Source: Myxococcales bacterium (GTDB lineage Bacteria; Myxococcota; UBA727; GCA-2721815). Taken from it: DNA of 64,000 nt. The notes beneath the pieces were generated by a model. The model was not told the DNA's origin, searched no databases, and saw nothing but the letters and a program-made list of their open reading frames with translations. Below are positions 1-64,000 of this stretch, piece after piece. The DNA lies in assembly GCA_002721815.1 (NCBI GenBank), contig PBLQ01000061.1, forward strand, positions 1 to 64,000. The letters are read 5' to 3'. Each line of letters starts with the position of its first letter. Position 1 is the stretch's first letter. The translations under genes were made by a program, and so were the position numbers.

Positions 1-4
1 AAAC

Positions 5-1255
5 CTAAGCTTCGTGCCGCTTAATAATATCCAACACCTCATCATCACGAAGGGTGCGGTTCGCCGCTTTGGCCTTGGTGAAAATGTTTTCAATCAGCTC
101 GTCGGTGGCATCGATTTTGCGCTTGTACAGCCAGTATTTGATGTTGGACAAACCGCTTTGGTGTCCGATTTCAATTTCTTGCTCACGCCCAAACCAACCT
201 GCAGGCACACCGGAGTAAATGATGTCAGCCAGGTGTTCGTCACCCGTTTTAATGGCTTTAATGACCGCGGCTGCATGAACGCCAGTGGCGGTGCGAAAGG
301 CATCGCGACCTGAAAGCGGGTAGTTCACTGGGATTTCGACGCGGGTGCTTTCGCCCACCAATCGGGTGTATTGCACCAAATGGCTCACATCGTTTTTCCA
401 AGCGCCCATGAGTTTCAGGTTTAAAATCAATTGGTCGAGCGACACATTGCCCACGCGTTCACCCACGCCCAGAGCGGTGCCGTGGATTCGGTCGCAGCCA
501 TATTCAGCAGCGAACAAGGCGTTGGCCAAGCCCAGGCCACGGTCGTTGTGACCGTGCCAGTCGATCTTAACGTCTTCACCGGAGTCTTTAATGATCTCGC
601 GGGTCCAGTCCACCAAGTTTTTGATGCCGTCGGGCGTGGCGTGACCCACGGTATCGCACAGCACCAAGCGGCGCACACCGAGGTTGATGGCGTTGCGGAA
701 CAGGGGTTCTAAGGCTTTGGGGCTGGAACGAATGGTGTCTTCGGTGACGAAAGCCACTTCGAGACCTTCGTCGATACCAAACTTCAAAGCTTTTTCACTT
801 TGGCGCAGCAAAAAGTCCACATCCCAGCCTTCGGCGTATAGGCGCAAAGGGCTGGTACCCAAAAAGCAATACGCCGCGATGGGGATACCTACTTCTTGCT
901 GAATGGAAACCACCGGCTCGATGTCCCGCACCACGGTACGTGCGGCGGTGTTGGCTTTGAGGGAAAGCTTGTTGTCTCGAATGTACTTGGCGATGGTGGT
1001 CACATCTTCCACGGCGCGAGGCCCGGCCCCAGGGAGACCGATGTTTGCGATGGTGATGCCTAATTTATCCATAAGATCGACGAGTTCGAGCTTGGTTTCG
1101 ATGGGGGGATCCACCACGGACGGCGATTGAATGCCATCGCGCAGCGTTTCATCACACAGTTCGATGTTGTCACGAAAGACAGGCGCGTTGTGCTCTAATT
1201 CGTTCCAGTCATAAATGGCCTGTTCTTCGGGAATGCTCGTCAATTCAGTGCTCAT
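5..1255 (-). CDS. LeuA-like DRE-TIM aldolase (isopropylmalate/homocitrate synthase family)
   Basis: This 416-residue enzyme belongs to the DRE-TIM metallolyase superfamily, which condenses acetyl-CoA with a 2-oxoacid. Visible signatures are DETLRDG (about residues 35-41), the metal/substrate motif HGHND (about 235) and GVGERVGN (about 262). The chain stops after the TIM barrel and a short helical tail. The C-terminal regulatory domain of leucine-feedback-controlled LeuA is absent, so it may be an unregulated isopropylmalate, citramalate or homocitrate synthase; the sequence alone does not fix the 2-oxoacid. It lies 27 bp downstream of a thiolase on the same strand and has a GAGG Shine-Dalgarno 7 bp before ATG, so the two are probably one transcript. 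The family call is strong; the substrate is open. Confidence 0.85.
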   Translation of the reverse strand: MSTELTSIPEEQAIYDWNELEHNAPVFRDNIELCDETLRDGIQSPSVVDPPIETKLELVDLMDKLGITIANIGLPGAGPRAVEDVTTIAKYIRDNKLSLKANTAARTVVRDIEPVVSIQQEVGIPIAAYCFLGTSPLRLYAEGWDVDFLLRQSEKALKFGIDEGLEVAFVTEDTIRSSPKALEPLFRNAINLGVRRLVLCDTVGHATPDGIKNLVDWTREIIKDSGEDVKIDWHGHNDRGLGLANALFAAEYGCDRIHGTALGVGERVGNVSLDQLILNLKLMGAWKNDVSHLVQYTRLVGESTRVEIPVNYPLSGRDAFRTATGVHAAAVIKAIKTGDEHLADIIYSGVPAGWFGREQEIEIGHQSGLSNIKYWLYKRKIDATDELIENIFTKAKAANRTLRDDEVLDIIKRHEA

Positions 1256-1282
1256 GCAAGACCTCGTACCAAGTAAAATAAA

Positions 1283-2476
1283 TTATAGTGCTTCAACAAT
1301 AACCGAAATGCCTTGTCCGCCACCAATACAGGCAGACCCCAGCCCAACTTTTTTGTTTCGCTCTTTGAGCGCGTACAGCAAGTGGGTGGTGATGCGTGCA
1401 CCAGAAGCCGCGAGCGGATGGCCCAAGGCAATGGCGCCACCGTCGGGGTTGAATTTTTCATCAGGAATGCCCAGCTCTTTTTGAACCGCCAACGCTTGTG
1501 GGGCAAAGGCTTCGTTCACATCCACGAGGTCCATATCGTCCAAAGTGGCTTCGGCGCGGGCCAAAGCATTTTTGGTGGCCGGCACAGGGCCGATGCCCAT
1601 GATGGTGGGGTCACATCCAGACACGCCCCAGTTCACCAACTTGCCAATGGGGGTGAGCCCGTTTTTATCGGCGAAGTCTTTGCTGGCCAAGATCAAGGCC
1701 GATGCGCCATCACAAATACCAGATGCGGCACCTGCGTGGATGACACCGTCTTTCTTAAAGATTTTTGGCAATTTTTGGAGGCTTTCGATGGTGGTGTCGG
1801 CGCGTCCATGCTCATCTTTATCAAAAATGCGGCTGCCTTTGCGGCTTTTCAATTCCACGGGCGCGATTTCATTGTCGAAAGCGCCTCGTTCTTGGGCTTC
1901 GCCATGTTTTTGTTGGCTGCGCACGGAGAAAGCATCCACCTCTTCTTGGGTGATTTTGTACTGTTCCGCTAAGTTTTCGGCGGTGATGGCCATGGGCATG
2001 CCGGTGTAAGAATCGGTGAGGCATGACCACAATGTGTCTTCGAGGTCGCCTTTGCCTAAAGGCAGGCCCCAGCGTGCGCCGCGAATGACGTGCGGGGCTT
2101 GGGACATGTTTTCGGTGCCGCCCACCAACACACATTCCGCATCGCCCAAAAGGATTTGCTCGGCACCATTGATGATGGCCTGAAACCCAGAACCACAGAG
2201 CCGGTTCACGTTGAGTGCGGGCACTTCTTGGGGAATTTCACAGCGCAGGCCAATGTGACGGGCCAAGTAAATGGCATCCACGGCGGTTTGCATCACATTT
2301 CCGAAAATCACTTGGTCGATTTGATTGGGTTGTACGCCAGCCTGGCTGATGGCGGCCCGTGCGGCGGTGACGCCCAAATCTGTGGCGGTTTCTTTTTTGA
2401 GGGCACCACCAAAAGTGCCAAAAGCCGTTCTTTTTGCGGCCAAAAATACCAATTCGCGATTTCCTGCATGTTTCAT
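1283..2476 (-). CDS. acetyl-CoA C-acetyltransferase (thiolase)
   Basis: A 397-residue thiolase that condenses or cleaves acyl-CoAs by a Claisen reaction. The nucleophilic cysteine lies in NRLCGSGFQA (C94). The catalytic histidine is in GGAIALGHPLAASGAR and the second cysteine is in GSACIGGGQG near the C-terminus. NEAFAPQALA is the third family signature. The start at 2476 (MKHAGNREL) is preferred over a longer in-frame start because AAGGGG sits just upstream and family members begin there. It is the first gene of an apparent two-gene unit with the LeuA-like aldolase. It could be degradative (FadA-type) or biosynthetic (acetoacetyl-CoA); the partner, which uses acetyl-CoA, does not decide this. 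Confidence 0.93.
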   Translation of the reverse strand: MKHAGNRELVFLAAKRTAFGTFGGALKKETATDLGVTAARAAISQAGVQPNQIDQVIFGNVMQTAVDAIYLARHIGLRCEIPQEVPALNVNRLCGSGFQAIINGAEQILLGDAECVLVGGTENMSQAPHVIRGARWGLPLGKGDLEDTLWSCLTDSYTGMPMAITAENLAEQYKITQEEVDAFSVRSQQKHGEAQERGAFDNEIAPVELKSRKGSRIFDKDEHGRADTTIESLQKLPKIFKKDGVIHAGAASGICDGASALILASKDFADKNGLTPIGKLVNWGVSGCDPTIMGIGPVPATKNALARAEATLDDMDLVDVNEAFAPQALAVQKELGIPDEKFNPDGGAIALGHPLAASGARITTHLLYALKERNKKVGLGSACIGGGQGISVIVEAL

Positions 2477-2645
2477 GAGAATCCCCTTGTTCAGGTGGTT
2501 GAGGTCCGTCGCTGATCTATCCTCCAAGGCGTCCAGCGTCAATGCGGCGGGGGCCCAGAATTGCCCAAAAACACGGGTCTCCCAGGTGCTTTTTCGCTTT
2601 TGCCCTGATACACAGAACAGCGACTTTTGGCCTTAGGGAGCTCTG

Positions 2646-4004
2646 GTGCAAAAACCGGCAACATATCGACTCACAATTTTGGCTTTTTTGGCCACATTGG
2701 TCACGGGTGCCATGGTCGTTTTCCAGTTTTTTCAGGTGTTTAGCCCCTCTGAAACGCCGGTTGAGGCGAGGGTTCCCGATATCACCGCCGAACAAGAATC
2801 GCTCTTTCGCTCCCCGCAATCCGAAAAGGCCATTGAGGCCCCTGTGCCAGTTTCGGAGCTCGTTGGGACCGTATTCGGGGATCAACCGGGTGCCAAACGG
2901 CTTCAACTGGACGCTTTTGGTTATGGTGAGCCCCCCTTTGGGGATCGGCTTCGCAAGGAAATCAATCTCATCGAAGAAAATTTCCCTGGCAGTATTTCGC
3001 TTTATGTTTCGGACATCAAGCGCGGGTATGCGTGGGGACACTTCGAAGACCGACTCATGTACCTGGCGTCTGGGGTCAAACTGTTGGTCATGATCGAGGC
3101 TTACAGGCAACGCGAAGAAGGCAAATTGCGATTCACAGATGAACTTTTTTACGGCCCGGAAGACCTTCGCGATGGCGCACCCGATCTCAACCGCCGGCGT
3201 GTGAATCAGTATTTTTCTGTGGAAGAGCTATTGGGCTTTATGATTTCGAACAGCGATAACGCAGCGGCGGATCTGTTGATCAAGCGTCTGGGTGTGGTTA
3301 ACATTCGTCATAACCTCATCGAAGATGGTTTCGACAATATTCCGCCCATTGTTCCTTTAATGCATGTACGCCGACACGTTTATGAAGATCTCGACCCAAG
3401 AGCCAAAAATCTTTCGGCCAAGCAACTTCGCGCCATCCGATGGTCCAATGGTTTTCAGCCTAACCTGGGTCGGATGAGAAAATACATTGGTGCCCCTTAT
3501 GGCCAATACGATTACCGCCACATGGACGAAGCCTATGAGCGCTATTACCTACAAGGCAGCAATCATTTAACCATGCGCACGGTGGGCAAGATCTTAGAAA
3601 AAATGGTCACGGGCCAACTGGTATCGGGTGAGGCCAGTGAAGCGATGTTGGAGCGTTTGGTTCAAGTGTGGAGCAGCGGGCATCGCATTCGTGGGGCCTT
3701 GAAACCCGCCATTCGTGTGGCCCATAAAACCGGGACCCAGCACAAAAGATTGGCAGACCTTTCGGTGGTGTTTATGCCGGACAAAACACCTTTGGTTTTA
3801 ACCATGGCGGTGGCAGGTGGACGACGACAGGACGCGGAACGGGTGATGTTCACACTGGCGGAACGCATTTACCAATACGCGTGGAACTACAGCTTGGGCC
3901 TCGGGGCGGCCCCCATAGACAAGAACCACCGGCTGGCTGAAGTGTTGATGGAGTGTCGCAAACCACAACCAGAGGGCTACCAAGGACCACAGGTGAATCC
4001 ATGA
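2646..4004 (+). CDS. serine beta-lactamase-fold hydrolase, membrane-anchored
   Basis: A 452-residue protein with an N-terminal hydrophobic segment (about residues 8-32) acting as an uncleaved anchor or signal. It is followed by a domain with the penicillin-recognising serine hydrolase motifs in order: SGVK (S about 142), SDN (about 204-206) and HKTG (about 359-362). This matches class A beta-lactamases and their non-resistance relatives. The distance from SDN to KTG is longer than in typical class A enzymes because of an insertion around residues 225-300, and I cannot place an equivalent of the deacylating Glu166. It starts at GTG with AGGGAG five bases upstream. Its stop overlaps the next gene as ATGA. 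A wall-associated peptidase-like role is as plausible as antibiotic hydrolysis. Confidence 0.75.
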   Translation: MQKPATYRLTILAFLATLVTGAMVVFQFFQVFSPSETPVEARVPDITAEQESLFRSPQSEKAIEAPVPVSELVGTVFGDQPGAKRLQLDAFGYGEPPFGDRLRKEINLIEENFPGSISLYVSDIKRGYAWGHFEDRLMYLASGVKLLVMIEAYRQREEGKLRFTDELFYGPEDLRDGAPDLNRRRVNQYFSVEELLGFMISNSDNAAADLLIKRLGVVNIRHNLIEDGFDNIPPIVPLMHVRRHVYEDLDPRAKNLSAKQLRAIRWSNGFQPNLGRMRKYIGAPYGQYDYRHMDEAYERYYLQGSNHLTMRTVGKILEKMVTGQLVSGEASEAMLERLVQVWSSGHRIRGALKPAIRVAHKTGTQHKRLADLSVVFMPDKTPLVLTMAVAGGRRQDAERVMFTLAERIYQYAWNYSLGLGAAPIDKNHRLAEVLMECRKPQPEGYQGPQVNP

Positions 4005-4234
4005 TCATTCCGTATGACCAACTTTCTGAAGAAGCTTTGCGGGGCGTGCTCGATGATTTCATTTTACGTGAAGGCACAGACTATGGTCTTCAGGAAGTCC
4101 CGCACCATCAAAAGCAGGAGCGCTTAATGCGGCAGCTCAAAGAGGGGAAAGTGGTGGTGGTGTTCGACCCTGAAGATCAAAGCATCACCCTTAAAGACAA
4201 AGAAGAATTGCTGAAGGGAGGGCCAAATGCCTGA
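4001..4234 (+). CDS. YheU family (UPF0270) small protein
   Basis: A 77-residue protein starting MIIPYDQLSEEAL with the family hallmark LREGTDYG near residue 25. This matches E. coli YheU (72 residues) in length and motif. The family's function is not established. Its ATG overlaps the stop of the upstream gene in an ATGA junction and its end overlaps the next gene by 8 bp. The in-frame GTG upstream was rejected because it lies inside the preceding gene and precedes the conserved start. Co-translation with polA two genes downstream is likely from the overlaps. Confidence 0.85.
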   Translation: MIIPYDQLSEEALRGVLDDFILREGTDYGLQEVPHHQKQERLMRQLKEGKVVVVFDPEDQSITLKDKEELLKGGPNA

Positions 4235-5894
4235 AGCGCAGCAACCGCGCCAACACAAACGAAGACCGCGCAATAAAAACCGCCGACGCAAAGGTGGGTT
4301 TTCTGCTCAAAGTGCCAAAACGTTGCATGATATTTTGAGCCGTCCCAAAGAACAGCCGTTGGATGAAAACGAACAAAAGATCATCAAAAAGCATTTGGTT
4401 TTTTTCAAAAAGTACCGTGCACAACTCAAGCTGAAATACAACGCGGCTGAAGACTTATGGGTGAATGGCGTCAAAGAGCCCGAAGACCGAGGCGGATGCA
4501 AGCACTTGTTCAACAAGTTGGACCGACAGGTGATAGAGGCAGCGCTGCAGCGAGGAAATTTGTCAGAAATGGGTGAGTCCCGGTTACAATTTCTGCAGGG
4601 CGCGGCGTCTATTTTGCAAGAGGTGTCCATTTGGATTGCCTATATGAAGTGTCTGAAAGAAACCCGTTCCCAATCGTTACTCGAAACCTTTGAGCGCATC
4701 TCCACCTGGATGGATTTTAGAGCCATCTCTCCTTCTCAGCTGTTGCGATTTGTGACGTTCTTCTGGGAGGCCTTTGCCGGGCCCACGCGCTTGTCTTTGT
4801 TTTTTAGGCTCATGGACGACAGGACGTTTCGGGAAGTCACCCGGGGCATTGTATCGGAGTCCGAACAGGCCTCTGAGGACATCAAAAGTTCTTGGGCAAT
4901 TTACGGGTCACTTTGGAGCACAAATAGCGCGTCTGGTCCTGTCACAAGCGAAACCACCGAACGACTTTTGGTTTGGTTTAAAATGGATCGTTCACAAAAG
5001 GGGGTTATCCCCGATCGCACCAAAGACAAGATGGGGCGCTGGCTGCTGCGTCATGCCCCCACGTCGTTTTCAGATGAGCAACTGTGGGAACAATTGTTTT
5101 CATGTTGGACAAAAGATGGCGGCCAAGACTGTTTGTGGGATTTGAGTGAATTGGCCATGGCGCAAGCCCGCTATGACCGTGCCCAGCGGGCCCTGCAAAA
5201 AATCAAGCCGCCCCTACGGTACGCCAAAGAAGCCCAATATTTGTTGCGGATGCTCGAGCGTGAACGGGTGGGTCCTTTTGCCGTGAAAGAACCAATGCCC
5301 CAAAAGTCTTATGTGGGTGAGGCTTTCTGGCTCACCAAGCGGTTACAGGTGCATCTTCGGGTGATGTCCATGTCTGCGCAAAACAGCGTGAAGCATATGA
5401 CCGGCATCCAGTCGCAGCTGCCAGGCATCTTCGATGTGGTGAATTGTCGTGGCTTTGATCAAGGTGCCCTGTGCGTGGCATCGGTGCTCAAAGGTTGGCC
5501 GCTGCCGGACTTCGTTGCGAAAGAAAAACGTTTGGCGCCGGACAATGTCTTGGCCTTGTGGTTACAAGGGATGCGACTTCTCAAGCAAATCGCAGGCCAC
5601 CAAGAGACCATGCAGCCCTTTGAACCCCACCAATGGTACGCTGAATTTAACCACCACGGGGGCAATTTACACTTGGCATTTTTGGAGTCGCCGCCCAATG
5701 ACAGCGTTTCTATTGAAGACGTCCAAAATCAGATGAACGCATATTTTGTAGGAATTTTAGAAAAGCAATTTCCAGAATCAGTGGTGACAAAAGCATTTCA
5801 GTTACAAATGCTGACAGCGCTCAGCTGGAAAGAGCTTCATGATCGAGTGCACGAAAACTACGTGGTCGCGCTCGGGTTAAAAAGAAGAAGGTGA
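4227..5894 (+). CDS. hypothetical protein with basic N-terminus
   Basis: I do not recognise this 555-residue protein. The first 23 residues are strongly basic (runs such as KRRPRNKNRRRKGG), as in proteins that contact nucleic acid or ribosomes. The rest looks soluble and mostly helical, with many Trp and Leu residues and no transmembrane segment, signal peptide or catalytic motif I can name. A helix-rich part around residues 310-350 (LAMAQARYDRAQRAL) recalls TPR-like packing. ATG follows GGAGGG closely. It sits between yheU and polA with overlaps at both ends (8 bp and a few bases), so its expression is tied to DNA polymerase I. A nucleic-acid role is inference only. Confidence 0.6.
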   Translation: MPEAQQPRQHKRRPRNKNRRRKGGFSAQSAKTLHDILSRPKEQPLDENEQKIIKKHLVFFKKYRAQLKLKYNAAEDLWVNGVKEPEDRGGCKHLFNKLDRQVIEAALQRGNLSEMGESRLQFLQGAASILQEVSIWIAYMKCLKETRSQSLLETFERISTWMDFRAISPSQLLRFVTFFWEAFAGPTRLSLFFRLMDDRTFREVTRGIVSESEQASEDIKSSWAIYGSLWSTNSASGPVTSETTERLLVWFKMDRSQKGVIPDRTKDKMGRWLLRHAPTSFSDEQLWEQLFSCWTKDGGQDCLWDLSELAMAQARYDRAQRALQKIKPPLRYAKEAQYLLRMLERERVGPFAVKEPMPQKSYVGEAFWLTKRLQVHLRVMSMSAQNSVKHMTGIQSQLPGIFDVVNCRGFDQGALCVASVLKGWPLPDFVAKEKRLAPDNVLALWLQGMRLLKQIAGHQETMQPFEPHQWYAEFNHHGGNLHLAFLESPPNDSVSIEDVQNQMNAYFVGILEKQFPESVVTKAFQLQMLTALSWKELHDRVHENYVVALGLKRRR

Positions 5895-5899
5895 CGGTT

Positions 5900-8674
5900 A
5901 TGAGTAGCAAAGAAAAAGTTTTTCTCATCGATGGCTCGGGTTATATTTTTCGAGCGTATTTCGCCATACGTCACCTCACCTCTAAAAAAGGGGTTCCCAC
6001 CAATGCGGTCTATGGCTTTACCACCATGCTCTTAAAATTATTGAAGGAGCAAAAACCCAAATATTTGGCCATTGCATTTGATGCCAAAGAGAAAACGTTT
6101 CGCCACGAAATGTACGCCGATTATAAAGCGAACCGCCCACCGGCCCCAGAAGACTTGGTGCCTCAGTTTCCGTTAATTCAACAAGTGGTGGATGCGTTTG
6201 AAATACCGCGCCTTTTACAGCCAGGATTTGAAGCAGATGATTTGTTGGGGAGCATGGCCAAAAAAGCCACCGATGCCGGCCACGAGGTGGTGATCGTCAC
6301 CGGCGATAAAGATCTCATGCAGTTGGTCACCCCGCAGGTCACGATTTTAGATGAACTTCGGGGGGCTGCCAGAGGTGGAACCGCTTGGATTGACGAAGCA
6401 GCAGTGGTGGAAAAATTCGGGGTTTCACCCGATAAGGTCATCGATGTTTTGGCGCTCATGGGTGATTCATCAGACAACGTACCAGGCGTGAGGGGGATCG
6501 GCCCCAAAACAGCGGCTTTGCTCATCCAAGAATACGGTTCGGTAGAGAACACAATCGCCAATGCAGAGAAGATTAAGCAAAAAAGTCGTCGAGAAAAGTT
6601 GATCGCCGAACAGGATATGGCGTTGCTCAGCAAAAAGTTGGTCACCATTCCAACGGATTTGCCCTTAGCGTACACCGTGGATGATTTACTTTATGAGCGT
6701 AAAGAAGATGCGCCTTTGGTTTCCTTGTTTCAAGAACTCAGTTTTGAGCGATTGCTCAAAGACCCCCATTTGAATTTGGCAGGTGCAGATGCCGCACCGG
6801 TGAAAAGCGCCAGCAATGACACTCCCGCTGCGCCACCTTCTGAGTCACCCATTGTGCAAGCGGAAGCCAACATCAATCACAAGGACTACTTGGGCGTGTT
6901 CAATCAGTCAGATTGGGCGTCTTTGGTGAAACAGCTGGAAGCCGCTGACTGTATTGCCTTTGACACGGAAACCGATTCTTTGACGCCCACTGAAGCAAAC
7001 TTGGTGGGATTGAGTTTTTCGTGGGCAGAAGGTGAGGCCGCTTATGTGCCTTTGGACCATGAAACTGATGGCGAACAGTTGACCTTCGAAGACATCAAAG
7101 ATGAGTTGCAAGCCTTATTGCGGCGCGAAGACAAACGGTGGCTCACCCAAAATGGCAAATACGACCAGTTGGTGATGAAAGGCGCCGGTATTACTGATTG
7201 GGCACCCAGTGGCGATTCGATGATCGCTTCATACTTGCTTTATTCCGATGGTTTTCATCATGGTCTCGACGAGATGAGCGAAAGACATTTAGGGCATGTG
7301 CCCATCAGCTACACCGATGTGTGTGGCTCGGGAAAAGAGCAGATTTCTTTTCGACAGGTGCCGATGGACAAGGCCGTGGCTTATGCTGCTGAAGATGCTG
7401 ACCTCACGCGCCGTTTGTGTTTGCTCTTGGAGCCAGAACTGAAAAAAGAAGGCTTGGATGTTCTTTACCATGAAGTTGAGATGCCCCTGGCAAACGTTTT
7501 GGCCCAGATGGAAGGCTATGGCATTAAATTACACGAAGAACGCCTGCATCAGTTGGAGGCCGAATTCGTAGAAGAACTCACCCAAATCGAGAAACAGGCC
7601 TACGATTTAGCGGGTGATGAATTTAACTTGGCGAGCCCCAAGCAGGTGGGTGAAGTGTTGTTCGAAAAGCTTCAGTTGCCCGTGATTCGAAAAACCAAAT
7701 CGGGCCCCTCTACCGACGCGAAGGTACTGCAAGCATTGTCCTATCATCACGAGCTGCCGGATTTGATTTTACAGCACCGCATGCTGTCTAAATTGCAAGG
7801 GACCTACGTCAAAGTATTGCCCCAGATGATCAATGATGGCAGTCAACGATTACACACGCAATTCAATCAAACGGTTACGGCCACAGGTCGACTGTCATCG
7901 TCAAACCCCAATTTACAAAACATCCCCAACCGAACTGCTGTGGGGCGACAAATCCGTGAAGCATTTATCGCTGAACCTGGAAACGTGTTGTTGTCGCTGG
8001 ATTACTCTCAGATTGAGCTGCGGCTTTTGGCCCACGTGTCTGAGGACCCTGTTTTGTTGACTTCTTTTCAGAACGGGGAGGACGTGCATGCGCGAACGGC
8101 CAGTGAGATTTTTCAGATTCCCATTGGCGAGGTGGACCGAATGAAACGGGGCATTGCCAAGAGTATTAATTTCGGTTTGCTCTATGGCATGGGACCACAC
8201 CGGTTGAGTCAAGAAGTGGGCATTTCCCGGGCCGAGGCCAAAGATTATATCGATCGTTATTTTGATCGTTACAAAGGCATTCGAACCTGGCACGAAAAAA
8301 CCCTGCAAAAGGCTCATCAAGATCTTTCAGTCCGAACGATTTTTGGTCGTCGACGGGATTTACCAGACTTGGGCGCGAAAAATAAAATGGTGGTGCAGCG
8401 TGCAGAACGCACCGCCATCAATACCCCCATTCAAGGGTCCGCCGCGGATCTGTTGAAAAAAGCAATGGTGAAAGCACATGCGCAATTGGCGAGTGCTTTC
8501 CCGCGCGCCAAAATGCTTTTACAGGTTCACGATGAATTAGTGCTCGAAGTCCCTGAAGAAGATGCACAAGCGGTGGAAGCCCTAGTGGTGGATGCCATGG
8601 AAAATGCGGCTGCCTTGGACGTGCCGTTGGTGGTCGAGGGTGGAACGGGACAAAACTGGGCCCAAGCCCACTAA
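5900..8674 (+). CDS. polA: DNA polymerase I
   Basis: A 924-residue three-domain DNA polymerase I for repair and Okazaki fragment processing. The N-terminal 5'-nuclease covers about residues 1-290 (FLIDGSGYIFRAYFA, FEADDLLG, VTGDKDLMQL). The 3'-5' exonuclease is apparently active, with Exo I FDTETDSL (about 353), a WLTQNGKYDQL Exo II region and YAAEDADL. The polymerase domain shows DYSQIELRLLAH (about 701) and QVHDELVLEVP (about 875). ATG at 5900 is chosen over GTG at 5891 because AAGGTGA lies about six bases before it. The stop overlaps the convergent FHA gene stop by three bases, leaving no room for a terminator. Confidence 0.97.
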   Translation: MSSKEKVFLIDGSGYIFRAYFAIRHLTSKKGVPTNAVYGFTTMLLKLLKEQKPKYLAIAFDAKEKTFRHEMYADYKANRPPAPEDLVPQFPLIQQVVDAFEIPRLLQPGFEADDLLGSMAKKATDAGHEVVIVTGDKDLMQLVTPQVTILDELRGAARGGTAWIDEAAVVEKFGVSPDKVIDVLALMGDSSDNVPGVRGIGPKTAALLIQEYGSVENTIANAEKIKQKSRREKLIAEQDMALLSKKLVTIPTDLPLAYTVDDLLYERKEDAPLVSLFQELSFERLLKDPHLNLAGADAAPVKSASNDTPAAPPSESPIVQAEANINHKDYLGVFNQSDWASLVKQLEAADCIAFDTETDSLTPTEANLVGLSFSWAEGEAAYVPLDHETDGEQLTFEDIKDELQALLRREDKRWLTQNGKYDQLVMKGAGITDWAPSGDSMIASYLLYSDGFHHGLDEMSERHLGHVPISYTDVCGSGKEQISFRQVPMDKAVAYAAEDADLTRRLCLLLEPELKKEGLDVLYHEVEMPLANVLAQMEGYGIKLHEERLHQLEAEFVEELTQIEKQAYDLAGDEFNLASPKQVGEVLFEKLQLPVIRKTKSGPSTDAKVLQALSYHHELPDLILQHRMLSKLQGTYVKVLPQMINDGSQRLHTQFNQTVTATGRLSSSNPNLQNIPNRTAVGRQIREAFIAEPGNVLLSLDYSQIELRLLAHVSEDPVLLTSFQNGEDVHARTASEIFQIPIGEVDRMKRGIAKSINFGLLYGMGPHRLSQEVGISRAEAKDYIDRYFDRYKGIRTWHEKTLQKAHQDLSVRTIFGRRRDLPDLGAKNKMVVQRAERTAINTPIQGSAADLLKKAMVKAHAQLASAFPRAKMLLQVHDELVLEVPEEDAQAVEALVVDAMENAAALDVPLVVEGGTGQNWAQAH

Positions 8675-9210
8675 AAGAAAACCCAAATGGCGGTGCCCAC
8701 GAAGACCAGTGCGGCCCCCACGCCTGCCCATTTGATGGCCTCTGAAACCAGTGTTTCGTCAGGAGAACTCATGGGCATCAAAGACAGGCTGGTATCGCGT
8801 GCGGTGGCGGTTCCCGTGATGTCGTGCTCGGCCCGTGGTGGGATTTGAACCGGGGTTTCTTCGGCGGTCACTGTTACCGATACGCTGGGTTTCGCCGGGG
8901 CCTCTTCATCGTGGGCTTCGGTTTCGAAGATCACGGTGAATTTCCCAAGATTGATGCTGTCGCCATTCTTTAGAAGTTGTTGGCCCGGAATTTTAACTCC
9001 GTTGATGAAGGTGCCGTTGCTGCTTCCATTGTCATGCAGGATGTACGTTTTGTTGTTTTGTTTGTATTGAATTTGGCAGTGGATCCGAGACACCCCTGGG
9101 TTATCCACTGGGAGGTCACATTTTTCGGAGCGACCGATGGTGATGAGGTCTTTTTGGATTCCGATTTGTCGCACCAAGGCGCCGTCTTTTTGAAGCGTGA
9201 GCTTACCCAT
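8671..9210 (-). CDS. FHA-domain protein with C-terminal membrane anchor
   Basis: A 179-residue protein. Residues 1-95 form a forkhead-associated domain that binds phosphothreonine peptides. It shows IGRS, VSRIHCQI and GSSNGTFING in the usual order. A proline/threonine-rich linker (about 100-150) leads to one C-terminal hydrophobic helix (about 158-178), so it looks like a tail-anchored membrane sensor with the FHA domain in the cytoplasm. It is the last gene of a unit with XdhC- and MobA-like proteins, starting 6 bp after the MobA-like stop. No Ser/Thr kinase is nearby; the PrkA gene at 54.4 kb is the only kinase-like gene in the window and no link to it is visible. Confidence 0.85.
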   Translation of the reverse strand: MGKLTLQKDGALVRQIGIQKDLITIGRSEKCDLPVDNPGVSRIHCQIQYKQNNKTYILHDNGSSNGTFINGVKIPGQQLLKNGDSINLGKFTVIFETEAHDEEAPAKPSVSVTVTAEETPVQIPPRAEHDITGTATARDTSLSLMPMSSPDETLVSEAIKWAGVGAALVFVGTAIWVFF

Positions 9211-9216
9211 GCTCCC

Positions 9217-9855
9217 TTATTGCATGAAATAGAGGGAATTGGGAAGAAACTGAGGTACCGCATCAAAGGCTTTTTGGTATTCTTCGGGGGTGTTGATGTT
9301 GGTGCAGAGCCTTTTGTCGGTGTGTTTGACCCGGTGGACTTGCTGTGGAAATTGCTGCGCAAGACCTCTAAGCCCTCCATTTTGACCGAATTCTTCCAAG
9401 TGCGGAAAAAACGGGGCCCCGAGCAGGAGCGGATGTCCCCCCACACCATCCACTTCGAGCGTCACCAATCCCGAATCGGCGTGTTTTGCCAATGTTTGAT
9501 GCAGGGTGGTGATGTGCGTTTGATCTGCAAATGGCGTGTCCACCGGCCAAACCAACACAGATGTGGGCGATGGTCCCAGCTCGTGCAAGAGCTGCAAAAT
9601 GGACCCGATTTGTTGATGGTCGGGATTGGGGTTAAAAATGGTTTTCACGCCAAATGGCTTCAAATGTGATTGGAATGCGGGGGCCAGGGCGCTGTCGGGC
9701 AGACTGAGATAGATTTGTTCGTATCCACATTGGCTCAAGGTGGCAGCCATGTGTGAAATGAAACTGGTTCCGTTGGGAAAGCACATGATGGCCTTGGGTT
9801 GCCCCATCCGCTGGGACGCACCTGCTGCGGTGATCAAGGCCGCTCGGCTACTCAT
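9217..9855 (-). CDS. MobA/MocA-like nucleotidyltransferase
   Basis: A 212-residue MobA-like NTP transferase. It opens with MSSRAALITAAGASQRMGQ, the nucleotide-binding G-x-S-x-R-M-G loop, and continues with a PK motif and an acidic metal site in VWPVDTPFAD. With an XdhC protein directly upstream, the closest match in role is MocA, which cytidylates molybdopterin for xanthine-dehydrogenase-type enzymes. Other MobA-like enzymes act on sugars or CDP-alditols. The start at 9855 gives an ATGA overlap with xdhC, and a longer in-frame start inside xdhC was rejected. No molybdoenzyme or moa/moe gene is visible in the window. Confidence 0.75.
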   Translation of the reverse strand: MSSRAALITAAGASQRMGQPKAIMCFPNGTSFISHMAATLSQCGYEQIYLSLPDSALAPAFQSHLKPFGVKTIFNPNPDHQQIGSILQLLHELGPSPTSVLVWPVDTPFADQTHITTLHQTLAKHADSGLVTLEVDGVGGHPLLLGAPFFPHLEEFGQNGGLRGLAQQFPQQVHRVKHTDKRLCTNINTPEEYQKAFDAVPQFLPNSLYFMQ

Positions 9856-10709
9856 GCCACGCTTTCTTCCTTTTGGGTTTTGAGCGCTTTTTGTATTTCC
9901 GTTTGGGCAGAGTGCCAAAAGGGTTCCTCTTGGGCGTGATGACGACATTGGGTCATTTGACCCATAATGGACACGGCAATTTCTTCCGGCGTTTGTGCGC
10001 CAATGTCCAAACCGGCGGGGCTGAGCAGCTTAGCGATTTCGTCGGCGTGAAAACCTTTGTTCAGACAGCGTTGCACCGTTAATCGCGCTTTTCTCAAGGA
10101 GCCCACCAAGGCGGCGTAGGCAAAAGGTTTGCGCAAGACCATTTCCACGAGGCTTTGGTCGATTTGATGGTCGTGGGTGACCACCACCACGTAGGTTTGG
10201 TTCGAGAACGGCAATTGGTTGAGGTCATAAGAGGTGTAATCTTCGATGAGACGTACTTCGTCATCAAAGTTCTCGGGACGCAGAAGGGAGTCCCTCGGGT
10301 CCGCTACGAAAACTTGAAAGTCCAGCGCCACCCCTTGCCGGGCCAGGGCCTGACCGATGTGCCCGGCACCGAAGATGATGAGGTTGGGTTTGGCTTGCAG
10401 GCTTTCGATAAACACAGACATTTGTCCTCCGCAGCACATGCCCAATTCAGTGGAGAGTGCGGTTTCCACCAACTGGCTTTGGCCCCCAGCCAGCACTTCG
10501 AGGGCCTTGTCTCTAATTTGATGCTCGATGGCCCCCCCACCAATGGTTCCCACAATGCGTCCGGATGGGGTTCCATCGCTGACCACTGCCATTTTTGCCC
10601 CTATTTTTTGGGGCGTGGAGCCTTTGGTTTTCACAACGGTGCATAAAGCCACCGGGTGTGGCCCTTCGAGGAGTTCTTGTAATTGTCGATAGTCGAAATG
10701 GGTGGTCAT
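9852..10709 (-). CDS. XdhC/CoxI family molybdoenzyme maturation protein
   Basis: A 285-residue protein with the two-part XdhC layout. An N-terminal XdhC/CoxI domain (about residues 8-100) has VKTKGSTPQKIGAKM and IGGGAIEH, and a CCGG motif. A Rossmann-like domain (about 108-250) begins LIIFGAGHIGQALA. XdhC proteins bind molybdopterin cofactor and help insert its sulfurated form into xanthine dehydrogenase or CO dehydrogenase-type enzymes. The following MocA-like gene, overlapping by 4 bp, supports that assignment. The client enzyme is not in this window, so it is either elsewhere in the genome or the pair serves another nucleotide cofactor. Confidence 0.85.
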   Translation of the reverse strand: MTTHFDYRQLQELLEGPHPVALCTVVKTKGSTPQKIGAKMAVVSDGTPSGRIVGTIGGGAIEHQIRDKALEVLAGGQSQLVETALSTELGMCCGGQMSVFIESLQAKPNLIIFGAGHIGQALARQGVALDFQVFVADPRDSLLRPENFDDEVRLIEDYTSYDLNQLPFSNQTYVVVVTHDHQIDQSLVEMVLRKPFAYAALVGSLRKARLTVQRCLNKGFHADEIAKLLSPAGLDIGAQTPEEIAVSIMGQMTQCRHHAQEEPFWHSAQTEIQKALKTQKEESVA

Positions 10710-10778
10710 GGCTCAGTGCCTTAGGCTGCAATTATTGTAGTTAAGGTTGCCCCCTGAAGCATCAAATTGCCAAAAACT

Positions 10779-11792
10779 TTATTTTTTACCCTTTTTCTTG
10801 GCCGCTGGCTTCTTCTTAGCTGCTGGCTTCTTTTTAGCTGCTGGCTTTTTCTTGGCTGCTGGCTTTTTCTTAGCCGCTGGCTTTTTCTTAGCTGCTGGCT
10901 TTTTCTTAGCTGCTGGCTTCTTCTTAGCTGCTGGCTTCTTTTTGGTGGCCTTCTTTTTGGCGTCCGCCTTTTTCTTAGCGTCGGCCTTTTTCTTGGCTTC
11001 AGCTTTCTTTTTAGCTTCGGCTTTCTTTTTGGCTGCTGCTTTTTTGGCTTCTGCCGCTTTCTTTTGAGCTGCGGCTTTGGCGGCTTTGGCTTCTTTCGCT
11101 GCCGCTTCTTTGGCGGCTTTGGCTTCTTTGGCCGCCGCTTCCTTGGCGGCTTTGGCCTCTTTTTTAGCTTCTCTGGCCGCCTGCTTTTCTGCTTCTTTGG
11201 TGGCTTTGATGGCTTGTTTTTGGACCGCTGCCGCTTCGATGGGCTTGGATTGCTCTTTCTTGATTTTACGTACTGGAGCCCGGCCTTCGGTACGGGTGGC
11301 CACCAGCTGGGTCATGGTGTCGGTGCTGATGGGCGGCAAATTACCTCGAGCTTTTCGCTCTTCGCCGCTGTTTCTCCAAATAATACAGGTGGCTTTGCCC
11401 TTGAGAACTGGCAAAGTGTGATGGTTTTCGACCCAAATATCCACATCCAAGCGGCACTCGCCGTTTTGCTCGTAGGAACGAACCACAATGCCGCGCGCGG
11501 TGAGCACGTCATTGGGCCACACCAATTTTACGTATTGTGCGCTGAGGCTCAGGATTCTGCCATTTTCGAGCCATTTGCGAAGCATTTTGTCTGCCAAGCC
11601 CAGGGGCAGGTGAAACTGTGCGAACGCACCGCCGTAGCCTGCCGCTTTGGCCAGATCATCATCAAATTGGAGCGGGCTGTATTCGTTGATGGCCCCTGCA
11701 AATCGAGCAATCAGCTCGCGAGAAATACTATCGCTGCTCAGCGCTGGTAATGGATCGCCGGTATCCACACTGTTTTCATAGACTTTGGCCAT
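10779..11792 (-). CDS. MaoC-like hot-dog domain fused to histone-H1-like Lys/Ala/Pro tail
   Basis: A 337-residue two-part protein. Residues 1-145 resemble a MaoC-type (R)-hydratase hot-dog domain: FAGAINEYSPLQFDDDLA followed by AGYGGAFAQFHLPLGL and a C-terminal strand KLVWPNDVLTARG. The usual D-x-N-P-x-H motif reads E37-Y-S-P-L-Q42, so the Asp and His of the catalytic pair are replaced. Residues 175-337 are almost only Lys, Ala, Glu and Pro, with KEAKAAKEAA units and then eight KKKPAA repeats, like eukaryotic H1 tails and bacterial Hc1/AlgP-type nucleoid proteins. A TAGGAG lies 11 bases before ATG. It follows a second hot-dog gene by 21 bp. Nucleic-acid binding by the tail is inference. Confidence 0.8.
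   Translation of the reverse strand: MAKVYENSVDTGDPLPALSSDSISRELIARFAGAINEYSPLQFDDDLAKAAGYGGAFAQFHLPLGLADKMLRKWLENGRILSLSAQYVKLVWPNDVLTARGIVVRSYEQNGECRLDVDIWVENHHTLPVLKGKATCIIWRNSGEERKARGNLPPISTDTMTQLVATRTEGRAPVRKIKKEQSKPIEAAAVQKQAIKATKEAEKQAAREAKKEAKAAKEAAAKEAKAAKEAAAKEAKAAKAAAQKKAAEAKKAAAKKKAEAKKKAEAKKKADAKKKADAKKKATKKKPAAKKKPAAKKKPAAKKKPAAKKKPAAKKKPAAKKKPAAKKKPAAKKKGKK
10800..10943. repeat. eight tandem 18-bp units coding KKKPAA
   Basis: On the minus strand, eight head-to-tail 18-bp units encode KKKPAA (residues 284-331 of the hot-dog/H1 fusion). Units differ at third codon positions (for example tta/ttg and gct/gcc on the plus strand), so the array is not freshly expanded. It is still similar enough to slip or recombine. 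Confidence 0.95.
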
Positions 11793-11813
11793 GGTTAAAT
11801 AACTCCTAAAATC

Positions 11814-12245
11814 CTATCGGTTGGGCAAGCCGCCGCGAATGAGCAGCAATCGGTGCAGCAAAAACGCCATTTGGCCCGATTTCTTTTCCCCGCACACCTC
11901 AATTTGAATGAAGCCCATGGGGTTACCGCCTACAATTTTCTGGAAAACTTCTTTAATTGTGGTGGTTACGAGAAGTTTTTCGTTGGCGTACACGGGATCA
12001 ATCACAGCGATGGTTTCTTCATTGTGCAGAATGCGTCTGGGTTTCAGTCCCATTTGCTCCACCACCCCTTCGAAATCACCGAAGGCTGCAACACCCGGGT
12101 CTGGAAGTCGTAAGTGTCCCTTTTTATTCGTTTCTTTTTCTGGGTCGAGTCCGAAGCATTTGCAGTAGCGGCGAACCAGGCTTTCTTCAACCGTGCATTC
12201 TTCGCTGCTGATGATTTGACCCACCATCTGTTTCAATTTTGCCAT
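11814..12245 (-). CDS. FAS1-like hot-dog dehydratase domain protein
   Basis: A 143-residue protein like the N-terminal half of FAS1/MaoC-type dehydratases, for example the HadA-like subunit of mycobacterial-type heterodimers. Visible features are an N-terminal helix preceded by MVGQIISSEE, a central ILHNEETIAVIDPVYANEKL strand-turn, and TTTIKEVFQK with GFIQIEV near the end. This half normally gives the substrate pocket and no catalytic residues. It starts at 12245 after AAAGGAG and is followed 21 bp later by the second hot-dog protein, so the two likely form a heterodimer. Since the partner lacks the catalytic Asp/His, the complex may bind acyl thioesters without hydrating them. The family call is moderate. 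Confidence 0.65.
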   Translation of the reverse strand: MAKLKQMVGQIISSEECTVEESLVRRYCKCFGLDPEKETNKKGHLRLPDPGVAAFGDFEGVVEQMGLKPRRILHNEETIAVIDPVYANEKLLVTTTIKEVFQKIVGGNPMGFIQIEVCGEKKSGQMAFLLHRLLLIRGGLPNR

Positions 12246-12333
12246 GAAGGGAGCGCTCCTTTCGAATTCACGGGGCACACAATGCGATCAAATATCCAAT
12301 AACGCAAGGAATTCTTTGAGTTAAGCCCAGATA

Positions 12334-12352
12334 TCACGTGTAAAACATGTGA
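12334..12352. promoter_or_regulatory. imperfect 8+8 dyad between divergent genes
   Basis: TCACGTGT and ACATGTGA are separated by AAA and complementary at seven of eight positions. The dyad lies between the hot-dog operon (minus) and the deoxynucleoside kinase gene (plus). This size and placement fit a TetR- or LacI-type operator, but no regulator gene is adjacent. Confidence 0.3.
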
Positions 12353-12541
12353 AATGCCACCCAAAGTCCTTGATCGCATATGGTTGTGCATCAAACACGG
12401 GCGGGATGACTCACTTTATCGGAGACATCGGCCATACAGACCGGCTGTGGGCCACCGTGCACCCAAGGGCCGGGTGCGAGATCTGGGGCCAAGCCATGAA
12501 TCACTTGATCAGACATTCAAAGCCCTTTACCAATGGGCCTT

Positions 12542-13156
12542 ATGGCAACAAGAAAGTACATCGCAGTGGCGGGAAACATTGGCGCGGGGAAAAGCACTTT
12601 GGTGGATTTCCTTTGTCGCAACTATGACATCCAGCCATTTTTCGAGCCCAATGATGCCAACCCCTATTTGGCCGACTTTTATAAAGATATGAAGGGCTGG
12701 GGTTTTCATTCTCAAATTTTCTTTTTGAGCCACAAATTTCGAATCCACCAAGAATTGGACCAAACGCCAGGCACAGTGGTCCAAGATCGAACCATTTTCG
12801 AGGATGCCGAAATTTTTGCTACCGCGCTTTATAAAAGCCGCAAAATTTCTAAACGAGATTGGCAAACCTATTGGGAGCTTTATAGCACCATCTGTAATTC
12901 CATTCGGCCCCCAGATTTATTGATCTATCTGCGTTGCCCCATGCGATGCCTGCGCAAACGAATTGCCATGCGTGGTCGAAAAATGGAGAAAGACATTCCG
13001 CTGTCTTACTTAAAAGGCTTGCAACGGCTCTACGATGATTGGATCGAGCGGTACAGTTTTTCTGAGGTTGTCACCATTGATACTGAGAAAATGGATTACC
13101 TGTCGGATTTGGTTCACCGCATTGATGTCATGAAACAAATCGAAAGACACTTGTAG
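12542..13156 (+). CDS. deoxynucleoside kinase (dAdo/dGuo kinase type)
   Basis: A 204-residue enzyme of the deoxynucleoside kinase family, which salvages deoxynucleosides by 5'-phosphorylation with an NTP. The P-loop GNIGAGKS is at residues 11-18. The DR-containing substrate motif appears in VVQDRTIFEDAEIF, and a basic lid RGRKMEKD is near residue 143. Length and lid match bacterial dAdo/dGuo kinases rather than thymidine kinase type II. Base specificity cannot be read from the sequence. Neither ATG 12542 nor the nearby in-frame ATG 12533 has a good Shine-Dalgarno; the former is chosen because family members start just before the P-loop strand. It runs convergently into an RluA-type gene 22 bp away. 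Confidence 0.85.
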   Translation: MATRKYIAVAGNIGAGKSTLVDFLCRNYDIQPFFEPNDANPYLADFYKDMKGWGFHSQIFFLSHKFRIHQELDQTPGTVVQDRTIFEDAEIFATALYKSRKISKRDWQTYWELYSTICNSIRPPDLLIYLRCPMRCLRKRIAMRGRKMEKDIPLSYLKGLQRLYDDWIERYSFSEVVTIDTEKMDYLSDLVHRIDVMKQIERHL

Positions 13157-13178
13157 TTTCAGGCTTCAATGCCACGTT

Positions 13179-13907
13179 TTATAATTCGTTTTTGAGGTGC
13201 GTGATCACGTCGTCCCACGGCAGCTCGAGCTTTTCACAGACCCGCGTGAAGGCTTTGGATGGCGTGGCCACTACCGACACACGTTTGCCTTTTGGGGGCG
13301 GGAAATTTAACGCAGCGGCACACAAAGCGATATTGCCTTTGCTGTAAGGGTGTTTGGCCCCGTAGAGTAAATCGCCAGCGATGGGGAAGCCCAAATGGGA
13401 GAGGTGGGCCCGAATCTGGTGCATGCGTCCGGTGAAAGGACGCGCTTCGAGCAGCGAGGCTTTTTCATTACTGGCCCAAACTCTGAAATGGGTGGATGCC
13501 TTTTGCCCGTCAGCATCTATATTTTGAACGAAGTGCTTTTGTCCCTTATAGACGAGTTGGGTCTTTTGTAGGCTTTCTTCCACGGTGGTTTTTTTGAATG
13601 GCACACAGCCTTCGGCCACCACGAGGTACCTTTTGTCAACGAGGCGTCGTTGAAAAGCGTTGAGTAAAGCACTGTTTCCATATTGCGTTTTTGCAAAGAG
13701 AAGAATGCCTTCGGTCACCTTATCAATTCGGTGAACCGCTTGAATGTTGTTGTCCAGGTGCGCCTTTAAAATTTCCTCTAAGGAGGGCTCTTGATTTTTG
13801 GCAGGCACAGAGAGCATGCCAGCGGGTTTAAAAACCGCCAGCGTGTGAGGGTCTTCGAAGAGATGAAGAATGTGCTGGGGCAGGGCCTTGGGGGGCGGTG
13901 GCGGCAT
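13179..13907 (-). CDS. RluA-family RNA pseudouridine synthase
   Basis: A 242-residue RluA-family enzyme that isomerises uridine in rRNA or tRNA. The catalytic aspartate is in AVHRIDKVTEGILLFAK, the family's H-R-[LI]-D motif. Further family marks are KPAGMLSVPA, the GRMHQIRAHLSHLG segment and IAGDLLYGA. There is no N-terminal S4 domain, as in short RluA/TruC-like members. Its RNA target cannot be told from sequence. It ends 22 bp from the convergent deoxynucleoside kinase and starts 6 bp after the stop of the GltJ-like gene upstream, so it is probably co-transcribed with it. Confidence 0.9.
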   Translation of the reverse strand: MPPPPPKALPQHILHLFEDPHTLAVFKPAGMLSVPAKNQEPSLEEILKAHLDNNIQAVHRIDKVTEGILLFAKTQYGNSALLNAFQRRLVDKRYLVVAEGCVPFKKTTVEESLQKTQLVYKGQKHFVQNIDADGQKASTHFRVWASNEKASLLEARPFTGRMHQIRAHLSHLGFPIAGDLLYGAKHPYSKGNIALCAAALNFPPPKGKRVSVVATPSKAFTRVCEKLELPWDDVITHLKNEL

Positions 13908-13913
13908 TGCGCG

Positions 13914-15932
13914 TTACATTCCGGTGGTTAAAATAACGGGCAGTTCAACCTCGGTGGGCTCACCGGCAAAAGGTGCAAACTTCCATCGTTTGGCCCGGGT
14001 CAAGATGCATTCGCCCAAGGGTTGTGCGTTAAGGATGGGGTCAGTGAACACCGCTTTGCCCACGCGACCGTTGGGGTTGATGGTGAGAATGAGTCGCTTC
14101 TTTTTATTGCCTTTGACTTTTTCTTGCCGTTTGATGGCTGCTTCGAGGCATTGTTTAATGCCCTCTTGCCCACCACGAACCACTTTGGAAACATTTTCTG
14201 CATCGAGGCTGGATGTGTTTTGAGATTCATCTTTCGCGAACTTGTCTTTAAAGTCTAAACGGCCTTGGCTGCGGTTCCCAAACAGGGAGTTCAATTCTTG
14301 AGAACGGTCTTTCTTGCTAAACGGATCAATGTTGGCCATGCCATTGCTGCCGAGACTGGCGCGACCCACTTTGTTGCCTTTGGCGTCGAGGCCTTGGAAG
14401 GCGCCATCTAAGTTAACTCCGAGCAGCTTGTCTTTCTTTTTGCCTCTTCTTTTTGTTTTCTTTTTTTCTTTGGGGCAGTTACCCAGGAGTTTACATGCTT
14501 CATTCGGATCGGAGGCCGTCTCATCCCAGGACGCCAGCTTTCGTTTGGGTGGCGGGAGGTTGGTTTTTTCTACAACAAAGTTGGTGACACTGTGCAAAAA
14601 TGGAATCTTGATCACGCCGTAATAATCAAGGGCCATGGCGCTGCCCAAAGAACAAATCACGACGGCACAGGCCACTGCGTAAGTCATTTGTTTCTTTTTG
14701 CGATTATGTAGCCCCGCACGCATCATGAAAATGCGCGTGTTTTCTGCCATGCCCCCAAAATCTGCATGGGGTTGGTCGGCCGTGGGCACATTGGCGAATG
14801 GGTCGTCCGCATCACTGGCAGGACTTGCGTTCGACGGGATTTGATGGGTGCCCATGACTTGGTCAAAGGCCGCTGCCAAATCCTGCGCTTCTTCCTCAGG
14901 GGAAACCTGGCCGATGAGTTGGTCCGCCGATTCTTGTGCTGCTTGCTCGGCCTCTTCGGCCGCGCGCGCGGCCTCTGCAGCGATCTCTTCGTCACGAATG
15001 GCCCTTTGCGCTTCTTCCGCCGCTGCTGCCCTTTGTGCTTCTTCCGCCGCTGCTGCTCTTTGTGCTTCTTCCGCCGCTGCTGCTCTTTGCGCTTCTTCCG
15101 CCGCTGCTGCTCTTTGCGCTTCTTCCGCCGCTGCGGCTCTTTGTGCTTCCTCGGCCTGCGCAGCTTCCGCTGCTCTTTGCGCTTCTTCCGCCGCTGCTGC
15201 CTTTTGTGCTTCTTCGGCCTCGGCTTGTTGGGCGGCAACCCGTTCCGCCGCCAATCGCGCCTCTTCACGGGCCTCGTCGTTTTCTTGGGCGAGCGTTCGT
15301 TTTGAGAAGGGGGAGCTGTGATCGATGCTTAAGGAGGGGCTTTCAAAAGAAGCACCGAGTTCCCCGCTTGATTCGATGGAGGGTTGCTCCTGATCGGATT
15401 GCTCAAAGTTGGCTTTGGGTTGCTCTATGGAGACGGCCTCTTTGAAGGAGGAGCCGTTTTCTGTGCTTGATTCTCCTGTGGCGCTGGCTGTGGAGGAGGA
15501 GGCCGCTGTTGCGGTTTGCGTTTGCTCTGCGGGTTCAGCAAGACCTTGCTGACTGTCCACAGGGGGTGGAGGAGCGGACGTGGTTGCAGGTTCGGCAGCG
15601 AGTAGGGGTTTGAAAACATCAATTTCGAGGAGTCGGGTCCATTCCTTGAGCCCTTTATTCCACACGAACGAGCGGTCTCGAATGCGTCCTTTTTTGAACA
15701 AGGCCACAACACCGTCTTGGGTCATGGGTCCGTGTTGTTTGCCTTTGATGGCCACGTACCACTGGACTTTATCTTCTTTGGCTTTTTTGGGGGCGCGTTT
15801 TTGGGTTTGGTTGCTCCACCGCACCAAAATCACGTGGGTGCATTTCTTACACCTGACCTTCAGGACTTTCCCTTGCACCTTTTCGTCCGGGATGGAGTAG
15901 CGTGCACCACATTTTTCACAAGAAAACTTCAT
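13914..15932 (-). CDS. zinc-ribbon/GYF/TonB-C motility-type protein (GltJ/AgmX-like)
   Basis: A 672-residue inner-membrane protein. Parts in order: an MJ0042-type zinc ribbon (C5, C8, C28, C31); a GYF_2 domain (about 57-104, WYVAIKGKQHGPM and NKGLKEW); a Pro/Ser/Thr linker; an Ala/Glu/Gln/Arg repeat (about 238-311); one transmembrane helix (about 414-436); a basic stretch; and an AgmX/PglI-type TonB-like C-terminal domain (about 583-670, with C595 and C642 possibly paired). This matches GltJ (AgmX) of the Myxococcus Glt gliding/envelope machine, which senses a polarity GTPase through its N-terminus and reaches the outer membrane with its C-terminus. No other glt gene is present here. Such proteins also occur as stand-alone envelope energisers. 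Confidence 0.8.
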   Translation of the reverse strand: MKFSCEKCGARYSIPDEKVQGKVLKVRCKKCTHVILVRWSNQTQKRAPKKAKEDKVQWYVAIKGKQHGPMTQDGVVALFKKGRIRDRSFVWNKGLKEWTRLLEIDVFKPLLAAEPATTSAPPPPVDSQQGLAEPAEQTQTATAASSSTASATGESSTENGSSFKEAVSIEQPKANFEQSDQEQPSIESSGELGASFESPSLSIDHSSPFSKRTLAQENDEAREEARLAAERVAAQQAEAEEAQKAAAAEEAQRAAEAAQAEEAQRAAAAEEAQRAAAAEEAQRAAAAEEAQRAAAAEEAQRAAAAEEAQRAIRDEEIAAEAARAAEEAEQAAQESADQLIGQVSPEEEAQDLAAAFDQVMGTHQIPSNASPASDADDPFANVPTADQPHADFGGMAENTRIFMMRAGLHNRKKKQMTYAVACAVVICSLGSAMALDYYGVIKIPFLHSVTNFVVEKTNLPPPKRKLASWDETASDPNEACKLLGNCPKEKKKTKRRGKKKDKLLGVNLDGAFQGLDAKGNKVGRASLGSNGMANIDPFSKKDRSQELNSLFGNRSQGRLDFKDKFAKDESQNTSSLDAENVSKVVRGGQEGIKQCLEAAIKRQEKVKGNKKKRLILTINPNGRVGKAVFTDPILNAQPLGECILTRAKRWKFAPFAGEPTEVELPVILTTGM
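15000..15221. repeat. 27-bp tandem repeat coding EEAQRAAAA
   Basis: About seven 27-bp units on the minus strand encode nine-residue EEAQRAAAA blocks (residues about 238-311 of the GltJ-like protein), predicted as a long charged helix. Some blocks are nearly identical in DNA, and others near the ends have drifted or lost residues. Confidence 0.9.
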
Positions 15933-16067
15933 AGATAAATGACTAAAATTTGTTTGGCCTTCTTCTCACTGCCATCATAATTGAGCTGCGTTTACCTTGC
16001 ACGGCATTTCAAAAATGATCAAGTGTACTCTTCCAATGTATTAACTTCTTTAACTCGCTGAAATAGC

Positions 16068-17357
16068 ATGATTTTTTCTACCGACAAACGAAAAAAGCCT
16101 CCTTGGGCCACAGAAAGTCATTCCAAGCCGAAACTGGAGCTTTTGCTCCTGGTTATTTCCGGAACGATTCCCTTGGGCGAGCGCTTGCTGGATGTGGGTT
16201 TTATGGCGTCTGGGCTGTATTTGTTGGCCAATTGGAATGCTTTTTGGACATTGGTTCGGCGCAATCACCCTGTGGGCCAACTCATGCGCGCCGTCCTTAT
16301 TTTTTGTGCCATCTGTGGTTTCGGGGCATGGGCGGCAGGCTTTGAAGGTGGCTTGCAGTCCGCTTCCCGTTTGCGGGAGCACGGTGTTGCTTTGGTTTTT
16401 TGTGTGGGATTGTTTTTGGGCAGCTCCCAATTGCGATGGCAAATGGCAGGGGTGTTGGCCATCGGGACGTTGGTCAGTGTATGGGTGGCCCATTTACAAT
16501 TCAATGCAGGTTTAGTGCCCTTTGCTGATTTTTTGGGAATTTCAGCCAAGCAGCAGGGGGTGTTGCACCCGGGTCTGCCCGGTCATTTGGCTGGATCGGG
16601 CTTATTGTACGATCGCATCCCTTTTTCAATTCTAACGCTGATGTTTGGGGTCTTTGCATTGGGGGCCAGTCTGACTTCCGGATTGGCCACAAAGACGAGG
16701 TTCTGCTTTATGGGCGCCGCCCTGCTTGCATTGACGGGGCCTTTGGTGGCTGGCAGTCGCATGGCCATTCTGCTGATACCCGTAGGCATTGTCGGTGTGG
16801 GGTGGCCATTGGGTCAACGGCTCTTCAAACAGACCAATGGGAAGTTCTTTGTCTTTGCGGGGGTTTTATTGGTTTCGTTGGGCATTGTTTTAGGATTGTT
16901 TGGCGCCCAGACCCAATTTAGATCAGTGGCGGACACCGCTCAAAACCAAGACAGGGTATTTATTTGGGAGCGGGCCACGGAGGTTTTCGTGGACAAACCC
17001 ATTTTTGGTACGGGGTATGGGCACTATCCGGTGGTGACCCCCACGCTGTACCACTCGGCCGACCCCAAAAAGCCAGCCAAAAACCATGCGCATAACTTAC
17101 TTCTGACCTTGTTGGCTGAAACCGGCATGATCGGTTTTTGGGCGTTCGTGTGGATGATGGGATGTTTTTATCGACAAGCGCGCCGGTGGGCTGGTCAGGG
17201 ACTTTCCCGTGGCGCTTTTTGGGCGTGCATGATGTTTTTTCTGAGTTCCTTGGTTCACGATCCTTTGTTTCAGTCGAATACGTTGGCATGTTTTTGGCTG
17301 TTCGTTTGTATCGCCTCTGTACCCATGCATAAAGGAGTCAAGCATGACGCGTCCTAA
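16068..17357 (+). CDS. O-antigen ligase / polymerase-like membrane protein
   Basis: A 429-residue polytopic protein with about 10-12 hydrophobic helices. A periplasmic-loop motif is typical of the Wzy_C/WaaL family: RVFIWERATEVFVDKPIFGTGYG, then NHAHNLLLTLLAETG, near residues 305-360. Such enzymes ligate O-polysaccharide to lipid A core or polymerise repeat units from undecaprenyl carriers. The WaaL and Wzy roles cannot be separated by motif alone. The 3' end overlaps the phosphofructokinase gene by 14 bp, so the two are translationally coupled although their pathways differ. No glycosyltransferase genes flank it. It is divergent from the GltJ-like gene with a 135-bp gap. Confidence 0.82.
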   Translation: MIFSTDKRKKPPWATESHSKPKLELLLLVISGTIPLGERLLDVGFMASGLYLLANWNAFWTLVRRNHPVGQLMRAVLIFCAICGFGAWAAGFEGGLQSASRLREHGVALVFCVGLFLGSSQLRWQMAGVLAIGTLVSVWVAHLQFNAGLVPFADFLGISAKQQGVLHPGLPGHLAGSGLLYDRIPFSILTLMFGVFALGASLTSGLATKTRFCFMGAALLALTGPLVAGSRMAILLIPVGIVGVGWPLGQRLFKQTNGKFFVFAGVLLVSLGIVLGLFGAQTQFRSVADTAQNQDRVFIWERATEVFVDKPIFGTGYGHYPVVTPTLYHSADPKKPAKNHAHNLLLTLLAETGMIGFWAFVWMMGCFYRQARRWAGQGLSRGAFWACMMFFLSSLVHDPLFQSNTLACFWLFVCIASVPMHKGVKHDAS

Positions 17358-18399
17358 AAAAATAGGTGTGTTAACCAGCGGTGGTGATTGCCCAGGACTT
17401 AACGCGGCTTTGCGCGCCGTGGTGGTTCGTTCGGCAGAGTTGGGCATAGAAGTTTTGGGCATACGCGGGGGGTATCGAGGCTTCTATTCTGATGAAACCC
17501 AACCGCTCACCTTGGAAAATACCGAAGGAATCGCTGCCAAGGGCGGCACCATATTGACCAACAGTCGGCTCAATCCCTTTCAGCAGCCCGAGGGCGCCCA
17601 AGTGGTTTGGGAGCAAAAGGAGAAGTGGGGATTGGATGCGGTAATCGCTGTGGGGGGCGAGGGCACTTTGTCTGTGGCGCGGCTGTTGTACGAGGAAGGT
17701 TTTCCCATTGTGGGTGTGCCTAAAACCATTGATAACGATGTGGATGGTACCGATTACACATTTGGTTTTGACACGGCAGTCAGCATTGCCACCGAAGCCA
17801 TCGATCGCCTTCGAACCACGGCAGAGGCGCATGAAAGGGTTATGGTGGTGGAGGTGATGGGCCGACGCAGTGGCTGGATTGCCGCCCATGCCGGCCTGGC
17901 AGGCGATGCCGATGTTATTCTGGTTCCAGAACGACCTTGTTTGGCAGAAGGTTTGATTCAAAAAGTCCAGAACGAGAAGAAAAAGGGCAATAACTCTCTG
18001 ATCGTGGTGGTGGCTGAAGGAGCTTTGTTTAGAGATGGATCAGACGCGGCGCCTCGACTCATTTTGAACAACAATGAACCCGATGTGTTTGGACGCCCGC
18101 GATTGGGTGGGGTGGGCGCCTACGTGGCGGACTTGCTAGAAGCGAATGTCGGGCTGGAAAGTCGGGTGACCGTTTTGGGCCATGTCCAACGAGGGGGCTC
18201 CCCCACGCCTCGTGACCGTGTTCTGGCCATGCGTTTGGGTAACTGCGCGGTAGAGTTGGTGTGGCAGGAAGCCTTTGGGTACATGTCTGCCTTAAAAGGG
18301 GCGAGTATTGGTTCCGTGTCGTTACAAAAGGCCACTCAGGATCGCAAAGCCCTTTCCCCAGAATGGTTAGAAATGGTGGAGCGGTTTACGATAGATTGA
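17344..18399 (+). CDS. pfkA: 6-phosphofructokinase
   Basis: A 351-residue phosphofructokinase for the committing step of glycolysis. N-terminal VLTSGGDCPGLNAAL is the donor-binding loop, PKTIDNDVDGTDYTFGFDTA holds the catalytic Asp, and VMGRRSGWIA and VLGHVQRGGSPTPRDR bind fructose-6-phosphate. The donor signature is GGEGT (about 102-106) together with PKTIDND (about 125). A glycine at the first position indicates ATP use, while lysine at the second is shared with PPi enzymes. This mixed pattern is known in the actinobacterial-type group. It begins 14 bp before the end of the O-antigen ligase gene and overlaps the convergent gene at its 3' end by 14 bp. Confidence 0.93.
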   Translation: MTRPKKIGVLTSGGDCPGLNAALRAVVVRSAELGIEVLGIRGGYRGFYSDETQPLTLENTEGIAAKGGTILTNSRLNPFQQPEGAQVVWEQKEKWGLDAVIAVGGEGTLSVARLLYEEGFPIVGVPKTIDNDVDGTDYTFGFDTAVSIATEAIDRLRTTAEAHERVMVVEVMGRRSGWIAAHAGLAGDADVILVPERPCLAEGLIQKVQNEKKKGNNSLIVVVAEGALFRDGSDAAPRLILNNNEPDVFGRPRLGGVGAYVADLLEANVGLESRVTVLGHVQRGGSPTPRDRVLAMRLGNCAVELVWQEAFGYMSALKGASIGSVSLQKATQDRKALSPEWLEMVERFTID

Positions 18400-18874
18400 T
18401 ATCGGGCATGGTTTTTCCCACCGTAATCTCGTGAGAAATAATTTTGGAACCTTTTGCCTTCAAGTGTTTGATCAAACCGTCAATATGAGGCGATACCTGA
18501 TTTCGAACCGAATAGGTGGGTGCGACAAATAACGCGTGGTACCCACCTTCTTCACATTTTTGTAATTTGATGTACATGCCTTCGGCCACATTGTCTTTTA
18601 ATGAAAGGTGGATTTCAGGTCTGCCTTTTTCATCCTTACCGACGAGCATGAGGTCCACCAAGTCCTGTGCGTTTTCAAAGGGGGATGTGTCGGACTGCGT
18701 CTGTTCGGGGTATTTCTTTTCTGTTTGCAGGTGCGGCATCACCTTTAGTGTCTCGGATTGGGGAGAGACGTGTTCAAGAGGGGTAAAGGGTTGCTGACTG
18801 TCTGCCGGTGTACTTTCAACGTTAAGATGACTGAAGTGTTGAAAGGTGAGGGGGTAATCTTCTTTCTTCAACAT
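18386..18874 (-). CDS. hypothetical protein, possible SctP/FliK-like C-terminus
   Basis: This 162-residue protein is not confidently recognised. Its first 75 residues are low-complexity (Pro, Gln, Ser, Thr). The remainder forms one compact alpha/beta block with GRPEIHLSLKDNVAEGMYIKL and a final helix ending in KAKGSKIISHEI. That layout, an unordered N-terminus and a small domain with a beta-strand pair and a helix, is reminiscent of type III secretion SctP/FliK substrate-switch proteins, but the resemblance is weak and no secretion gene is nearby. It lies 9 bp after the NtrC regulator, in an operon with it and the J-protein, and overlaps pfkA convergently by 14 bp. Confidence 0.5.
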   Translation of the reverse strand: MLKKEDYPLTFQHFSHLNVESTPADSQQPFTPLEHVSPQSETLKVMPHLQTEKKYPEQTQSDTSPFENAQDLVDLMLVGKDEKGRPEIHLSLKDNVAEGMYIKLQKCEEGGYHALFVAPTYSVRNQVSPHIDGLIKHLKAKGSKIISHEITVGKTMPDINLS

Positions 18875-18883
18875 GATGGGTGC

Positions 18884-20263
18884 CTAAATTCGTGTTGAGG
18901 ATTCTTTGGAGCGGACATTGTGTTTCCGGGCTTTTTGCCAAAAGTTTTTTCTATCCATTCCGGCGCGTTTTGCTGCCTCGCTCAAATTACCGTTGGTTTG
19001 CTCGAGCATATTTTCAATATAGTGGCGCTCAAAATTGTCTACCACACGTTTTTTTTCTGCTTTAAAATTTTCGAGTTCGTAATTGATATCGATGTTATCA
19101 ATGCCGATTTGACTCGCCCAGTCCATGTGGTGCACCTCATTTCCCTCACACAGAACCACCATTTGCTGTATTTTGTTTTCTAATTCGCGAACGTTGCCTG
19201 GCCAATTGTGGGCAAGCAAACTTTGAATTACCTTCGAGGAAAAACCTTTAATTTCTTTGCTGTATTCTTCACAAAATTGATTAAGGAAATGATTGGCTAA
19301 AACCGGAATATCAGTTTTTCGCTCCCGTAAAGAAGGCACAGTGATGGGAACGATATTCAAACGGTAATACAGGTCTTCTCTAAATGTTTTTTCATCTACC
19401 ATTTTTTTGAGATTGCGATTGGTGGCGCAAATAATTCGAATGTTTGCTTTTTGGGGTTTTGGCGAACCCAGCTGTTTGTATTCTTTGCTTTGTAGAAAAC
19501 GCAGCAGTTTTACCTGGACCACTGTCGATATTTCACCGATTTCATCCAAGAAGAGTGTTCCGCCAGACGCGGCCTCTACCAAACCTGGTGTGTCTTGGTA
19601 AGCATCAGTAAAAGCACCTTTTTTATAACCAAAGAGTTCGCTCTCCAAAAGGTTGTCAGGGAGTGCGCCACAGTTGACGGTGATGAACGGCTTGTTATTT
19701 CGTTTTGACAGTTGATGGATGGCGCGTGCCACTAATTCTTTACCGGTGCCTGATTCACCATAAATCATGATGGCAGCATCGGTTTGCGCCATCATGGGCA
19801 ACCGGCTCAACAAAACGCGCATCACAGGGGCGGAGCCCACGATGGCATCCATGGGTGAATTTTTTGGGGATGCCGCCTTCAGTGTTTTGAGTTCCTTCGC
19901 CATTTGAAGTCGGTTGAGCACGGAATCCATTCGGTGGGTAAAAACTTCCGGCGAAATGGGTTTGGCGAAATAGTCTTCTGCACCTGATTTTAAAAGAAGC
20001 ACTGCCTCGTCAATGGATGAGTGGGCGGTCATGATGAGTACAGGAAGTTCGGGGGCGAGGGCCTTGATTTCTTTAAGTAGCTTTTTTCCGTCCAAACTGG
20101 GCATTCGAATGTCAGTGATCACAAGATCGACATTTTCTTTGTAAAGCATTTCTAACGCTTCGATACCTGAAGCGGCATACAAAACTGTTTGTTTTTGCTT
20201 TTTGCAGTAAGCACCAATGAGTTGTCGGGTTACTATGTCGTCATCCACGATTAAAACACGCAT
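18884..20263 (-). CDS. NtrC-family response regulator with GAFTDA loop
   Basis: A 459-residue regulator. The receiver domain (1-118) has phospho-acceptor D51 in VITDIRMP and K101. The AAA+ domain (about 139-370) has Walker A GESGTGKE (169-176), Walker B GTLFLDEIG and the arginine segment FREDLYYRLN. A Fis-type helix-turn-helix lies at about 425-450. The sigma-54-contacting loop reads GAFTDA (216-221), not GAFTGA. Regulators with altered loops can fail to activate sigma-54 RNA polymerase, although variants exist in delta-type bacteria. No histidine kinase is adjacent. It is sandwiched between a J-protein (14 bp upstream) and an unknown 162-residue protein (9 bp downstream). Confidence 0.9.
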   Translation of the reverse strand: MRVLIVDDDIVTRQLIGAYCKKQKQTVLYAASGIEALEMLYKENVDLVITDIRMPSLDGKKLLKEIKALAPELPVLIMTAHSSIDEAVLLLKSGAEDYFAKPISPEVFTHRMDSVLNRLQMAKELKTLKAASPKNSPMDAIVGSAPVMRVLLSRLPMMAQTDAAIMIYGESGTGKELVARAIHQLSKRNNKPFITVNCGALPDNLLESELFGYKKGAFTDAYQDTPGLVEAASGGTLFLDEIGEISTVVQVKLLRFLQSKEYKQLGSPKPQKANIRIICATNRNLKKMVDEKTFREDLYYRLNIVPITVPSLRERKTDIPVLANHFLNQFCEEYSKEIKGFSSKVIQSLLAHNWPGNVRELENKIQQMVVLCEGNEVHHMDWASQIGIDNIDINYELENFKAEKKRVVDNFERHYIENMLEQTNGNLSEAAKRAGMDRKNFWQKARKHNVRSKESSTRI

Positions 20264-20277
20264 TTAAATCCTCACGG

Positions 20278-21324
20278 TCATAATTCATTTACTCGGTTTT
20301 TCATTTTTAAGAGGGCCACTTTGTCTTCTTCTTCCAGGTTTTGAGGAACCCTAATTTGCGCGGTGATGTACAAATGACCGCGACGACCGGACTTGAGGTT
20401 GGTGAACCCTTTTTGTTTGAGTTTGAACACCTGCCCCCCCTGAGCGCCTGGTGGAATTTTCATTAATGTTCCATCAAATGGTTTGGGCAGCTGGAAATCG
20501 GAGCCAAAAATAGCGTCGGTAAGACCAATGTAGATGGTGGCGAAGGCATTATCGCCTTCGCGTGTCACATTGGTGCTGGGAATGAGTCTGACCTTTATAA
20601 AAAGATCGCCTCGAGGGCCGCCAAATTTTCCGTAAGCGCCAAGACCTTGTAAGCGTACGACGGATTCATTTTCAACACCGGCCGGAAGGTCCACTTCGAA
20701 GCGTTGCTCGGTGGTTTTGAGGCCGGTGAGGTTACAGCTTTCGCAAATCGTGAGATGAATTTTGCCACTGCCATCACAGCGTTTGCATGAGCGCAGAAAA
20801 GGAACGGGACCAATATTTTTTTTGGTGCCGGTTCCATCGCAATCTGGACAGGTAGATGCTGGTTTATCATGAAGCCAAACATGACCTTTACAGTTCGGGC
20901 AGGGAAAAGGAATTTTGAGCGCTAAAAGTTTTTGGCATGGGTGCAAAGATTCTTCTAATGTAATGCTGACTTCTGTTTCCATGTCAGCACCCAGCATGGG
21001 TTTGCCAAAGTTTTCGCGTGTAATTTTGGGCTTCAGCAAGTTACTAAAGAATTGCAGGATGCCGCTTTCGGTAGGGAGGGTGGCGGGCATGGAGGCCTGT
21101 TTGACGCTGTCGGAGCGTCCTAAAAGATCGAACCTTCTGCGGCGTTCCGGGTCGCTCAGAATTTCGTAGGCCTCCACAATCTCTTGAAACAGCGCTTGCT
21201 TTTCCGGGTCCTCTCCCACGGCATCAGGATGGTACAGTTTTGCCTTTTGACGGAATGCTTTTCGGACATTGTCTAAGGTGGCATTTCGGTTGATGCCTAA
21301 GATTTTGTAGTGATTCTTGGCCAA
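20278..21324 (-). CDS. DnaJ-like Hsp40 with zinc-finger, no Gly/Phe region
   Basis: A 348-residue J-protein that stimulates DnaK ATPase and presents substrates. The J-domain (about 1-70) has HPD at 32-34. Instead of a glycine/phenylalanine-rich linker there is a spacer (LPTESGILQFFSNLLKPK). The central zinc-finger region has four CxxC pairs (CPNC, CPDC, CKRC, CESC; about 148-200). The C-terminal substrate domain includes PAGVENESVVRLQGLGAYG. DnaK and GrpE are not here, so this is probably a specialised rather than the main DnaJ. It is followed in operon by the NtrC regulator; the MATE gene lies 92 bp upstream on the same strand. Confidence 0.88.
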   Translation of the reverse strand: MAKNHYKILGINRNATLDNVRKAFRQKAKLYHPDAVGEDPEKQALFQEIVEAYEILSDPERRRRFDLLGRSDSVKQASMPATLPTESGILQFFSNLLKPKITRENFGKPMLGADMETEVSITLEESLHPCQKLLALKIPFPCPNCKGHVWLHDKPASTCPDCDGTGTKKNIGPVPFLRSCKRCDGSGKIHLTICESCNLTGLKTTEQRFEVDLPAGVENESVVRLQGLGAYGKFGGPRGDLFIKVRLIPSTNVTREGDNAFATIYIGLTDAIFGSDFQLPKPFDGTLMKIPPGAQGGQVFKLKQKGFTNLKSGRRGHLYITAQIRVPQNLEEEDKVALLKMKNRVNEL

Positions 21325-21416
21325 CTGATCTCCGAATGATGGCTAAGGGGTGTGGTTATTATACCACAAAAATGTTTTGGAGACCAAATCGGGTCGGTTT
21401 TTGGAAATTAGTCGGG

Positions 21417-22934
21417 CTAAATGACTTCTGATTTCCATTTCCCCGAAGCAAACCGTGCACCCGTGGCAATGGCCAAGGATGTGACATACACCAGCGTTGC
21501 CCACCAGCAACCCATGAAGCCCCACTCCAAGCCAACGGCGAACCAATAAGCCAACGGGACCAAGCAGGTGAAATGCAGAAATAATTCAACCGCCATGACA
21601 AAGCGGGTTTGCCCGGCCCCATAAAGCGCTTGAGTAAAGACCAGGCCCGCGGCGGCAATGGGCGCCAACAGGGCGCAGAGTTTCAGAGCGGGGATGGCAA
21701 CGTCAATGACTTGTCGTTTGAGGATATCTTGCCCTTCGATTTTGGCGGGCAAGAAAAGTTGCAACCAATGTTCGGGAAAGAAATAAAAAGTAGAGCCGAA
21801 GATACCCATGGTCACGGTCATGAGAATCATACTTTGCCAGCCGTATCTTTCTGCGAGACCCGGTTGTTGGTTGCCCAAACTTTGGGACACCAGCGTGGCC
21901 GTGGAAGTTCCAAAGGCCAGTGCAGTCATGAATACAAGCATCATGATGTTGATGATCACACTGGTGGCTGAAGTATTGACCGCTTGGAGACCTTCTAAAG
22001 CATCGATTTTACCAACGATGGCGTAAAACAAACCGAAACCTACCATAACAACCGAAGTGGCCAATCCGGACCACAGGGAGAGCATTGAAACGGAATAAGC
22101 GACTTTTCGATTTAAGTTGCGAGTGGTGTACACTTGGTAGCGTACCCGGTCTTTTTTGCGCAGAGACCACAACATGATACCCAACACACCCATGTAGCTT
22201 GAAATCACTGACGCAATACCAGCCCCATTAACCTCGAGGGCTGGAATTTGCACGAACCCAAAATCAAAACCAAAAATAAGGAAATAGTTGAGCGTTGCGT
22301 TGATGATGTTCATGCAAATGGCCACGGTCATGTGCACGCGCACCTGACCCAAGCCATCGTAGAAGCTTTTAAACGAAGCCATGGTGACCATGGATAAAAT
22401 TCCGATAAACCGAATACGCGAATATACGGTGCCCGCTTCTTGGACCGCTAAATCCTTACTAATGAACTCAAAAATTGGTCTGGCGGCCCACACCGCGAAA
22501 AGACTCACCGTGACGCTCGCAATGACCGCAACGGTCAGAGAGTTGGCCAGAACTTGTCCCGCTTTTTTGGGGGTTCCTTCACCGATGCGTCGGGCGGTCA
22601 TGGCTTGGGTGCCCACGGAGATGGCGCTTAAAAACCCGCCGAAGGCCCAAAGCAAAATGAGCGACGGGCCGATGGCAGCGGTTCCGATCACCGCAGCCGC
22701 GTCGGGCAGGCGACCGACCATCAATCCATCGATAATGTTGATGGCGGTCTGGGTCAGCATACCGATGATGACAGGCACCCCCAACCGGATGATGCGTTGG
22801 GCTAAAATGGGTTCTACCCCTAGAATGCGGAAAGATGGCATGCCTGGATCTTGAGCATACTCAGACTTAAATTTGGAGTCACCGCTTTGGGTCCCATCGG
22901 TGGGCTGTTCGTTTTGGGGCGCCTGATCATTCAT
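21417..22934 (-). CDS. MATE family multidrug/toxin exporter
   Basis: A 505-residue polytopic membrane protein with about twelve helices arranged as two MATE halves. The first half contains GVPVIIGMLTQTAINIIDGLMVGRL and QAMTARRIGEG. The second contains the matching TLVSQSLGNQQPG. MATE carriers exchange drugs, toxins or organic cations for Na+ or H+. The N-terminal 40 residues are polar and acidic, a modest extension compared with NorM-type members. The gene is divergent from pal across a 220-bp gap. No substrate clue comes from the neighbours. The family assignment is firm and the physiological substrate unknown. Confidence 0.9.
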   Translation of the reverse strand: MNDQAPQNEQPTDGTQSGDSKFKSEYAQDPGMPSFRILGVEPILAQRIIRLGVPVIIGMLTQTAINIIDGLMVGRLPDAAAVIGTAAIGPSLILLWAFGGFLSAISVGTQAMTARRIGEGTPKKAGQVLANSLTVAVIASVTVSLFAVWAARPIFEFISKDLAVQEAGTVYSRIRFIGILSMVTMASFKSFYDGLGQVRVHMTVAICMNIINATLNYFLIFGFDFGFVQIPALEVNGAGIASVISSYMGVLGIMLWSLRKKDRVRYQVYTTRNLNRKVAYSVSMLSLWSGLATSVVMVGFGLFYAIVGKIDALEGLQAVNTSATSVIINIMMLVFMTALAFGTSTATLVSQSLGNQQPGLAERYGWQSMILMTVTMGIFGSTFYFFPEHWLQLFLPAKIEGQDILKRQVIDVAIPALKLCALLAPIAAAGLVFTQALYGAGQTRFVMAVELFLHFTCLVPLAYWFAVGLEWGFMGCWWATLVYVTSLAIATGARFASGKWKSEVI

Positions 22935-23154
22935 AAGTGGGACTCGTAATTCATTATTTTGAATAAATGGAAGGTGCGATGGGTTTAAAAGCTCAACGGG
23001 GATGTGGCAAGGTGATTCCGAGAAAAAGCGAATGTAGGTGTTTGGGCGGAAATATGCCCCTTTTGCGCAGCTTTCTCTTGCTTTCAGGGCCTCAATCTGA
23101 TCTGAAGTAGTGGAGTGATTTCTTTGTAAATTTCGTAACTAAGAGGTTTTCAAT

Positions 23155-23949
23155 ATGAAAAGAGCAGTTCGTTTCGTTTTTCTAGTGGTTTTTGGATTGG
23201 GCTTGGCCACCATGGCGGGTTGCCCTGGGCCCGATTACCCCAAGTGCGAAAAGGATGACCATTGCTCTAAGGATTCAGAAGGACAAGAGATTTCAGAGGT
23301 TTGCGTTTTCGGGCAATGCCAAGAATGCGGTTCTGATGACCACTGTTCAGAGGGTAAAACCTGCAAAAACTACCGCTGTGAGTCGGTTTGCGCTGAGGAT
23401 GGCGACTGCGGAGATGGTTTGAGCTGTTTCGAGGGCGAATGCAAGTCTGAGTGTGACGCTGTAGCGGGTTGCGATGCCAGTGAGAATTGTCAAAAGGGCC
23501 GTTGTGTGGCGGCTGCATCCCCATGTGAAGAAGACGGGGATTGTGACATTGGATTCCGCTGCGCCACGGGCATATGTACGGAAGGGGTGGCTGAGGCCAC
23601 GGACGTTTCAGAAGCTTGCGGGCAGCACGCGCGGGTCTTTTTTGACTACAACCAAATCGTTTTGAGCCAGGATTCTCGTTCCACTTTGGACCAGTTCGCT
23701 GAGTGCTTGCAGGGGCACCCGCAATGGAAGCTCACCGTAGAGGGGCACGCTGATGAGCGAGGGACCACCGAATACAACTTGGCTTTGGGTGAAAAGCGCG
23801 CGCGCACGGTGATGGACTACTTAAAGAATTTAGGGGTTCCGGTGGTTCGCTTGAAGCCGATTTCTTACGGTGAGGAACGCCCGCTAAAGCTCGATAGCGA
23901 CGAGCAGTCCTGGGCCGAAAACCGTCGTAGTGAGCTGATCGTTCATTAG
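23155..23949 (+). CDS. Pal-like lipoprotein with Cys-rich repeats and OmpA domain
   Basis: A 264-residue lipoprotein. A signal peptide with lipobox ATMAGC gives lipidated C23. Residues 24-145 are Cys-rich with repeated C-x-x-D-x-D-C ... G-x-C units such as DDHCSEGKTC and DGDCGDGLSC, rather like EGF- or Dickkopf-type knots. Residues about 158-264 are an OmpA/Pal peptidoglycan-binding domain: VFFDYNQIVL, EGHADERGTTEYN, ENRRSE. Pal links outer membrane and wall in the Tol-Pal system; E. coli Pal has no such Cys-rich extension. AAGAGG precedes the start. The next gene (15 bp) is a CpoB/YbgF-like protein, as in tol-pal operons, but tolQRAB are not in this window. Confidence 0.85.
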   Translation: MKRAVRFVFLVVFGLGLATMAGCPGPDYPKCEKDDHCSKDSEGQEISEVCVFGQCQECGSDDHCSEGKTCKNYRCESVCAEDGDCGDGLSCFEGECKSECDAVAGCDASENCQKGRCVAAASPCEEDGDCDIGFRCATGICTEGVAEATDVSEACGQHARVFFDYNQIVLSQDSRSTLDQFAECLQGHPQWKLTVEGHADERGTTEYNLALGEKRARTVMDYLKNLGVPVVRLKPISYGEERPLKLDSDEQSWAENRRSELIVH

Positions 23950-23963
23950 CAAGGAATGAAGCC

Positions 23964-24845
23964 GTGACTTCATTATGTTTCAAAATAGCATTGGTTCTGG
24001 CCGTAGCGCTACAAGCAGGATGCGTCACCACCCGCGCCGAAGGCAACGCGCTGCGCAGTGACATGCGCATGCTCAAAGACGAAATGGCGCGTATGAATCG
24101 CGTTCAAATGGAAGACAAAGCCCTGGTGGTGGAGAAGTTGGGTGATGTTTCCACGCGTTTGGAGCAAACCGAAAACAATCTGCGATCTTTGCGGCAGCAA
24201 AATGCTGATCACGGCCTCAAAACCGAGAAAATTATCGCCGAGCTCCAAGCGGTGCGTGGGGAAGTCGAAGAGGTGCGTCACGAGCTGGGCAAAACGAGTA
24301 AGAGCGTTGAGGATTTGTTGGTGCGGCCGCCGGTTTCTGTGGCCACTGCTGTGGATGCGCCACCGGTGCAACAGGCCACTGGTCAGCCCCCCAAGGTAGT
24401 TTGGCCCACCGAGGAAAAAGCTTTATTTGCCTTGGCAGAAAAGAAATATGAGGCGGAGGATTTTGGACAAACCATTCAGGCGCTCAATGTTTACCTCAAA
24501 CAGTTTAAGGCTAAAAAAGGCGCCGCGTTGGATGAGGCCTATTTTCTCAAAGGCGAGGCCTTTAGCGCCCTCGCGGGCAAATCGGCCAACAAAAAGGGCA
24601 AAGAAGATGCTTTAAGAAAAGCTGTTTTGGCCTACCAAAATGTGCTCACTGGCTATCCCAAATCAAAAAGGGCCGCGGCTGTTCTGTATAAAATCGGTCA
24701 GGCTTTTGAATCTTTGGGCTTCCAGAAAGATGCGGTGGTTTTCTATGAAGAGGTGGTGGCAAAGCACAAGAAGAGTGCTTTTGTGCCCAAGGCTCGTAAA
24801 CGCATCAAAGCCATCAAAAAAATGAAAAAAAGTAAGAAAAAATAG
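23964..24845 (+). CDS. CpoB/YbgF-like lipoprotein, coiled coil plus TPR
   Basis: A 293-residue lipoprotein of the CpoB/YbgF type. The signal has lipobox LQAGC (C20). An N-terminal coiled coil (about 30-110, MRMLKDEMARMNRVQM onward) is followed by a linker and C-terminal tetratricopeptide repeats (about 145-280, YEAEDFGQTIQALNVYL and VLYKIGQAFESLG). CpoB coordinates Tol-Pal with septal peptidoglycan synthesis; that role is inferred from the layout and from pal lying 15 bp upstream. It starts at GTG with AAGGAA upstream. The last ten residues are nearly all lysine (KKMKKSKKK), more basic than usual. tolB is not adjacent. Confidence 0.8.
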   Translation: MTSLCFKIALVLAVALQAGCVTTRAEGNALRSDMRMLKDEMARMNRVQMEDKALVVEKLGDVSTRLEQTENNLRSLRQQNADHGLKTEKIIAELQAVRGEVEEVRHELGKTSKSVEDLLVRPPVSVATAVDAPPVQQATGQPPKVVWPTEEKALFALAEKKYEAEDFGQTIQALNVYLKQFKAKKGAALDEAYFLKGEAFSALAGKSANKKGKEDALRKAVLAYQNVLTGYPKSKRAAAVLYKIGQAFESLGFQKDAVVFYEEVVAKHKKSAFVPKARKRIKAIKKMKKSKKK

Positions 24846-24972
24846 TAGTTTAAGCTGTTTTTTCATTGCGTGTCGCCCGCGGGTCCCCCTGGCGCCATTC
24901 TCGCGTGTTCGTGGATTTATCCGTTTTCCTGCGGGACGGGTTGGTCTTCATGGGGTCCAAGGTGAGTTTAAC

Positions 24973-25001
24973 TTGTCTCAGGGGCCAAGCCTATCTAGAA
25001 T
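24973..25001 (+). promoter_or_regulatory. sigma-70-type promoter candidate for the giant outer-membrane gene
   Basis: TTGTCT and TAGAAT are separated by 17 bp and lie about 50 bp before the TTG start of the 2312-residue gene. Spacing and both hexamers are close to sigma-70 consensus. Transcription start would be near 25008. Confidence 0.45.
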
Positions 25002-25049
25002 CGTTGGGGTTTTTAGGGTGTTACACCCGGATCACATAGGCCGGTCATT

Positions 25050-28000
25050 TTGAATCGAACACATTTTTTCTCGCATTCCCAAGGTAACTTACGCTTCTTT
25101 TGCTTTGCGCTTCTTTCATGCGTGTGGGGCCTGGGGGCGACGCAAGCGCGCGGGGACATTCCCTCCATAGAGATATCTGGAGCGCTGTATACCTACGATG
25201 AAACCCCGACGGGGGTGGATGTTTTCCCGATTTCCGACGCACAGGTGGCCATCTATTACGACGATCAAGACGGAAACCCCGATAACGACTTGTTGGTGGC
25301 AGATGCGGATCTCGGCGTGGGGGAACAAAGTCAATTGGTGGGCAGCGACGGAACCTACGCCTTCACGGTGGTCCCTGGCCAGTACCGCCTTGAGGTGATT
25401 CCCAATGATCTGCTTTTGGCGTTTCCGTCCCAAAAATTTCCTGCTCGTTCAGATTCAAACGTGGCAGACGGTTACGGTGAAGCTTTCGAGGGTGGCGAGG
25501 TGGTTTCCCATGACATAAATGATGTTTTAACCACACAGCGTTATTATTTACGCTTTGACGTAGACGATTCGGCTTCACCGGTTTTAAATAACTTTATCCC
25601 ACTCGATCCTGTTAATGAGCGGGTCTCCATTCAAACTTCAGCTTCGTTAAAATCAGCGTCGGTGGGTGACATCATCACCTATCGCATTTCCGTTCAGAAC
25701 CGCTCATTGGGGGGCATTACCATGGATGACGGTGGCGTGGAGGTGGTGACAGAGCTGCCACAAGGCATCGAAATGGTAGAAGGCTCTTACGGCATTTTCG
25801 AAGTTATCACTGCCAATGGTTCTCCCGTGTTCACCCGCATCTCGGGCATTCCTGAACCGAGTGGGTCTTTTTTGCGGTTCGGTGCTTTTCCTCTCAACGC
25901 AGCCGGCCAGTACGAGATTCGCTTTAATACCAGGGTTCAGGCAAATGCCGCTTTGGGAGCACAGCTCACCAAGTCATTCATGCGGACCATCGCCGACCAA
26001 ACGCCCCTCACAGACACCGTGGGTGTGGCGGTCATGTTGGTACCTGACACTTTGTTGACGACCAGCACTGTGCTGGGCCGTGTTTTTTGTGATGCGAACA
26101 GTAACCAAGCACAGGATGGTGAAGAAGAAGGCATTGGCGGGGTATCGGTCTATTTGGATAATGGTTCCCGCGTCGTGACTGACGCTTCCGGCTTTTTTCA
26201 TTTTTCCCGAGTAGCAGCGGGCTCCCACCTGGCCAAACTGGATGATACCACTCTTCCGCCTGGGTCTCTTTCTGCGCATGGCGGCCGCGCCGCTTTTTAT
26301 CTGTCCCCCGGACTCCCTGGCCAACTGGCATTTCCCGTTCAATGTCTGAGCAACTGGGCCAAATCAGACATTATTGAATTGAACGAGAGCGTTTACCGGC
26401 CCCCGGGCACGCCGCCGCGCCGCTCCCGAGATATTCAGGTGAAGGGTAAACTGTCTCCCTTTGAGCTGTCTTTAGACAATAAAGAAGAAGGCGTCGGTTA
26501 CGTCAATCTGAGCATCACCTCAGAAGGCGGGGCCGCCAAAGGAAAGAAAAAGGGCCCGAACCTGCAAGGCTTGATCGATGGCGAGCTGCCCGCACCCTTA
26601 TTGTTTAGAACCACCTTCAAGAAAACAGACGTGCTCACATGGCAACTGACCATTTTAGACCTCACCGATAAGCCGGAGAATTTGCAGACTGCAGATGCCT
26701 TGTACTTTTTCGCTGGCCAGGGCCGTCCGTCATTGTACTTGTTGTGGGATGGCAAAGATGGCGTGAGCCAAAAACAGCTTTTAAAAGAAGGTCGACGGTA
26801 CGGGGCAACCATGACTTTTGTGACCGTTGAGGGCCATCAACTGCGTTCGCCCATTCGGACTTTCGGCGTTAAATGGCGTGATCCAAAAGAAAAACCAAAA
26901 ATCCCCGATGGTGTGCCGTGGGGAGAGGTCACGCTGCAAAGTCTCGATGCCATCGAAGGTCCTTTGTTCGATGCTGAGAGTGAGCCCACCGAGCGAACGA
27001 AAACATTCATTCAAGAAATGGCCACGGCTGTAAAGCCTGGCTACAAGATGGCCATCGAAGTTCATGGCTTTGACGAAGATGAAATCACGGCCATGAACAA
27101 CTCAAGAATACAGGCCGACAACGCGCGCGAGATTGCGTTAGAAAAAGGCCTGGAACGCCCTCAAATCGAGGCTGTTGGCAAAGGCATCGACGATACCTTG
27201 GTGATGCACATGGGCCTGCGCAACCGGCAACAAAATCATCGAATCGTAATCCTGGTCACAAAGCCACCCATTCCGCCCTTAGAGCCCGTGAAACCGCTCA
27301 GATGGCCCGAGCTGGTTTCCCTCCACGGGCAGCCTGCGGACATTGACAAGAAGGCACACACCTTCGACCAAACCATGCAAGCCGAGGTGGGACAACCCAT
27401 GATTCTGAGAATGCGTGCATCGGATGGCCGTTACCTACAAACAATACGAGTGGTTCAGGACAAAGAGATTTGGGCCCCAAAAAAGCCAGAGAAAAAAGTT
27501 CGAAAAGAAAAATTAACGGTGTACTGGCCCACCGCTCGAGCCAGGTTGGGTGAGGGATATTTTGACATCACGCATGCGCCGGTGACGCTCAAGGCTGAAC
27601 GTTTCGCAGAGGAAGGCCTCGCTTCCATCGAAAAGCTGAATGAAACCGAAGTCAGTTTGGGCTTTCGCATTCGCCGCGCGGGAGCGCTGCCTTGGGCGCG
27701 TTGGAAAATTGAAGTTTTTGAAGCATCCAAAGATGCAGGTGCTGCATTGGACAAACGTGCTGTCGACGATGGGTTTAAAAAGGTGCATCAGGTCCGCGGC
27801 CTAGGGGCTCCTCCCGAGGCGTACAGATTAACCGGTGTGATTCCCAATGACGAAGAGCCAAATGTACCCAAAACATGGATGGTATCGCCTGAGAAGGTTT
27901 ACCGACTTCGCATCAGTGCTGAAACCATCTATGGAGACAAGCTTGTCTCTAACCCCTTCAATGCTGCTTTGCGCGATGTTGATCCAGATCTCACAGCTGA

Positions 28001-31000
28001 ACAGGCGGATACTGAAACGGTGAGCGACGCCTTCAATGAAGACAGCAAGGAGTTAAATGCACCCTTACTCAAACGGCTCGATGCTTTAGCGGCCGAAATG
28101 AAAGATGATGAGACGCAACTGCGGATTGAGATTCACACCAATGACAATGCAGATGAGACGGCCGATCAAGCCACCTCAGATCAAGTTGGCCGCGCCATTG
28201 CGACCATTCTAAAAGAAAAAGGCATTAGTACCGATCGACTTCAGCTTGAGGCCAAGGGTGCTCGCGAGTTGGTGGACCCTGGTTTTTCAGCCTTCGGGGC
28301 CGCCAAAAACAGAAGGGTGGTTTTCCAGGTTCTGGCGTCGGCGGATGCATTTTCTGAAATGCCCCAGTTGGTGAAGCTAAAAATCGCTGGAAAAGCAGGC
28401 CGTGTCGACGGTCCCGAATTCTCCACCGATGTCAAAATTATCGAAAACCGTCCCATTAAGCTAGAACTGGGATTCGAAACAGGGGGGCAGGCCACCCTCT
28501 GGTTGTATCCCGAAATCCCAGAAGTTTTTTCGGGCGTGCCAAGCGCCTACGCGGATCGTTTGCAAACTTTACTGAGTGATTGGCGCCAACAAGAGAAAAG
28601 TCTGCCTTCAGCGAAGAAAAGCCAGCCCAAAGCTGAAGGGACCGAAAAAGCAGATAAAGGGGCGCAAGCGGATAAAAAAGAAAAAGGTGACACCAAACCG
28701 ACACCACCCTCCGAGCCTGCACCAGAGGCCTCGGGTGAAGCCTTGCTCGACCCCAGCAGCTTTGATGAAATGGACGAAGCCATCCCTTACCGGGGGGAAG
28801 GCACACCGCCTTTGTGGTGGCCCACACGCCGTGAAGTGCCTGCTGCAAAAATGGAACTGTGGTTGCCCGAGGACAGCCAAGAGACCATCGAGGCCGACAG
28901 CTTTTGGGTGAAAGGGAAGGCCGAACCGGGGACCCGCGTGATGGTTCAAGGTAAAGCCATTCCTGTTCACGCTGAATCAGGACACTTTCAACGACTGGTC
29001 GAATTTCAGAGCGATACGGACTTTTTGACCGTCGAAGGCGTCGACTGGATGGGAAATAAGGTCACTTGGCGCAAACCAGTGAAATACCAAGAGTCCAAGT
29101 TGTTCGCGTTGGTGATGGCTGAAGCGGCTGTGGGCAGTGGCGGAACCCCTTTGCTGGAACTGTCCGACGTCAACCATTTCGATTCCCCCGAAGTTCTGGT
29201 TTACGGGCGCACGGCAGCTTGGTTGAGAGGTCGCTTTAAGGGCGGCGCTTTGTTCTCGCAGTACGATTTAGATTTGCACCTCGACAGCGCACGCTGGGAT
29301 CAAGACGTTTTTGCGCCTTACATGCTCAACCTTGATGCGTCTTTCCCCACATTCGGTGACGACGCCCTTGAGACGTTTGTTCCTAACGCCCGCTACCCTT
29401 TGTATCTGCGCTTAAAGGCTGACGAGTCACATCTGCACGTGGGCAATATGAAGACCAACCTGCAACAGGGTTCTTATTTCAAGTATGACCATCCGCGTTA
29501 CGGTATGAAAATGCGATTCAATAAAGATTGGCAAAATGAAGATGTGGCGCAGAAAAACAAATGGCGTACAGACACTGAAGTTTTGGTGGCCGGCGGCGAC
29601 CCCTACCAACAATTCACCCGAAATGAATTCAGGGGGGCAGGCACGTCTTTGTATTTCCTCCGACACACCCAATTGATGGAGGGGAGTGAAGTGGTGACTT
29701 TGGTGGTTCGGGATAGGATTTCCGGGAACATCAAGACGCGTATTCCACAGGTTCGCGACCGGGATTACACCATTCAATACGCTGAAGGTCACATCATTTT
29801 TAAACAACCCGTTATGGCTTTTGTGAGCACTGACATGATGCTGTCCCAGCAACTGGCCTCGGTGAGTCACGGAGATCCGGTATTCGTGGAAGTCGGTTAT
29901 GGGTACCTGTCTCAAGAAGCATTTACGGGCCTCACTGCGGGGGGGCGTTTTACACAACACCTGGGTGGAAGTTTGGATGTGGGTTTAGGGTACTTGCAGG
30001 AAGGTCGTGAAACAGATGTGAGCGACTACAGTTTAGGCGAAGCTTTGGTCCGGTGGCGTCCCACCCAAAACAGTGAACTTGAATTGGAATACGCCTTTAG
30101 TACCGGGATTGATAACGAAAAGTGGTTGTCCCAAGACGGCGGTTTAACGTGGCAAGCCATGGGCCAACAACCTACAGATGGTGCCACTCAAATTGCGCAA
30201 ATCATCTATCCTCACGAACGATCAGGCAGTGCTTATCGGCTCAACTTACAAACCAAGCTGGGGCATCTTTTTAACCGGGCCCCTGAAGACTTTCTGGTAA
30301 GTACGTGGTTCAGGCGCGTTTCTTTGGGCTTCTTTTCTCAGGATACGGTGATGGCCCAAGGACAAACCACCTGGGGACTGGAGACCCGCGGCGCATTAAC
30401 CGATAAAGACGGACTTCGGTTGAGGTATGATGGCATCATCAACGAAATGCCCATCGTGCCCCAGGCGACGGCAGCGCGTGCTTTGCATCGGGAATTGGTC
30501 ACGGTCGCGTACGATCGAAAGGTCCTCGACAACCTCATGCTGCAGGCCACCTATGGTTACGGCTACATTTGGGACGAGGGCAACTTTCCCGAACTGACCT
30601 TAGAGGAACCGGCTTCATGGACCCAGCACTTGCTGGGCGCAGGCCTCATTTGGCATCCCATACAAAAATTGGGTTTGTTTGCGAGACAAGAATATTACGC
30701 TGGTGATTACCCGGTTGCGTTGCAAAGCGATGCCGAACGACTGGTCACTCATTTTGGTGCCGACTACCAACTCACATCGGCGCTATCCATCGGCATCATG
30801 GAGAGTGTGCGATTTGATGGTGAGAACCATCTTTCGTTACGTGCCAATTATGCAATGACCGATTCCTCTCAACTGTACGCGCAACAACGCTTTGGTTACG
30901 TTCAAGATGGTTGGTTGCAAACCAGCGTGGTGGGGGCTCAGCAACTCATCGGACAAAACACCCGCACATTTGCCGAGTACCAAATTCAAAACACCCAGTT

Positions 31001-31988
31001 TGGCAATGCGCATCAAGGCGTGGCTGGTTTAAGTTCTCAGTTTAAATTGCCTTTGGGTTTTCACTTGGGTGCCAGTTACGAATGGATCAATCGTTTGGGG
31101 GCCTCTAATGTGGTGAACCAAGCACAGGGCTATACGGTTCCCGGCGCATTGACCGACGGCATGTTCTTTGCCGCGCCAAGCGTGAACGGTGGTGGGGATT
31201 TCCTTTACGGCGCCATGTCTCGAGATGCCATTTCGCTCAACCTCTTCTACCAAGACAAATGGCCAGTGGTTGCTTCGCAAAGGCTCGAGTGGCGTTATGA
31301 TCAATTCGATGAGTTACGTGGAGGCTTCACCCGACAATGGTGGATGAGTAACAGTGCGGCAAAATGGAAAATCATTCCAGATTTAGAATTGTTTGGCCGT
31401 TATAACTTGGCGACAGCAGAAAATATTACCGCTGGCGATCAAGAAATGTACTTGGAAGAAGGGTCCTTTGGGTTGGCATATCGTCCGAAGGCACACAACA
31501 AATACCGTGTGTTGACTAAGTATTCTTCTCGCGTGTTGTCCCACCCTAGCGGTGAAGATGAATTTGCCGGAGCGTATTTGAGCCAAGCTTTGTCTTTAGA
31601 GCCCGTGATCCAGTTGCCTTTCGACTTGCAATGGGCTGACAAGTTAGCCCTCAAGAGTGTTCAAGTACAATTGCCTGGATTTGACGAGGCTGTCTCTTCT
31701 TATGTACTGTCGGTGAACCGGCTCAATTGGCAGTTGTTAAGAACCCTCAAGCGCTTCACCGCTTTTGATATGCCTGGCGATATAAACCTAGGCATTGAGT
31801 ATCGCATGCTGCTGGGGTTGGGCAACGAGGGGCTTGAAGAAGGCTGGCTCACCGAATTACAATATGCGCCCATGGATTTTTTCACTTTGGGGCTGGGCTA
31901 TAACTTCACCACTTTCTCTGACGATGTTTTGGATCCGGGCATCAACGATCACAGGGGTTTTTATTTTAGAGCGGTTGGTTATTACTAA
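25050..31988 (+). CDS. giant outer-membrane protein: DUF11/SdrD-B, two OmpA-like domains, beta-barrel
   Basis: A 2312-residue exported protein. Signal peptide (h-region FFCFALLSCVWG); a DUF11-like strand-rich domain (about 195-300); an SdrD_B/Cna_B-type fold (about 337-407, GRVFCDANSNQAQDG); a first OmpA-like domain (about 627-740, divergent RNRQQNHRIV); a second (about 990-1100, canonical NRRV end); a Lys/Glu/Pro spacer (about 1185-1230); then about 950 residues of alternating beta-strands ending YYFRAVGYY-like, as in an outer-membrane barrel with an aromatic C-terminus. It seems to bind peptidoglycan in the periplasm and fold as a porin-like barrel. The start is TTG; no better one precedes the signal peptide. 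It lies after pal/cpoB; ruvA follows. Confidence 0.75.
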   Translation: MNRTHFFSHSQGNLRFFCFALLSCVWGLGATQARGDIPSIEISGALYTYDETPTGVDVFPISDAQVAIYYDDQDGNPDNDLLVADADLGVGEQSQLVGSDGTYAFTVVPGQYRLEVIPNDLLLAFPSQKFPARSDSNVADGYGEAFEGGEVVSHDINDVLTTQRYYLRFDVDDSASPVLNNFIPLDPVNERVSIQTSASLKSASVGDIITYRISVQNRSLGGITMDDGGVEVVTELPQGIEMVEGSYGIFEVITANGSPVFTRISGIPEPSGSFLRFGAFPLNAAGQYEIRFNTRVQANAALGAQLTKSFMRTIADQTPLTDTVGVAVMLVPDTLLTTSTVLGRVFCDANSNQAQDGEEEGIGGVSVYLDNGSRVVTDASGFFHFSRVAAGSHLAKLDDTTLPPGSLSAHGGRAAFYLSPGLPGQLAFPVQCLSNWAKSDIIELNESVYRPPGTPPRRSRDIQVKGKLSPFELSLDNKEEGVGYVNLSITSEGGAAKGKKKGPNLQGLIDGELPAPLLFRTTFKKTDVLTWQLTILDLTDKPENLQTADALYFFAGQGRPSLYLLWDGKDGVSQKQLLKEGRRYGATMTFVTVEGHQLRSPIRTFGVKWRDPKEKPKIPDGVPWGEVTLQSLDAIEGPLFDAESEPTERTKTFIQEMATAVKPGYKMAIEVHGFDEDEITAMNNSRIQADNAREIALEKGLERPQIEAVGKGIDDTLVMHMGLRNRQQNHRIVILVTKPPIPPLEPVKPLRWPELVSLHGQPADIDKKAHTFDQTMQAEVGQPMILRMRASDGRYLQTIRVVQDKEIWAPKKPEKKVRKEKLTVYWPTARARLGEGYFDITHAPVTLKAERFAEEGLASIEKLNETEVSLGFRIRRAGALPWARWKIEVFEASKDAGAALDKRAVDDGFKKVHQVRGLGAPPEAYRLTGVIPNDEEPNVPKTWMVSPEKVYRLRISAETIYGDKLVSNPFNAALRDVDPDLTAEQADTETVSDAFNEDSKELNAPLLKRLDALAAEMKDDETQLRIEIHTNDNADETADQATSDQVGRAIATILKEKGISTDRLQLEAKGARELVDPGFSAFGAAKNRRVVFQVLASADAFSEMPQLVKLKIAGKAGRVDGPEFSTDVKIIENRPIKLELGFETGGQATLWLYPEIPEVFSGVPSAYADRLQTLLSDWRQQEKSLPSAKKSQPKAEGTEKADKGAQADKKEKGDTKPTPPSEPAPEASGEALLDPSSFDEMDEAIPYRGEGTPPLWWPTRREVPAAKMELWLPEDSQETIEADSFWVKGKAEPGTRVMVQGKAIPVHAESGHFQRLVEFQSDTDFLTVEGVDWMGNKVTWRKPVKYQESKLFALVMAEAAVGSGGTPLLELSDVNHFDSPEVLVYGRTAAWLRGRFKGGALFSQYDLDLHLDSARWDQDVFAPYMLNLDASFPTFGDDALETFVPNARYPLYLRLKADESHLHVGNMKTNLQQGSYFKYDHPRYGMKMRFNKDWQNEDVAQKNKWRTDTEVLVAGGDPYQQFTRNEFRGAGTSLYFLRHTQLMEGSEVVTLVVRDRISGNIKTRIPQVRDRDYTIQYAEGHIIFKQPVMAFVSTDMMLSQQLASVSHGDPVFVEVGYGYLSQEAFTGLTAGGRFTQHLGGSLDVGLGYLQEGRETDVSDYSLGEALVRWRPTQNSELELEYAFSTGIDNEKWLSQDGGLTWQAMGQQPTDGATQIAQIIYPHERSGSAYRLNLQTKLGHLFNRAPEDFLVSTWFRRVSLGFFSQDTVMAQGQTTWGLETRGALTDKDGLRLRYDGIINEMPIVPQATAARALHRELVTVAYDRKVLDNLMLQATYGYGYIWDEGNFPELTLEEPASWTQHLLGAGLIWHPIQKLGLFARQEYYAGDYPVALQSDAERLVTHFGADYQLTSALSIGIMESVRFDGENHLSLRANYAMTDSSQLYAQQRFGYVQDGWLQTSVVGAQQLIGQNTRTFAEYQIQNTQFGNAHQGVAGLSSQFKLPLGFHLGASYEWINRLGASNVVNQAQGYTVPGALTDGMFFAAPSVNGGGDFLYGAMSRDAISLNLFYQDKWPVVASQRLEWRYDQFDELRGGFTRQWWMSNSAAKWKIIPDLELFGRYNLATAENITAGDQEMYLEEGSFGLAYRPKAHNKYRVLTKYSSRVLSHPSGEDEFAGAYLSQALSLEPVIQLPFDLQWADKLALKSVQVQLPGFDEAVSSYVLSVNRLNWQLLRTLKRFTAFDMPGDINLGIEYRMLLGLGNEGLEEGWLTELQYAPMDFFTLGLGYNFTTFSDDVLDPGINDHRGFYFRAVGYY

Positions 31989-32009
31989 CGGCATATCGTG
32001 GGTGTGGTC

Positions 32010-32594
32010 ATGATTGGTCTCTTGCGTGGTACAGTGATCCAAACTGATTTTCGATCGGTTCTGTTAGATGTGAATGGGGTGGGCTACAAGGCCAATTTAC
32101 CCTTATCTGATTTGGGTCAACTTGAAGCAGGTCAAAAAACGGTTTTGTATGTCCATACCCATGTGAGAGAAGACGCCTTCGAACTGTTCGGCTTTTTGAA
32201 AGAAGAAGGCATGCATTTGTTCGAGCTGCTCATCTCCATCAATGGGGTGGGGCCACGTATGGGCTTGGCTTTTTTATCTGGGCTGTCACCCAACGAACTC
32301 AAAGAAGCGGTGGCCAGTGAAGATGTGGCCCGTCTGACCAAAGTGCCCGGTGTGGGTAAAAAGACGGCGCTCCGAATTATTTTGGAACTCAAAGATAAAT
32401 TCGAAAAACAGTTGGCTCAGATGGGTGCTTCAGCAATGGGCGATAAAGGCATTTGGAATGACGTGGCTTCTGCCTTACTCAACTTGGGTTATAAGAAAGC
32501 TCTGGTGGACAAAGCGGTGGAAAAAACACGAGCCAACCATGAAGCGGATGCAGGTCTTGGGGTCTTACTCAAAGAAGCGCTCAAGAACATTTAG
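32010..32594 (+). CDS. ruvA: Holliday junction helicase subunit RuvA
   Basis: A 194-residue RuvA that tetramerises on Holliday junctions and loads RuvB rings. It starts MIGLLRGTVIQTDFRSVLLDVNGVGY (OB fold). Paired helix-hairpin-helix motifs follow at ELLISINGVGPRMGLAFLSG and LTKVPGVGKKTALRIILELKD, and the C-terminal three-helix RuvB-binding domain ends the chain. ATG at 32010 is used; the upstream in-frame GTG is close to the preceding stop and gives a non-conserved extension. ruvB follows 65 bp later. ruvC, often first in this cluster, is absent here. Confidence 0.96.
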   Translation: MIGLLRGTVIQTDFRSVLLDVNGVGYKANLPLSDLGQLEAGQKTVLYVHTHVREDAFELFGFLKEEGMHLFELLISINGVGPRMGLAFLSGLSPNELKEAVASEDVARLTKVPGVGKKTALRIILELKDKFEKQLAQMGASAMGDKGIWNDVASALLNLGYKKALVDKAVEKTRANHEADAGLGVLLKEALKNI

Positions 32595-32659
32595 TCTTTC
32601 TCTTCCCACGAGCGCAAAAATCGGTTAGGGTGTACTGACCATTTGTACAGGAGTTTCCC

Positions 32660-33694
32660 ATGAGCCAAGATTTAAGCTCTACCCCTCCCATGAACGCCCG
32701 TGATTTGATGGCCCCCGTGGCCGGGTCTGACGAAATTGCAGTAGAAGTGAGCTTGCGCCCCGAAAGCTTCGACGAGTACGTGGGCCAGCAGGAAATCGTT
32801 GATAATTTAAAGATTTACGCCGAAGCAGCTCAGCGCGGCAACCGCGCTTTGGACCACATCTTATTGTGCGGCCCCCCTGGACTGGGCAAGACCACCTTGG
32901 CTCGTATTTTAGCGGGCGTGATGGGCGTACGCCTGCATTGTACTTCGGGCCCGGCCATCGAAAAAAAGGGTGATTTGGCCGGAATTCTCACCAATCTGGG
33001 TGCTGGGGATGTGCTGTTTATTGATGAAATTCATCGCCTTTCCGCGGTGGTCGAAGAAAACCTGTACGCAGCCATGGAAGACTTTCGTTTTGATGTGGTG
33101 ATCGGTGAAGGCGCGCACGCGCGCAGTATTTCATTGGACTTACAACCCTTCACGTTGGTGGGAGCCACCACCAAAGCTGGTTTACTCACGTCGCCATTAC
33201 GCGATCGCTTCGGCATTACCAATCGGTTGCAATTCTATAATGCCGAAGATTTGGGTCGCATTGTTACGCGGTCGGCGAACCTGATGGGTGTGTCCATGGA
33301 AACCGAGGCCGCTCTCGAAATTGCCGAACGTTCCCGTGGGACGCCTCGTATTGCCAACCGGTTGTTACGCCGTGTCCGTGATTTTGCTGAAGTTTTGCAC
33401 GATGGGTCGATCACATTGGAAGTGGCTCGCAGCGCTTTAGATCGCTTGGAAGTGGATCACAGTGGGCTTGATGCCATGGATCGGCGACTTTTAATGCTCT
33501 TGGTGGAACGTTTTGACGGGGTTGCTGTGGGGCTCGATACTTTGGCGGCAGCGCTGGGTGAATCTTCTTCCACCATCGAAGATGTCTACGAGCCTTACCT
33601 GCTGCAAGAAGGATACTTGATGCGAACGCCCAGAGGTCGATTGGCCACACCCAGGGCCTATGCGCATTTTGGACTTGAATCAAAGATGAGTTGA
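32660..33694 (+). CDS. ruvB: Holliday junction branch migration ATPase RuvB
   Basis: A 344-residue RuvB, the hexameric motor of branch migration. The AAA+ core has Walker [10 protein letters not shown], Walker [10 protein letters not shown], sensor-1 in [11 protein letters not shown] and the arginine finger region [10 protein letters not shown] winged-helix C-terminal domain ends in [12 protein letters not shown]. Family members usually share N-terminal [12 protein letters not shown], present here after about 30 extra residues. The Shine-Dalgarno (CAGGAG) lies close before ATG. With ruvA it forms one transcription unit. The region downstream holds a perfect 10+10 palindrome but no strong terminator. 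Confidence 0.97.
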
Positions 33695-33711
33695 GACGCC
33701 CAAAACACTAG

Positions 33712-33735
33712 AATTATGACATTTTTGTCATAATT
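33712..33735. promoter_or_regulatory. perfect 10+10 inverted repeat after ruvB
   Basis: AATTATGACA and TGTCATAATT are exact inverted copies around a TTTT spacer, 17 bp after ruvB and about 230 bp before lpxC. The low-GC stem and the interrupted T-run after it make a weak terminator. The symmetry suits a dimeric regulator site. A second short dyad, AAACTT-A-AAGTTT, lies at 33911-33923 just before lpxC. Confidence 0.5.
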
Positions 33736-33966
33736 TTTGATTTTTTACAGGTGCCGGATAGAATTCTGTTTGAAAAAAGACAAATTGGCCGCCCGATGGG
33801 CCCAAATATCCCCTTGATTTTTATGATTATTTTTGCGAATCCACTGCGCGAGCGCCGGAATGGCGATTTTTTGAGCCAAATGGCACGGATCTTCAATACG
33901 TAAAGGGCACAAACTTAAAGTTTAATTTCAGTTTTTGTGAGCTGAAAGGAATCGAGTCGAGATTTT

Positions 33967-34920
33967 ATGTTTCAACATCAAACCACCATCGCAAAAATCA
34001 TTCGTGTCGCAGGCGTTGGTCTGCACAGTGGGGTGCCCGTTCAAGTGGTGATTCGACCAGCTCCGGCGAATACAGGGATTGTATTTGTACGGACGGATTT
34101 GCCCAAAGCCACCATGATCGAAGCAAAGGTTGATCAAGTGGTCTGTACCGCTTTGGCCACCACTTTAGGGGTGGATGGGGTGACGTTGGGCACGGTCGAG
34201 CATGTTCTGAGCGCCATTTACGCCTTGGGCGTTTCTAATCTTTTCATTGATGTGAACGGTCCTGAAGTGCCCGTTTTAGACGGTTCGGCTGACCGATGGG
34301 TGAACGCCATCGTTGATGCCGGCTTGGTTTACCAACGAGAAGCCACCCGCCACTTGGTGATCAAAAAAGAAATCGAGGTCCGAGACGGTGATAAAGTGGC
34401 CAAGTTGATGCCACGAGGCAACCGCGAACCAGGTTTGCACGTTCGCTGCTCCATTTATTTCGAGCACCCGCTCATTGAAAGCCAAGCACAAACCTTGCAC
34501 ATCACCCCCGAAATCTTTGCACGTGAAGTGGCCGCAGCGCGAACCTTCGGGTTCAAAAAAGATGTGGACGCCCTTCGTAAAGCAGGACTCGGTCTCGGCG
34601 GTTCTTTAGACAACGCCGTGGTCTTAGATGGGTTTTGTGTTCTTAACGATGAAGGCCTTCGGTACGCCGACGAGTTTGTTCGCCACAAGCTGCTCGATGC
34701 AGTGGGTGATTTGGCTCTTGTGGGCATGCCTATCGATGGTTGCTTGGTGGTCCATAAAGCAGGTCACGCATTGCACACGGCACTTGGCAAACAACTGTTG
34801 AGTGACCCCGACGCTTTTGAAATCGTTGAGCAAGCCAGTGACTGCGTTCCATTGCGCACCACTTGGAACCCATTGGTGACCTTACCTGTTGGCCTAGAAG
34901 AGTCTCCAGAGGCCGCGTAG
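33967..34920 (+). CDS. lpxC: UDP-3-O-acyl-N-acetylglucosamine deacetylase
   Basis: A 317-residue LpxC, the committed zinc-dependent step of lipid A synthesis. Zinc ligands are H79 in TVEHVLSA and H240/D244 in RHKLLDAVGD. Other family marks are GVGLHSGVPV, EVPVLDGSA and EARTFGF-type AAARTFGFKKD. This gene proves an LPS-containing outer membrane. ATG at 33967 follows AAAGGAATC at some distance. The next gene starts directly at its stop, so bpt translation may depend on lpxC. A 272-bp region with two dyads lies upstream and could carry its regulation. Confidence 0.96.
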   Translation: MFQHQTTIAKIIRVAGVGLHSGVPVQVVIRPAPANTGIVFVRTDLPKATMIEAKVDQVVCTALATTLGVDGVTLGTVEHVLSAIYALGVSNLFIDVNGPEVPVLDGSADRWVNAIVDAGLVYQREATRHLVIKKEIEVRDGDKVAKLMPRGNREPGLHVRCSIYFEHPLIESQAQTLHITPEIFAREVAAARTFGFKKDVDALRKAGLGLGGSLDNAVVLDGFCVLNDEGLRYADEFVRHKLLDAVGDLALVGMPIDGCLVVHKAGHALHTALGKQLLSDPDAFEIVEQASDCVPLRTTWNPLVTLPVGLEESPEAA

Positions 34921-35772
34921 TTGCGCTGGATTCTTCCTTTCGCTCCCAAAGTTCCTCAATGCTCGCCCATGGTTTTTTGGGAGGGCAGCTGCCCTTATCT
35001 GGAAAACCGTAACACGTTGACGGCTGGCTCTTCGGTTCGGCTTTTGGGACAAGATGATTACCAGGAGCTCATGGATATTGGTATGCGTCGCACCGGGCAT
35101 GTGGTTTACCGACCCATCTGTATGGATTGTCGTCAGTGCCATCCTTTGCGCATCAATACCAACCACTTCAAGCTTTCCCGGAGCCAAAGAAAGATTTGGG
35201 CCAAATACAAAGATTTTTTTGAGGTGACGGCCACGCGGCCCATTGCTGATGACGAACATGTTGCTTTGTACAACCGATACCAAAAAGAGTGGCACCGTTC
35301 CGACGAAACCGTGCTGGATTTACCCGGTTATCAAGAGGCATTTGTTTTCGCTCCGGTGGAGACGCTGGAACTTTCTTGGCGCAACCCCCAAGGACAGTTG
35401 GTTGGGGTTGGAATCCTAGATGTTTTGCCTAAAGGCTATTCATCCGTTTATTTCTACTGGGATCCGGATTACGCCGATTATCATTTGGGGACATTGTCGG
35501 TGTTGCAAGAGATTGAACTCACCCGGCAAAGTGGTAACCCAATGTATTATATCGGCTTTTACATCCAGCAGTCCCCCAAAATGGCTTACAAAATCCAGTT
35601 TTCTGGGGCTGAAATATGGGACGGGGCCCATTGGAAACCGCTGCACACACGGCGCAATGAAGACCCACAGCTGCCCGAGATTTTAAAGCAGGCTGAAGAG
35701 GGGGCCATGGTCGCAGACAGAGATAATTTTCCCTTTCACCGCGCGGTGAAAGTTTTTTCGCAAAGTGGCTAA
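34921..35772 (+). CDS. bpt: aspartate/glutamate leucyltransferase (arginyl-transferase family)
   Basis: A 283-residue transferase of the ATE/Bpt family that adds leucine from tRNA to proteins with N-terminal Asp or Glu, marking them for Clp proteolysis. Visible are CPYLENRNTL, the two-Cys motif CMDCRQCHPLR, SSVYFYWDPDY and YIGFYIQQSPKMAYK. The start is uncertain: TTG at 34921 abuts the lpxC stop and has AGAGG upstream, while ATG at 34969 would give 267 residues, close to family length, but has no Shine-Dalgarno. It shares a transcript with lpxC. A promoter for infA lies just after its stop. Confidence 0.88.
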   Translation: MRWILPFAPKVPQCSPMVFWEGSCPYLENRNTLTAGSSVRLLGQDDYQELMDIGMRRTGHVVYRPICMDCRQCHPLRINTNHFKLSRSQRKIWAKYKDFFEVTATRPIADDEHVALYNRYQKEWHRSDETVLDLPGYQEAFVFAPVETLELSWRNPQGQLVGVGILDVLPKGYSSVYFYWDPDYADYHLGTLSVLQEIELTRQSGNPMYYIGFYIQQSPKMAYKIQFSGAEIWDGAHWKPLHTRRNEDPQLPEILKQAEEGAMVADRDNFPFHRAVKVFSQSG

Positions 35773-35789
35773 AGAAACCCTTTGCGTGG

Positions 35790-35817
35790 TTGACCTCGAG
35801 AATGAATAGGCTAGATT
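35790..35817 (+). promoter_or_regulatory. sigma-70-type promoter for infA
   Basis: TTGACC and TAGATT with 16-bp spacing lie 28 bp before the infA ATG and just after the leucyltransferase stop. The hexamers are near consensus. AAGGAGA just before the infA start supplies the ribosome site. Confidence 0.6.
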
Positions 35818-35844
35818 CATGCCACCCACTTACAAGGAGACACA

Positions 35845-36063
35845 ATGGGACGTGAAGACCACATCGAAGTTGAAGGCACCGTAAAAGAAGTGTTGCAAGG
35901 CGGAATGTTTCGGGTGTCGCTGGACAATGGACATGAGGTTTTGGCTTACACGTCCGGTAAAATGCGCAAGCATTTCATTCGTATTGTTCTGGGAGACAAA
36001 GTTCGGGTCGCCTTATCGCCCTACGATTTGAGCAAAGGTCGCGTTATTTTCCGTTCGCGGTAA
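35845..36063 (+). CDS. infA: translation initiation factor IF-1
   Basis: A 72-residue IF-1, an OB-fold protein that blocks the ribosomal A site during initiation. The sequence [20 protein letters not shown] and [18 protein letters not shown] is the full family signature. The length is exact for IF-1. It has its own promoter-like elements and an AAGGAGA site, apart from the upstream lpxC-bpt unit. Its stop lies 3 bp from the convergent hutH stop, with no terminator between. Confidence 0.98.
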
Positions 36064-36066
36064 GAC

Positions 36067-37626
36067 TTAGTTCAAAGAGCCACACGCGCTTTCGGCCACG
36101 ACCAATAATGTGTCATCGGCCATGAGCTTTTCCATTTCATCCATATCCAATTTGAACCAACGATCTGCTTTGGCAAACGGGATTTTCTCGCGCACCTTTT
36201 GGTGTACGGCCGCTACGCCCTTGCCAGGTTTAAGAGGATGACGAAAGTCCAGGGCCTGGCAGGCAGCCAAAGCTTCAATGCCCATCACGTGACGTACATT
36301 TTTCATGACTTCGCGGGCCTTATTGGCCGACGTCATTCCCATGCTGACATGATCCTCTCGATTGGCAGAGGATGGAATGCTGTCCACCGAAGCTGGGTGG
36401 CAAAGGATTTTATTTTCATTGATCAAAGATGCCGCCGTGACTTGCAAAATCATATAGCCGCTGTTGAGCCCGGCATCTTCAGCCAAGAAGGCAGGCAGGC
36501 CTGCGGAAAGCGTGGGGTTCACCAATTGCTCCACGCGCCGTTCTGAAATGTTGGCCAGTTCGGCCACCGCAATGGCTAAAAAGTCCAATGCGAGGGCGAT
36601 GGGTTGTCCGTGGAAATTACCACCAGAAATAATCTCGTCACCTTCGTCGCCGAAATCACCGTCTAAAAAGACCAATGGGTTATCGGTAGCACTGTTAATT
36701 TCTCGTTCCAAAACCTGACGCACGTATAGAAGCGCGTCGCGACTTGCCCCATGGACCTGTGGCATACATCGCAAAGAATAAGGATCTTGCACTTTGCCAC
36801 AGTCTTTGTGGCTTTCTAGAATTTCACTTTCGTTGAGCAACAGCCGTAAATTTTGGGCACTTTCAACTTGACCTGGGTGCGGTCTGGCAGCGTGCACCCG
36901 GTGGGCAAAAGCTTTGTTGGTCCCCATGAGTGCTTCTAAAGAACAGGCTCCCACCACATCGGCCAAAGCACACAGGCGCTCTGCTTCGAGGAGGGTCATG
37001 GTGGCTACAGCGGTCATGGCTTGCGTGCCATTGATCAACGCCAGGCCTTCTTTGGCTGCGAGCTGAATGGGGGTCAGGCCTGCGTGGGCCAGTGCTTGGG
37101 CTGCGGTGGTCTCTTTGCCATCCACAAATGCGTTGCCTTCGCCCAATAGCAGCAGCGCGACGTGCGCCAATGGTGCCAAGTCGCCAGATGCGCCCACGGA
37201 ACCTTTGCGTGGCACAAATGGTGCGCATCCCGCATTAAGTAACTGCACCAAGTTTTCAAGGATGAGCGGGCGACATCCAGAGTGGCCCACAGCTAAGGTG
37301 TTCGCCCTGAGCAACATCAAAGCGCGCGCCAATGGTGGCTCAAGGGGGGCAGCCACACCCACAGCGTGAGATACGATTAAATTATGTTGTAAGAGGCCGA
37401 GCTTTTCATCGGAGATGGGGGTTTCTGCCAAAAAACCGAACCCCGTATTGATGCCATAGATGGGCTTTCCACTTTGCGCCAGGTTATCCACCAGCGTTCT
37501 CGCATCTTGGAGACGTTGGGCGCATCGTGGCGCAATGGAAATAGCGCTGGCGCCATAAGCCACTTCCCAAATATTTTCTAAGGTTAAATTGTGGCCATCG
37601 AGTTCGACGTTGTTTTTTTCACTCAT
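36067..37626 (-). CDS. hutH: histidine ammonia-lyase
   Basis: A 519-residue aromatic amino acid lyase. The MIO cofactor triad Ala146-Ser147-Gly148 lies in GSVGASGDLAPLAH, and YGINTGFG carries the catalytic tyrosine. SGGNFHGQPIALALDFL and SSANREDHVSMG match HAL more than PAL/TAL. It converts histidine to urocanate. The start at 37626 has AAAGG 7 bp upstream; a longer frame into the neighbouring lipoprotein gene was rejected. No hutU, hutI or hutG genes flank it, so histidine breakdown may be scattered or this lyase may have another substrate. Confidence 0.92.
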   Translation of the reverse strand: MSEKNNVELDGHNLTLENIWEVAYGASAISIAPRCAQRLQDARTLVDNLAQSGKPIYGINTGFGFLAETPISDEKLGLLQHNLIVSHAVGVAAPLEPPLARALMLLRANTLAVGHSGCRPLILENLVQLLNAGCAPFVPRKGSVGASGDLAPLAHVALLLLGEGNAFVDGKETTAAQALAHAGLTPIQLAAKEGLALINGTQAMTAVATMTLLEAERLCALADVVGACSLEALMGTNKAFAHRVHAARPHPGQVESAQNLRLLLNESEILESHKDCGKVQDPYSLRCMPQVHGASRDALLYVRQVLEREINSATDNPLVFLDGDFGDEGDEIISGGNFHGQPIALALDFLAIAVAELANISERRVEQLVNPTLSAGLPAFLAEDAGLNSGYMILQVTAASLINENKILCHPASVDSIPSSANREDHVSMGMTSANKAREVMKNVRHVMGIEALAACQALDFRHPLKPGKGVAAVHQKVREKIPFAKADRWFKLDMDEMEKLMADDTLLVVAESACGSLN

Positions 37627-37636
37627 GGGTTGCCTT

Positions 37637-38086
37637 TTATCCACTGGTTCCATTGGCCAAGCACAGCTCACAAAAAGAAAGATCATCAAGAATGTAGGCC
37701 GTTTCACAAACTTCGAGGTCGTTGTCACAACTGAACTGCTGGGAGCAAGGAATGTCTTGGCTGTTACCGGCGCTGTCGGTGACGGTACATGTGACACTGC
37801 GCAAGCATTCAGAGTCTAAGGTACATCGTTTGGAGCCGCAGACCCCTTTGGCGGCATAGGTTTGGCAGAACTCCGTACAGTCCATGTCGTAGGCAGCTTC
37901 ACAGCTTTTACTTTCCACCTCGCACAAGAAAGTCATGCCACAGCTGGTATTGGTTTGGGTGGTGGTATCGAGGCAGTCGCAAGACTTAATACAATTGGCG
38001 TGTTCTTGGCATTCTCGCGGGAAACAGCCACTGCCGATGGTCATGAAGACAAACAAAAAAATCACGGTGGATCTGAAGCTTTTCAT
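37637..38086 (-). CDS. Cys-rich lipoprotein of unknown function
   Basis: A 149-residue secreted lipoprotein. The signal peptide MKSFRSTVIFLFVFMTIGSG ends in lipobox GSGC (C21). The mature part has about sixteen cysteines and repeated patterns such as CDCLDTTTQTNTSC and CTLDSECLRSVTC, likely disulfide knots as in other lipoproteins of this window (23.2 kb). There are no catalytic residues I recognise. It lies 10 bp upstream of hutH on the same strand, overlapping only the discarded extension of that gene. The opposite strand from 38159 carries an HhH gene. Confidence 0.75.
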   Translation of the reverse strand: MKSFRSTVIFLFVFMTIGSGCFPRECQEHANCIKSCDCLDTTTQTNTSCGMTFLCEVESKSCEAAYDMDCTEFCQTYAAKGVCGSKRCTLDSECLRSVTCTVTDSAGNSQDIPCSQQFSCDNDLEVCETAYILDDLSFCELCLANGTSG

Positions 38087-38158
38087 GGCTTCTTTTTGTC
38101 ACAGCTTGGAAAATCCAGCAACCCCACCGCAAAAATGCCGACAACGATAGGGCACGGT

Positions 38159-38530
38159 ATGGGGTTCATCATGCCCATTCCATTATTTGTTATACTGCTG
38201 CTGCTCGCCTCGGGAGGGGTGATGAAACGGTGGTTTGCCCAGAAACCCCACGTATCAATGCTCCAAGAGGGTCTGGAGCACTCTCAATCGGTTCCCACGC
38301 GTCTCGCTGCGTGGCAGATGTGGCTCCACGGGGCCCAACCCAATATCAATGAAGTGACCGGGGCGGATTTGAGATTGCTGCCAGGCATAGGCCGTGCGTT
38401 GGCGACTCGCATCCTTGAACGCAGACGACAGCTCGGGGGCTTTTCGGATTGGCGCCAAGTCGATGCGGTTCGTGGTGTCGGGCCTAAAATGCTGGCCAAG
38501 CTAAAACAGAAATTCGTTTTGAAGATTTAA
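38159..38530 (+). CDS. ComEA-like helix-hairpin-helix protein
   Basis: A 123-residue protein with one N-terminal hydrophobic segment (residues about 3-20, IPLFVILLLLASGG) and a C-terminal double helix-hairpin-helix: DLRLLPGIGRALATRILERR and VRGVGPKMLAKLKQK. This is the layout of ComEA-type DNA receptors on the membrane, which bind DNA non-specifically. ComEA in transformable species captures DNA in the periplasm, but no other com gene is here. The start at 38159 has TAGGG about 6 bp upstream, while the longer frame would overlap the antisense lipoprotein gene. The stop overlaps the convergent NlpC-type gene. Confidence 0.75.
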   Translation: MGFIMPIPLFVILLLLASGGVMKRWFAQKPHVSMLQEGLEHSQSVPTRLAAWQMWLHGAQPNINEVTGADLRLLPGIGRALATRILERRRQLGGFSDWRQVDAVRGVGPKMLAKLKQKFVLKI

Positions 38531-39237
38531 AGGGTCATGGTGGCAAAACCAGCGAACAAAGATCCTGCTGTTTTTGATTTCTCACCTTTTTTGCCGCGTC
38601 TTAAAATATGATTCAATCGTTTACCAGTTTTTGGGGACTGAGAAAGCTGAGGGTGGTGGAGGTTCATTCGGGCTCTGACAGGTCGTGGTCCCAGTTGATG
38701 GATAAAGATCACGGTCCCATCATTTTGAATGCTTTCCACCACGCCAATATGGGTGAGTAAATCGTTTTGCTCACCGTCACGGTTCAGTTCGAGGGTGTTA
38801 TCAAAAAAGACCAAATCGCCGGGTTTTGGTGCATGACGATGAAGTTTCCCATTGCGTTGTGCGTAGCGGTACAGCACTGATACGTCATTTTCTCCGGTAT
38901 AAACGGCAGAGCCTCCTAGTGGCGTGCCCGCATTTTTGAAAATGGCACGGGTGAGTCCCGAGCAGTCTTTTCGGTAGTTGGGGTTCTTTTTCCCGTTTGC
39001 TTTTTGCACGAATTGTGACGCCGTTTGTACAATCCTTTCCGGGCTGCCTTTCATTTGTGGTGATGAAAAAGGGAAAGAACTAAAGCGCAAAGGGCCGCCT
39101 GGTTTAGGGGCGATTCCGTTGGAGATCGGTTTAACCCACATCCCGTGCTCAAATTGCATGGGGGCGCGGCTGCTGGTGCACGCGAGCAACAAGAGAGGGA
39201 GACAAGAGAGGATGAAGATCGGTATTCGTTTCGTCAT
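38527..39237 (-). CDS. NlpC/P60-type lipoprotein peptidase
   Basis: A 236-residue lipoprotein with lipobox LLLLAC (C20) and an NlpC/P60-like domain: catalytic cysteine C92 in RKDCSGLTRAIF, PKPGDLVFFDNT, and catalytic histidine H163 in LLTHIGVVES. Such enzymes cut peptidoglycan stem peptides. The spacing and an unusually long loop (about 140-160) leave a CHAP-type amidase as an alternative. The C-terminal 45 residues are basic, with RRGKKGEK. It is co-oriented with mutY, whose stop is 9 bp upstream of this start, and convergent with the HhH gene. Confidence 0.8.
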   Translation of the reverse strand: MTKRIPIFILSCLPLLLLACTSSRAPMQFEHGMWVKPISNGIAPKPGGPLRFSSFPFSSPQMKGSPERIVQTASQFVQKANGKKNPNYRKDCSGLTRAIFKNAGTPLGGSAVYTGENDVSVLYRYAQRNGKLHRHAPKPGDLVFFDNTLELNRDGEQNDLLTHIGVVESIQNDGTVIFIHQLGPRPVRARMNLHHPQLSQSPKTGKRLNHILRRGKKGEKSKTAGSLFAGFATMTL

Positions 39238-39245
39238 GCCGTTTT

Positions 39246-40346
39246 TTACGGCTTAGGCGCTCTTTTACCAAAATTTTGGCTCAAATGCGGTGATGCAGCG
39301 CACATGGTAGCCACCATGGCCGTGGAAATGCCCATTTCGCCCAGTTTATTGATGGGCATCCAATGTCCAGGCAGCGGCACTTGTCGCGGAATACGCACGT
39401 ATCCACAGTAAAAATAAAGCTCCCGATGGGTCAGTTTGCGGATCACTGGATTCTCAAACCATTGGACGTCAGTACCCGGCAGTTTCAACGTATTGAGAAA
39501 CGATCGGCGTTCCCCTTGGGTGGGGGCTTGGGACAACGCTTGTATCGGCAGGGTGTACATGCCTCCGAAGAGCCCCTTGGGGGGTTGTTTGACCAACAAA
39601 ATGGAGCGTGGTGTTTCAACCACCAGCGCCATTTGGTGCATGCGCTTCACTTTTGTTTTTGGTTTTTTTTGTGGAAACAGGAAAGTGGTTTTTTGTTTTC
39701 GCGCACGACAATAAGCGGCGAAAGGGCAGGCCTCGCAAAGCGGGTTTTTAGGGTGGCATACCAATGCCCCCAACTCCATTAAGCCTTCCCCCACCAGACG
39801 TGGCTGTGGGTAAGCTTGTAAGCAGGCATGAGTTTGTTCTTCCAACCAGATTTTTCCCGCGCTGCTGTCGACGACGATTGATTCGGCTGATAACCGTGTA
39901 AAGACCCTTGCGATATTTCCGTCGACCATTTTCGAGGGTTGGTTATAAGCCAAAGTGGTAATGGCACCAGCCGTATAAGGGCCAACGCCCGGTAGGGCTC
40001 GCAAGCCTTTCTCTGTTTTTGGAAAGACGCCATTCAAGTCATTGGTGATGATGGTCGCCGTTTTATGAAGGTTGCGTGCGCGCGAGTAATATCCCAGGCC
40101 AGACCACATGCCCAAAACCTCGTCTAAGGGCGCTTGGGCCAAATCTTCCACTTTGGGGAAACGAGTGATGAACTTTTCATAGTATGCAATGGCCGTGGCC
40201 ACCTGTGTTTGTTGCAACATGATCTCAGAGAGCCAGACCCGATAAGCCGTTCGGTTGTGCCGCCAGGGTAATTCGCGGGCATTTTGGCGGAACCATTGCA
40301 CCAAATCTTCGCTTATTTGTTCAGGCTTTTTGGGCAGTTGTTTCAT
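39246..40346 (-). CDS. mutY: adenine DNA glycosylase MutY
   Basis: A 366-residue MutY, which removes adenine mispaired with 8-oxoG. The N-terminal HhH-GPD domain has E41 in SEIMLQQTQVAT and catalytic D142 in KMVDGNIARVF. The iron-sulfur cluster ligands C197, C204, C207 and C213 follow the C-x6-C-x2-C-x5-C rule. The C-terminal NUDIX-like domain (about 230-350) holds the 8-oxoG recognition part. Family length is about 350. It is transcribed away from the S1-repeat gene across a 237-bp gap, with the NlpC-type gene downstream. Confidence 0.95.
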   Translation of the reverse strand: MKQLPKKPEQISEDLVQWFRQNARELPWRHNRTAYRVWLSEIMLQQTQVATAIAYYEKFITRFPKVEDLAQAPLDEVLGMWSGLGYYSRARNLHKTATIITNDLNGVFPKTEKGLRALPGVGPYTAGAITTLAYNQPSKMVDGNIARVFTRLSAESIVVDSSAGKIWLEEQTHACLQAYPQPRLVGEGLMELGALVCHPKNPLCEACPFAAYCRARKQKTTFLFPQKKPKTKVKRMHQMALVVETPRSILLVKQPPKGLFGGMYTLPIQALSQAPTQGERRSFLNTLKLPGTDVQWFENPVIRKLTHRELYFYCGYVRIPRQVPLPGHWMPINKLGEMGISTAMVATMCAASPHLSQNFGKRAPKP

Positions 40347-40583
40347 TTTTTACCACGGTGCTGCGCAGAACTCGTCTCTGGCATGGGTGCCTTCAGAATC
40401 ATTTCTTCATTAATAATAGCATGTTATGGCCGTTCAGGGTGAAGATCAAGCCGCGGCATCGTCTCTAGACGAGCCAAGGTTCACGGCCTGTCAGATGGGA
40501 AGACGCCTTTTCTTCTACTGCAAAAAGGGCTAAGAATCGGCTCTTTAAAGCCATATGAGCCAATTTTGATGGAGAGTCGTCCG

Positions 40584-42392
40584 ATGGACAAGCAAAAGCG
40601 AACGAGCGGAAAAAAGCGCAACCGAAGAAACCAGGGCCGAAAAAGCGCCCCCAGCCATTTGGATCAGGCGCCCCATTTTGATCCAGATAAATTGATGGAG
40701 ATGGCCGATGTGGGTGACTGGAATGCCGTTTACGATGCATCCGTGCTCATAGAAGAAGAGGGCAAAGCCACGGTGGCTTTTCGGGATGCCAGCGGCCAAG
40801 AAATTAAATGTGTTCTTTCCGAACAAGAGGCGGCATTGCTCACTGAAGGGCAAACCGCGGTACGCGTCTATTTAGAAGAAAAGAAAACCACCGAAGAAGA
40901 AGTGGGTCCAAAGTTAGAGGCGTCCATTTTGAAAGCGCGCTATTTGGATAATTTTAAGTCCCTTGAAGCGAGTTTTGGTTCTCAAGAGCGGGTGAACGGT
41001 GTGGTACTGGCTGACACCAAAGGTGGTTTTTCTGTGGCCTTAGGCGCTAAGGATTTCGATGAGGTACTTCAAGGGGCGGGCATTCGCGCCTTTTTACCAC
41101 GACGTGATGCCAGCAGTAACCGTCTGGGTCGCGAGGAAATTCGTGGTATTGCTGGGGAGTTTCACGTGAAGGAACTCGATGTAGCCAAGGGCAACGTGGT
41201 CGTGAGCCGTAAAGTTGTCGCCTCTGAATTAGAAGCTCAAGCACAAGCTGAGGCGTGGTCCCGTTTGGAAGAAGATCAGGTCGTCGTTGGCCAAGTCAAA
41301 AATATTGTGCGTTACGGTGCCTTTGTTTCGCTAAACGGCATCGATGCTTTGCTACATCAAAACGATTTGGTTTGGGATAAAAACCCGCCGGTCCACGAGG
41401 TTGTTCGACTTGGACAAACCCTGGAGCTCAAAGTGCTTGAAGTGAACCCCGATGAGAAGAGATTGCGCGTTGGCCTTAAGCAAATGACTCCAGATCCTTT
41501 TGAATTGATCAAAGAAAAATACGAAGAGGGTACGCAAGCCCACGGAACCGTGGTGGCATTAACCGATTTCGGCGCTTTTGTGAAAATGCCTGAGGATATT
41601 GAAGGCTTAATACACGTGTCTGAAATCTCCTGGGAACGCGTTAAGCACCCGCAAGATCATTTTGAAATCGGTCAGGAAGTAGATGTCATGGTGCTGGGCA
41701 TGGATTCAGTCGCCCGAAAGCTTTCGTTATCTGCAAAAGCTTTGCAGAAAAATCCGGTCGAGAAAATCGCCGAAACCTATCCCGAAGGCACGCGCATTTC
41801 AACGAGCGTTAAATCCATTGTCGATTTTGGTGTTTTTGTTTCGCTGGACGCGCATGTGGACGGGCTGGTTCATATTGGTGAACTGTCATGGACCCAGCGC
41901 CCCCAACACCCTTCGGAAATCTTGGAAGAAGGCGACGAAATCGAAATCATCGTGATGGGATACGACACCCAGCGTCAACGCGTTTCTTGTTCCTATAAGC
42001 GAACCAAGCCCGACCCCTTCAAGGAATGGGAAGAAAAATACAAAGTGGGTCAAACCGTTGAAATGACCGTCACCCGGTTTACGGATCGTGGCGCCATCGA
42101 AGAGCTCGACGGCGGATTGGTGGTGCTTTGTGCCAACCGTGATTTATCCGAGGAAAAAGTACACCGTGCGCAAGAGGCCACTAAAATTGGTGCCACTTTA
42201 GAAGGCGTGGTGACGGAATTCGATCGTCGACATTTGGTGGTGAACATCAGCGTGAAACGCTTATTACAAAGCGAACGCAAAGAAGCGTACCAAGCCTACT
42301 TGGATAAACAAGATGAAGATTCTAACCAACGCATGACTTTAGGCGATGCGCTCAAAGCTCAACTGCCAACGACTGAAGATTCTGACGCCTAG
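40584..42392 (+). CDS. S1-domain RNA-binding protein (ribosomal protein S1-like)
   Basis: A 602-residue protein with at least five S1 OB folds: around VNGVVLADTKGGFSVALG, VGQVKNIVRYGAFVSLNGID, HGTVVALTDFGAFVKMPED, STSVKSIVDFGVFVSLDAH and EMTVTRFTDRGAIEELDGG. The first 25 residues are basic (KKRNRRNQGRKS). It could be the S1 protein itself or an S1-repeat paralogue; the basic start and less typical first repeats leave this open. ATG at 40584 follows GGAGAG at seven bases, and earlier in-frame starts lack a site. The 237-bp upstream gap includes a TCGTCT-CT-AGACGA dyad at 40459-40472. It ends 8 bp from the convergent PilT gene. Confidence 0.85.
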   Translation: MDKQKRTSGKKRNRRNQGRKSAPSHLDQAPHFDPDKLMEMADVGDWNAVYDASVLIEEEGKATVAFRDASGQEIKCVLSEQEAALLTEGQTAVRVYLEEKKTTEEEVGPKLEASILKARYLDNFKSLEASFGSQERVNGVVLADTKGGFSVALGAKDFDEVLQGAGIRAFLPRRDASSNRLGREEIRGIAGEFHVKELDVAKGNVVVSRKVVASELEAQAQAEAWSRLEEDQVVVGQVKNIVRYGAFVSLNGIDALLHQNDLVWDKNPPVHEVVRLGQTLELKVLEVNPDEKRLRVGLKQMTPDPFELIKEKYEEGTQAHGTVVALTDFGAFVKMPEDIEGLIHVSEISWERVKHPQDHFEIGQEVDVMVLGMDSVARKLSLSAKALQKNPVEKIAETYPEGTRISTSVKSIVDFGVFVSLDAHVDGLVHIGELSWTQRPQHPSEILEEGDEIEIIVMGYDTQRQRVSCSYKRTKPDPFKEWEEKYKVGQTVEMTVTRFTDRGAIEELDGGLVVLCANRDLSEEKVHRAQEATKIGATLEGVVTEFDRRHLVVNISVKRLLQSERKEAYQAYLDKQDEDSNQRMTLGDALKAQLPTTEDSDA

Positions 42393-42400
42393 ATTACAAT

Positions 42401-44224
42401 TTACAGGCTTTTTCCACATCGTTTCGCAAGGTCGGCTTTGTCGATGGCCTTTGAAAGCGCTTCTTCATAAGTGACTTTGTTTTCTGCCACCAGTCGGGCC
42501 AATTCGAAGTTGAGCATTTGGTTGCCCAGCGAACGGGTGGTGGACATGATGTTAGGAATTTGAAAGTTTTTCCCGTCACGAATGAGATTAGAGATGGCGT
42601 TGTTCACTTGCAGGATCTCTAAAGCGGCCACACGTCCGCCGCCCTTTTTCTTAAGCAAGGTTTGAGAGATGACACCTTTGAGGGATTCACCAAGGACCGA
42701 CCGAACTTGATTTTGTTGATCGGCGGGAAACATATCGATGATCCGGTCAATAGACGAAACAGCTGTGGCCGTATGGAGGGTCCCAAAGACCATGTGACCC
42801 GTGTTGGCCGTTTCTAGGGCCAGGTGGACGGTTTCAAGGTCTCGCATTTCGCCCACCAGGACGATATCGGGATCCTCACGTAACGCAGCTTTTAAAGCTC
42901 TCGAAAAACTCTGGGTATGAGGCCCCACCTCGCGCTGATTGAAGAGGCACTGTTGGCTTTTGTGCACAAATTCCACTGGGTCTTCCAGGGTCAGCACGTG
43001 GGCTTTTCGGGTTTTGTTGATGTAGTCCATCATCCCGGCCAAGGTGGTGGACTTTCCGCTTCCTGTGGGGCCCGTGACCAAAATAAGGCCTTTGGGGTGG
43101 GCGCAAAGGTTTCGTACCGCGTCGGGCAGGCCCAGTTGCTCCATGGTTAAGATGGTGGAGGGGATTTGTCGGAGCACTGCACCGACACCCAACCGATCGC
43201 GAAAGAGGTTACAGCGGAAACGTGCCAAACCTTCGATGGCATAAGCGAAATCGGTGTCGTTGATATCTAGAAATTCTTCAATGTTACGATCGTCCATGAT
43301 GGGTTTAAACAAACCCCAGACTTCCTCAGGGCCCAGCTCATGCGTGTCTTCGATGACCAAGATATCACCATCCACGCGCCAGCGAGGTTTGTGTCCCGCG
43401 GATAAATGTAAATCGGATGCGCCTTCTGCCACCATGCGCTTGAGAAGTTTGTCCAGCTCAGGATTACTCTTTTTCGTCGCTGCGTTATTGTTTATCGCGG
43501 GTTTGGGCAATCGGTTCTCAGCGCCGCTGGTTTGTCCCATAAAGGCATTGAAAAAGGCGGCGGTGATGCGCAGTTGTTGCACCTCCATACCGGGCAGTTG
43601 GTGTTTGAGCGCATTGATGGTGCTGGATTCAGGGGCATCTACCAAACCGACTTTGATGTGGTTCCCTTGGATTTCCAGAGGAATGGTCCTGTGTCGTTGC
43701 ATGAAGTCCATCGGTAACAGGGCGCGGGCCTCTTTGGAAACAGCTGTCACTTCTTTATCGTACAGCGGAAGAGACATGTGTTGAGAAGCTTCGGAAAGTC
43801 TCTTCGAAAGCGCGCGTGCAATGGCTTTGCCAAACCCAGGCACTTTTTCGAACATGCGATCAAAGGTTGAAGAATCCATGGCCATGAGCAGCGAAGGTTT
43901 GGTGGCCACCACGCTGGCGGTTCTTTTTTCTTCAAGGAGAACACCCATTTCTCCTATGATTTCGGACCCACCCAGTCTACAAAGCTCGGTGCCGCTGTCA
44001 GCGGCCCCTTTGTGAATGGCGACCTCGCCTGCCACCACCACAAAAAATGATTTGGACGGTTCGCCTGCTTGCACCACCACGTCGTTCTCCTCGAACCGGA
44101 TGAGCTTGGATTTGTCTACCAGTTGTTGGAGCACTTCGGGCTTGAGACTTTGGAAAAAGTCGGATTGTTGTAAGGCTCCCGCAACTTTTTTGAGAATATC
44201 TGGTGCGTGTTCGACTTCTTGCAT
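42401..44224 (-). CDS. PilT-like ATPase with N-terminal cyclic-nucleotide-binding domain
   Basis: A 607-residue fusion. Residues about 20-140 are a cNMP-binding beta-roll with phosphate cassette GEMGVLLEEKRTASVV, including the arginine that contacts the phosphate. Residues about 145-230 resemble the MshEN/GspE N-terminal domain (LPMDFMQRHRTIPLEIQGNHI). The rest is a PilT-type motor with Walker A GPTGSGKS (about 383-390), AIRED-like LREDPDIVLVGEMRD, and HTATAVSSIDRIIDMFP. PilT powers pilus retraction; the added domains suggest control by cAMP or c-di-GMP, which is inference. The start at 44224 follows GAGGGG. Typical PilT has about 340 residues. No pil genes are nearby. Confidence 0.88.
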   Translation of the reverse strand: MQEVEHAPDILKKVAGALQQSDFFQSLKPEVLQQLVDKSKLIRFEENDVVVQAGEPSKSFFVVVAGEVAIHKGAADSGTELCRLGGSEIIGEMGVLLEEKRTASVVATKPSLLMAMDSSTFDRMFEKVPGFGKAIARALSKRLSEASQHMSLPLYDKEVTAVSKEARALLPMDFMQRHRTIPLEIQGNHIKVGLVDAPESSTINALKHQLPGMEVQQLRITAAFFNAFMGQTSGAENRLPKPAINNNAATKKSNPELDKLLKRMVAEGASDLHLSAGHKPRWRVDGDILVIEDTHELGPEEVWGLFKPIMDDRNIEEFLDINDTDFAYAIEGLARFRCNLFRDRLGVGAVLRQIPSTILTMEQLGLPDAVRNLCAHPKGLILVTGPTGSGKSTTLAGMMDYINKTRKAHVLTLEDPVEFVHKSQQCLFNQREVGPHTQSFSRALKAALREDPDIVLVGEMRDLETVHLALETANTGHMVFGTLHTATAVSSIDRIIDMFPADQQNQVRSVLGESLKGVISQTLLKKKGGGRVAALEILQVNNAISNLIRDGKNFQIPNIMSTTRSLGNQMLNFELARLVAENKVTYEEALSKAIDKADLAKRCGKSL

Positions 44225-44347
44225 AAACCCCTCTTTACCAGTCACCGATCCATGGTGGCGAGGTTTGATGGTCGAGCATTGACCCCAAAAAAGCAAGAAA
44301 ACGACCCGGGTTTGGCGGGCCCCAAAAAGCGGTAAAATTGAATGAAA

Positions 44348-45292
44348 TTAGTGAATTAGGGAAACCACTGGGAGGTGGTCGCTGATCACGGTGGTGTAGG
44401 TGGCCAACTCTTGATCGAGTCTTGGCACCATGATTTCAACGGTGGCATTGTTGGCTAAGAAAGAGCGGCTCACCACGATGTGATCAATAAGCGAATTTCC
44501 CCAGATGTGAGAAAACGCGCCGCTGTGCAGACCTGATGTTAGGAAGCTGTAATTGGTATCATCGTTCAAATAGGGCTCGAAAACCATGGCGCCATCGGAT
44601 GTGTCCAGCCGTTCGTTAAAATCGCCCAGGAGAATCACGTAGGCCCCTTCTTCGGCTTCCAACAAATCGCTGGTGTAATCATAAAGTTTTTGAACGCCTA
44701 AAACACGACGTTCTCGTTCCTCATCGCCACCTCCTGCTTTAAGGTGCAAGGTAATGCCCCAAAAGGTTTCGGGCATTTCGCCATCTTGTCGGTGAAATTT
44801 CGCGAGCAAAGGTGGCCGAGGAAAGGCATCAAATGAACCGTAAAAAATATTCTGCACCCCAGTGGCTGAGAGAACGTCTTGCCGCCATATAAAGCCTACT
44901 TTTTGATAGGTGCCATCGGCGTAGGTGTGTGATGATAAGGCACCGTCGTGATAAGGGAGACGGCCCAAAAGCTCTTCGAAGGCAGTGATGCTGCCAATCT
45001 CTTGGACCCCTAAAAGATCGAGATCCATGGAGGCAATTAAATCCGCAGTGGTTTGTGCTGAGGTGGCGGTTTTTGGGAAGTTTTCGAGGTTCCAGGTGGC
45101 AGCGTCGAGGGTGGTTGGAGAGCCCAAGCGCGTGACCAAATTGGTTTGGGCCGCGGGCCATTCGGGAGTGGAGGTGCCACCATCTGTGGTCGTGCTGCCT
45201 TGCCCATTGGTGTCATCTTCGTCGCCAAGGGTGGGTCCCATGGGGCAAGCACACAGCAGTGAAGTTAAAAAGAGTAAGAAATACATTTGCAT
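44348..45292 (-). CDS. endonuclease/exonuclease/phosphatase-family lipoprotein
   Basis: A 314-residue secreted protein with a short signal and lipid cysteine in SLLCACPMG (C14 or C16). A Thr/Gly/Asp linker follows. The EEP (DNase I-like) domain has the metal and catalytic motifs in order: ATWNLENFP, LLGVQEIGS, LLGDFNERLD, SLIDHIVVSR and ISDHLPVVSL. This family includes DNases, phosphatases and sphingomyelinases; the intact His/Asp/Asn set suggests activity outside the cell on DNA or phospho-esters. The stop of RNase J lies 10 bp upstream of its start on the same strand, so the two may be co-transcribed. Confidence 0.87.
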   Translation of the reverse strand: MQMYFLLFLTSLLCACPMGPTLGDEDDTNGQGSTTTDGGTSTPEWPAAQTNLVTRLGSPTTLDAATWNLENFPKTATSAQTTADLIASMDLDLLGVQEIGSITAFEELLGRLPYHDGALSSHTYADGTYQKVGFIWRQDVLSATGVQNIFYGSFDAFPRPPLLAKFHRQDGEMPETFWGITLHLKAGGGDEERERRVLGVQKLYDYTSDLLEAEEGAYVILLGDFNERLDTSDGAMVFEPYLNDDTNYSFLTSGLHSGAFSHIWGNSLIDHIVVSRSFLANNATVEIMVPRLDQELATYTTVISDHLPVVSLIH

Positions 45293-45302
45293 GAATGATT
45301 GC

Positions 45303-46952
45303 TCATACCAAAATAAAAAAGGGACTGTTTTTATGTTGTTGCCGAAAGGTTTTGTTGACCATGCGACACAATTTCTTGTTCATTTCATCATAAGGGAGGT
45401 CGTAATGTTCCATCAAATAATCGGTCATCTGTTGGCCTAAATTATTTAACAACGGGCTAAAGTCAGTGGCGCCTAAAGCGCGACCTTCGAGCCTGATTTG
45501 ATCTTTACCTGGACTTAAAAAGCCCAACAGCACGCCGGCCTGAGACATGCGCGACCTCGCAAAGACCGTTTCGAAGGGGGCCGGGTTCACCTCTTCGTCG
45601 TTCACCCAGGGTTCTGGGAGAGGGACCCGCACTTCATGAGTGGTTCCCCCGTTACCATCAAACCTTAGTTTTTCCCCGTTTCTAAGTTCGAGGAGCTGTA
45701 CATTGGACAGGCCCAGTTCATCACCCAAATTTTTATGGGCTTTCAATTGTTGTACACCACCGTGAAGGGGAATGAAGAATTTGGGTTTGGTGGCACGAAT
45801 CAATGCGGCCATGTCTTCTCGATGACCATGTCCCGATACGTGTCGGCCATCACGGCCATCAAATATTTTGACGCCACGATCTGCGATTTTGTCGAGCAAT
45901 GCTGCCACGGGTCTTTCATTTCCGGGAATGACCCGCGCAGAGACCAAAAGGGTGTCGTTTTCGTCGAGGTGTTTAATGGTGGAACGATCTTCACTGAGAC
46001 GCCACAAGGCTGAACCCGTTTCACCTTGAGAGCCAGTTAAGAGCCAGCATTGTTCTTGGGGGGCGCGCAGCAGATGGGCTTCGGGTTTTTCCCAAACATC
46101 CCCTAAATTAAACATCCCTTTTTGTTGGGCCATCTGGACTTTTTCTCTCATGGAGCGTCCGAGGATCGAAAGTTTGCGCCCGTAGGTACGGCAGCATTCG
46201 GCGATGGTGTTGATGCGTTGAATGTGGGTGGCAAAGGTCGCGACGAACAAACGACCCGGGCTTGATTCAAACACTTTCTGGGTGGGAGCGACGACGGAAC
46301 GTTCTCCAGGGTTTTTACCCGGTGCGCCTGCGAGGGTGGAGTCGGAGAGCAGACACAGCACCCCTTGGTCGCCGATTTTGGATAAGGTTGAAAAATCGGT
46401 GGGGGGGCCCAAAGTGGGATTGAGTTCCAGCCTAAAGTCGCCACTGTGCACCAAGGCGCCCGCGGGCGTTTGGACGTATAAGGTGTAAGCGTCGGGGATG
46501 GAGTGATTCACTGTGACCCATTTGAGCTGAAAAGGTCCCACGGATATGGCGTTGTTGGGGGCGATGGTCCGGATGTCAGGCGGTGAAAAATGTTTGCGTT
46601 GGAATTTCTTGCGAATCATTTCACCGGTAAAGGGCCCTGCCCAAATGGGGGCTGGTGCCACCTCGTGCGCGAAAGGAAGCGCCCCAATATGATCCTCATG
46701 CCCGTGGGTGATGGCGAAACCCAGAAAATCCTGTCCCAGCCCTTTGAAAAACTCGATGGGCGGGATCCCAAATCGATAGCCGTGACCTTCGGGTCCTAAA
46801 AATCGAGCGCCACAGTCCACCGCCAGACTCTTGTTTGATTCTAAATCCTTTATAATTAGACAGTTACCGCCAAATTGACCCACCCCGCCCAAGGGAATGA
46901 TCTCAATTCCAGGGTTTGAAGGTAATGCCTGCTGTTGGATGTGGTCGGACAT
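45303..46952 (-). CDS. rnj: ribonuclease J
   Basis: A 549-residue RNase J, a beta-CASP metallo-nuclease with 5'-3' exonuclease and endonuclease activity on RNA. Zinc ligands are in THGHEDHIGALP (H83, H85, D87, H88), with HSGDFRLE, the beta-CASP HVSGHGH motif and PLHGGVQQLKAHK. Residues about 450-549 form the RNase J C-terminal domain. The start at 46952 begins MSDHIQQ and is followed by the family's EIIPLGGVGQFGGN. The longer frame was rejected because it would run across the small gene on the opposite strand. No RNase E is in the window. Confidence 0.93.
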   Translation of the reverse strand: MSDHIQQQALPSNPGIEIIPLGGVGQFGGNCLIIKDLESNKSLAVDCGARFLGPEGHGYRFGIPPIEFFKGLGQDFLGFAITHGHEDHIGALPFAHEVAPAPIWAGPFTGEMIRKKFQRKHFSPPDIRTIAPNNAISVGPFQLKWVTVNHSIPDAYTLYVQTPAGALVHSGDFRLELNPTLGPPTDFSTLSKIGDQGVLCLLSDSTLAGAPGKNPGERSVVAPTQKVFESSPGRLFVATFATHIQRINTIAECCRTYGRKLSILGRSMREKVQMAQQKGMFNLGDVWEKPEAHLLRAPQEQCWLLTGSQGETGSALWRLSEDRSTIKHLDENDTLLVSARVIPGNERPVAALLDKIADRGVKIFDGRDGRHVSGHGHREDMAALIRATKPKFFIPLHGGVQQLKAHKNLGDELGLSNVQLLELRNGEKLRFDGNGGTTHEVRVPLPEPWVNDEEVNPAPFETVFARSRMSQAGVLLGFLSPGKDQIRLEGRALGATDFSPLLNNLGQQMTDYLMEHYDLPYDEMNKKLCRMVNKTFRQQHKNSPFFILV

Positions 46953-47084
46953 GGAGTTGAAATTGCCACAAAAACTGCCATTTGTCCCCACTAATCGCTG
47001 GGGTGGCAAATGCCATTTAACCGGTTGTGTTCGGGCATTTCTGGCGCTATACCCCAAAAGCAACCCAGAATTAGAGGTTTTACT

Positions 47085-47369
47085 GTGAGTCTGAATAACA
47101 ACGAAATTATCGATAAGCGTTTGGTGCAAAGACACCTTTCTAAGGGAATTCTCAGCCGTGAAGCATTTGCTGATCACTTGGAGAATTTGCCAGATCAAGA
47201 AAGCGAAGCTGAGAACATTTGGCCCATGATCATGGAAGGCACCCAAAGCGAAGCCAGTGTAAAAGTGTCCACTGAAGAACTGGAAAACGTGCCAGTGCCC
47301 ACCGCAACTGCACCCATCGAAGACACCGAAGAAGGTGGCGTTCCTGCAGCAGTGGATTTCGGTAGCTGA
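47085..47369 (+). CDS. small conserved-looking hypothetical protein
   Basis: This 94-residue acidic protein is not recognised. It starts at GTG with AGAGG 7 bp upstream. The first 40 residues (VSLNNNEIIDKRLVQRHL then GILSREAFADHLENLPD) look helical and structured; the second half is Glu/Pro/Ala-rich and probably disordered (EDTEEGGVPAAVDFGS at the end). A good stem-loop terminator follows 29 bp after the stop, supporting an independent gene. It is divergent from RNase J with a 132-bp gap. There is no signal peptide or transmembrane helix. Confidence 0.6.
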   Translation: MSLNNNEIIDKRLVQRHLSKGILSREAFADHLENLPDQESEAENIWPMIMEGTQSEASVKVSTEELENVPVPTATAPIEDTEEGGVPAAVDFGS

Positions 47370-47397
47370 ATCAGCACCCACTGAACCTGGAACCCAT

Positions 47398-47425
47398 TGA
47401 CCACCCCAGCGGTGGTCATTTTTTT
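47398..47425 (+). terminator. rho-independent terminator after the 94-residue gene
   Basis: TGACCACC and GGTGGTCA form an 8-bp stem with loop CCAGC, followed at once by seven T's. It ends the transcript of the small gene at 47085, before UPF0158. Confidence 0.85.
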
Positions 47426-47479
47426 GCGACCTGGTAAAGCATCCCCTACATTGTTGCCTTTAGGGAGGGCGATAACCAC

Positions 47480-47935
47480 ATGAATGAACTGGCGGTAGAT
47501 TGGAATGAACTGGAACTTGCATTTCGTGAGGTTTCAGAGACTCAGAACTTTTTTGATTTACGCTCTGGTGCAGTGGTTTCTGTGGTGCGTGGTTATGAAG
47601 ACGAAGCTGAAATTCAGACTTTGATTCAGCAGCACCCCGATCGCTTTGAAAAAATAGCGCCTTTAGATGCCGGCTTTACCCGCGATGCCTTAATGGCGTT
47701 TTTACCTTTGGTGGTTCAAAAACAACTGCGTGCGGAGTTAGAGTTGGCGCTCAAAGGACCGGCCGGTCTCACGCGGGCCATGGATGTTTTAAAAACCCAC
47801 GGTGACGTCATGGGGCAGTTCCATCGACATGAACAAGAGTCTTTTTGGAAGCATGTGAATTCGTTCTTGGGCAGCTGCGGTGTTAAGCCCGCTAATCGAG
47901 CTCCTGAACCAGAGCTTTTTCACGAAGTGGCATAA
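47480..47935 (+). CDS. UPF0158-like protein
   Basis: A 151-residue soluble protein with the UPF0158 pattern. It starts VDWNELELAFREVSE, then a FDLRSGAVVSVVRGYED strand pair (the family reads L-D-x-x-T-G-x-V at this place), then a basic helix and LELALKGPAGLTRAMDVLKTHGD. No function is established. GGGAGGG lies about 11 bp before ATG. A promoter must lie within the short region after the upstream terminator. The last 44 bp overlap the convergent lipoprotein-type gene. Confidence 0.75.
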   Translation: MNELAVDWNELELAFREVSETQNFFDLRSGAVVSVVRGYEDEAEIQTLIQQHPDRFEKIAPLDAGFTRDALMAFLPLVVQKQLRAELELALKGPAGLTRAMDVLKTHGDVMGQFHRHEQESFWKHVNSFLGSCGVKPANRAPEPELFHEVA

Positions 47936-48806
47936 GGTTTCGCTCGACCGCTTCAATACACGACAGCGCTTTTACAGGCCAAGCATCATCTGATTCGGAT
48001 TGCGGATTCATGGTTTGGAATAACTTTTTGTTGCGCGTTTGACATCTCAGAAAAAGGGTACGACCCGCCTCTTGTGCTAAGCGTGTATCAGGATGTGCCA
48101 TGAGACCAATCAGTAATTCATCGTCTTCGATATTATTTCGGTGCGCCTGTTTGGCCATGATGGCTCTTAACAAGGTTTGATCATTCTCTTTCAGGGCGCG
48201 TTCAATGGTTTCTGGATTAAAATAAAACCCATTTGATTTATTTCCAGAAGGATTGAGCAAATGGGTCAATGCGCCCTCGGCGGCGGCCATGATGACATCT
48301 TGGGTGTGCTTTAATTCCATCCAAGGGTTTTTATTTCTTTGTTCTTTCATTTGACGTTCGGAAATCCCTCGAGTTCGGGTTTGCCGTTGTGCGCGGGCTG
48401 AGCTGAGCGCTAAAGGCACATCGTTAAATGCAAGCTGCGCATGACAAAGGGCATTGTATTGGGTTTCCACTTTGCCCACGTGAACGATGATGCGGCATGA
48501 ATTGAGCTGTATGTGCAACGCTTCAGAGGTGGATGAATATTTTTCCCCCTGCCATTGGTGAAGTTTGTTGATGAGGGCCAGCTGCTCCTCCCCGGTCATG
48601 GAGCCATCGTCGAAAAGCAGGACCGGTTTGTTCTGACTATAAGTCACCGAGCTCGGTGCTTCGAAGGCGAGAGGAAGGACCCGATAATTATCGCGAGTGG
48701 TCAGGGTGTTGGTCGCGCATGCCATCTGCAACAAACAAACAAGGAGGCCCATTTTTTCAAAGGCACGGTGGTAGGGATGGTTGCAGTTTTGGCGGTAAGC
48801 GTTCAT
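47892..48806 (-). CDS. exported or lipoprotein-like hypothetical
   Basis: This 304-residue protein is unrecognised. A hydrophobic stretch (MGLLVCLLQMACATN, residues 19-33) looks like a signal peptide with an imperfect lipobox (QMAC). The true start may be ATG 48806 or ATG 48752 (286 residues); neither has a clear Shine-Dalgarno. The mature part has TLTTRDNYRVLPL, FDDGSMTGEEQ, and later a helical half with LIGLMAHPDTRLAQEAGRTLFLRC, similar to a HEAT-like repeat. No catalytic motif is evident. It overlaps UPF0158 by 44 bp convergently and faces truA. Confidence 0.55.
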   Translation of the reverse strand: MNAYRQNCNHPYHRAFEKMGLLVCLLQMACATNTLTTRDNYRVLPLAFEAPSSVTYSQNKPVLLFDDGSMTGEEQLALINKLHQWQGEKYSSTSEALHIQLNSCRIIVHVGKVETQYNALCHAQLAFNDVPLALSSARAQRQTRTRGISERQMKEQRNKNPWMELKHTQDVIMAAAEGALTHLLNPSGNKSNGFYFNPETIERALKENDQTLLRAIMAKQAHRNNIEDDELLIGLMAHPDTRLAQEAGRTLFLRCQTRNKKLFQTMNPQSESDDAWPVKALSCIEAVERNLMPLREKALVQELD

Positions 48807-48834
48807 GATAAAGAAATATAAGGAGGGCAGTGAA

Positions 48835-49686
48835 TTGGAGCACGAGGTGCAAACATGGCGACTGACGGTGGCTTACGATGGCAGTCATTTTCATGGCTGG
48901 CAAGCCCAACCAGGGTTGCCTACGGTACAAGGGGTGCTGCAAGAAGCGCTGCGGGCGTTTAAAAAGGGGGACATCGAAGTCCAGGGGGCTGGCCGCACCG
49001 ATGCGGGTGTGCACGCCCTGGGGCAGGTGGCTTCTTGTTCTTTTCCCTCAGATTTAACCGAACGAAAAATGCTGCTGGCCATGGCCAGTTTGTTGCCGCC
49101 AACCGTTCGCATCATGAAGGCCGAGCGCATGCCAGCCGGCTTCAATGCCAAACATCACAGCATTGGTAAACGATACCTGTATCGCGTTGCCAACACGGAT
49201 GTGGTGAGTCCCTTCAAGGCACCTTACGCTTGGCAGGTGAAGGCATCATTGGATGTGGAAAAAATGAAGACCGCGGCCCAGTGCCTTTTGGGCGAAAAAG
49301 ATTTTGAAAGTTTTCGTTCTGTTCATTGCGATGCCGGTCACGCACGACGTTTTTTGTGGAAGGCGGAGGTGCTCCAAGACAGTGAAGACCTCTCCATTGA
49401 AATACGCGGCAACGCCTTTTGCCGAAATATGATCCGAATCATCGCAGGCACGCTGGTGGAGGTGGGTCGCGGGAAAATTGCAGTGGAACAAATGCCGCGC
49501 ATCATAGACGCAAAGAACAGAGAAGCTGCAGGAATTACCGCGCCGGCACACGGGTTGTTCTTGGGCACCGTTTATTACCCTGATCAGCTGGATGATGCAT
49601 GCATTCCCTCGACTGCCGTTTTCCCCAACCACCCTTGGGGAAAAGATTTCTGGCCACCTGGCCCCAAGGGCGAATCAAATAAATAA
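48835..49686 (+). CDS. truA: tRNA pseudouridine synthase A
   Basis: A 283-residue TruA that converts uridines 38-40 of tRNAs to pseudouridine. The catalytic aspartate lies in GAGRTDAGVHALGQVA. Family marks LTVAYDGSHFHGWQ, KRYLYRV and GNAFCRNMIRIIAGTLVEVG follow. The start is taken as TTG at 48835 because a strong AAGGAGGG lies seven bases before it. An in-frame ATG at 48805 has no such site and overlaps the divergent gene's start. The C-terminal 25 residues (NHPWGKDFWPPG) extend beyond the usual end. The 461-bp gap downstream has several hairpins and no gene. Confidence 0.93.
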   Translation: MEHEVQTWRLTVAYDGSHFHGWQAQPGLPTVQGVLQEALRAFKKGDIEVQGAGRTDAGVHALGQVASCSFPSDLTERKMLLAMASLLPPTVRIMKAERMPAGFNAKHHSIGKRYLYRVANTDVVSPFKAPYAWQVKASLDVEKMKTAAQCLLGEKDFESFRSVHCDAGHARRFLWKAEVLQDSEDLSIEIRGNAFCRNMIRIIAGTLVEVGRGKIAVEQMPRIIDAKNREAAGITAPAHGLFLGTVYYPDQLDDACIPSTAVFPNHPWGKDFWPPGPKGESNK

Positions 49687-49795
49687 TAACGCAGTCCTTA
49701 TGGAATTGCGTGTCGATGCCGATGAAGAAGGAGGTGCCAGCGTTCGGCGAAATTCCTTCCGCCCTTCAAAGCCTGAACGTTCACCCAAAAAATAA

Positions 49796-49828
49796 TGCGG
49801 TTTAAGTATGGGGGATACTTAAACCGCA
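49796..49828 (-). terminator. 14-bp perfect hairpin, likely terminator for minus strand
   Basis: TGCGGTTTAAGTAT and ATACTTAAACCGCA pair perfectly around five G's. On the minus strand it is followed by a TTATTTTTT run, as in a rho-independent terminator; on the plus strand no T-run follows. No minus-strand gene is visible to its right, so it may instead be a double-stranded RNA feature. Confidence 0.45.
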
Positions 49829-49836
49829 CAAAAGGA

Positions 49837-49866
49837 CTGTCGGGGAGATGGGGGAGGTCCCGACAG
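49837..49866. repeat. 8-bp stem with G-rich loop
   Basis: CTGTCGGG and CCCGACAG flank a 14-base purine-rich loop (GAGATGGGGGAGGT). It is eight bases downstream of the 14-bp hairpin. It is not followed by a T-run. Confidence 0.5.
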
Positions 49867-50021
49867 CACCCTTATCTGAGCAAGAGACGTGCCAGAAAAT
49901 AGAAGCCCGACACCATTCTCTTAAGCCCTTGTTTTAAAAGAACAAAAGCAAAACACAAAAAAGAATCACCTTCACGAAAAAGCGGCAAAAAAACCCTAAA
50001 AAATACAGGTCCTGCGAAAAA

Positions 50022-50052
50022 GTCAACCTTATAGGCCCTTACGAAGGTTGGC
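50022..50052 (+). repeat. 9-bp stem in the tatB leader region
   Basis: GTCAACCTT and AAGGTTGGC pair with one G-U wobble around a 13-base loop containing AGGCCC. It lies 5 bases before the mutually exclusive hairpins of the putative attenuator. Confidence 0.5.
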
Positions 50053-50057
50053 TTACA

Positions 50058-50113
50058 TGCCTCGGTGAGGCAAAAAAGCCGCTTCCTGCGGTATGGGGCC
50101 TCATTCTTTTTTT
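50058..50113 (+). terminator. alternative hairpins with T-run ahead of tatB (possible attenuator)
   Basis: TGCCTC(50058-50063)/GAGGCA(50067-50072) forms one hairpin. The same TGAGGC (50066-50071) can instead pair with GCCTCA (50098-50103), enclosing CCGC-TTCCT-GCGG, and is then followed by TTCTTTTTTT. The two states share bases and exclude each other. This is the layout of a terminator with an alternative partner, 35 bp before the tatB start. Whether it is a switch or a plain terminator needs testing. Confidence 0.5.
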
Positions 50114-50147
50114 CCCCTTTTAGTTTTCGTTACGGTAATAAGGGCGC

Positions 50148-50558
50148 ATGTTTGGAATCGGCTTTGGTGAACTAATCATAATATTTATCGTCGCTTTACT
50201 GGTGGTGGGGCCCCACAAATTACCAGAAATGGCGAAAAACCTCGCCAAGGTGCTGCGCGAGGTTCGAAAGACCTCCGACGAGTTCCAGGCGTCCATTTTT
50301 AGGGAGACGGGTCCTTCGGTGAGCGGGTTGCTCAAAAGCCCAGAGGCCACCATCAAGCGCCACCTCGAAAACGAAGTTCAAGAAGCGCTCGGGCTTGAGG
50401 AAGACTGCGGAGAGGGTGAGTCTCCAATGGCCTCTGCTCAATCCGCGGAACCACAGGCCGCTGACCCAAATGGTTCGGCCAGCCCAGAAGATGTGCCCGA
50501 GAGGGTGGCGCGCGGCGCATTCCATGGGGAGCAGAAAGACGGTTCTTCTGGTGGATGA
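50148..50558 (+). CDS. tatB: Sec-independent translocase protein TatB
   Basis: A 136-residue TatA/B-family protein. It has one N-terminal transmembrane helix (about 5-21) with E8 in the FGEL position, VVGPHKLP and an amphipathic helix to about residue 60. The GP-xxLP elbow and acidic E8 fit TatB better than TatA. The C-terminal half (about 80-136) is a disordered acidic Ser/Pro/Ala tail. AAGGGC lies near the ATG. tatC overlaps its end. No tatA is beside it in the window, so TatA must be encoded elsewhere, or this protein serves both roles as in some species. Confidence 0.82.
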   Translation: MFGIGFGELIIIFIVALLVVGPHKLPEMAKNLAKVLREVRKTSDEFQASIFRETGPSVSGLLKSPEATIKRHLENEVQEALGLEEDCGEGESPMASAQSAEPQAADPNGSASPEDVPERVARGAFHGEQKDGSSGG

Positions 50559-51312
50559 GCGGGAGTACTCATTGGTGGAACATTTGGCGGATTTACGCAC
50601 CCGTCTGTTTTACGCTGTGCTGGGGATTTTTGCCGCCACATTTGCGTGCTTCGCATTTTCAGATACTTTTATTTTATGGTTGAAAACGCCCATGGCGGAA
50701 GTGCTGGGTGAGAACGCGCAATTTGTAGTGTTGGCGCCCCATGAATACTTTTTTGTGAAGCTGAAGATTTCCATGGTGGCTGGCATCTTTGTTTCGTCAC
50801 CTTGGTTGTTTTATCAATTTTGGCTGTTTGTTGCGCCGGGATTGTTTAAGCACGAGCGGCGTTATGTCTTTTCCTTCGTGTTCGCGGGCGCTTTCTTTTT
50901 CATCGGTGGGGCTTTGTTTTGCTACTATGTGGTGTTCCCGCCCATGTTCATTTTTTTCGTGGGAACTTTGCCAGAAGGCATTTTAGGAAACTATTCGGTT
51001 GGGGTTTTGTACGGCTTTGCCACCAACATGCTGCTGGCTTTTGGTTTGGTATTTGAAGCGCCGGTGGTGGTGTTTCTTTTGGCCGTGATGGGGGTGGTCG
51101 ATCCGGAGGGCTTGGGGAAATGGCGTCGGTATGTGGTGGTCTTCGCCTTTATTTTGGCTGCGGTCATCACCCCAACCCCGGACCCGTTGACCCAAAGTCT
51201 CATGGCGGTACCCATGATTTTGCTGTACGAATTAGGTTTGTTTGCGGCTAAGATATTCTTGCGCAGAGGTTCAGCCCCTGACGAAGTTAACGCTGAACCA
51301 AGTGACCCTTAA
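50524..51312 (+). CDS. tatC: Sec-independent translocase protein TatC
   Basis: A 262-residue TatC, the twin-arginine signal receptor. The N-terminal LVEHLADLRTRLFYA motif is diagnostic, with six transmembrane helices, SMVAGIFVSSPWLFYQFW and FVFAFILAAVITPTPDPLTQ. ATG at 50524 overlaps tatB by 35 bp; GTG at 50551 is an alternative start with a shorter N-terminus. It ends inside the convergent miaB gene (26 bp overlap). With tatB it gives a two-gene tat unit. Confidence 0.95.
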   Translation: MGSRKTVLLVDEREYSLVEHLADLRTRLFYAVLGIFAATFACFAFSDTFILWLKTPMAEVLGENAQFVVLAPHEYFFVKLKISMVAGIFVSSPWLFYQFWLFVAPGLFKHERRYVFSFVFAGAFFFIGGALFCYYVVFPPMFIFFVGTLPEGILGNYSVGVLYGFATNMLLAFGLVFEAPVVVFLLAVMGVVDPEGLGKWRRYVVVFAFILAAVITPTPDPLTQSLMAVPMILLYELGLFAAKIFLRRGSAPDEVNAEPSDP

Positions 51313-52780
51313 GCGATAAGCTGGCTGCGTCCGTAATTTGAACCGGAACAATACTCCCAATCAAGTTGGCCGGTCCATCAAAAGCCACGATGTGATCGCC
51401 TCGGGTTCTCGCCGTGAGTCGCACGCGATCCGTGGGCTCTGGTTGAGCGATTTTTGGACCGCCAATTTGTAACAACCCGTTATTTTCAGCGGGGCTCTCT
51501 GGTTTGCGTTGGCTGGGGTCAATTTTGGCAATGCCTTCCACCAAAACGTCATAGGTTTTCTCAAGCATGTTTTGGTGATGCGCCAAACTAATCTCTTGTT
51601 GGACCGCCAGCATGCGGGCATTTCGGCTTTTCTTTTCTGCTTGTGGAATGGGATCTGCATCGCGTTTTCCCGAAACAGTGCCTGGTCGGGGTGAATATTT
51701 AAATGCAAAGATGTTTTTGTATTTCACTTCGCGAAGCATCTCCAACGACATCACGAAATCCTCTTCGGTCTCATTTGGAAAACCAACGATCATGTCACCA
51801 ACGATGCTGATATCTGGCATTTTTTCTCGTGCCATGTGAATGAGGTCCATGTAGATTTCTTTGGTATAACCCCGGTTCATTTTTTTGAGAACCGCGTTGC
51901 TGCCTGATTGCGCTGGGATGTGCAGATAATTACAAATGCGCTCACTGGCGGCCATGACATCCAAAGCCTCTTCAGTAAAATCTCGAGGGTAAGAGGTCAA
52001 AAAACGAAGTCGAGGCAGATCTGGCGTGGCTTCGTGAATTTGGTGAAGCAAATCTGCGAAAGACGTGGTTTTGCCGCCCTCATGGTAGGTGTAATGGTTG
52101 ATGGTTTGACCCAAGAGGGTCACTTCGCGTGCACCTTGGTCGACCAACCGTTTGACTTCATCAATGAGCCCTTGAGGTGGGCGGTGGACTTCCGGGCCGC
52201 GCGTCATGGGCACCACACAAAAAGAACAAAATTTGTTACACCCGCGGGTAATGCGAACGAAGGCTTGGCGACTTTGATTGATCTCACCCATGCGTTCTTG
52301 GTCTAAGGCTTCGATTTGCTCCAGGCGATCGGTTTCTTGTCCTTTTTGACGTTTGCGAAAACCTGAAAGTGCAATTCTATCGAATGAACTCTGGTGGTCT
52401 TCCACAAAGTGGTTTTCCAAAAGCGCGGGAACTTGATCGAGCTGTGAAGGACCGGCCAACAAATCGATGTGCGGATATTTTTGAATGAGTTCTTGACCTG
52501 CGCGTTCCGCCATACAACCTAAAACGCCGACCACAACGTCATCACCGGCCTCCTTGCGCATGCGATCTTGTCCAAGTCGACTGCGTACCTTTTGCTCACT
52601 AAGATCACGCACCGAGCAGGTGTTGTACAAAACCACATTGGCGTTTTTGGGACTGGAAACAAACTCATAGCCCAAGGGCGCCAATTTATCGCGCACCAAT
52701 TCTGTATCCAGAATATTCATCTGGCAGCCAAAGGTTTCGATGAAAACCTTTTTTTGGGTAGATGATTCAGTGGCGGGCAT
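51287..52780 (-). CDS. miaB: tRNA-2-methylthio-N6-isopentenyladenosine synthase MiaB
   Basis: A 497-residue methylthiotransferase that adds methylthio to i6A37 of tRNA. The N-terminal UPF0004 domain has cluster ligands C19, C55 and C89. The radical-SAM cluster is C181-x3-C185-x2-C188 in RGCNKFCSFC, and a C-terminal TRAM domain closes the protein (about 430-490, RVRLTARTRGDHIV). MiaB rather than MtaB is indicated by CQMN and NTCSVRDLSEQK. miaB follows tig on the same strand by 8 bp, so they form one unit, and its 3' end overlaps tatC convergently. Confidence 0.95.
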   Translation of the reverse strand: MPATESSTQKKVFIETFGCQMNILDTELVRDKLAPLGYEFVSSPKNANVVLYNTCSVRDLSEQKVRSRLGQDRMRKEAGDDVVVGVLGCMAERAGQELIQKYPHIDLLAGPSQLDQVPALLENHFVEDHQSSFDRIALSGFRKRQKGQETDRLEQIEALDQERMGEINQSRQAFVRITRGCNKFCSFCVVPMTRGPEVHRPPQGLIDEVKRLVDQGAREVTLLGQTINHYTYHEGGKTTSFADLLHQIHEATPDLPRLRFLTSYPRDFTEEALDVMAASERICNYLHIPAQSGSNAVLKKMNRGYTKEIYMDLIHMAREKMPDISIVGDMIVGFPNETEEDFVMSLEMLREVKYKNIFAFKYSPRPGTVSGKRDADPIPQAEKKSRNARMLAVQQEISLAHHQNMLEKTYDVLVEGIAKIDPSQRKPESPAENNGLLQIGGPKIAQPEPTDRVRLTARTRGDHIVAFDGPANLIGSIVPVQITDAASLSLKGHLVQR

Positions 52781-52788
52781 ACAACTCC

Positions 52789-54108
52789 TTAGGCCGTGGC
52801 TTCTTCACGCAATGGTTTGTTTGCTTCTTTAAGGTTACCTTTTTCGATCACCGCATCGATGGCTTTTTCACCTTGCATGCGGAACTCAAAATCTCGGATG
52901 CGGTCACCCTTAAAGAACTCTCGGTATTTCTTTGCCGAAATTCCCAGCTTTTGCGCTTCAGACTCTAACATCTCATTTAATTCTTCTTTGGAGATTGAGA
53001 TGTCCAGTTCTTTGGCCAATGCTTCGAGAATGAGTGAGGCACGTACTTGGCGCAAAGCCTTAGGACGTGATTCTTCCTTCATCGCGGGGCCTTGGGCATT
53101 CCAGATGCGCTCGGCTTGGTTTTGCGGTAACTGCGAGAGTTGGTTGATGACCAACTGTTCAACGTTTTGGTCCACTAAGGACGGGGGAACTTCAAAGGGG
53201 TTGTTCTCGATAAGTTGGTCCACCACGTTTTCGCGAATCTCATTGTCTGCTCTTTGACTGGCTTGGTTTTCCAGTCCTTCTTGGATGGCCTTTTTGAGAT
53301 CGTCTAAAGATTCGAAATCATCGGAAATGTCTTTGGCGAACTCATCGTCGAGATCTGGTTTAGATTTGGCTTTCAGGCCTTGAGGGGAAATCTGTAAAGT
53401 GGCCGTTTTACCGCGCAACTCTTCTTTACGGAAATCGTCTGGAACCACGACTTCAACTTCAAAACTTTCGTTAAGCTTTTTGCCCACCAACGCTTTTTCT
53501 GCTTCTTCGTAAAAGCGCCCAGCGCCAACCTCTACCACATAGGCAACCCCGTTCAGGCCTTGGACATGTTCACCATCCACGGAACCCGAAAAGTTAAGTT
53601 CCACCAAGTCGCTTTCTTGAACTTCGTCTCTGTCTTCAACGGGAACGATTTTCACCTGGCGATCTTGGAGGTTGGAAAGCTCTGCATCCACATCTGCATC
53701 GCCAAAAGTGTAGGTGGTTTGGGTGAGGTCGAGACCTTCCCATTTACTTACCGTGACCTGCGGTTTGACCTCAACAGTAGCGGTGAAGGAGAAGTCTAAC
53801 CCTGCGATGAGCTGGGCTTGAGAGTCCACTTTGGGTTGTGCCACTGGCTTGAGCTCATGCGTGCGAACCGCATTTTCGTAGGATCGGGATAAAACACGCT
53901 CCAGGACTTCTTGTTCCACATCGGCTTTGTAATACTGCTCGAGCACGTAGCGGGGCACTTTGCCCGGTCGAAAGCCCTTGAGTCGCACTTTTTGTGACAT
54001 GCGCTGGTAGGCCTTATTAAGTTCTTGAGTGATGGACTCACCGTCAACGGTGATGGTCAATTCTCGCTCAATGGTGGATAATTCTTTAATTTCGCTATTA
54101 TTCTGCAT
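52789..54108 (-). CDS. tig: trigger factor
   Basis: A 439-residue trigger factor, a ribosome-bound chaperone and prolyl isomerase. The N-terminal domain has the L23-binding loop KGFRPGKVPRYV. The FKBP-like PPIase domain is about 160-245 (LVELNFSGSVDGEHVQGL), and the C-terminal chaperone arms follow. The start at 54108 has GGGG about six bases upstream; the longer frame would run through the tRNA-Leu gene. A terminator-like hairpin lies between the tRNA and this gene. Unlike many genomes, tig is followed by miaB and not clpP/clpX. Confidence 0.95.
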   Translation of the reverse strand: MQNNSEIKELSTIERELTITVDGESITQELNKAYQRMSQKVRLKGFRPGKVPRYVLEQYYKADVEQEVLERVLSRSYENAVRTHELKPVAQPKVDSQAQLIAGLDFSFTATVEVKPQVTVSKWEGLDLTQTTYTFGDADVDAELSNLQDRQVKIVPVEDRDEVQESDLVELNFSGSVDGEHVQGLNGVAYVVEVGAGRFYEEAEKALVGKKLNESFEVEVVVPDDFRKEELRGKTATLQISPQGLKAKSKPDLDDEFAKDISDDFESLDDLKKAIQEGLENQASQRADNEIRENVVDQLIENNPFEVPPSLVDQNVEQLVINQLSQLPQNQAERIWNAQGPAMKEESRPKALRQVRASLILEALAKELDISISKEELNEMLESEAQKLGISAKKYREFFKGDRIRDFEFRMQGEKAIDAVIEKGNLKEANKPLREEATA

Positions 54109-54122
54109 GAAATGCCCCTGGC

Positions 54123-54151
54123 AAAAAAAGAGCGACCTGGACATCCAGGCC
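54123..54151 (-). terminator. hairpin terminator between tRNA-Leu and tig
   Basis: On the minus strand GGCCTGG and CCAGGTC pair around ATGT and are followed after GCTC by seven T's. It lies just 3' of the tRNA and 15 bp before tig. It can end tRNA transcripts while partly allowing read-through. Confidence 0.7.
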
Positions 54152-54160
54152 GGTAAGTGA

Positions 54161-54245
54161 TGGTACGAGCGGGGGGAGTCGAACCCCCACGGGTTACCCC
54201 GCTGGAACCTAAATCCAGTGCGTCTGCCAATTCCGCCACGCTCGC
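54161..54245 (-). tRNA. tRNA-Leu (anticodon UAG)
   Basis: An 85-nt type II tRNA. The acceptor GCGAGCG pairs with CGCTCGT (closing G-U), and discriminator A and an encoded CCA end the gene. The anticodon stem CTGGA/TCCAG has loop TTTAGGT with anticodon TAG. The extra arm and T-arm (GGGGG-TTCGACT-CCCCC) are intact. It reads CUA/CUN leucine codons. Confidence 0.95.
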
Positions 54246-54259
54246 ATGAACTGAACTTG

Positions 54260-54287
54260 GGGTTAGCAAGTTGAATTGGCCTTGCAA
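54260..54287 (-). promoter_or_regulatory. promoter candidate for tRNA-Leu
   Basis: On the minus strand TTGCAA, 16 bp, then TAACCC lies 14 bp before the tRNA 5' end. The -35 is good, the -10 weak. Confidence 0.3.
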
Positions 54288-54421
54288 ACGCCTCTTTGGC
54301 TAAAAAAACCTGAAATTGGAACAAAAAGGCCTCAAAAGCACCCTAAAGGGATAATCGTTGACTTTCTCACGGGCCTTTTGCAACTTGAAAGCCTAAGGTT
54401 TTCAGCCAAAAAGGGGTTCTT

Positions 54422-56647
54422 ATGAGTGTGACTCAGGATTTTCTCGCCAACATCCAAATGGAGCAAAAGGCACGATTTGACGCCCAGCGAACGGTCTTGT
54501 CCTTCACTGAATACCTGGATGAAGTGGTGGTCGCACCCGAGCGCCACATTCGAAACGCTTCCCAGTACTTCTTGGATATGGTGAACCATTTTGGCTTCGA
54601 AGAGCGTGATTACCCCACTGGTCCCGAACGGCGGTTTTCAATTTTTGATTGTGCCGCCGACGCTGGAGAAGGTCGTGTGGTGGGGCAAGAGCGCGTACAA
54701 AACGGAATCTTTAGGTTGATAAAAAATTTCGTTCGAGCGGGAAAAACAGATCGACTCATTCTCTTACACGGACCCAATGGCTCCGCCAAAACGTCATTGA
54801 TTCAGGCTGTGGGCCGTGGTGCAGAGTTGTACTCCCAAACCGAAGAAGGCGTTCTTTATCGGTTCAATTGGGTGTTTCCTTTTGGAAAAATACAAAAAGG
54901 TACTTTGGGTTTTGGCGGCGATGGGAGCAAGGAAAGTGGGTCATTTGCGCACCTTCACGCAGATGATGTGGAGGCCCGATTGCCCTGTGAACACAAAGAC
55001 CACCCCTTGCTATTGCTCGAGGCTGCAGACCGTCGCGGCTTTTTCGAACGATTGCAAAAAAGTGGTAAATTACCGGAGCACGTCACGGTCCCTCAGTACC
55101 TTATCGCCGGTGACCTGTCGGCCAAAAACCGCAAGATTTTTGATGCACTTAAAGTCGCTTACAATGGCAACATGCAAGAGATTTGGCAGCACGTGCAAGT
55201 GGAACGTTTTTATCTGTCGCGTCGCTACCGAAGAGGTATCGCCTCGGTAGAGCCCCAAATGAGTGTGGATGCACGCATTCAACAGGTGACCGCCGATCGT
55301 TCGGTGGCCTCCTTGCCCAAAGCGTTGCAACATGTGGATTTGTTTTCAACTGGTGGGTCATTGTCCGATGCCAACCGGGGTTTGTTAGAGTTTAACGATT
55401 TGCTGAAACGGCCGGTAGATGCCTGGAAATACCTGTTGGTGGCCAGCGAACAAGGACAAGCCAGTTTAGACCCTGTGAACCTGTTTTTCGACATGCTGAT
55501 GATTGCATCGTCCAACGACATTCATTTGAATGCATTTAAAGAATACCCTGATTGGCAATCCTTTAAGGGGCGCTTCGAGTTGGTCACAGTGCCTTATCTT
55601 TTGCGCGCCAGCGACGAAAAACAAATCTACTTGCAGCAAATCCCCAAAGCGCTCAGCAATATTCATATTGCACCGCACACCATTGAAGTGGCGGCCCGGT
55701 TCGCTGTGTTGTCTCGTTTGGAACCACCAGACCCAGAACGATACCCGCGTGAAATTAGACGCGTGATCTCGTCGTTAACGCCCATGGAAAAATTACGAAT
55801 TTATGATGAAGGTGTGGTGCCCGAGCGCTTGAGTCAAAAAGATCGTCGTGAGGTACAGAAATTTGTGCCGGAGCTCTATCACGAGTTTGATAATGCGGTG
55901 GCCTATGAAGGGTCAGACGGCGCATCGCCTCGTGAGATTCGGGCGGTTCTTTTAAACGCTGCACAAGATCCGCGATTTGATCATCTGTCTCCCATCGCGG
56001 TGCTCGATCAGTTGCGTGCGCTCATCAAAGAGAAATCTTCTTACGCGTTTTTGAATCGGGCCGTGGTGCGCGGGTATCGCGATGCAGTTGCGTTTGTAGA
56101 GCAGACCGAAAAAGCCTATTTACGCGAACTCGAAGATGAAATGCGGCAGGCCATGGGGCTGGTGGCCGCGGATTCACACAGCCGGCTCTTCGAGCGCTAC
56201 ATCCGGCACGTTTCGGCTTGGACCAAAAAAGAAAAGCTGGTGGATCCTGTCACCGGTCAAGAAGGAGATCCGCAGGAGCAAATCATGCAAAAAGTGGAGA
56301 AAGTGCTCCTGGCGTCCAACGAGAAGCCCGAGGATTTCAGGCGGTCTCTGATCAGCCAAATCGGTGCGTTCCGCCTTGAGCATCCAGACCGGGACGTGGA
56401 CTATGACCACCTTTTTGGCTCCTATTTGCACCGCCTCAAAGAAGATTATTTTGCCCAGAAAAGCAGCCAGGTCACTAAAATACATGGGATTTTTCTGAGA
56501 ATGCTCGAAGATGATGTGGCGGATGTGGATGCCAAAGATTTGGCTTTGGTGAAAGAGATGCGCACCCGGTTGCACGAACTGGGCTACACCGATGAGTCCG
56601 CAAAGCATTCCTTGGCCTTCATGCTGAACAAGCAAACGGCGGGATAA
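54422..56647 (+). CDS. PrkA-type serine protein kinase / AAA ATPase
   Basis: A 741-residue PrkA-family protein. The N-terminal PrkA AAA domain (about 70-440) has Walker A HGPNGSAKTS (116-125), VVGQERVQNGIFRLI and LLLLEAADRRGFFE. A C-terminal PrkA kinase-like region follows (about 450-735). Family members are about 640-700 residues, so this is slightly longer. PrkA works with SpoVR and a YeaH-type protein in stationary-phase stress and spore programmes, but neither partner is near. It may be an autonomous protease/kinase here. AAGGGG lies 5 bp before ATG. It is divergent from tRNA-Leu. Confidence 0.9.
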   Translation: MSVTQDFLANIQMEQKARFDAQRTVLSFTEYLDEVVVAPERHIRNASQYFLDMVNHFGFEERDYPTGPERRFSIFDCAADAGEGRVVGQERVQNGIFRLIKNFVRAGKTDRLILLHGPNGSAKTSLIQAVGRGAELYSQTEEGVLYRFNWVFPFGKIQKGTLGFGGDGSKESGSFAHLHADDVEARLPCEHKDHPLLLLEAADRRGFFERLQKSGKLPEHVTVPQYLIAGDLSAKNRKIFDALKVAYNGNMQEIWQHVQVERFYLSRRYRRGIASVEPQMSVDARIQQVTADRSVASLPKALQHVDLFSTGGSLSDANRGLLEFNDLLKRPVDAWKYLLVASEQGQASLDPVNLFFDMLMIASSNDIHLNAFKEYPDWQSFKGRFELVTVPYLLRASDEKQIYLQQIPKALSNIHIAPHTIEVAARFAVLSRLEPPDPERYPREIRRVISSLTPMEKLRIYDEGVVPERLSQKDRREVQKFVPELYHEFDNAVAYEGSDGASPREIRAVLLNAAQDPRFDHLSPIAVLDQLRALIKEKSSYAFLNRAVVRGYRDAVAFVEQTEKAYLRELEDEMRQAMGLVAADSHSRLFERYIRHVSAWTKKEKLVDPVTGQEGDPQEQIMQKVEKVLLASNEKPEDFRRSLISQIGAFRLEHPDRDVDYDHLFGSYLHRLKEDYFAQKSSQVTKIHGIFLRMLEDDVADVDAKDLALVKEMRTRLHELGYTDESAKHSLAFMLNKQTAG

Positions 56648-56801
56648 TAGATCTCGTGTAGGTGCGATTTTTAGCCAAAAACGCCAGATGTAGGATAAAA
56701 TGTGGTGTACGCCTGGGTATAAGCCCATTGTTTGCGGCACCATCCACCAAAATGGTCCGTAAACACCTGAAAAAGAAGATTTTTATCTTAGGAGTGAGGA
56801 C

Positions 56802-59411
56802 ATGTTTTTCCGAACGAATTTTTTGATGATGTTGACCAGCGTCGCTTTCTTGGCTTTGACGACCGGTTGTCCTGAAGATCCCACTGGTGGTGATGGCGAT
56901 GGAGACGCCACGCTCCCCATCGGCGGCGGTGGCAATGGCAATCAAGAGGGAAGCCGGAGCTTGGCTTTCCAAGGCGCTTCACCTGTGACCCTGTTTTTCG
57001 GCGATCACGTAGATTTGGCCTTTGTGTTGAAGGACAAAGATGGCACCCCAGTGGCGGGAGACAGCGTCAACTACTCATTAGACGGAAGCTACGCTACTTT
57101 GGGCGCGACCAGTGCGACCACCTCCACCCAAGGTATCTCCACGGTGCGACTGACCGCTGGCAGCGCCAGGGGTAACCTGTTGCTGACCGCCAGCGCAGAA
57201 GGGGCCACCGATGCAGTGGTCACCATCAATGTGAAAGAAGCCACTGATGGCTCGTTGTTGGTTAATGTGACTTCACAAACTCGCATCACCGTGACCGATG
57301 CCTATGTTCGTGTGTACCGCGGGGCCAACGGCGCTGTGACCCACACGTGTGCATCATTGGCTGCGGCAGCGAACATGCCTAACCCCACTTACACCGCTGA
57401 CATCGGCGCCATGCCAGGCAATCACGAATTCGAAACCATTTCTCACAACTCCAACCTCACCGTTTATGTCGAAGGCAAAAACGAAACGGGGATGGTTGTA
57501 GGAACCGGCTGCCAAGATCAGTTGACGATGCAAGGTGGCGAGCAAAACGTGGTTGATATCGTTCTGACACAAGACGCCTCTGACTTGGCCGACGAATATG
57601 ATGTTCTCTTACGCGTACAAATGGACCAAGGCTTGCCAGAGCCCTACCAAACCTACGTGTCCACCACCGCAGCGGTTTTGGGTGACCCCGTGGGATACGG
57701 AACGTGGTACGCCCTGAAAGGTTTGCACAAGCGTTTGATGGAAGGGCCTTGTTTCGGTCTGGGTGATTTAGTGGACTCTTCCGGCGCTGTTTATGAAACG
57801 GGTGCCGGCGTTCCTTATTGTTACGCTTTAGGTTTTATTGACCTCGCCATTGCGAATGCCAATGACCCAGCCATCTGTGATGATTACACCTCTCGCGAAA
57901 ATGAATGTGCAGAAGCCCGGGCGGCTTGTTTCGCTGACAGCACCAATGAAGAAGCCTGTAATGATACCTACTGCAACGACCCTGACGGCATCCTGGGCAA
58001 TGGTGATGAGGCTTGTTCTTGTTACGCCAGCTTTGAGTGCGTGTCTGAAGGTGGATACACTTTACAGCCTCTGGTCGCCAATACCCTGGACCAAGCCGCT
58101 GCCAACAACGAAGACATTGGTGAAACCTATAGTACTATTAAATCCACTGGCGTTGACTTAGAATTGTTAGCCACTGACTTTGAAGTGGGTGCACGTTTTG
58201 ATGTTCAAGATGTGGACAGTGAAGGCAATGCGCTACCAGAAGGCACATTACACGTGGACGAAACTTGGCGCGAGTATGTGTTCAACTGGTCTTTGGGCTG
58301 TGATGAGTCAGATGACTTGGGTTGCCGCCGACGCTCTGTGACCATTCCAACCGATGAGAACGATCCTCTTTATCGCGCAGGGATGACCACCGAATACAAC
58401 GCATCCTACAGCCAAGCCAGTTTGGTGAACACCGATGGGACGAGTTTTGATGAGCGTTTTCGCATCAATCCCGACGCCCATGCCATCACCCTCCATTACG
58501 GCAGCATCTTGCTGTTGGCCATGGAGCAAGTGGTGTTCCCAAGTATCTGTGAAGGGTGCACCTCCTTGCAAGACGTCCTGAACAGCTTTATCGGTTGTAC
58601 CAATCCAGACGGAACACCTGGCCCTGGCGCCATTGCCATCGCAGATGGCATCAACGGCTTGATCAACCTCTTGGACTACAACCCGGCCGCCACTTTGTGC
58701 AGCGCTGGGTTAGGCTTTGCAGCGGGTTACGCCGAAGGTCAAGTGACCGAGCTTCAGGTGGCACCCTCTGAAACAGCTGATGTGAAAGACATCGAAGGTT
58801 TGGCCGGAACGGGTGTGTTCTACCTCGTGGACGAAGACATGGACTTGAAAACCGAGTACGTTCGTGACGTAGGTATGGAGCTGCGCTGGAATGACCCTGC
58901 CGATCCGCTGGGCAGTGCCGATTTGGCTGCACCCATCAGTGGCCACGGTCGTGCAGCCGCCGAAGACTGTGTGAACGATTCTGAGTGTGCCGCTGTGGGG
59001 ACCGTATGTGCACCCATTCCGCATTACCTCGAAATCGCCAAGGTAGAGTTGGCTTGCATCGACGCGTTGCAATCCACCACCAGCACCCCAGTGGTGGGAG
59101 GCGGCCAAAGCTGTACCGCAGATGAGCAATGTCAAACAGGGATTTGTATCGATTTAGATGCAGACAACACCTCTAATGTGATTGCCGATGGTATCTGTTA
59201 CATGGCGTGCGACACCACCGCTACGGAGGGGCAGTGCTCCAATGGTCAAGTTTGCGAAGCCGACGCGGTGGACATTCTGATCGACGGGCAGAGCAAAGCC
59301 AATGGCGCAATCTTCGGAAGTGATCCAGAAGATGTGACACGGTACAATGGGACCGATCCTTACTATGGTTCGGCACCCGCGCCTTCGTGTATGCCAGAGG
59401 AAACCGAGTAA
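56802..59411 (+). CDS. large Cys-containing lipoprotein with bacterial Ig-like domain
   Basis: An 869-residue lipoprotein. Lipobox LTTGC gives C23. A Gly/Asp spacer precedes an Ig-like domain of the Big_1/invasin type (about 55-145, VAGDSVNYSLDGSYATLG and TAGSARGNLLLTAS). The middle has clusters of Cys (about 340-410, CNDTYCNDPDGILG). The last 200 residues carry Cys-rich segments like DCVNDSECAAVGTVC and CTADEQCQTGIC, as in the Pal-like protein. I know no family covering the middle. It may be a surface adhesin or wall-associated protein. It has its own 154-bp upstream gap and a strong terminator after it. Confidence 0.65.
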   Translation: MFFRTNFLMMLTSVAFLALTTGCPEDPTGGDGDGDATLPIGGGGNGNQEGSRSLAFQGASPVTLFFGDHVDLAFVLKDKDGTPVAGDSVNYSLDGSYATLGATSATTSTQGISTVRLTAGSARGNLLLTASAEGATDAVVTINVKEATDGSLLVNVTSQTRITVTDAYVRVYRGANGAVTHTCASLAAAANMPNPTYTADIGAMPGNHEFETISHNSNLTVYVEGKNETGMVVGTGCQDQLTMQGGEQNVVDIVLTQDASDLADEYDVLLRVQMDQGLPEPYQTYVSTTAAVLGDPVGYGTWYALKGLHKRLMEGPCFGLGDLVDSSGAVYETGAGVPYCYALGFIDLAIANANDPAICDDYTSRENECAEARAACFADSTNEEACNDTYCNDPDGILGNGDEACSCYASFECVSEGGYTLQPLVANTLDQAAANNEDIGETYSTIKSTGVDLELLATDFEVGARFDVQDVDSEGNALPEGTLHVDETWREYVFNWSLGCDESDDLGCRRRSVTIPTDENDPLYRAGMTTEYNASYSQASLVNTDGTSFDERFRINPDAHAITLHYGSILLLAMEQVVFPSICEGCTSLQDVLNSFIGCTNPDGTPGPGAIAIADGINGLINLLDYNPAATLCSAGLGFAAGYAEGQVTELQVAPSETADVKDIEGLAGTGVFYLVDEDMDLKTEYVRDVGMELRWNDPADPLGSADLAAPISGHGRAAAEDCVNDSECAAVGTVCAPIPHYLEIAKVELACIDALQSTTSTPVVGGGQSCTADEQCQTGICIDLDADNTSNVIADGICYMACDTTATEGQCSNGQVCEADAVDILIDGQSKANGAIFGSDPEDVTRYNGTDPYYGSAPAPSCMPEETE

Positions 59412-59439
59412 TCGGTACGCCACAGCGCGAAACAAAAAA

Positions 59440-59467
59440 GGCTCGGTTTATACCGGGCCTTTTTTTT
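59440..59467. terminator. bidirectional rho-independent terminator
   Basis: GGCTCGGT and ACCGGGCC pair with one T-G wobble around TTAT, with A's before and eight T's after. It ends the lipoprotein gene and sits 19 bp from the convergent purH stop, so it can serve both. Confidence 0.9.
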
Positions 59468-59486
59468 GGGTAGCGATTATTTACGC

Positions 59487-61049
59487 CTAGTGACGAAAGT
59501 GACGTTCCCCGGTAAACACCATGGTCATGCCCAGTTCGTTGGCGCGGGCAATGACTTCGTTGTCTTTCTTGGAGCCACCAGGTTGGGCCACCGCCCGAAT
59601 ACCCGCGGCGTACGCTGCTTCAACCCCGTCGGGAAACGGAAAGAAAGCATCGGAGCCCATGGCGGCCCCTTCCAGAATGTGATCGTGCTGCAGCGACTTT
59701 TTCACTGCCAGCTCAACCGCATCTACCCTGGAGGTTTGACCTCCACCGGCTCCCAACAATTTAGTGGCGTTGGTAAAGGTAATGGCGTTGCTGCGCACTG
59801 GGGTGCACAAACGAAACGCCAAATCTAAAGCTGCCCATTCTTCGGGGGTGGGTTGACGCTCGGTCACCACCTGAGCGTTCGGTAAACCTGTGAAGGGCAC
59901 ATCGTGATTTTGCTTGAGAACGCCGCCTAATACGCTGCGGGTTTGCTTTTCTGGCAAAGGCGCGCTGAGTAAAGTTGGAATTTCCAACAGGCGTAAATTC
60001 TTTTTACGGGCAAAGATGTCTTTGGCTTCTTGAGAAAAGCCAGGAGCCACGATGACTTCGAGAAAGATTTCGGCCATGAGCGCTGCAGTGTCGCCATCCA
60101 CTTCGAATCCCGTTGCAACAATACCCCCAAAGGCGCTTTGGGGGTCCCCACTCAATGCGTCTTGCCAAACTGCTTGTGATGTATCTCCCCATGCGGCGCC
60201 GCAGGGAGAGCCATGTTTAATGACAACGGTACCTTTTTTATTGGCGGGTGCGCCATCGGTGAGACAGCGCAATGAAAATACGGCGGCGTCTGCATCCAGT
60301 AAATTGTTGTATGAGAGTGCTTTGCCTTGAAGGGGAACAGCTTGTGCTAAGGGAACCGAGGCGTCGTCGCTGTGCAGCACCCAAGCTTTTTGGTGTGGGT
60401 TTTCGCCATAGCGTAATTCCTTGGCTGCAGGTTGTTCCACCTGGGAAAGCTTTAAGTTTAAGTTTTCCACAATATGTTGATCGTATTGGGCCGTACGAGC
60501 GAAGGCTTTAAGCGCCAAGTAGCGCCGAAACGACAGCGTGGTGCCTTGGTGTTCTTGCAGCTCTTGGCCCAATCGCGTGTAATCTTGGGGGTCGGTCAAA
60601 ACCACCACATCCCCATGGTTCTTGGCCGCTGCGCGAATCATGGTGGGGCCGCCGATATCGATGTTTTCAATAAGAGCGGTTTCGGACACATCTTCTTTTG
60701 CGGCGGTTTTCTCAAAGGGGTAGAGGTTCACCGCGACCAAATCGATGGCGTGAATATTTAAATCGTTGAGTTGGCGCAGATGTGATTCCTTTTGGCGATC
60801 GGCTAAAATGCCACCGTGAATATTGGGGTGGAGGGTTTTCACGCGGCCGTCCAGCATTTCTGCAACGCCAGTGACATCCGCCACATCCGTGACATCCAGT
60901 CCCAACTCGCGGATCTTTTTCGCGGTATTACCGGTGCTGAGCATACGCACACCCGCTTCGCTGAGCATGGTGGCCAGGGTTTCTAGGCCCGATTTATCGG
61001 ACAGAGAGATAAGAGCGGTTTTGATCGATCGAATGTGTTGTGCGGACAT
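59487..61049 (-). CDS. purH: bifunctional AICAR formyltransferase / IMP cyclohydrolase
   Basis: A 520-residue PurH catalysing the last two steps of IMP synthesis. The N-terminal MGS-like IMP cyclohydrolase (about 10-150) has [22 protein letters not shown] and [13 protein letters not shown]. The C-terminal AICARFT domain (about 150-520) has [12 protein letters not shown] and [10 protein letters not shown]. The final motif [13 protein letters not shown] and [11 protein letters not shown] ends as in E. coli. ATG at 61049 follows GGGAGGAATT. The sigma-region-4-like gene lies 96 bp upstream on the same strand. No purine operon neighbours are seen. Confidence 0.97.
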
Positions 61050-61145
61050 AATTCCTCCCAAAAATGAACCCCTATCCAGCTTTCATTCTGGGGTAAATGG
61101 ATTCATTTCAAAAAAGGGCGGAATGTCACACAGTCGTAACAGGCC

Positions 61146-61676
61146 TTAATCGGAGACGGACGGATCCCAATCGATGTAGACTTCGAGTCCTTCGTCACCC
61201 TCGTCACTCAGCCCGTTGAGTTTTTCAAGACCACGGACCTCCACTTGGCGAATTCGCTCACGTGTGAGGTTCATGATTTGGCCCACTTCTTCGAGGGTGA
61301 TGCCGCCACGCTCGGCCACATCTAAGGCGCAGGACTCGCCTAATTCCCATACCTCTTTGTCTGGGAAATTAAGTTTGATGGACCCTGTTTTAGGGTTTAC
61401 GTCGAGGTAAAGGTGATGCCGACAGGAGACGTACAAACACGGTCGAGGCATGTTGAGGCATTCAGAGCGGTTGCTTGGACGCCAATAATCGATAATATCG
61501 AGCATTTCGCCACGGGCTCGCATTTTGCGATGCTCGCGGGCCATGATTTTCCGAGACAATGTGGTGGGCCGGTCTCTCCCATCCATGGGGTTCAATTCGT
61601 CGGGTGCCCCTGTGGTCTCTTCAGGCTCTTCTGGCCCTAGTTCTGAGGGATCTTTAGTTGCAGCGCTCGTTTTCAC
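61146..61676 (-). CDS. sigma-70 region-4-like DNA-binding protein with four cysteines
   Basis: A 176-residue regulator. Residues 110-152 hold a classic sigma region 4.2 helix-turn-helix ([30 protein letters not shown] region), as in major sigma factors, but regions 2 and 3 are absent, so it is not a sigma factor. Four cysteines, C73, C80, C85 and C116, precede or flank the HTH in [15 protein letters not shown] and [10 protein letters not shown]; they could bind zinc or an Fe-S cluster. The N-terminal 40 residues are acidic and disordered. I believe relatives exist in myxobacteria. It precedes purH by 96 bp. Targets are unknown. Confidence 0.75.
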
Positions 61677-61819
61677 TCGGTTGTTCCTGCCATTTTTCTG
61701 TCAATTGGTCCTATGTGGCATGAAACTACGAAAAAGAAGATCCCTACGTCAACGCCTTTTTCTAAAAGAAAATAGCGATTTACATCCAAAATACCGCTGT
61801 TAAGATAAAAAAGGCCTTC

Positions 61820-62179
61820 TTGGTGCCGCCGGGCGGAATTAGAGAGTCGCCTAAGTGTTTGAAAAATAAAGAAAATGGGGGAGCTTTGGCCCAGGATAAC
61901 GAAACTTTTGAAGAACTCGAAGAATTTTTAGCGAGAGAGCGCGGTCGCTTGAGAACTTTTGGAATTCGGCTTTTTGTGGGAGGGCTCGTCTCAGTAGTGG
62001 TCGGATTGGGCATTTTGTTTGTTGCCTCATGGGCCGGGCCGCTCTTGGTGGCGGTCGCGCTGTTTTTAGTTGGTGTTGGCATTATTTCCGCCATTCGGGC
62101 TTCGTTTATTTTGTTCACCGATAAGGACGAAATGGTGGGATTGCATTTATCGCAAAGTGACGAGGAAAAAAGTGACTGA
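61820..62179 (+). CDS. small two-helix membrane protein
   Basis: A 119-residue protein with two transmembrane helices (about 48-70 and 74-96, GGLVSVVVGLGILFVASW and LLVAVALFLVGVG) and charged ends. There is no family I recognise. It is read from GTG at 61820 with AAAAAGG eight bases upstream; a TTG at 61886 is possible but has its purine tract too close. Its stop overlaps the start of the UDG gene by 8 bp, so the two are coupled. Without enzymatic motifs it may be a helper membrane anchor for another gene of this cassette. Confidence 0.6.
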   Translation: MVPPGGIRESPKCLKNKENGGALAQDNETFEELEEFLARERGRLRTFGIRLFVGGLVSVVVGLGILFVASWAGPLLVAVALFLVGVGIISAIRASFILFTDKDEMVGLHLSQSDEEKSD

Positions 62180-62957
62180 GTCTTTTGAGGAAAGCATCGC
62201 GGGCATCTCTGTTGCCTTACGGGTAAGGCTGGAGGAGGCGTTAGCAAGCGGGTTAACGCATTTGCCGCGCCCGCCAAGGGCTAAGCCTCCGTCTGCGCGT
62301 TCACAAAGCCCCAGCGTTTCAGGTGCGCATCACCCCCCCCAAAAGGTGCAGCACGATGAAGATATTCCCTCAGGGAGCCAAGCTGAACAGTTACAAAAGC
62401 TCAAAGATCTTAGGATTGGCAATTGTGAGAAATGTAAACTTCATCGCGCCCGTACCAATATCGTTTTTGGCGTGGGCAGCCCCAATGCAGACTTGGTCTT
62501 TGTGGGCGAAGGTCCGGGGGGTGAAGAGGATCATCAAGGCGAGCCTTTTGTCGGACCGGCAGGCCAACTTTTGACCAAAATGATTGGCGCCATGGGTTTA
62601 AAAAGAGAAGACGTTTATATCTGCAATGTGGTGAAATGCCGCCCTCCCAATAACCGAGACCCTCAGCCTGATGAAGTGGCTGCTTGTGAACCCTTTTTGA
62701 AAGAGCAGCTGTCCATTTTATCTCCCAAGGTGATCGTGACGCTGGGCCGCTACGCCACCCAAACCCTATTACAAAATTCACAATCCATGGGCCAATTACG
62801 AGGGAATTGGGCCACCTATGAGGGCATTGATGTGATGCCCACCTTTCATCCTGCTTATCTGCTTCGGTCTCCATTGAAAAAGCGAGAGGTTTGGGTAGAT
62901 TTGCAGGAAGTGATGTCACGCTTGGGGCTCGAACGCCCCTCAACCACCCAGAGGTAG
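62172..62957 (+). CDS. family-4 uracil-DNA glycosylase (Fe-S type)
   Basis: A 261-residue family-4 UDG. An N-terminal disordered stretch (about 1-75) precedes the glycosylase. Cluster ligands are C85 and C88 in NCEKCKLH, then the Cys in NVVKCRPP and the Cys in AACEPFL. The active-site GEGPGGEEDHQGEPFVGPAG, and TFHPAYLL near the end, are intact. It removes uracil from DNA. GTG at 62172 lies after GAGGAAAAAA. In other organisms the family is found with polymerases or in phages; here it follows the two-helix membrane gene. Confidence 0.92.
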   Translation: MTESFEESIAGISVALRVRLEEALASGLTHLPRPPRAKPPSARSQSPSVSGAHHPPQKVQHDEDIPSGSQAEQLQKLKDLRIGNCEKCKLHRARTNIVFGVGSPNADLVFVGEGPGGEEDHQGEPFVGPAGQLLTKMIGAMGLKREDVYICNVVKCRPPNNRDPQPDEVAACEPFLKEQLSILSPKVIVTLGRYATQTLLQNSQSMGQLRGNWATYEGIDVMPTFHPAYLLRSPLKKREVWVDLQEVMSRLGLERPSTTQR

Positions 62958-62959
62958 AT

Positions 62960-63649
62960 ATGCCCGTATTTCTAATCATCCTAACTGGTTTGTTTGTTTC
63001 CGTTCCCAGTTTTGCTTCGACGCCGACCTCTATGAATGCTTTAGAGCCATTAAAACTGTCGCACCCTCTACAGCTCGCCCAAGTGGACGGTGATGATGAA
63101 GAAATCTCTGGCGATGACGATGAGACGGTGAACGACGAAACAGATGCTGCGACCGGCTCGGAAGATGCCGAGGCGTCTGAAGAGGAACTTTTAACGTCAA
63201 AGCAGAAACAAAGGATAAAAGGTTTTTGGGAAAAACATTTTGCCTTCAAAATGAATCAAAATCTGTCAAAAGAGGTCGATGACAAGCTTTGGGCCTTTTT
63301 TGTGGGCGGTGGTTGTTTTGGTTGTGTGGGAGGGCCCGTTTGGTTGCCCATGTTGGTTATCGATCAGCCTGAGCCCGATGATTATCTCGAAGAGGGCTTG
63401 ATCAACTGGGGGCTACACTTTTTGGTGCAACGGGTTCTCGATGCACCCATGATCATTTTGGGTTTGGCAAGCGGTGTTACGATTCCTAATCCGTTAACCT
63501 GTGTGGATGCCTGGTGGTGGATGCCTGTGAACGCCATCAACATTTGGGATGATGCACGCAAAAACGAGCGGGCCCGTGCACGCATGGAAGAGGACTGGGT
63601 CACCCGCATCGCTTCACAGACGCCACCAGCGTCACAAATGACCTATTGA
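62960..63649 (+). CDS. exported acidic protein of unknown function
   Basis: A 229-residue protein with a signal peptide (MPVFLIILTGLFVSVPSFAS) and an acidic stretch (about 40-80, ISGDDDETVNDETD). The rest is hydrophobic and aromatic, with GGGCFGCVGGPVWLP and DAWWWMPVNAIN, perhaps two membrane-associated segments. It is not recognised. The start at 62960 has GAGGTAGAT before it and begins 2 bp after the UDG stop, so it belongs to the same unit. Its 3' end abuts the convergent M17-type gene by 1 bp. Confidence 0.6.
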   Translation: MPVFLIILTGLFVSVPSFASTPTSMNALEPLKLSHPLQLAQVDGDDEEISGDDDETVNDETDAATGSEDAEASEEELLTSKQKQRIKGFWEKHFAFKMNQNLSKEVDDKLWAFFVGGGCFGCVGGPVWLPMLVIDQPEPDDYLEEGLINWGLHFLVQRVLDAPMIILGLASGVTIPNPLTCVDAWWWMPVNAINIWDDARKNERARARMEEDWVTRIASQTPPASQMTY

Positions 63650-63650
63650 G

Positions 63651-64000
63651 TTAGATTTGACCTTCGGGGGCGAAAATGCCCTCGAACCGACTTCCAAGTC
63701 TCTCTTTCAACATCGACTCGGCGGGCGTGATCAGTGCTTCGCAAGGTTCGGGCAGGGCGATGGCGACCTTATGCGCCCCAGCCATTTCAATGCTGCGCAC
63801 CATTTGCTCGCAACGTTTCTGACATTCTATAACGCTGGCTTTGACAGGTCCCCAACCCATCAGAAAAATACGAATGGCAGGCAGTCTCCCTCGACCGGAA
63901 ATTAACAAGACTTCACCGGGTTCCCCATGAAAGCTTTGGTTGCGAAGCAAGTTAGAAATTTCACCACAAAGTCGCCAATCAATAAAGCCGGCTGCCCCTT
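63651..64000 (-). CDS. M17-type leucyl aminopeptidase N-terminal domain protein, 5' part outside window
   Basis: Only the last 115 codons are seen; the reading frame stays open to the right edge. The visible part begins GAAGFIDWRLCGEISNLL and continues LLISGRGRLPAIRIFLMGWG, then a helix with VRSIEMAGAHKVAIALPEP. This is the pattern of a stand-alone macro-like M17 aminopeptidase N-terminal domain found in delta-type bacteria. The metal-binding peptidase domain is not here and none is visible downstream. A TTG at 63950 could be a start but the frame continues through it. Confidence 0.65.
   Translation of the reverse strand, partial: GAAGFIDWRLCGEISNLLRNQSFHGEPGEVLLISGRGRLPAIRIFLMGWGPVKASVIECQKRCEQMVRSIEMAGAHKVAIALPEPCEALITPAESMLKERLGSRFEGIFAPEGQI

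Follow-up and report, generated by a model that had tools for sequence, protein, structure and literature searches.

Outer-membrane barrels that serve a surface fibre are a kind of machinery that is already known. In intimin and invasin (type Ve), an Ig-like surface rod, a barrel and a wall-binding module (LysM) are joined in one chain. At the upper end of the size range, the 36-stranded SprA of the type 9 translocon was the largest outer-membrane barrel identified at the time of a 2020 review (PMC7463736). Attachment to the cell wall has been described in the PorE–peptidoglycan structure, in which a peptidoglycan fragment is held by the side chains of three residues conserved across OmpA-type domains, Asp576, Asn584 and Arg591 (spacing +8, +15) (PMC7192894).

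Here, we analysed a 64,000-nucleotide stretch of Myxococcales DNA (the window) containing a gene for a very large protein in which OmpA-like folds precede a predicted outer-membrane barrel. Our computational comparisons revealed a family of such barrels that are, in nearly all relatives, either fused to, or encoded next to, Ig-like (DUF11-type) arrays, and the window protein is, as read from its sequence, a fibre-less ("bare") member of this giant-barrel family. As far as can be told, the family, its fused or split coupling to DUF11 with OmpA domains at the junction, and its predicted size are undescribed; a search of open-licence papers for DUF11 together with a barrel, or for an isopeptide fimbrial protein together with OmpA, found nothing relevant.

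The barrel gene and its surroundings

The open reading frame given in a preliminary description of this DNA was confirmed (Table 1), and so was its order of domains (DUF11, SdrD_B-like, two OmpA-like, a Lys/Pro spacer and a barrel), which was recovered with Pfam and AF2, the DUF11-like match at residues 192-248 being sub-threshold (16.5 bits vs a cut-off of 24.6). The signal sequence appears plausible by eye. The AF2 model of residues 40-1239, built on 24 sequences (mean pLDDT 76.4, pTM 0.44), pictures this part as a putative string of beads. In a structure search with the AF2 model, the fold of the stub resembled sortase pilins, SdrD/UafA and Gram-positive MSCRAMMs (best E 1.4e-14), and the ring protein MotY was also among its matches (E 2.4e-7). 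At the position of the Ig-like domain that precedes the barrel, Glucodextran_B was matched in 8 of 10 relatives.

Table 1. Features of the barrel gene and its immediate neighbours (window coordinates)
Feature	Coordinates	Strand	Evidence and remarks
Whole barrel gene	25050..31988	+	TTG start; 2312 codons/aa; stop 31986-31988
Signal peptide, residues 1-33 (MNRTHFF...GLGATQA/RGD)	25050..25148	+	Judged by eye
Pilin-like stub: prealbumin-like domain (~40-165) and one degenerate DUF11-like domain (192-248)	25167..25793	+	Pfam, fold match
SdrD_B-like domain, residues 344-394	26079..26231	+	Pfam, 37.5 bits vs cut-off 29.7
Ig-like domain ahead of the first OmpA fold, ~459-607	26424..26870	+	AF2 strands
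OmpA-like fold 1, residues 628-737	26931..27260	+	AF2; Arg missing at diaminopimelate-binding position
OmpA-like fold 2, residues 988-1096	28011..28337	+	Pfam, AF2; Asp to Asn, Asn to Asp and Arg to Val at three peptidoglycan-contacting positions
Lys/Pro/Glu-rich disordered linker, ~1184-1239	28599..28766	+	Low pLDDT; sequence
Ig-like domain right before the barrel, ~1277-1345, Glucodextran_B or Big_6 type	28878..29084	+	AF2 strands
Predicted outer-membrane beta-barrel, residues 1350-2310, ~42 strands	29097..31979	+	AF2, Foldseek, homologues
Small conserved domain between predicted strands 8 and 9, GSE..V..VRD..(S/T)G...DY.I....GR, family signature	29649..29804	+	AF2, alignment
C-terminal strand GFYFRAVGYY, terminal aromatic, beta-signal-like	31956..31985	+	Kept in nearly all relatives
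Upstream neighbours pal, then cpoB/ybgF-like gene	23155..24845	+	204-nt gap before barrel gene
Downstream neighbours ruvA, ruvB	31998..33694	+	ruvA start 9 nt past barrel stop codon

The gene is present in a single copy in its genome and, as the preliminary description had it, follows pal and cpoB: the former matched TIGR02802 (125.6 vs a cut-off of 125.35), while the cpoB/ybgF-like gene scored under its own family cut-offs. Downstream, ruvA and ruvB are followed by lpxC. When pal/cpoB or ruvAB synteny was looked for beside the homologues in relatives, the neighbourhood was found not to be kept, and a functional synteny with pal/cpoB/ruvAB was rejected as not conserved. A promoter belonging to the barrel gene itself, proposed from a promoter-like site at 24973-25001, was likewise dropped, since that site is 1 of 7 in the region vs 7.9 +/- 2.6 in shuffles, a frequency at chance level.

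Other genes of the window were recorded in passing. A bacterial arginyl-tRNA-protein transferase gene lies straight after lpxC (34921-35772, +; ATE_N and ATE_C above cut-off). By eye, the reverse-strand gene at 10779-11792 (-) encodes a MaoC/hot-dog dehydratase-like protein with a histone-H1-like tail of about 150 residues, made of (KKPAA)n and EAKAAKEAA repeats, and that at 13914-15932 (-) combines a zinc-finger and GYF-like N terminus, an AAAEEAQR coiled repeat, one TM helix and a TonB/AgmX-like C terminus.

A barrel family paired with Ig-like arrays

A homologue survey found the barrel in 29 of 39 related genomes and, across the phylum, in 119 of 195, the latter count taking in partial matches to shorter, remoter members. 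In a scan of named genomes, homologues were present in Myxococcota, Pseudomonadota (including Alcanivorax, Stenotrophomonas, Pseudoxanthomonas, Lysobacter, Janthinobacterium, Rhodobacteraceae and others), Desulfuromonadales, Nitrospirota, Campylobacterales and Omnitrophota. The window protein possesses both the GSE..RD..(S/T)G..DY....GR insert and the terminal aromatic strand of the family, and its barrel scored 1444 bits over 8-1045 against the A2 profile, of which the window itself is one of ten rows; identity to relatives is at most 39% over about 1000 columns.

Most full-length Myxococcota members are fused proteins of 3.8-5.4 kaa, in which profile scans detected approximately 9-16 DUF11 repeats preceding the stub-OmpA-OmpA-barrel portion, and at least three DUF11 domains were found within the same ORF in 29 of the 80 loci of the named-genome scan. 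In Proteobacteria and other groups, the barrel is a separate gene of 1.1-1.9 kaa. A large same-strand ORF ending near or overlapping the barrel ORF was present directly upstream at all 24 unfused loci for which the available DNA reached far enough, in a sample of split-type loci that was retrieved with barrel-derived patterns and is biased to close enough relatives. The upstream partner contained DUF11 in 21 of these loci according to a local HMM, and DUF11, DUF7507 and other Ig domains according to Pfam in locus L127, while the content of the remaining two (Campylobacterales) was unrecognised. The same pair is visible in public annotation, where a 2647-aa "SdrD B-like" gene stands 72 nt ahead of an "OmpA family protein".

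The spacing between the two genes can be very short, with about 10 nt between fibre stop and barrel start in locus L094. Joining of fibre and barrel by read-through or frameshift in L118 and L094 was nevertheless rejected, as the barrels have separate starts and that of L094 its own signal peptide; because the barrel gene starts separately, the putative fibre and barrel genes of these two loci are an ordinary operon pair. In L094 and L118 it is the fibre protein that carries the OmpA domain, at its C terminus; in L107 and L101 the domain is instead N-terminal in the barrel protein. In each case the predicted wall anchor is at the fibre-barrel junction.

A shorter homologue in Myxococcaceae is immediately preceded by an Ig-repeat (Invasin_D3/Big_1) gene with a 4-nt overlap. 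In the Myxococcaceae genome G146 (locus L143), this short form, of which there is one gene per genome across the family, shares an operon with genes for a histidine kinase, a FecR-like protein, a PD40 protein and an invasin-type Ig protein. The suggestion that the window protein could power surface motion found no support: a search of the gliding-motility literature gave nothing usable, and a link to gliding through the operon of the short homologue was set aside, its kinase, FecR-like and Ig (Invasin_D3/Big_1) genes including no recognised motility gene. We also observed that a contig labelled as a Klebsiella pneumoniae MAG (L066) clusters with Myxococcales in the tree and is probably a mislabelled bin.

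The family thus occupies more than half of the sampled genomes of the phylum and many Proteobacteria, and it has been hidden because the barrel is covered by neither a Pfam nor an NCBIfam model and because its annotations are mixed ("TonB-dependent receptor", "OmpA family protein", "hypothetical").

Predicted barrel, OmpA folds and the missing array

No Pfam match was obtained for the C-terminal half of the window protein, and the claim that it forms a barrel of about 950 residues was borne out at the level of prediction. The AF2 model of residues 1240-2312, built from 65 family sequences (mean pLDDT 81.9, pTM 0.77), has about 42 strands over 1350-2310, linked for the most part by short turns that alternate with longer loops, and by parity the N and C termini lie on the same side. 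A Foldseek search against the PDB returned nearly exclusively outer-membrane barrels, led by SprA (E 8e-7, TM 0.18) and followed by MtrB-type proteins, BtuB, Deinococcus SlpA (E 3.6e-6) and LptD, with several TonB-dependent receptors also among the matches; the TM-scores are low (0.1-0.2), as expected where barrel sizes differ, and are no proof of a barrel. Closure of the barrel and its exact strand number are therefore given as predicted values, and its location in the outer membrane is predicted from a signal peptide and a beta-signal seen by eye.

The prominence of SprA among these matches, together with a strand number in the same class as its 36 (PMC7463736), raised the prospect of a general translocon of the type 9 kind, in which the barrel would export proteins in trans, such as the giant Ig/TSP3 protein of its own genome. 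This protein (at least 3.7 kaa) follows the plan of a split-type fibre with Ig (Big_9), TSP3 and a canonical wall-binding OmpA domain. However, the TM-score to SprA is low and a sequence match is absent (none among PDB profile hits and no SprA-type Pfam match), so that homology by sequence was rejected, and the barrel gene and the giant Ig/TSP3 gene are without any link. We consider a general translocon unlikely.

The preliminary description had also proposed that two wall-binding modules could rivet the envelope. In such a reading, the OmpA domains would tie the outer membrane to peptidoglycan in a possibly force-bearing manner, as in OmpA, OprF or Deinococcus SlpA. Two genuine OmpA folds are indeed present, with OmpA (PF00691) matched in two stretches at 42.9 bits vs a cut-off of 27.2 and the complete b-a-b-a-b-a-b order modelled by AF2 in both domains, and the large wall-tied barrel of SlpA is among the top Foldseek matches, while the gene adjoins pal/cpoB. 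The residues that would make the contact are missing, however. In the second OmpA domain (HTNDNADETADQATSDQVGRA), the three contact positions are occupied by Asn, Asp and Val, and in the first (HGFDEDEITAMNNSRIQADNARE), whose divergence puts it beyond the reach of the local OmpA HMM, Gln, Ala or Asp takes the place of the Arg whichever register is chosen. For comparison, among the seven OmpA domains of the same genome that served as the seed, the RA Arg is present in 7/7 and the GHTD Asp in 6/7 (one GHTN). Asp and Arg are retained together in 18 of 22 OmpA domains of split-type relatives and in 14 of 37 of fused or Myxococcota members, and in most fused Myxococcota members the Arg of the second domain is gone too. 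Since neither domain has the diaminopimelate-binding Arg, and the second lacks Asp and Asn as well, the two folds of the window protein are probably not two wall-binding modules. Given also that the pal/cpoB neighbourhood is not conserved, the rivet was rejected for the window protein and is in our judgement quite improbable as a reading of it; the description may suit those split-type relatives in which Asp and Arg are kept.

The window protein carries no fused DUF11/Ig array, and the gene upstream is cpoB-like. In a barrel tree of 65 rows (quick IQ-TREE search, midpoint root), it groups with three fused members of the same order (SH-aLRT 100), its own branch measuring 1.09 vs about 0.3 for theirs. 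L036 and L116, likewise bare, have branches of about 1.0 and also fall among fused members, and in all three proteins the signal peptide directly precedes the stub domain; three bare lineages make a small sample. Because the tree nests the window inside a fused clade, the simplest reading is that its copy lost the DUF11 array and changed faster afterwards. A genome profile scan identified no DUF11 array elsewhere in its genome, the sole DUF11 being one sub-threshold match, and it is possible that a fibre is encoded in trans elsewhere in this genome. The giant Ig/TSP3 protein (L145, G000:C15:1-11362), a possible trans fibre, measures at least 3786 aa, is cut by the contig start and has its OmpA domain at the C terminus. 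The genome further encodes a 3561-aa protein of HYDIN/ASH-like Ig domains (L146, G000:C45:135924-146609).

The long branches of the three bare members and the loss of OmpA residues would also suit a decaying relic, a gene drifting towards loss once the array had gone. Against such decay, the 2312-codon frame is intact, and the protein retains its signal peptide, its beta-signal and the residues that are invariant in the barrel; we give this reading little credence. Least probable of all is a TonB-dependent-type receptor or porin for nutrient uptake, which the annotation of homologues and the TonB-dependent receptors among the Foldseek matches would favour, but which is opposed by the absence of TonB_dep_Rec and Plug Pfam matches in the window protein and ten family barrels, a strand number twice the usual and the coupling to Ig-repeat fibres. 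Usher and autotransporter identities were rejected together with that of a TonB-dependent receptor, as no Pfam match was found.

Proposed model and relation to known systems

Taken as a whole, we see roughly an even chance that the family provides an outer-membrane conduit and base for an Ig-like (DUF11-type) fibre, which in the window copy is reduced to a pilin-like stub. In this model, Sec would export the protein and BAM would insert its C-terminal region by means of the terminal aromatic beta-signal as a roughly 40-stranded barrel. At the junction of fibre and barrel, the OmpA-type domains would stay periplasmic and in many relatives would hold the base of the fibre on peptidoglycan, and the Ig-like N-terminal part would leave through the wide barrel. 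For the relatives, we infer this topology (barrel in the outer membrane, OmpA below on peptidoglycan, fibre outside) because of the order of the parts and because the fibre is far longer than the width of the periplasm. In the window lineage, loss of the DUF11 array would leave, after the signal peptide, a short stub of pilin type and a pair of OmpA folds without binding residues, so the window protein most likely acts as a large barrel at the surface that bears a short stub, adhesive or structural, and not as a wall rivet.

The more specific proposal, of an undescribed system in Myxococcota and Proteobacteria in which a barrel of about 42 strands exports and seats a 100-nm-scale Ig fibre anchored to peptidoglycan by OmpA, in fused and split forms and with a fibre-less copy in the window, is a tentative one that we hold at clearly less than even. 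The Myxococcota fusions provide direct genetic evidence of giant Gram-negative DUF11/SdrD_B proteins working with this barrel, and these proteins thereby gain a candidate partner for export and anchoring. If the strand number holds, the barrel would exceed the 36-stranded SprA of the 2020 review (PMC7463736).

Like SprA/Sov, the members of this family are very large single-chain outer-membrane barrels with extra inserted domains; they differ from the type 9 translocon in having no detectable sequence similarity to it, about 42 predicted strands instead of 36, and a coupling to one Ig-repeat fibre. Deinococcus SlpA/SDBC likewise combines a large barrel with a cell-wall-directed periplasmic part, which consists of an SLH domain and a coiled coil in SlpA and of OmpA folds in the window protein, whose relatives carry a DUF11 fibre and whose own wall-binding residues are lost. 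Fused members resemble type Va autotransporters in placing the passenger N-terminal to the barrel, and split members resemble two-partner secretion in forming an adjacent gene pair. Both systems have 12 or 16 strands, in contrast to the approximately 42 predicted here with OmpA domains at the junction, and neither autotransporter (PF03797) nor POTRA or ShlB-type Pfam matches were found in the window protein and family barrels. The OmpA fold (PF00691) is shared with OmpA, OprF and Pal and occurs twice in the window protein, where both copies have lost the diaminopimelate-binding residues. Compared with intimin and invasin, the order of the parts is reversed, the barrel being C-terminal, OmpA takes the place of LysM, and the barrel is far larger.

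Follow-up and report, generated by a model that had tools for sequence, protein, structure and literature searches.

A gene in the window, by which we mean the whole 64,000-nucleotide stretch of DNA analysed here, encodes what is probably an accessory PilT-type retraction ATPase under the control of a CRP-type cyclic nucleotide (cNMP; cAMP or cGMP) sensor, which sits on an adapter resembling the C-terminal subdomain of MshEN and the N1E part of GspE. We give this reading, which draws on sequence comparison and structure prediction, a probability of roughly 0.57. The cNMP sensor most likely replaces the c-di-GMP sensor of extension motors such as PilB, and it is likely that at most one messenger controls the motor through its N-terminal part.

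A single reading frame joins a cNMP-binding domain, an adapter and a PilT motor

A single minus-strand open frame encodes the protein (Table 1). We prefer the ATG at 44224 over the mechanical TTG start at 44296 because methionine occupies the same first column in all aligned fusion members (8/8); the ribosome-binding-site-like stretch AAAGAGGGG, recognised by eye, lies upstream and also supports this start. A promoter and terminator scan found nothing above chance level, and a PHROGs search returned matches solely to families of unknown function. Pfam assigns residues 151-220 to PF05157, named MshEN (3.4e-8, 33.8 bits against a cut-off of 23.1), and the region from residue 256 onward to T2SSE (9.8e-48). 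The linker ahead of the motor has pLDDT values below 50 at residues 233-250 in the full-chain AlphaFold model and at 235-255 in the model of residues 1-255. The same order of cNMP, MshEN and PilT domains recurs in eight other genomes, so the fusion is not a product of chance or a frameshift artefact. An earlier, sequence-only reading had proposed a PilT fused to cNMP-binding and MshEN-like domains and had suggested looking for the fusion elsewhere; the fusion itself holds, within one frame and across genomes, and the MshEN part has to be narrowed to its C-terminal subdomain.

Table 1 Features of the fusion gene (positions in the window)
Feature	Positions	Strand	Residues	Basis or remark
Gene: cNMP, MshEN C-subdomain (N1E-like), PilT motor	42401..44224	-	607 aa	ATG at 44224
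Ribosome-binding-site-like AAAGAGGGG ahead of ATG	44228..44236	-		Read by eye, no statistic
cNMP-binding domain	43844..44101	-	42-127	PF00027 2.3e-16; genome-wide search at same place; structure matches
Phosphate-binding cassette with E92, R101, T102	43904..43954	-	91-107	Alignment with E. coli CRP E72/R82/S83
C-helix with R142 (CRP R123) and S147 (CRP S128)	43784..43840	-	129-147	AlphaFold helix and alignment
PF05157 match: MshEN C-terminal subdomain / GspE N1E-like, without c-di-GMP motifs	43565..43774	-	151-220	
Low-confidence linker	43463..43528	-	233-254	AlphaFold pLDDT
PilT motor	42434..43456	-	257-597	TIGR01420 449 bits; 3jvu 369 bits; fold match
Walker A GPTGSGKS	43049..43072	-	385-392	
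Atypical Walker B DIVLVGE with catalytic Glu	42848..42868	-	453-459	
AISNLIRD, at place of PilT motif AIRNLIRE	42575..42598	-	543-550	

The cNMP domain keeps the ligand contacts of CRP

The ligand contacts of Bd1971 and CRP are Glu58/72, Arg67/82, Ser68/83 and Arg108/123, respectively (PMC6717892; this and the other papers are cited from excerpts of their text). Glu72, Arg82, Ser83 and Arg123 of E. coli CRP align with E92, R101, T102 and R142 of the window protein, so that the ribose-contacting Glu, the phosphate-contacting Arg/Ser and the base-capping Arg are all matched, and the intact cassette arginine of the sequence-only reading is confirmed as R101. We compared nine distinct members (the window protein, L007, L008, L009, L026, L027, L028, L082 and L105), eight of them in the alignment, with the residues of L105 read separately. 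Arg101 and Arg142 are present in 9/9, position 102 is Ser or Thr in 9/9, and Glu92 is kept in 8/9, with Asp in L105. Position 147, at the place of CRP Ser128, also holds Ser or Thr in every member (9/9). The AlphaFold model of residues 1-255 has a mean pLDDT of 82.8, and its top Foldseek matches are cAMP-bound GlxR (1.4e-12) and M. tuberculosis CRP; VIA-align superposes it on the latter (4a2u) with a Z of 18.9 and an rmsd of 2.3 over 140.

In an alternative reading, ligand control has been lost, the cNMP domain serves for structure or docking or else binds some other ligand, and the motor is just a second PilT. Folds of the cNMP type that do not bind cAMP exist (FNR/DNR type), and the DNR sensor domain 2z69 is among the fold matches of residues 1-255; moreover, even where the cassette is intact, a cNMP fold may accept a different ligand or no ligand at all. 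A relative, L010, retains a cNMP domain in front of PilT and has lost the cassette Arg, the Ser/Thr that follows it and the adapter, indicating that some lineages can do without binding. Against this, the contact residues are kept in nine members from two phyla, although over residues 1-255 the window protein is just 31-37% identical overall to the other seven aligned members. We regard loss of ligand control as unlikely and favour a cNMP domain that, judging by its conserved contacts, would bind cAMP or cGMP. The Ser/Thr after the cassette Arg occurs in both cGMP kinases and CRPs activated by cAMP (PMC6717892), so T102 leaves the choice between cAMP and cGMP undecided.

The motor is of the PilT type and accompanies a canonical PilT

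The NCBIfam PilT/PilU model TIGR01420 matches residues 257-597 with 449 bits, over its curated cut-off of 319.1. The solved structures nearest by sequence are PilTs (P. aeruginosa PilT 3jvu, 369 bits; 2ewv, 349 bits), while PilU 9n32 reaches 254 bits and GspE/PilB structures at most 127. A full-chain AlphaFold model (mean pLDDT 79.7, pTM 0.49) matches Geobacter PilT-4 in Foldseek at 1.3e-39 and is 53% identical to 3jvv over the motor. Walker A (385), the atypical Walker B with its catalytic Glu (453), and the Asp and His boxes are all present; E414, D415, H477 and H484 are invariant in a 12-row alignment, and the window protein contains no CxxC zinc motif. AISNLIRD is identical to AIRNLIRE, a PilT motif missing from PilU (PMC6762196), at 6/8 positions, with the motif Arg replaced by Ser.

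A canonical 373-aa PilT adjoins PilB on contig C53 of the same genome, which makes the window gene a second PilT and rules it out as the only or main one. The host genome further contains a full-length PilM match, 13 class III cyclase domain matches, 6 GGDEF matches and 25 cNMP matches; cyclases, PilM and the set of pilus motors together make it plausible that both ligand and pilus are present. The nine neighbours of the gene in the window, scanned with Pfam, include no pilus or cyclase gene; they are NlpC/P60, MutY-like, S1-domain, endonuclease/phosphatase, RNase J and TruA-like genes and three genes without a Pfam match. Inspection by eye recognised no pilus gene among the Archangium neighbours (L080) or in the surroundings of L082. 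A 2312-aa open frame also lies in the window, on the plus strand at 25050-31988.

The motor might instead have a task other than retracting the main type IV pilus, for example in another pilus-like system, since the genome holds three assembly-type ATPases besides its two PilTs (contigs C22 and C44 also carry such ATPases), the gene stands apart from the pil genes, and N1E-like adapters are typically seen in assembly motors. We consider this distinctly improbable, because the motor is PilT-like by the scores given above and lacks CxxC.

The adapter lacks the c-di-GMP-binding motifs

MshEN proteins are c-di-GMP receptors (PMC5013675). Their binding motif, RLGxx..., occurs in an N-terminal four-helix bundle as two 24-residue copies separated by about 5 residues, and the C-terminal alpha/beta subdomain adds a single hydrogen bond to c-di-GMP (PMC5013675, PMC11731258), with one Asp of this subdomain hydrogen-bonded to the ligand in PilF and MshE (PMC11731258). 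A relaxed form of the published pattern has 0 matches in the window protein. Taken strictly, however, it also misses two assembly ATPases of the same genome, L001 and L003, and we therefore scored motif pairs at the right spacing, out of 22, comparing each score with 300 shuffles. The best pair in residues 1-255 of the window protein scores 16/22, which is equalled in 49/300 shuffles. The other fusion members score 14 (L007), 17 (L008), 16 (L009), 14 (L026), 15 (L027), 15 (L028), 14 (L082) and 14 (L105), each equalled in at least 35/300 shuffles. By contrast, the host's own PilB (L043) scores 20/22, equalled in 0/300; its L044 scores 21/22, likewise 0/300. Among the other proteins of the genome that were scored, the values are 18 for L045 (the same as L001; 2/300), 15 for L047 (the same as L003; 152/300), 16 each for L048 and L049 (103 and 67 of 300) and 14 for the canonical PilT, L005 (283/300). 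One of these, L048 (250-2559 on contig C70), is a 770-aa protein with a start that looks kinase-like by eye and a PF05157 match, and it has no clear RLG pair; it puts the MshEN C-subdomain to yet another use.

The two motifs of the host's PilB span residues 4-27 and 33-56; its PF05157 match starts near residue 57. The Pfam model named MshEN thus describes the C-terminal subdomain only, after the c-di-GMP motifs, and a match to it alone says nothing about c-di-GMP binding; counting MshEN domains by PF05157 can therefore overstate the number of c-di-GMP receptors. In AlphaFold models of the window protein, the adapter follows the cNMP domain with no four-helix bundle in between, and the place of the c-di-GMP-binding bundle is taken by the cNMP domain with its C-helix (129-147).

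Gating by two nucleotides, in which the N-terminal domain would take cNMP and the MshEN-like domain c-di-GMP, as the sequence-only reading had it, can point to the PF05157 match above cut-off, to the receptor role of MshEN proteins (PMC5013675) and to the hydrogen-bonding Asp in PilF and MshE (PMC11731258), yet it is very improbable, because the bundle with both 24-residue motifs is absent from the protein and from its models, and the Pfam match in PilB itself starts directly after motif II. Binding of c-di-GMP by the MshEN-like domain is not supported by the sequence, in which both motifs and the bundle are missing, and we reject it. The careful alignment of the motif removes only this arm of the earlier proposal; the cNMP arm retains the support of residue conservation.

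As for the adapter itself, AlphaFold predicts the order helix-strand-strand-helix-strand-helix in the model of residues 1-255, for which hits to the cNMP domain take up the VIA-align match list, so that the adapter fold is barely probed there. The relative L101 has a GSPE_N1E (PF22341) match at 1.1e-4, below the cut-off of that model, and phmmer with residues 151-252 gave weak matches only, with a pilus biogenesis protein at the top (0.015). N1E is the part of GspE that contacts GspL. By its title, 4pht is a structure of GspE together with the GspL cytoplasmic domain. By analogy with this contact, docking of the motor to its platform would be a reasonable role for an N1E-like adapter.

The fusion is rare and may have arisen once

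The full cNMP-MshEN-PilT order is found in 7/195 genomes of the window's phylum (G000, G006, G008, G029, G103, G104, G187) and in 2/396 genomes of a second phylum (G195, G475), the latter sampled evenly from a larger phylum; the architecture is rare. Six candidates per genome were scored in the window's phylum and three in the second, so that these counts could overlook an additional, weaker fusion within the same genome. We also scanned contigs with two short peptide patterns taken from 4/7 members then known, which could miss diverged members, and obtained 20 loci. Five of them carry the fusion and correspond, by their coordinates, to the records of G104, G103, G195, G008 and G006, adding no new member; the other 15 show 24-33% identity, confined or almost confined to the cNMP part.

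A tree of PilT domains was built from 42 rows after removal of duplicates. It leaves out L028/L081 (G103, cut by the contig end), L105 and L101, the last being the same protein as L082, which is in the tree. The seven fusion rows form one clade with L010 (100/99), and L010 is the nearest relative of the window protein (98/92). From these sequences, the simplest history would be a single origin of the fusion followed by partial loss in L010 (916-2565), in which the adapter and the cassette Arg are both gone. The fusion member L082 (819-2876), or L101, has a PDZ domain at its C-terminal end, behind the motor (PF17820, 2.6e-8).

Adjoining the fusion clade is a group of 25 PilTs. A profile comparison of 15 N-terminal extensions, 12 from this group and 3 from the second phylum, with the PilT N-domain gave a probability of 97.6% (3.6e-12 over 97 columns), and on this comparison the group's extension is a second PilT N-domain in degenerate form. 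Counting the fusion, this branch of PilT has thus gained N-terminal add-ons at least twice. The second-copy extension is followed by a Pro/Ala-rich linker before the motor in L011-L020, L029, L031, L106, L107 and L109, and many more open frames of such extended length exist in both sampled phyla.

Proposed mechanism and significance

In the preferred reading, a cNMP-controlled accessory retraction motor, nucleotide binding would close the sensor on its C-helix, the adapter would relay the movement of this helix to the motor, and ATP turnover, hexamer symmetry or docking would be altered as the outcome, with the pilus served presumably being a type IV pilus. We infer the binding of cNMP, the direction of its effect, the coupling route and the target pilus. 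Weighing against this explanation are the neighbours without pilus or cyclase genes, the change of the AIRNLIRE Arg to Ser and the full-chain pTM of 0.49.

Since CRP-type domains pair through the C-helix and the place of CRP Ser128 holds Ser or Thr in all nine members, three sensor dimers could form on a hexamer. This leads to a tentative extension, possible in our view and rather doubtful, in which the sensors have been swapped on a shared adapter, such that extension motors respond to c-di-GMP and the retraction motor to cAMP or cGMP, and six sensors pair into three dimers through which the nucleotide would switch the symmetry of the hexamer. If this swap were true, extension and retraction in one cell would be set by different second messengers.

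Direct nucleotide control of type IV pilus motors has mostly concerned c-di-GMP acting on the extension motor (PMC5013675, PMC11731258), and cAMP control of pili has been described as transcriptional, through SyCRP1/2 (PMC7690835). If confirmed, a cAMP-type sensor built into a retraction motor would be a direct and fast control route. Pili are reported to signal surface contact via cAMP and c-di-GMP (PMC7690835), and in that case the motor could feed back on itself.

Comparison with known systems

The window protein shares with PilT (TIGR01420; P. aeruginosa 3jvu/3jvv) the complete motor, Walker A and B and an AIRNLIRE-like motif, and differs from it in 255 extra residues at the front, which hold the cNMP domain and the MshEN C-subdomain, and in the Arg to Ser change in AIRNLIRE. 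With the extension ATPases PilB, MshE and PilF, which carry MshEN (GSPII), it has in common the C-terminal MshEN subdomain before the motor; unlike them, it has a cNMP domain where they have the c-di-GMP bundle, a motor of PilT type and no CxxC. Accessory motors such as PilU and PilT2 are likewise second PilT-like motors beside a canonical PilT. The window motor scores closer to PilT than to PilU and largely keeps AIRNLIRE, which PilU lacks (PMC6762196).

Sensor-enzyme fusions offer the closest parallel for the N-terminal part. Bdellovibrio Bd1971 (cNMP-EAL) has an N-terminal CRP-type sensor on an enzyme, with the same contact residues (PMC6717892), and the mycobacterial acetyltransferase Pat (cNMP-acetyltransferase; 4avb/4oll) is among both the sequence and the fold matches of the window protein. 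The output is a PilT-type motor ATPase in the window protein, an EAL domain in Bd1971 and an acetyltransferase in Pat. We found no description of a PilT-cNMP fusion in the open-licence PMC literature, and other papers or database architecture pages may hold one; the excerpts of PMC11731258, PMC5013675, PMC8316039, PMC6762196, PMC6717892 and PMC7690835 contain none. Enzymes gated by cNMP, such as Bd1971 and Pat, and paralogues of PilT are thus known already, and what appears to be new is a cNMP sensor on a pilus retraction motor.
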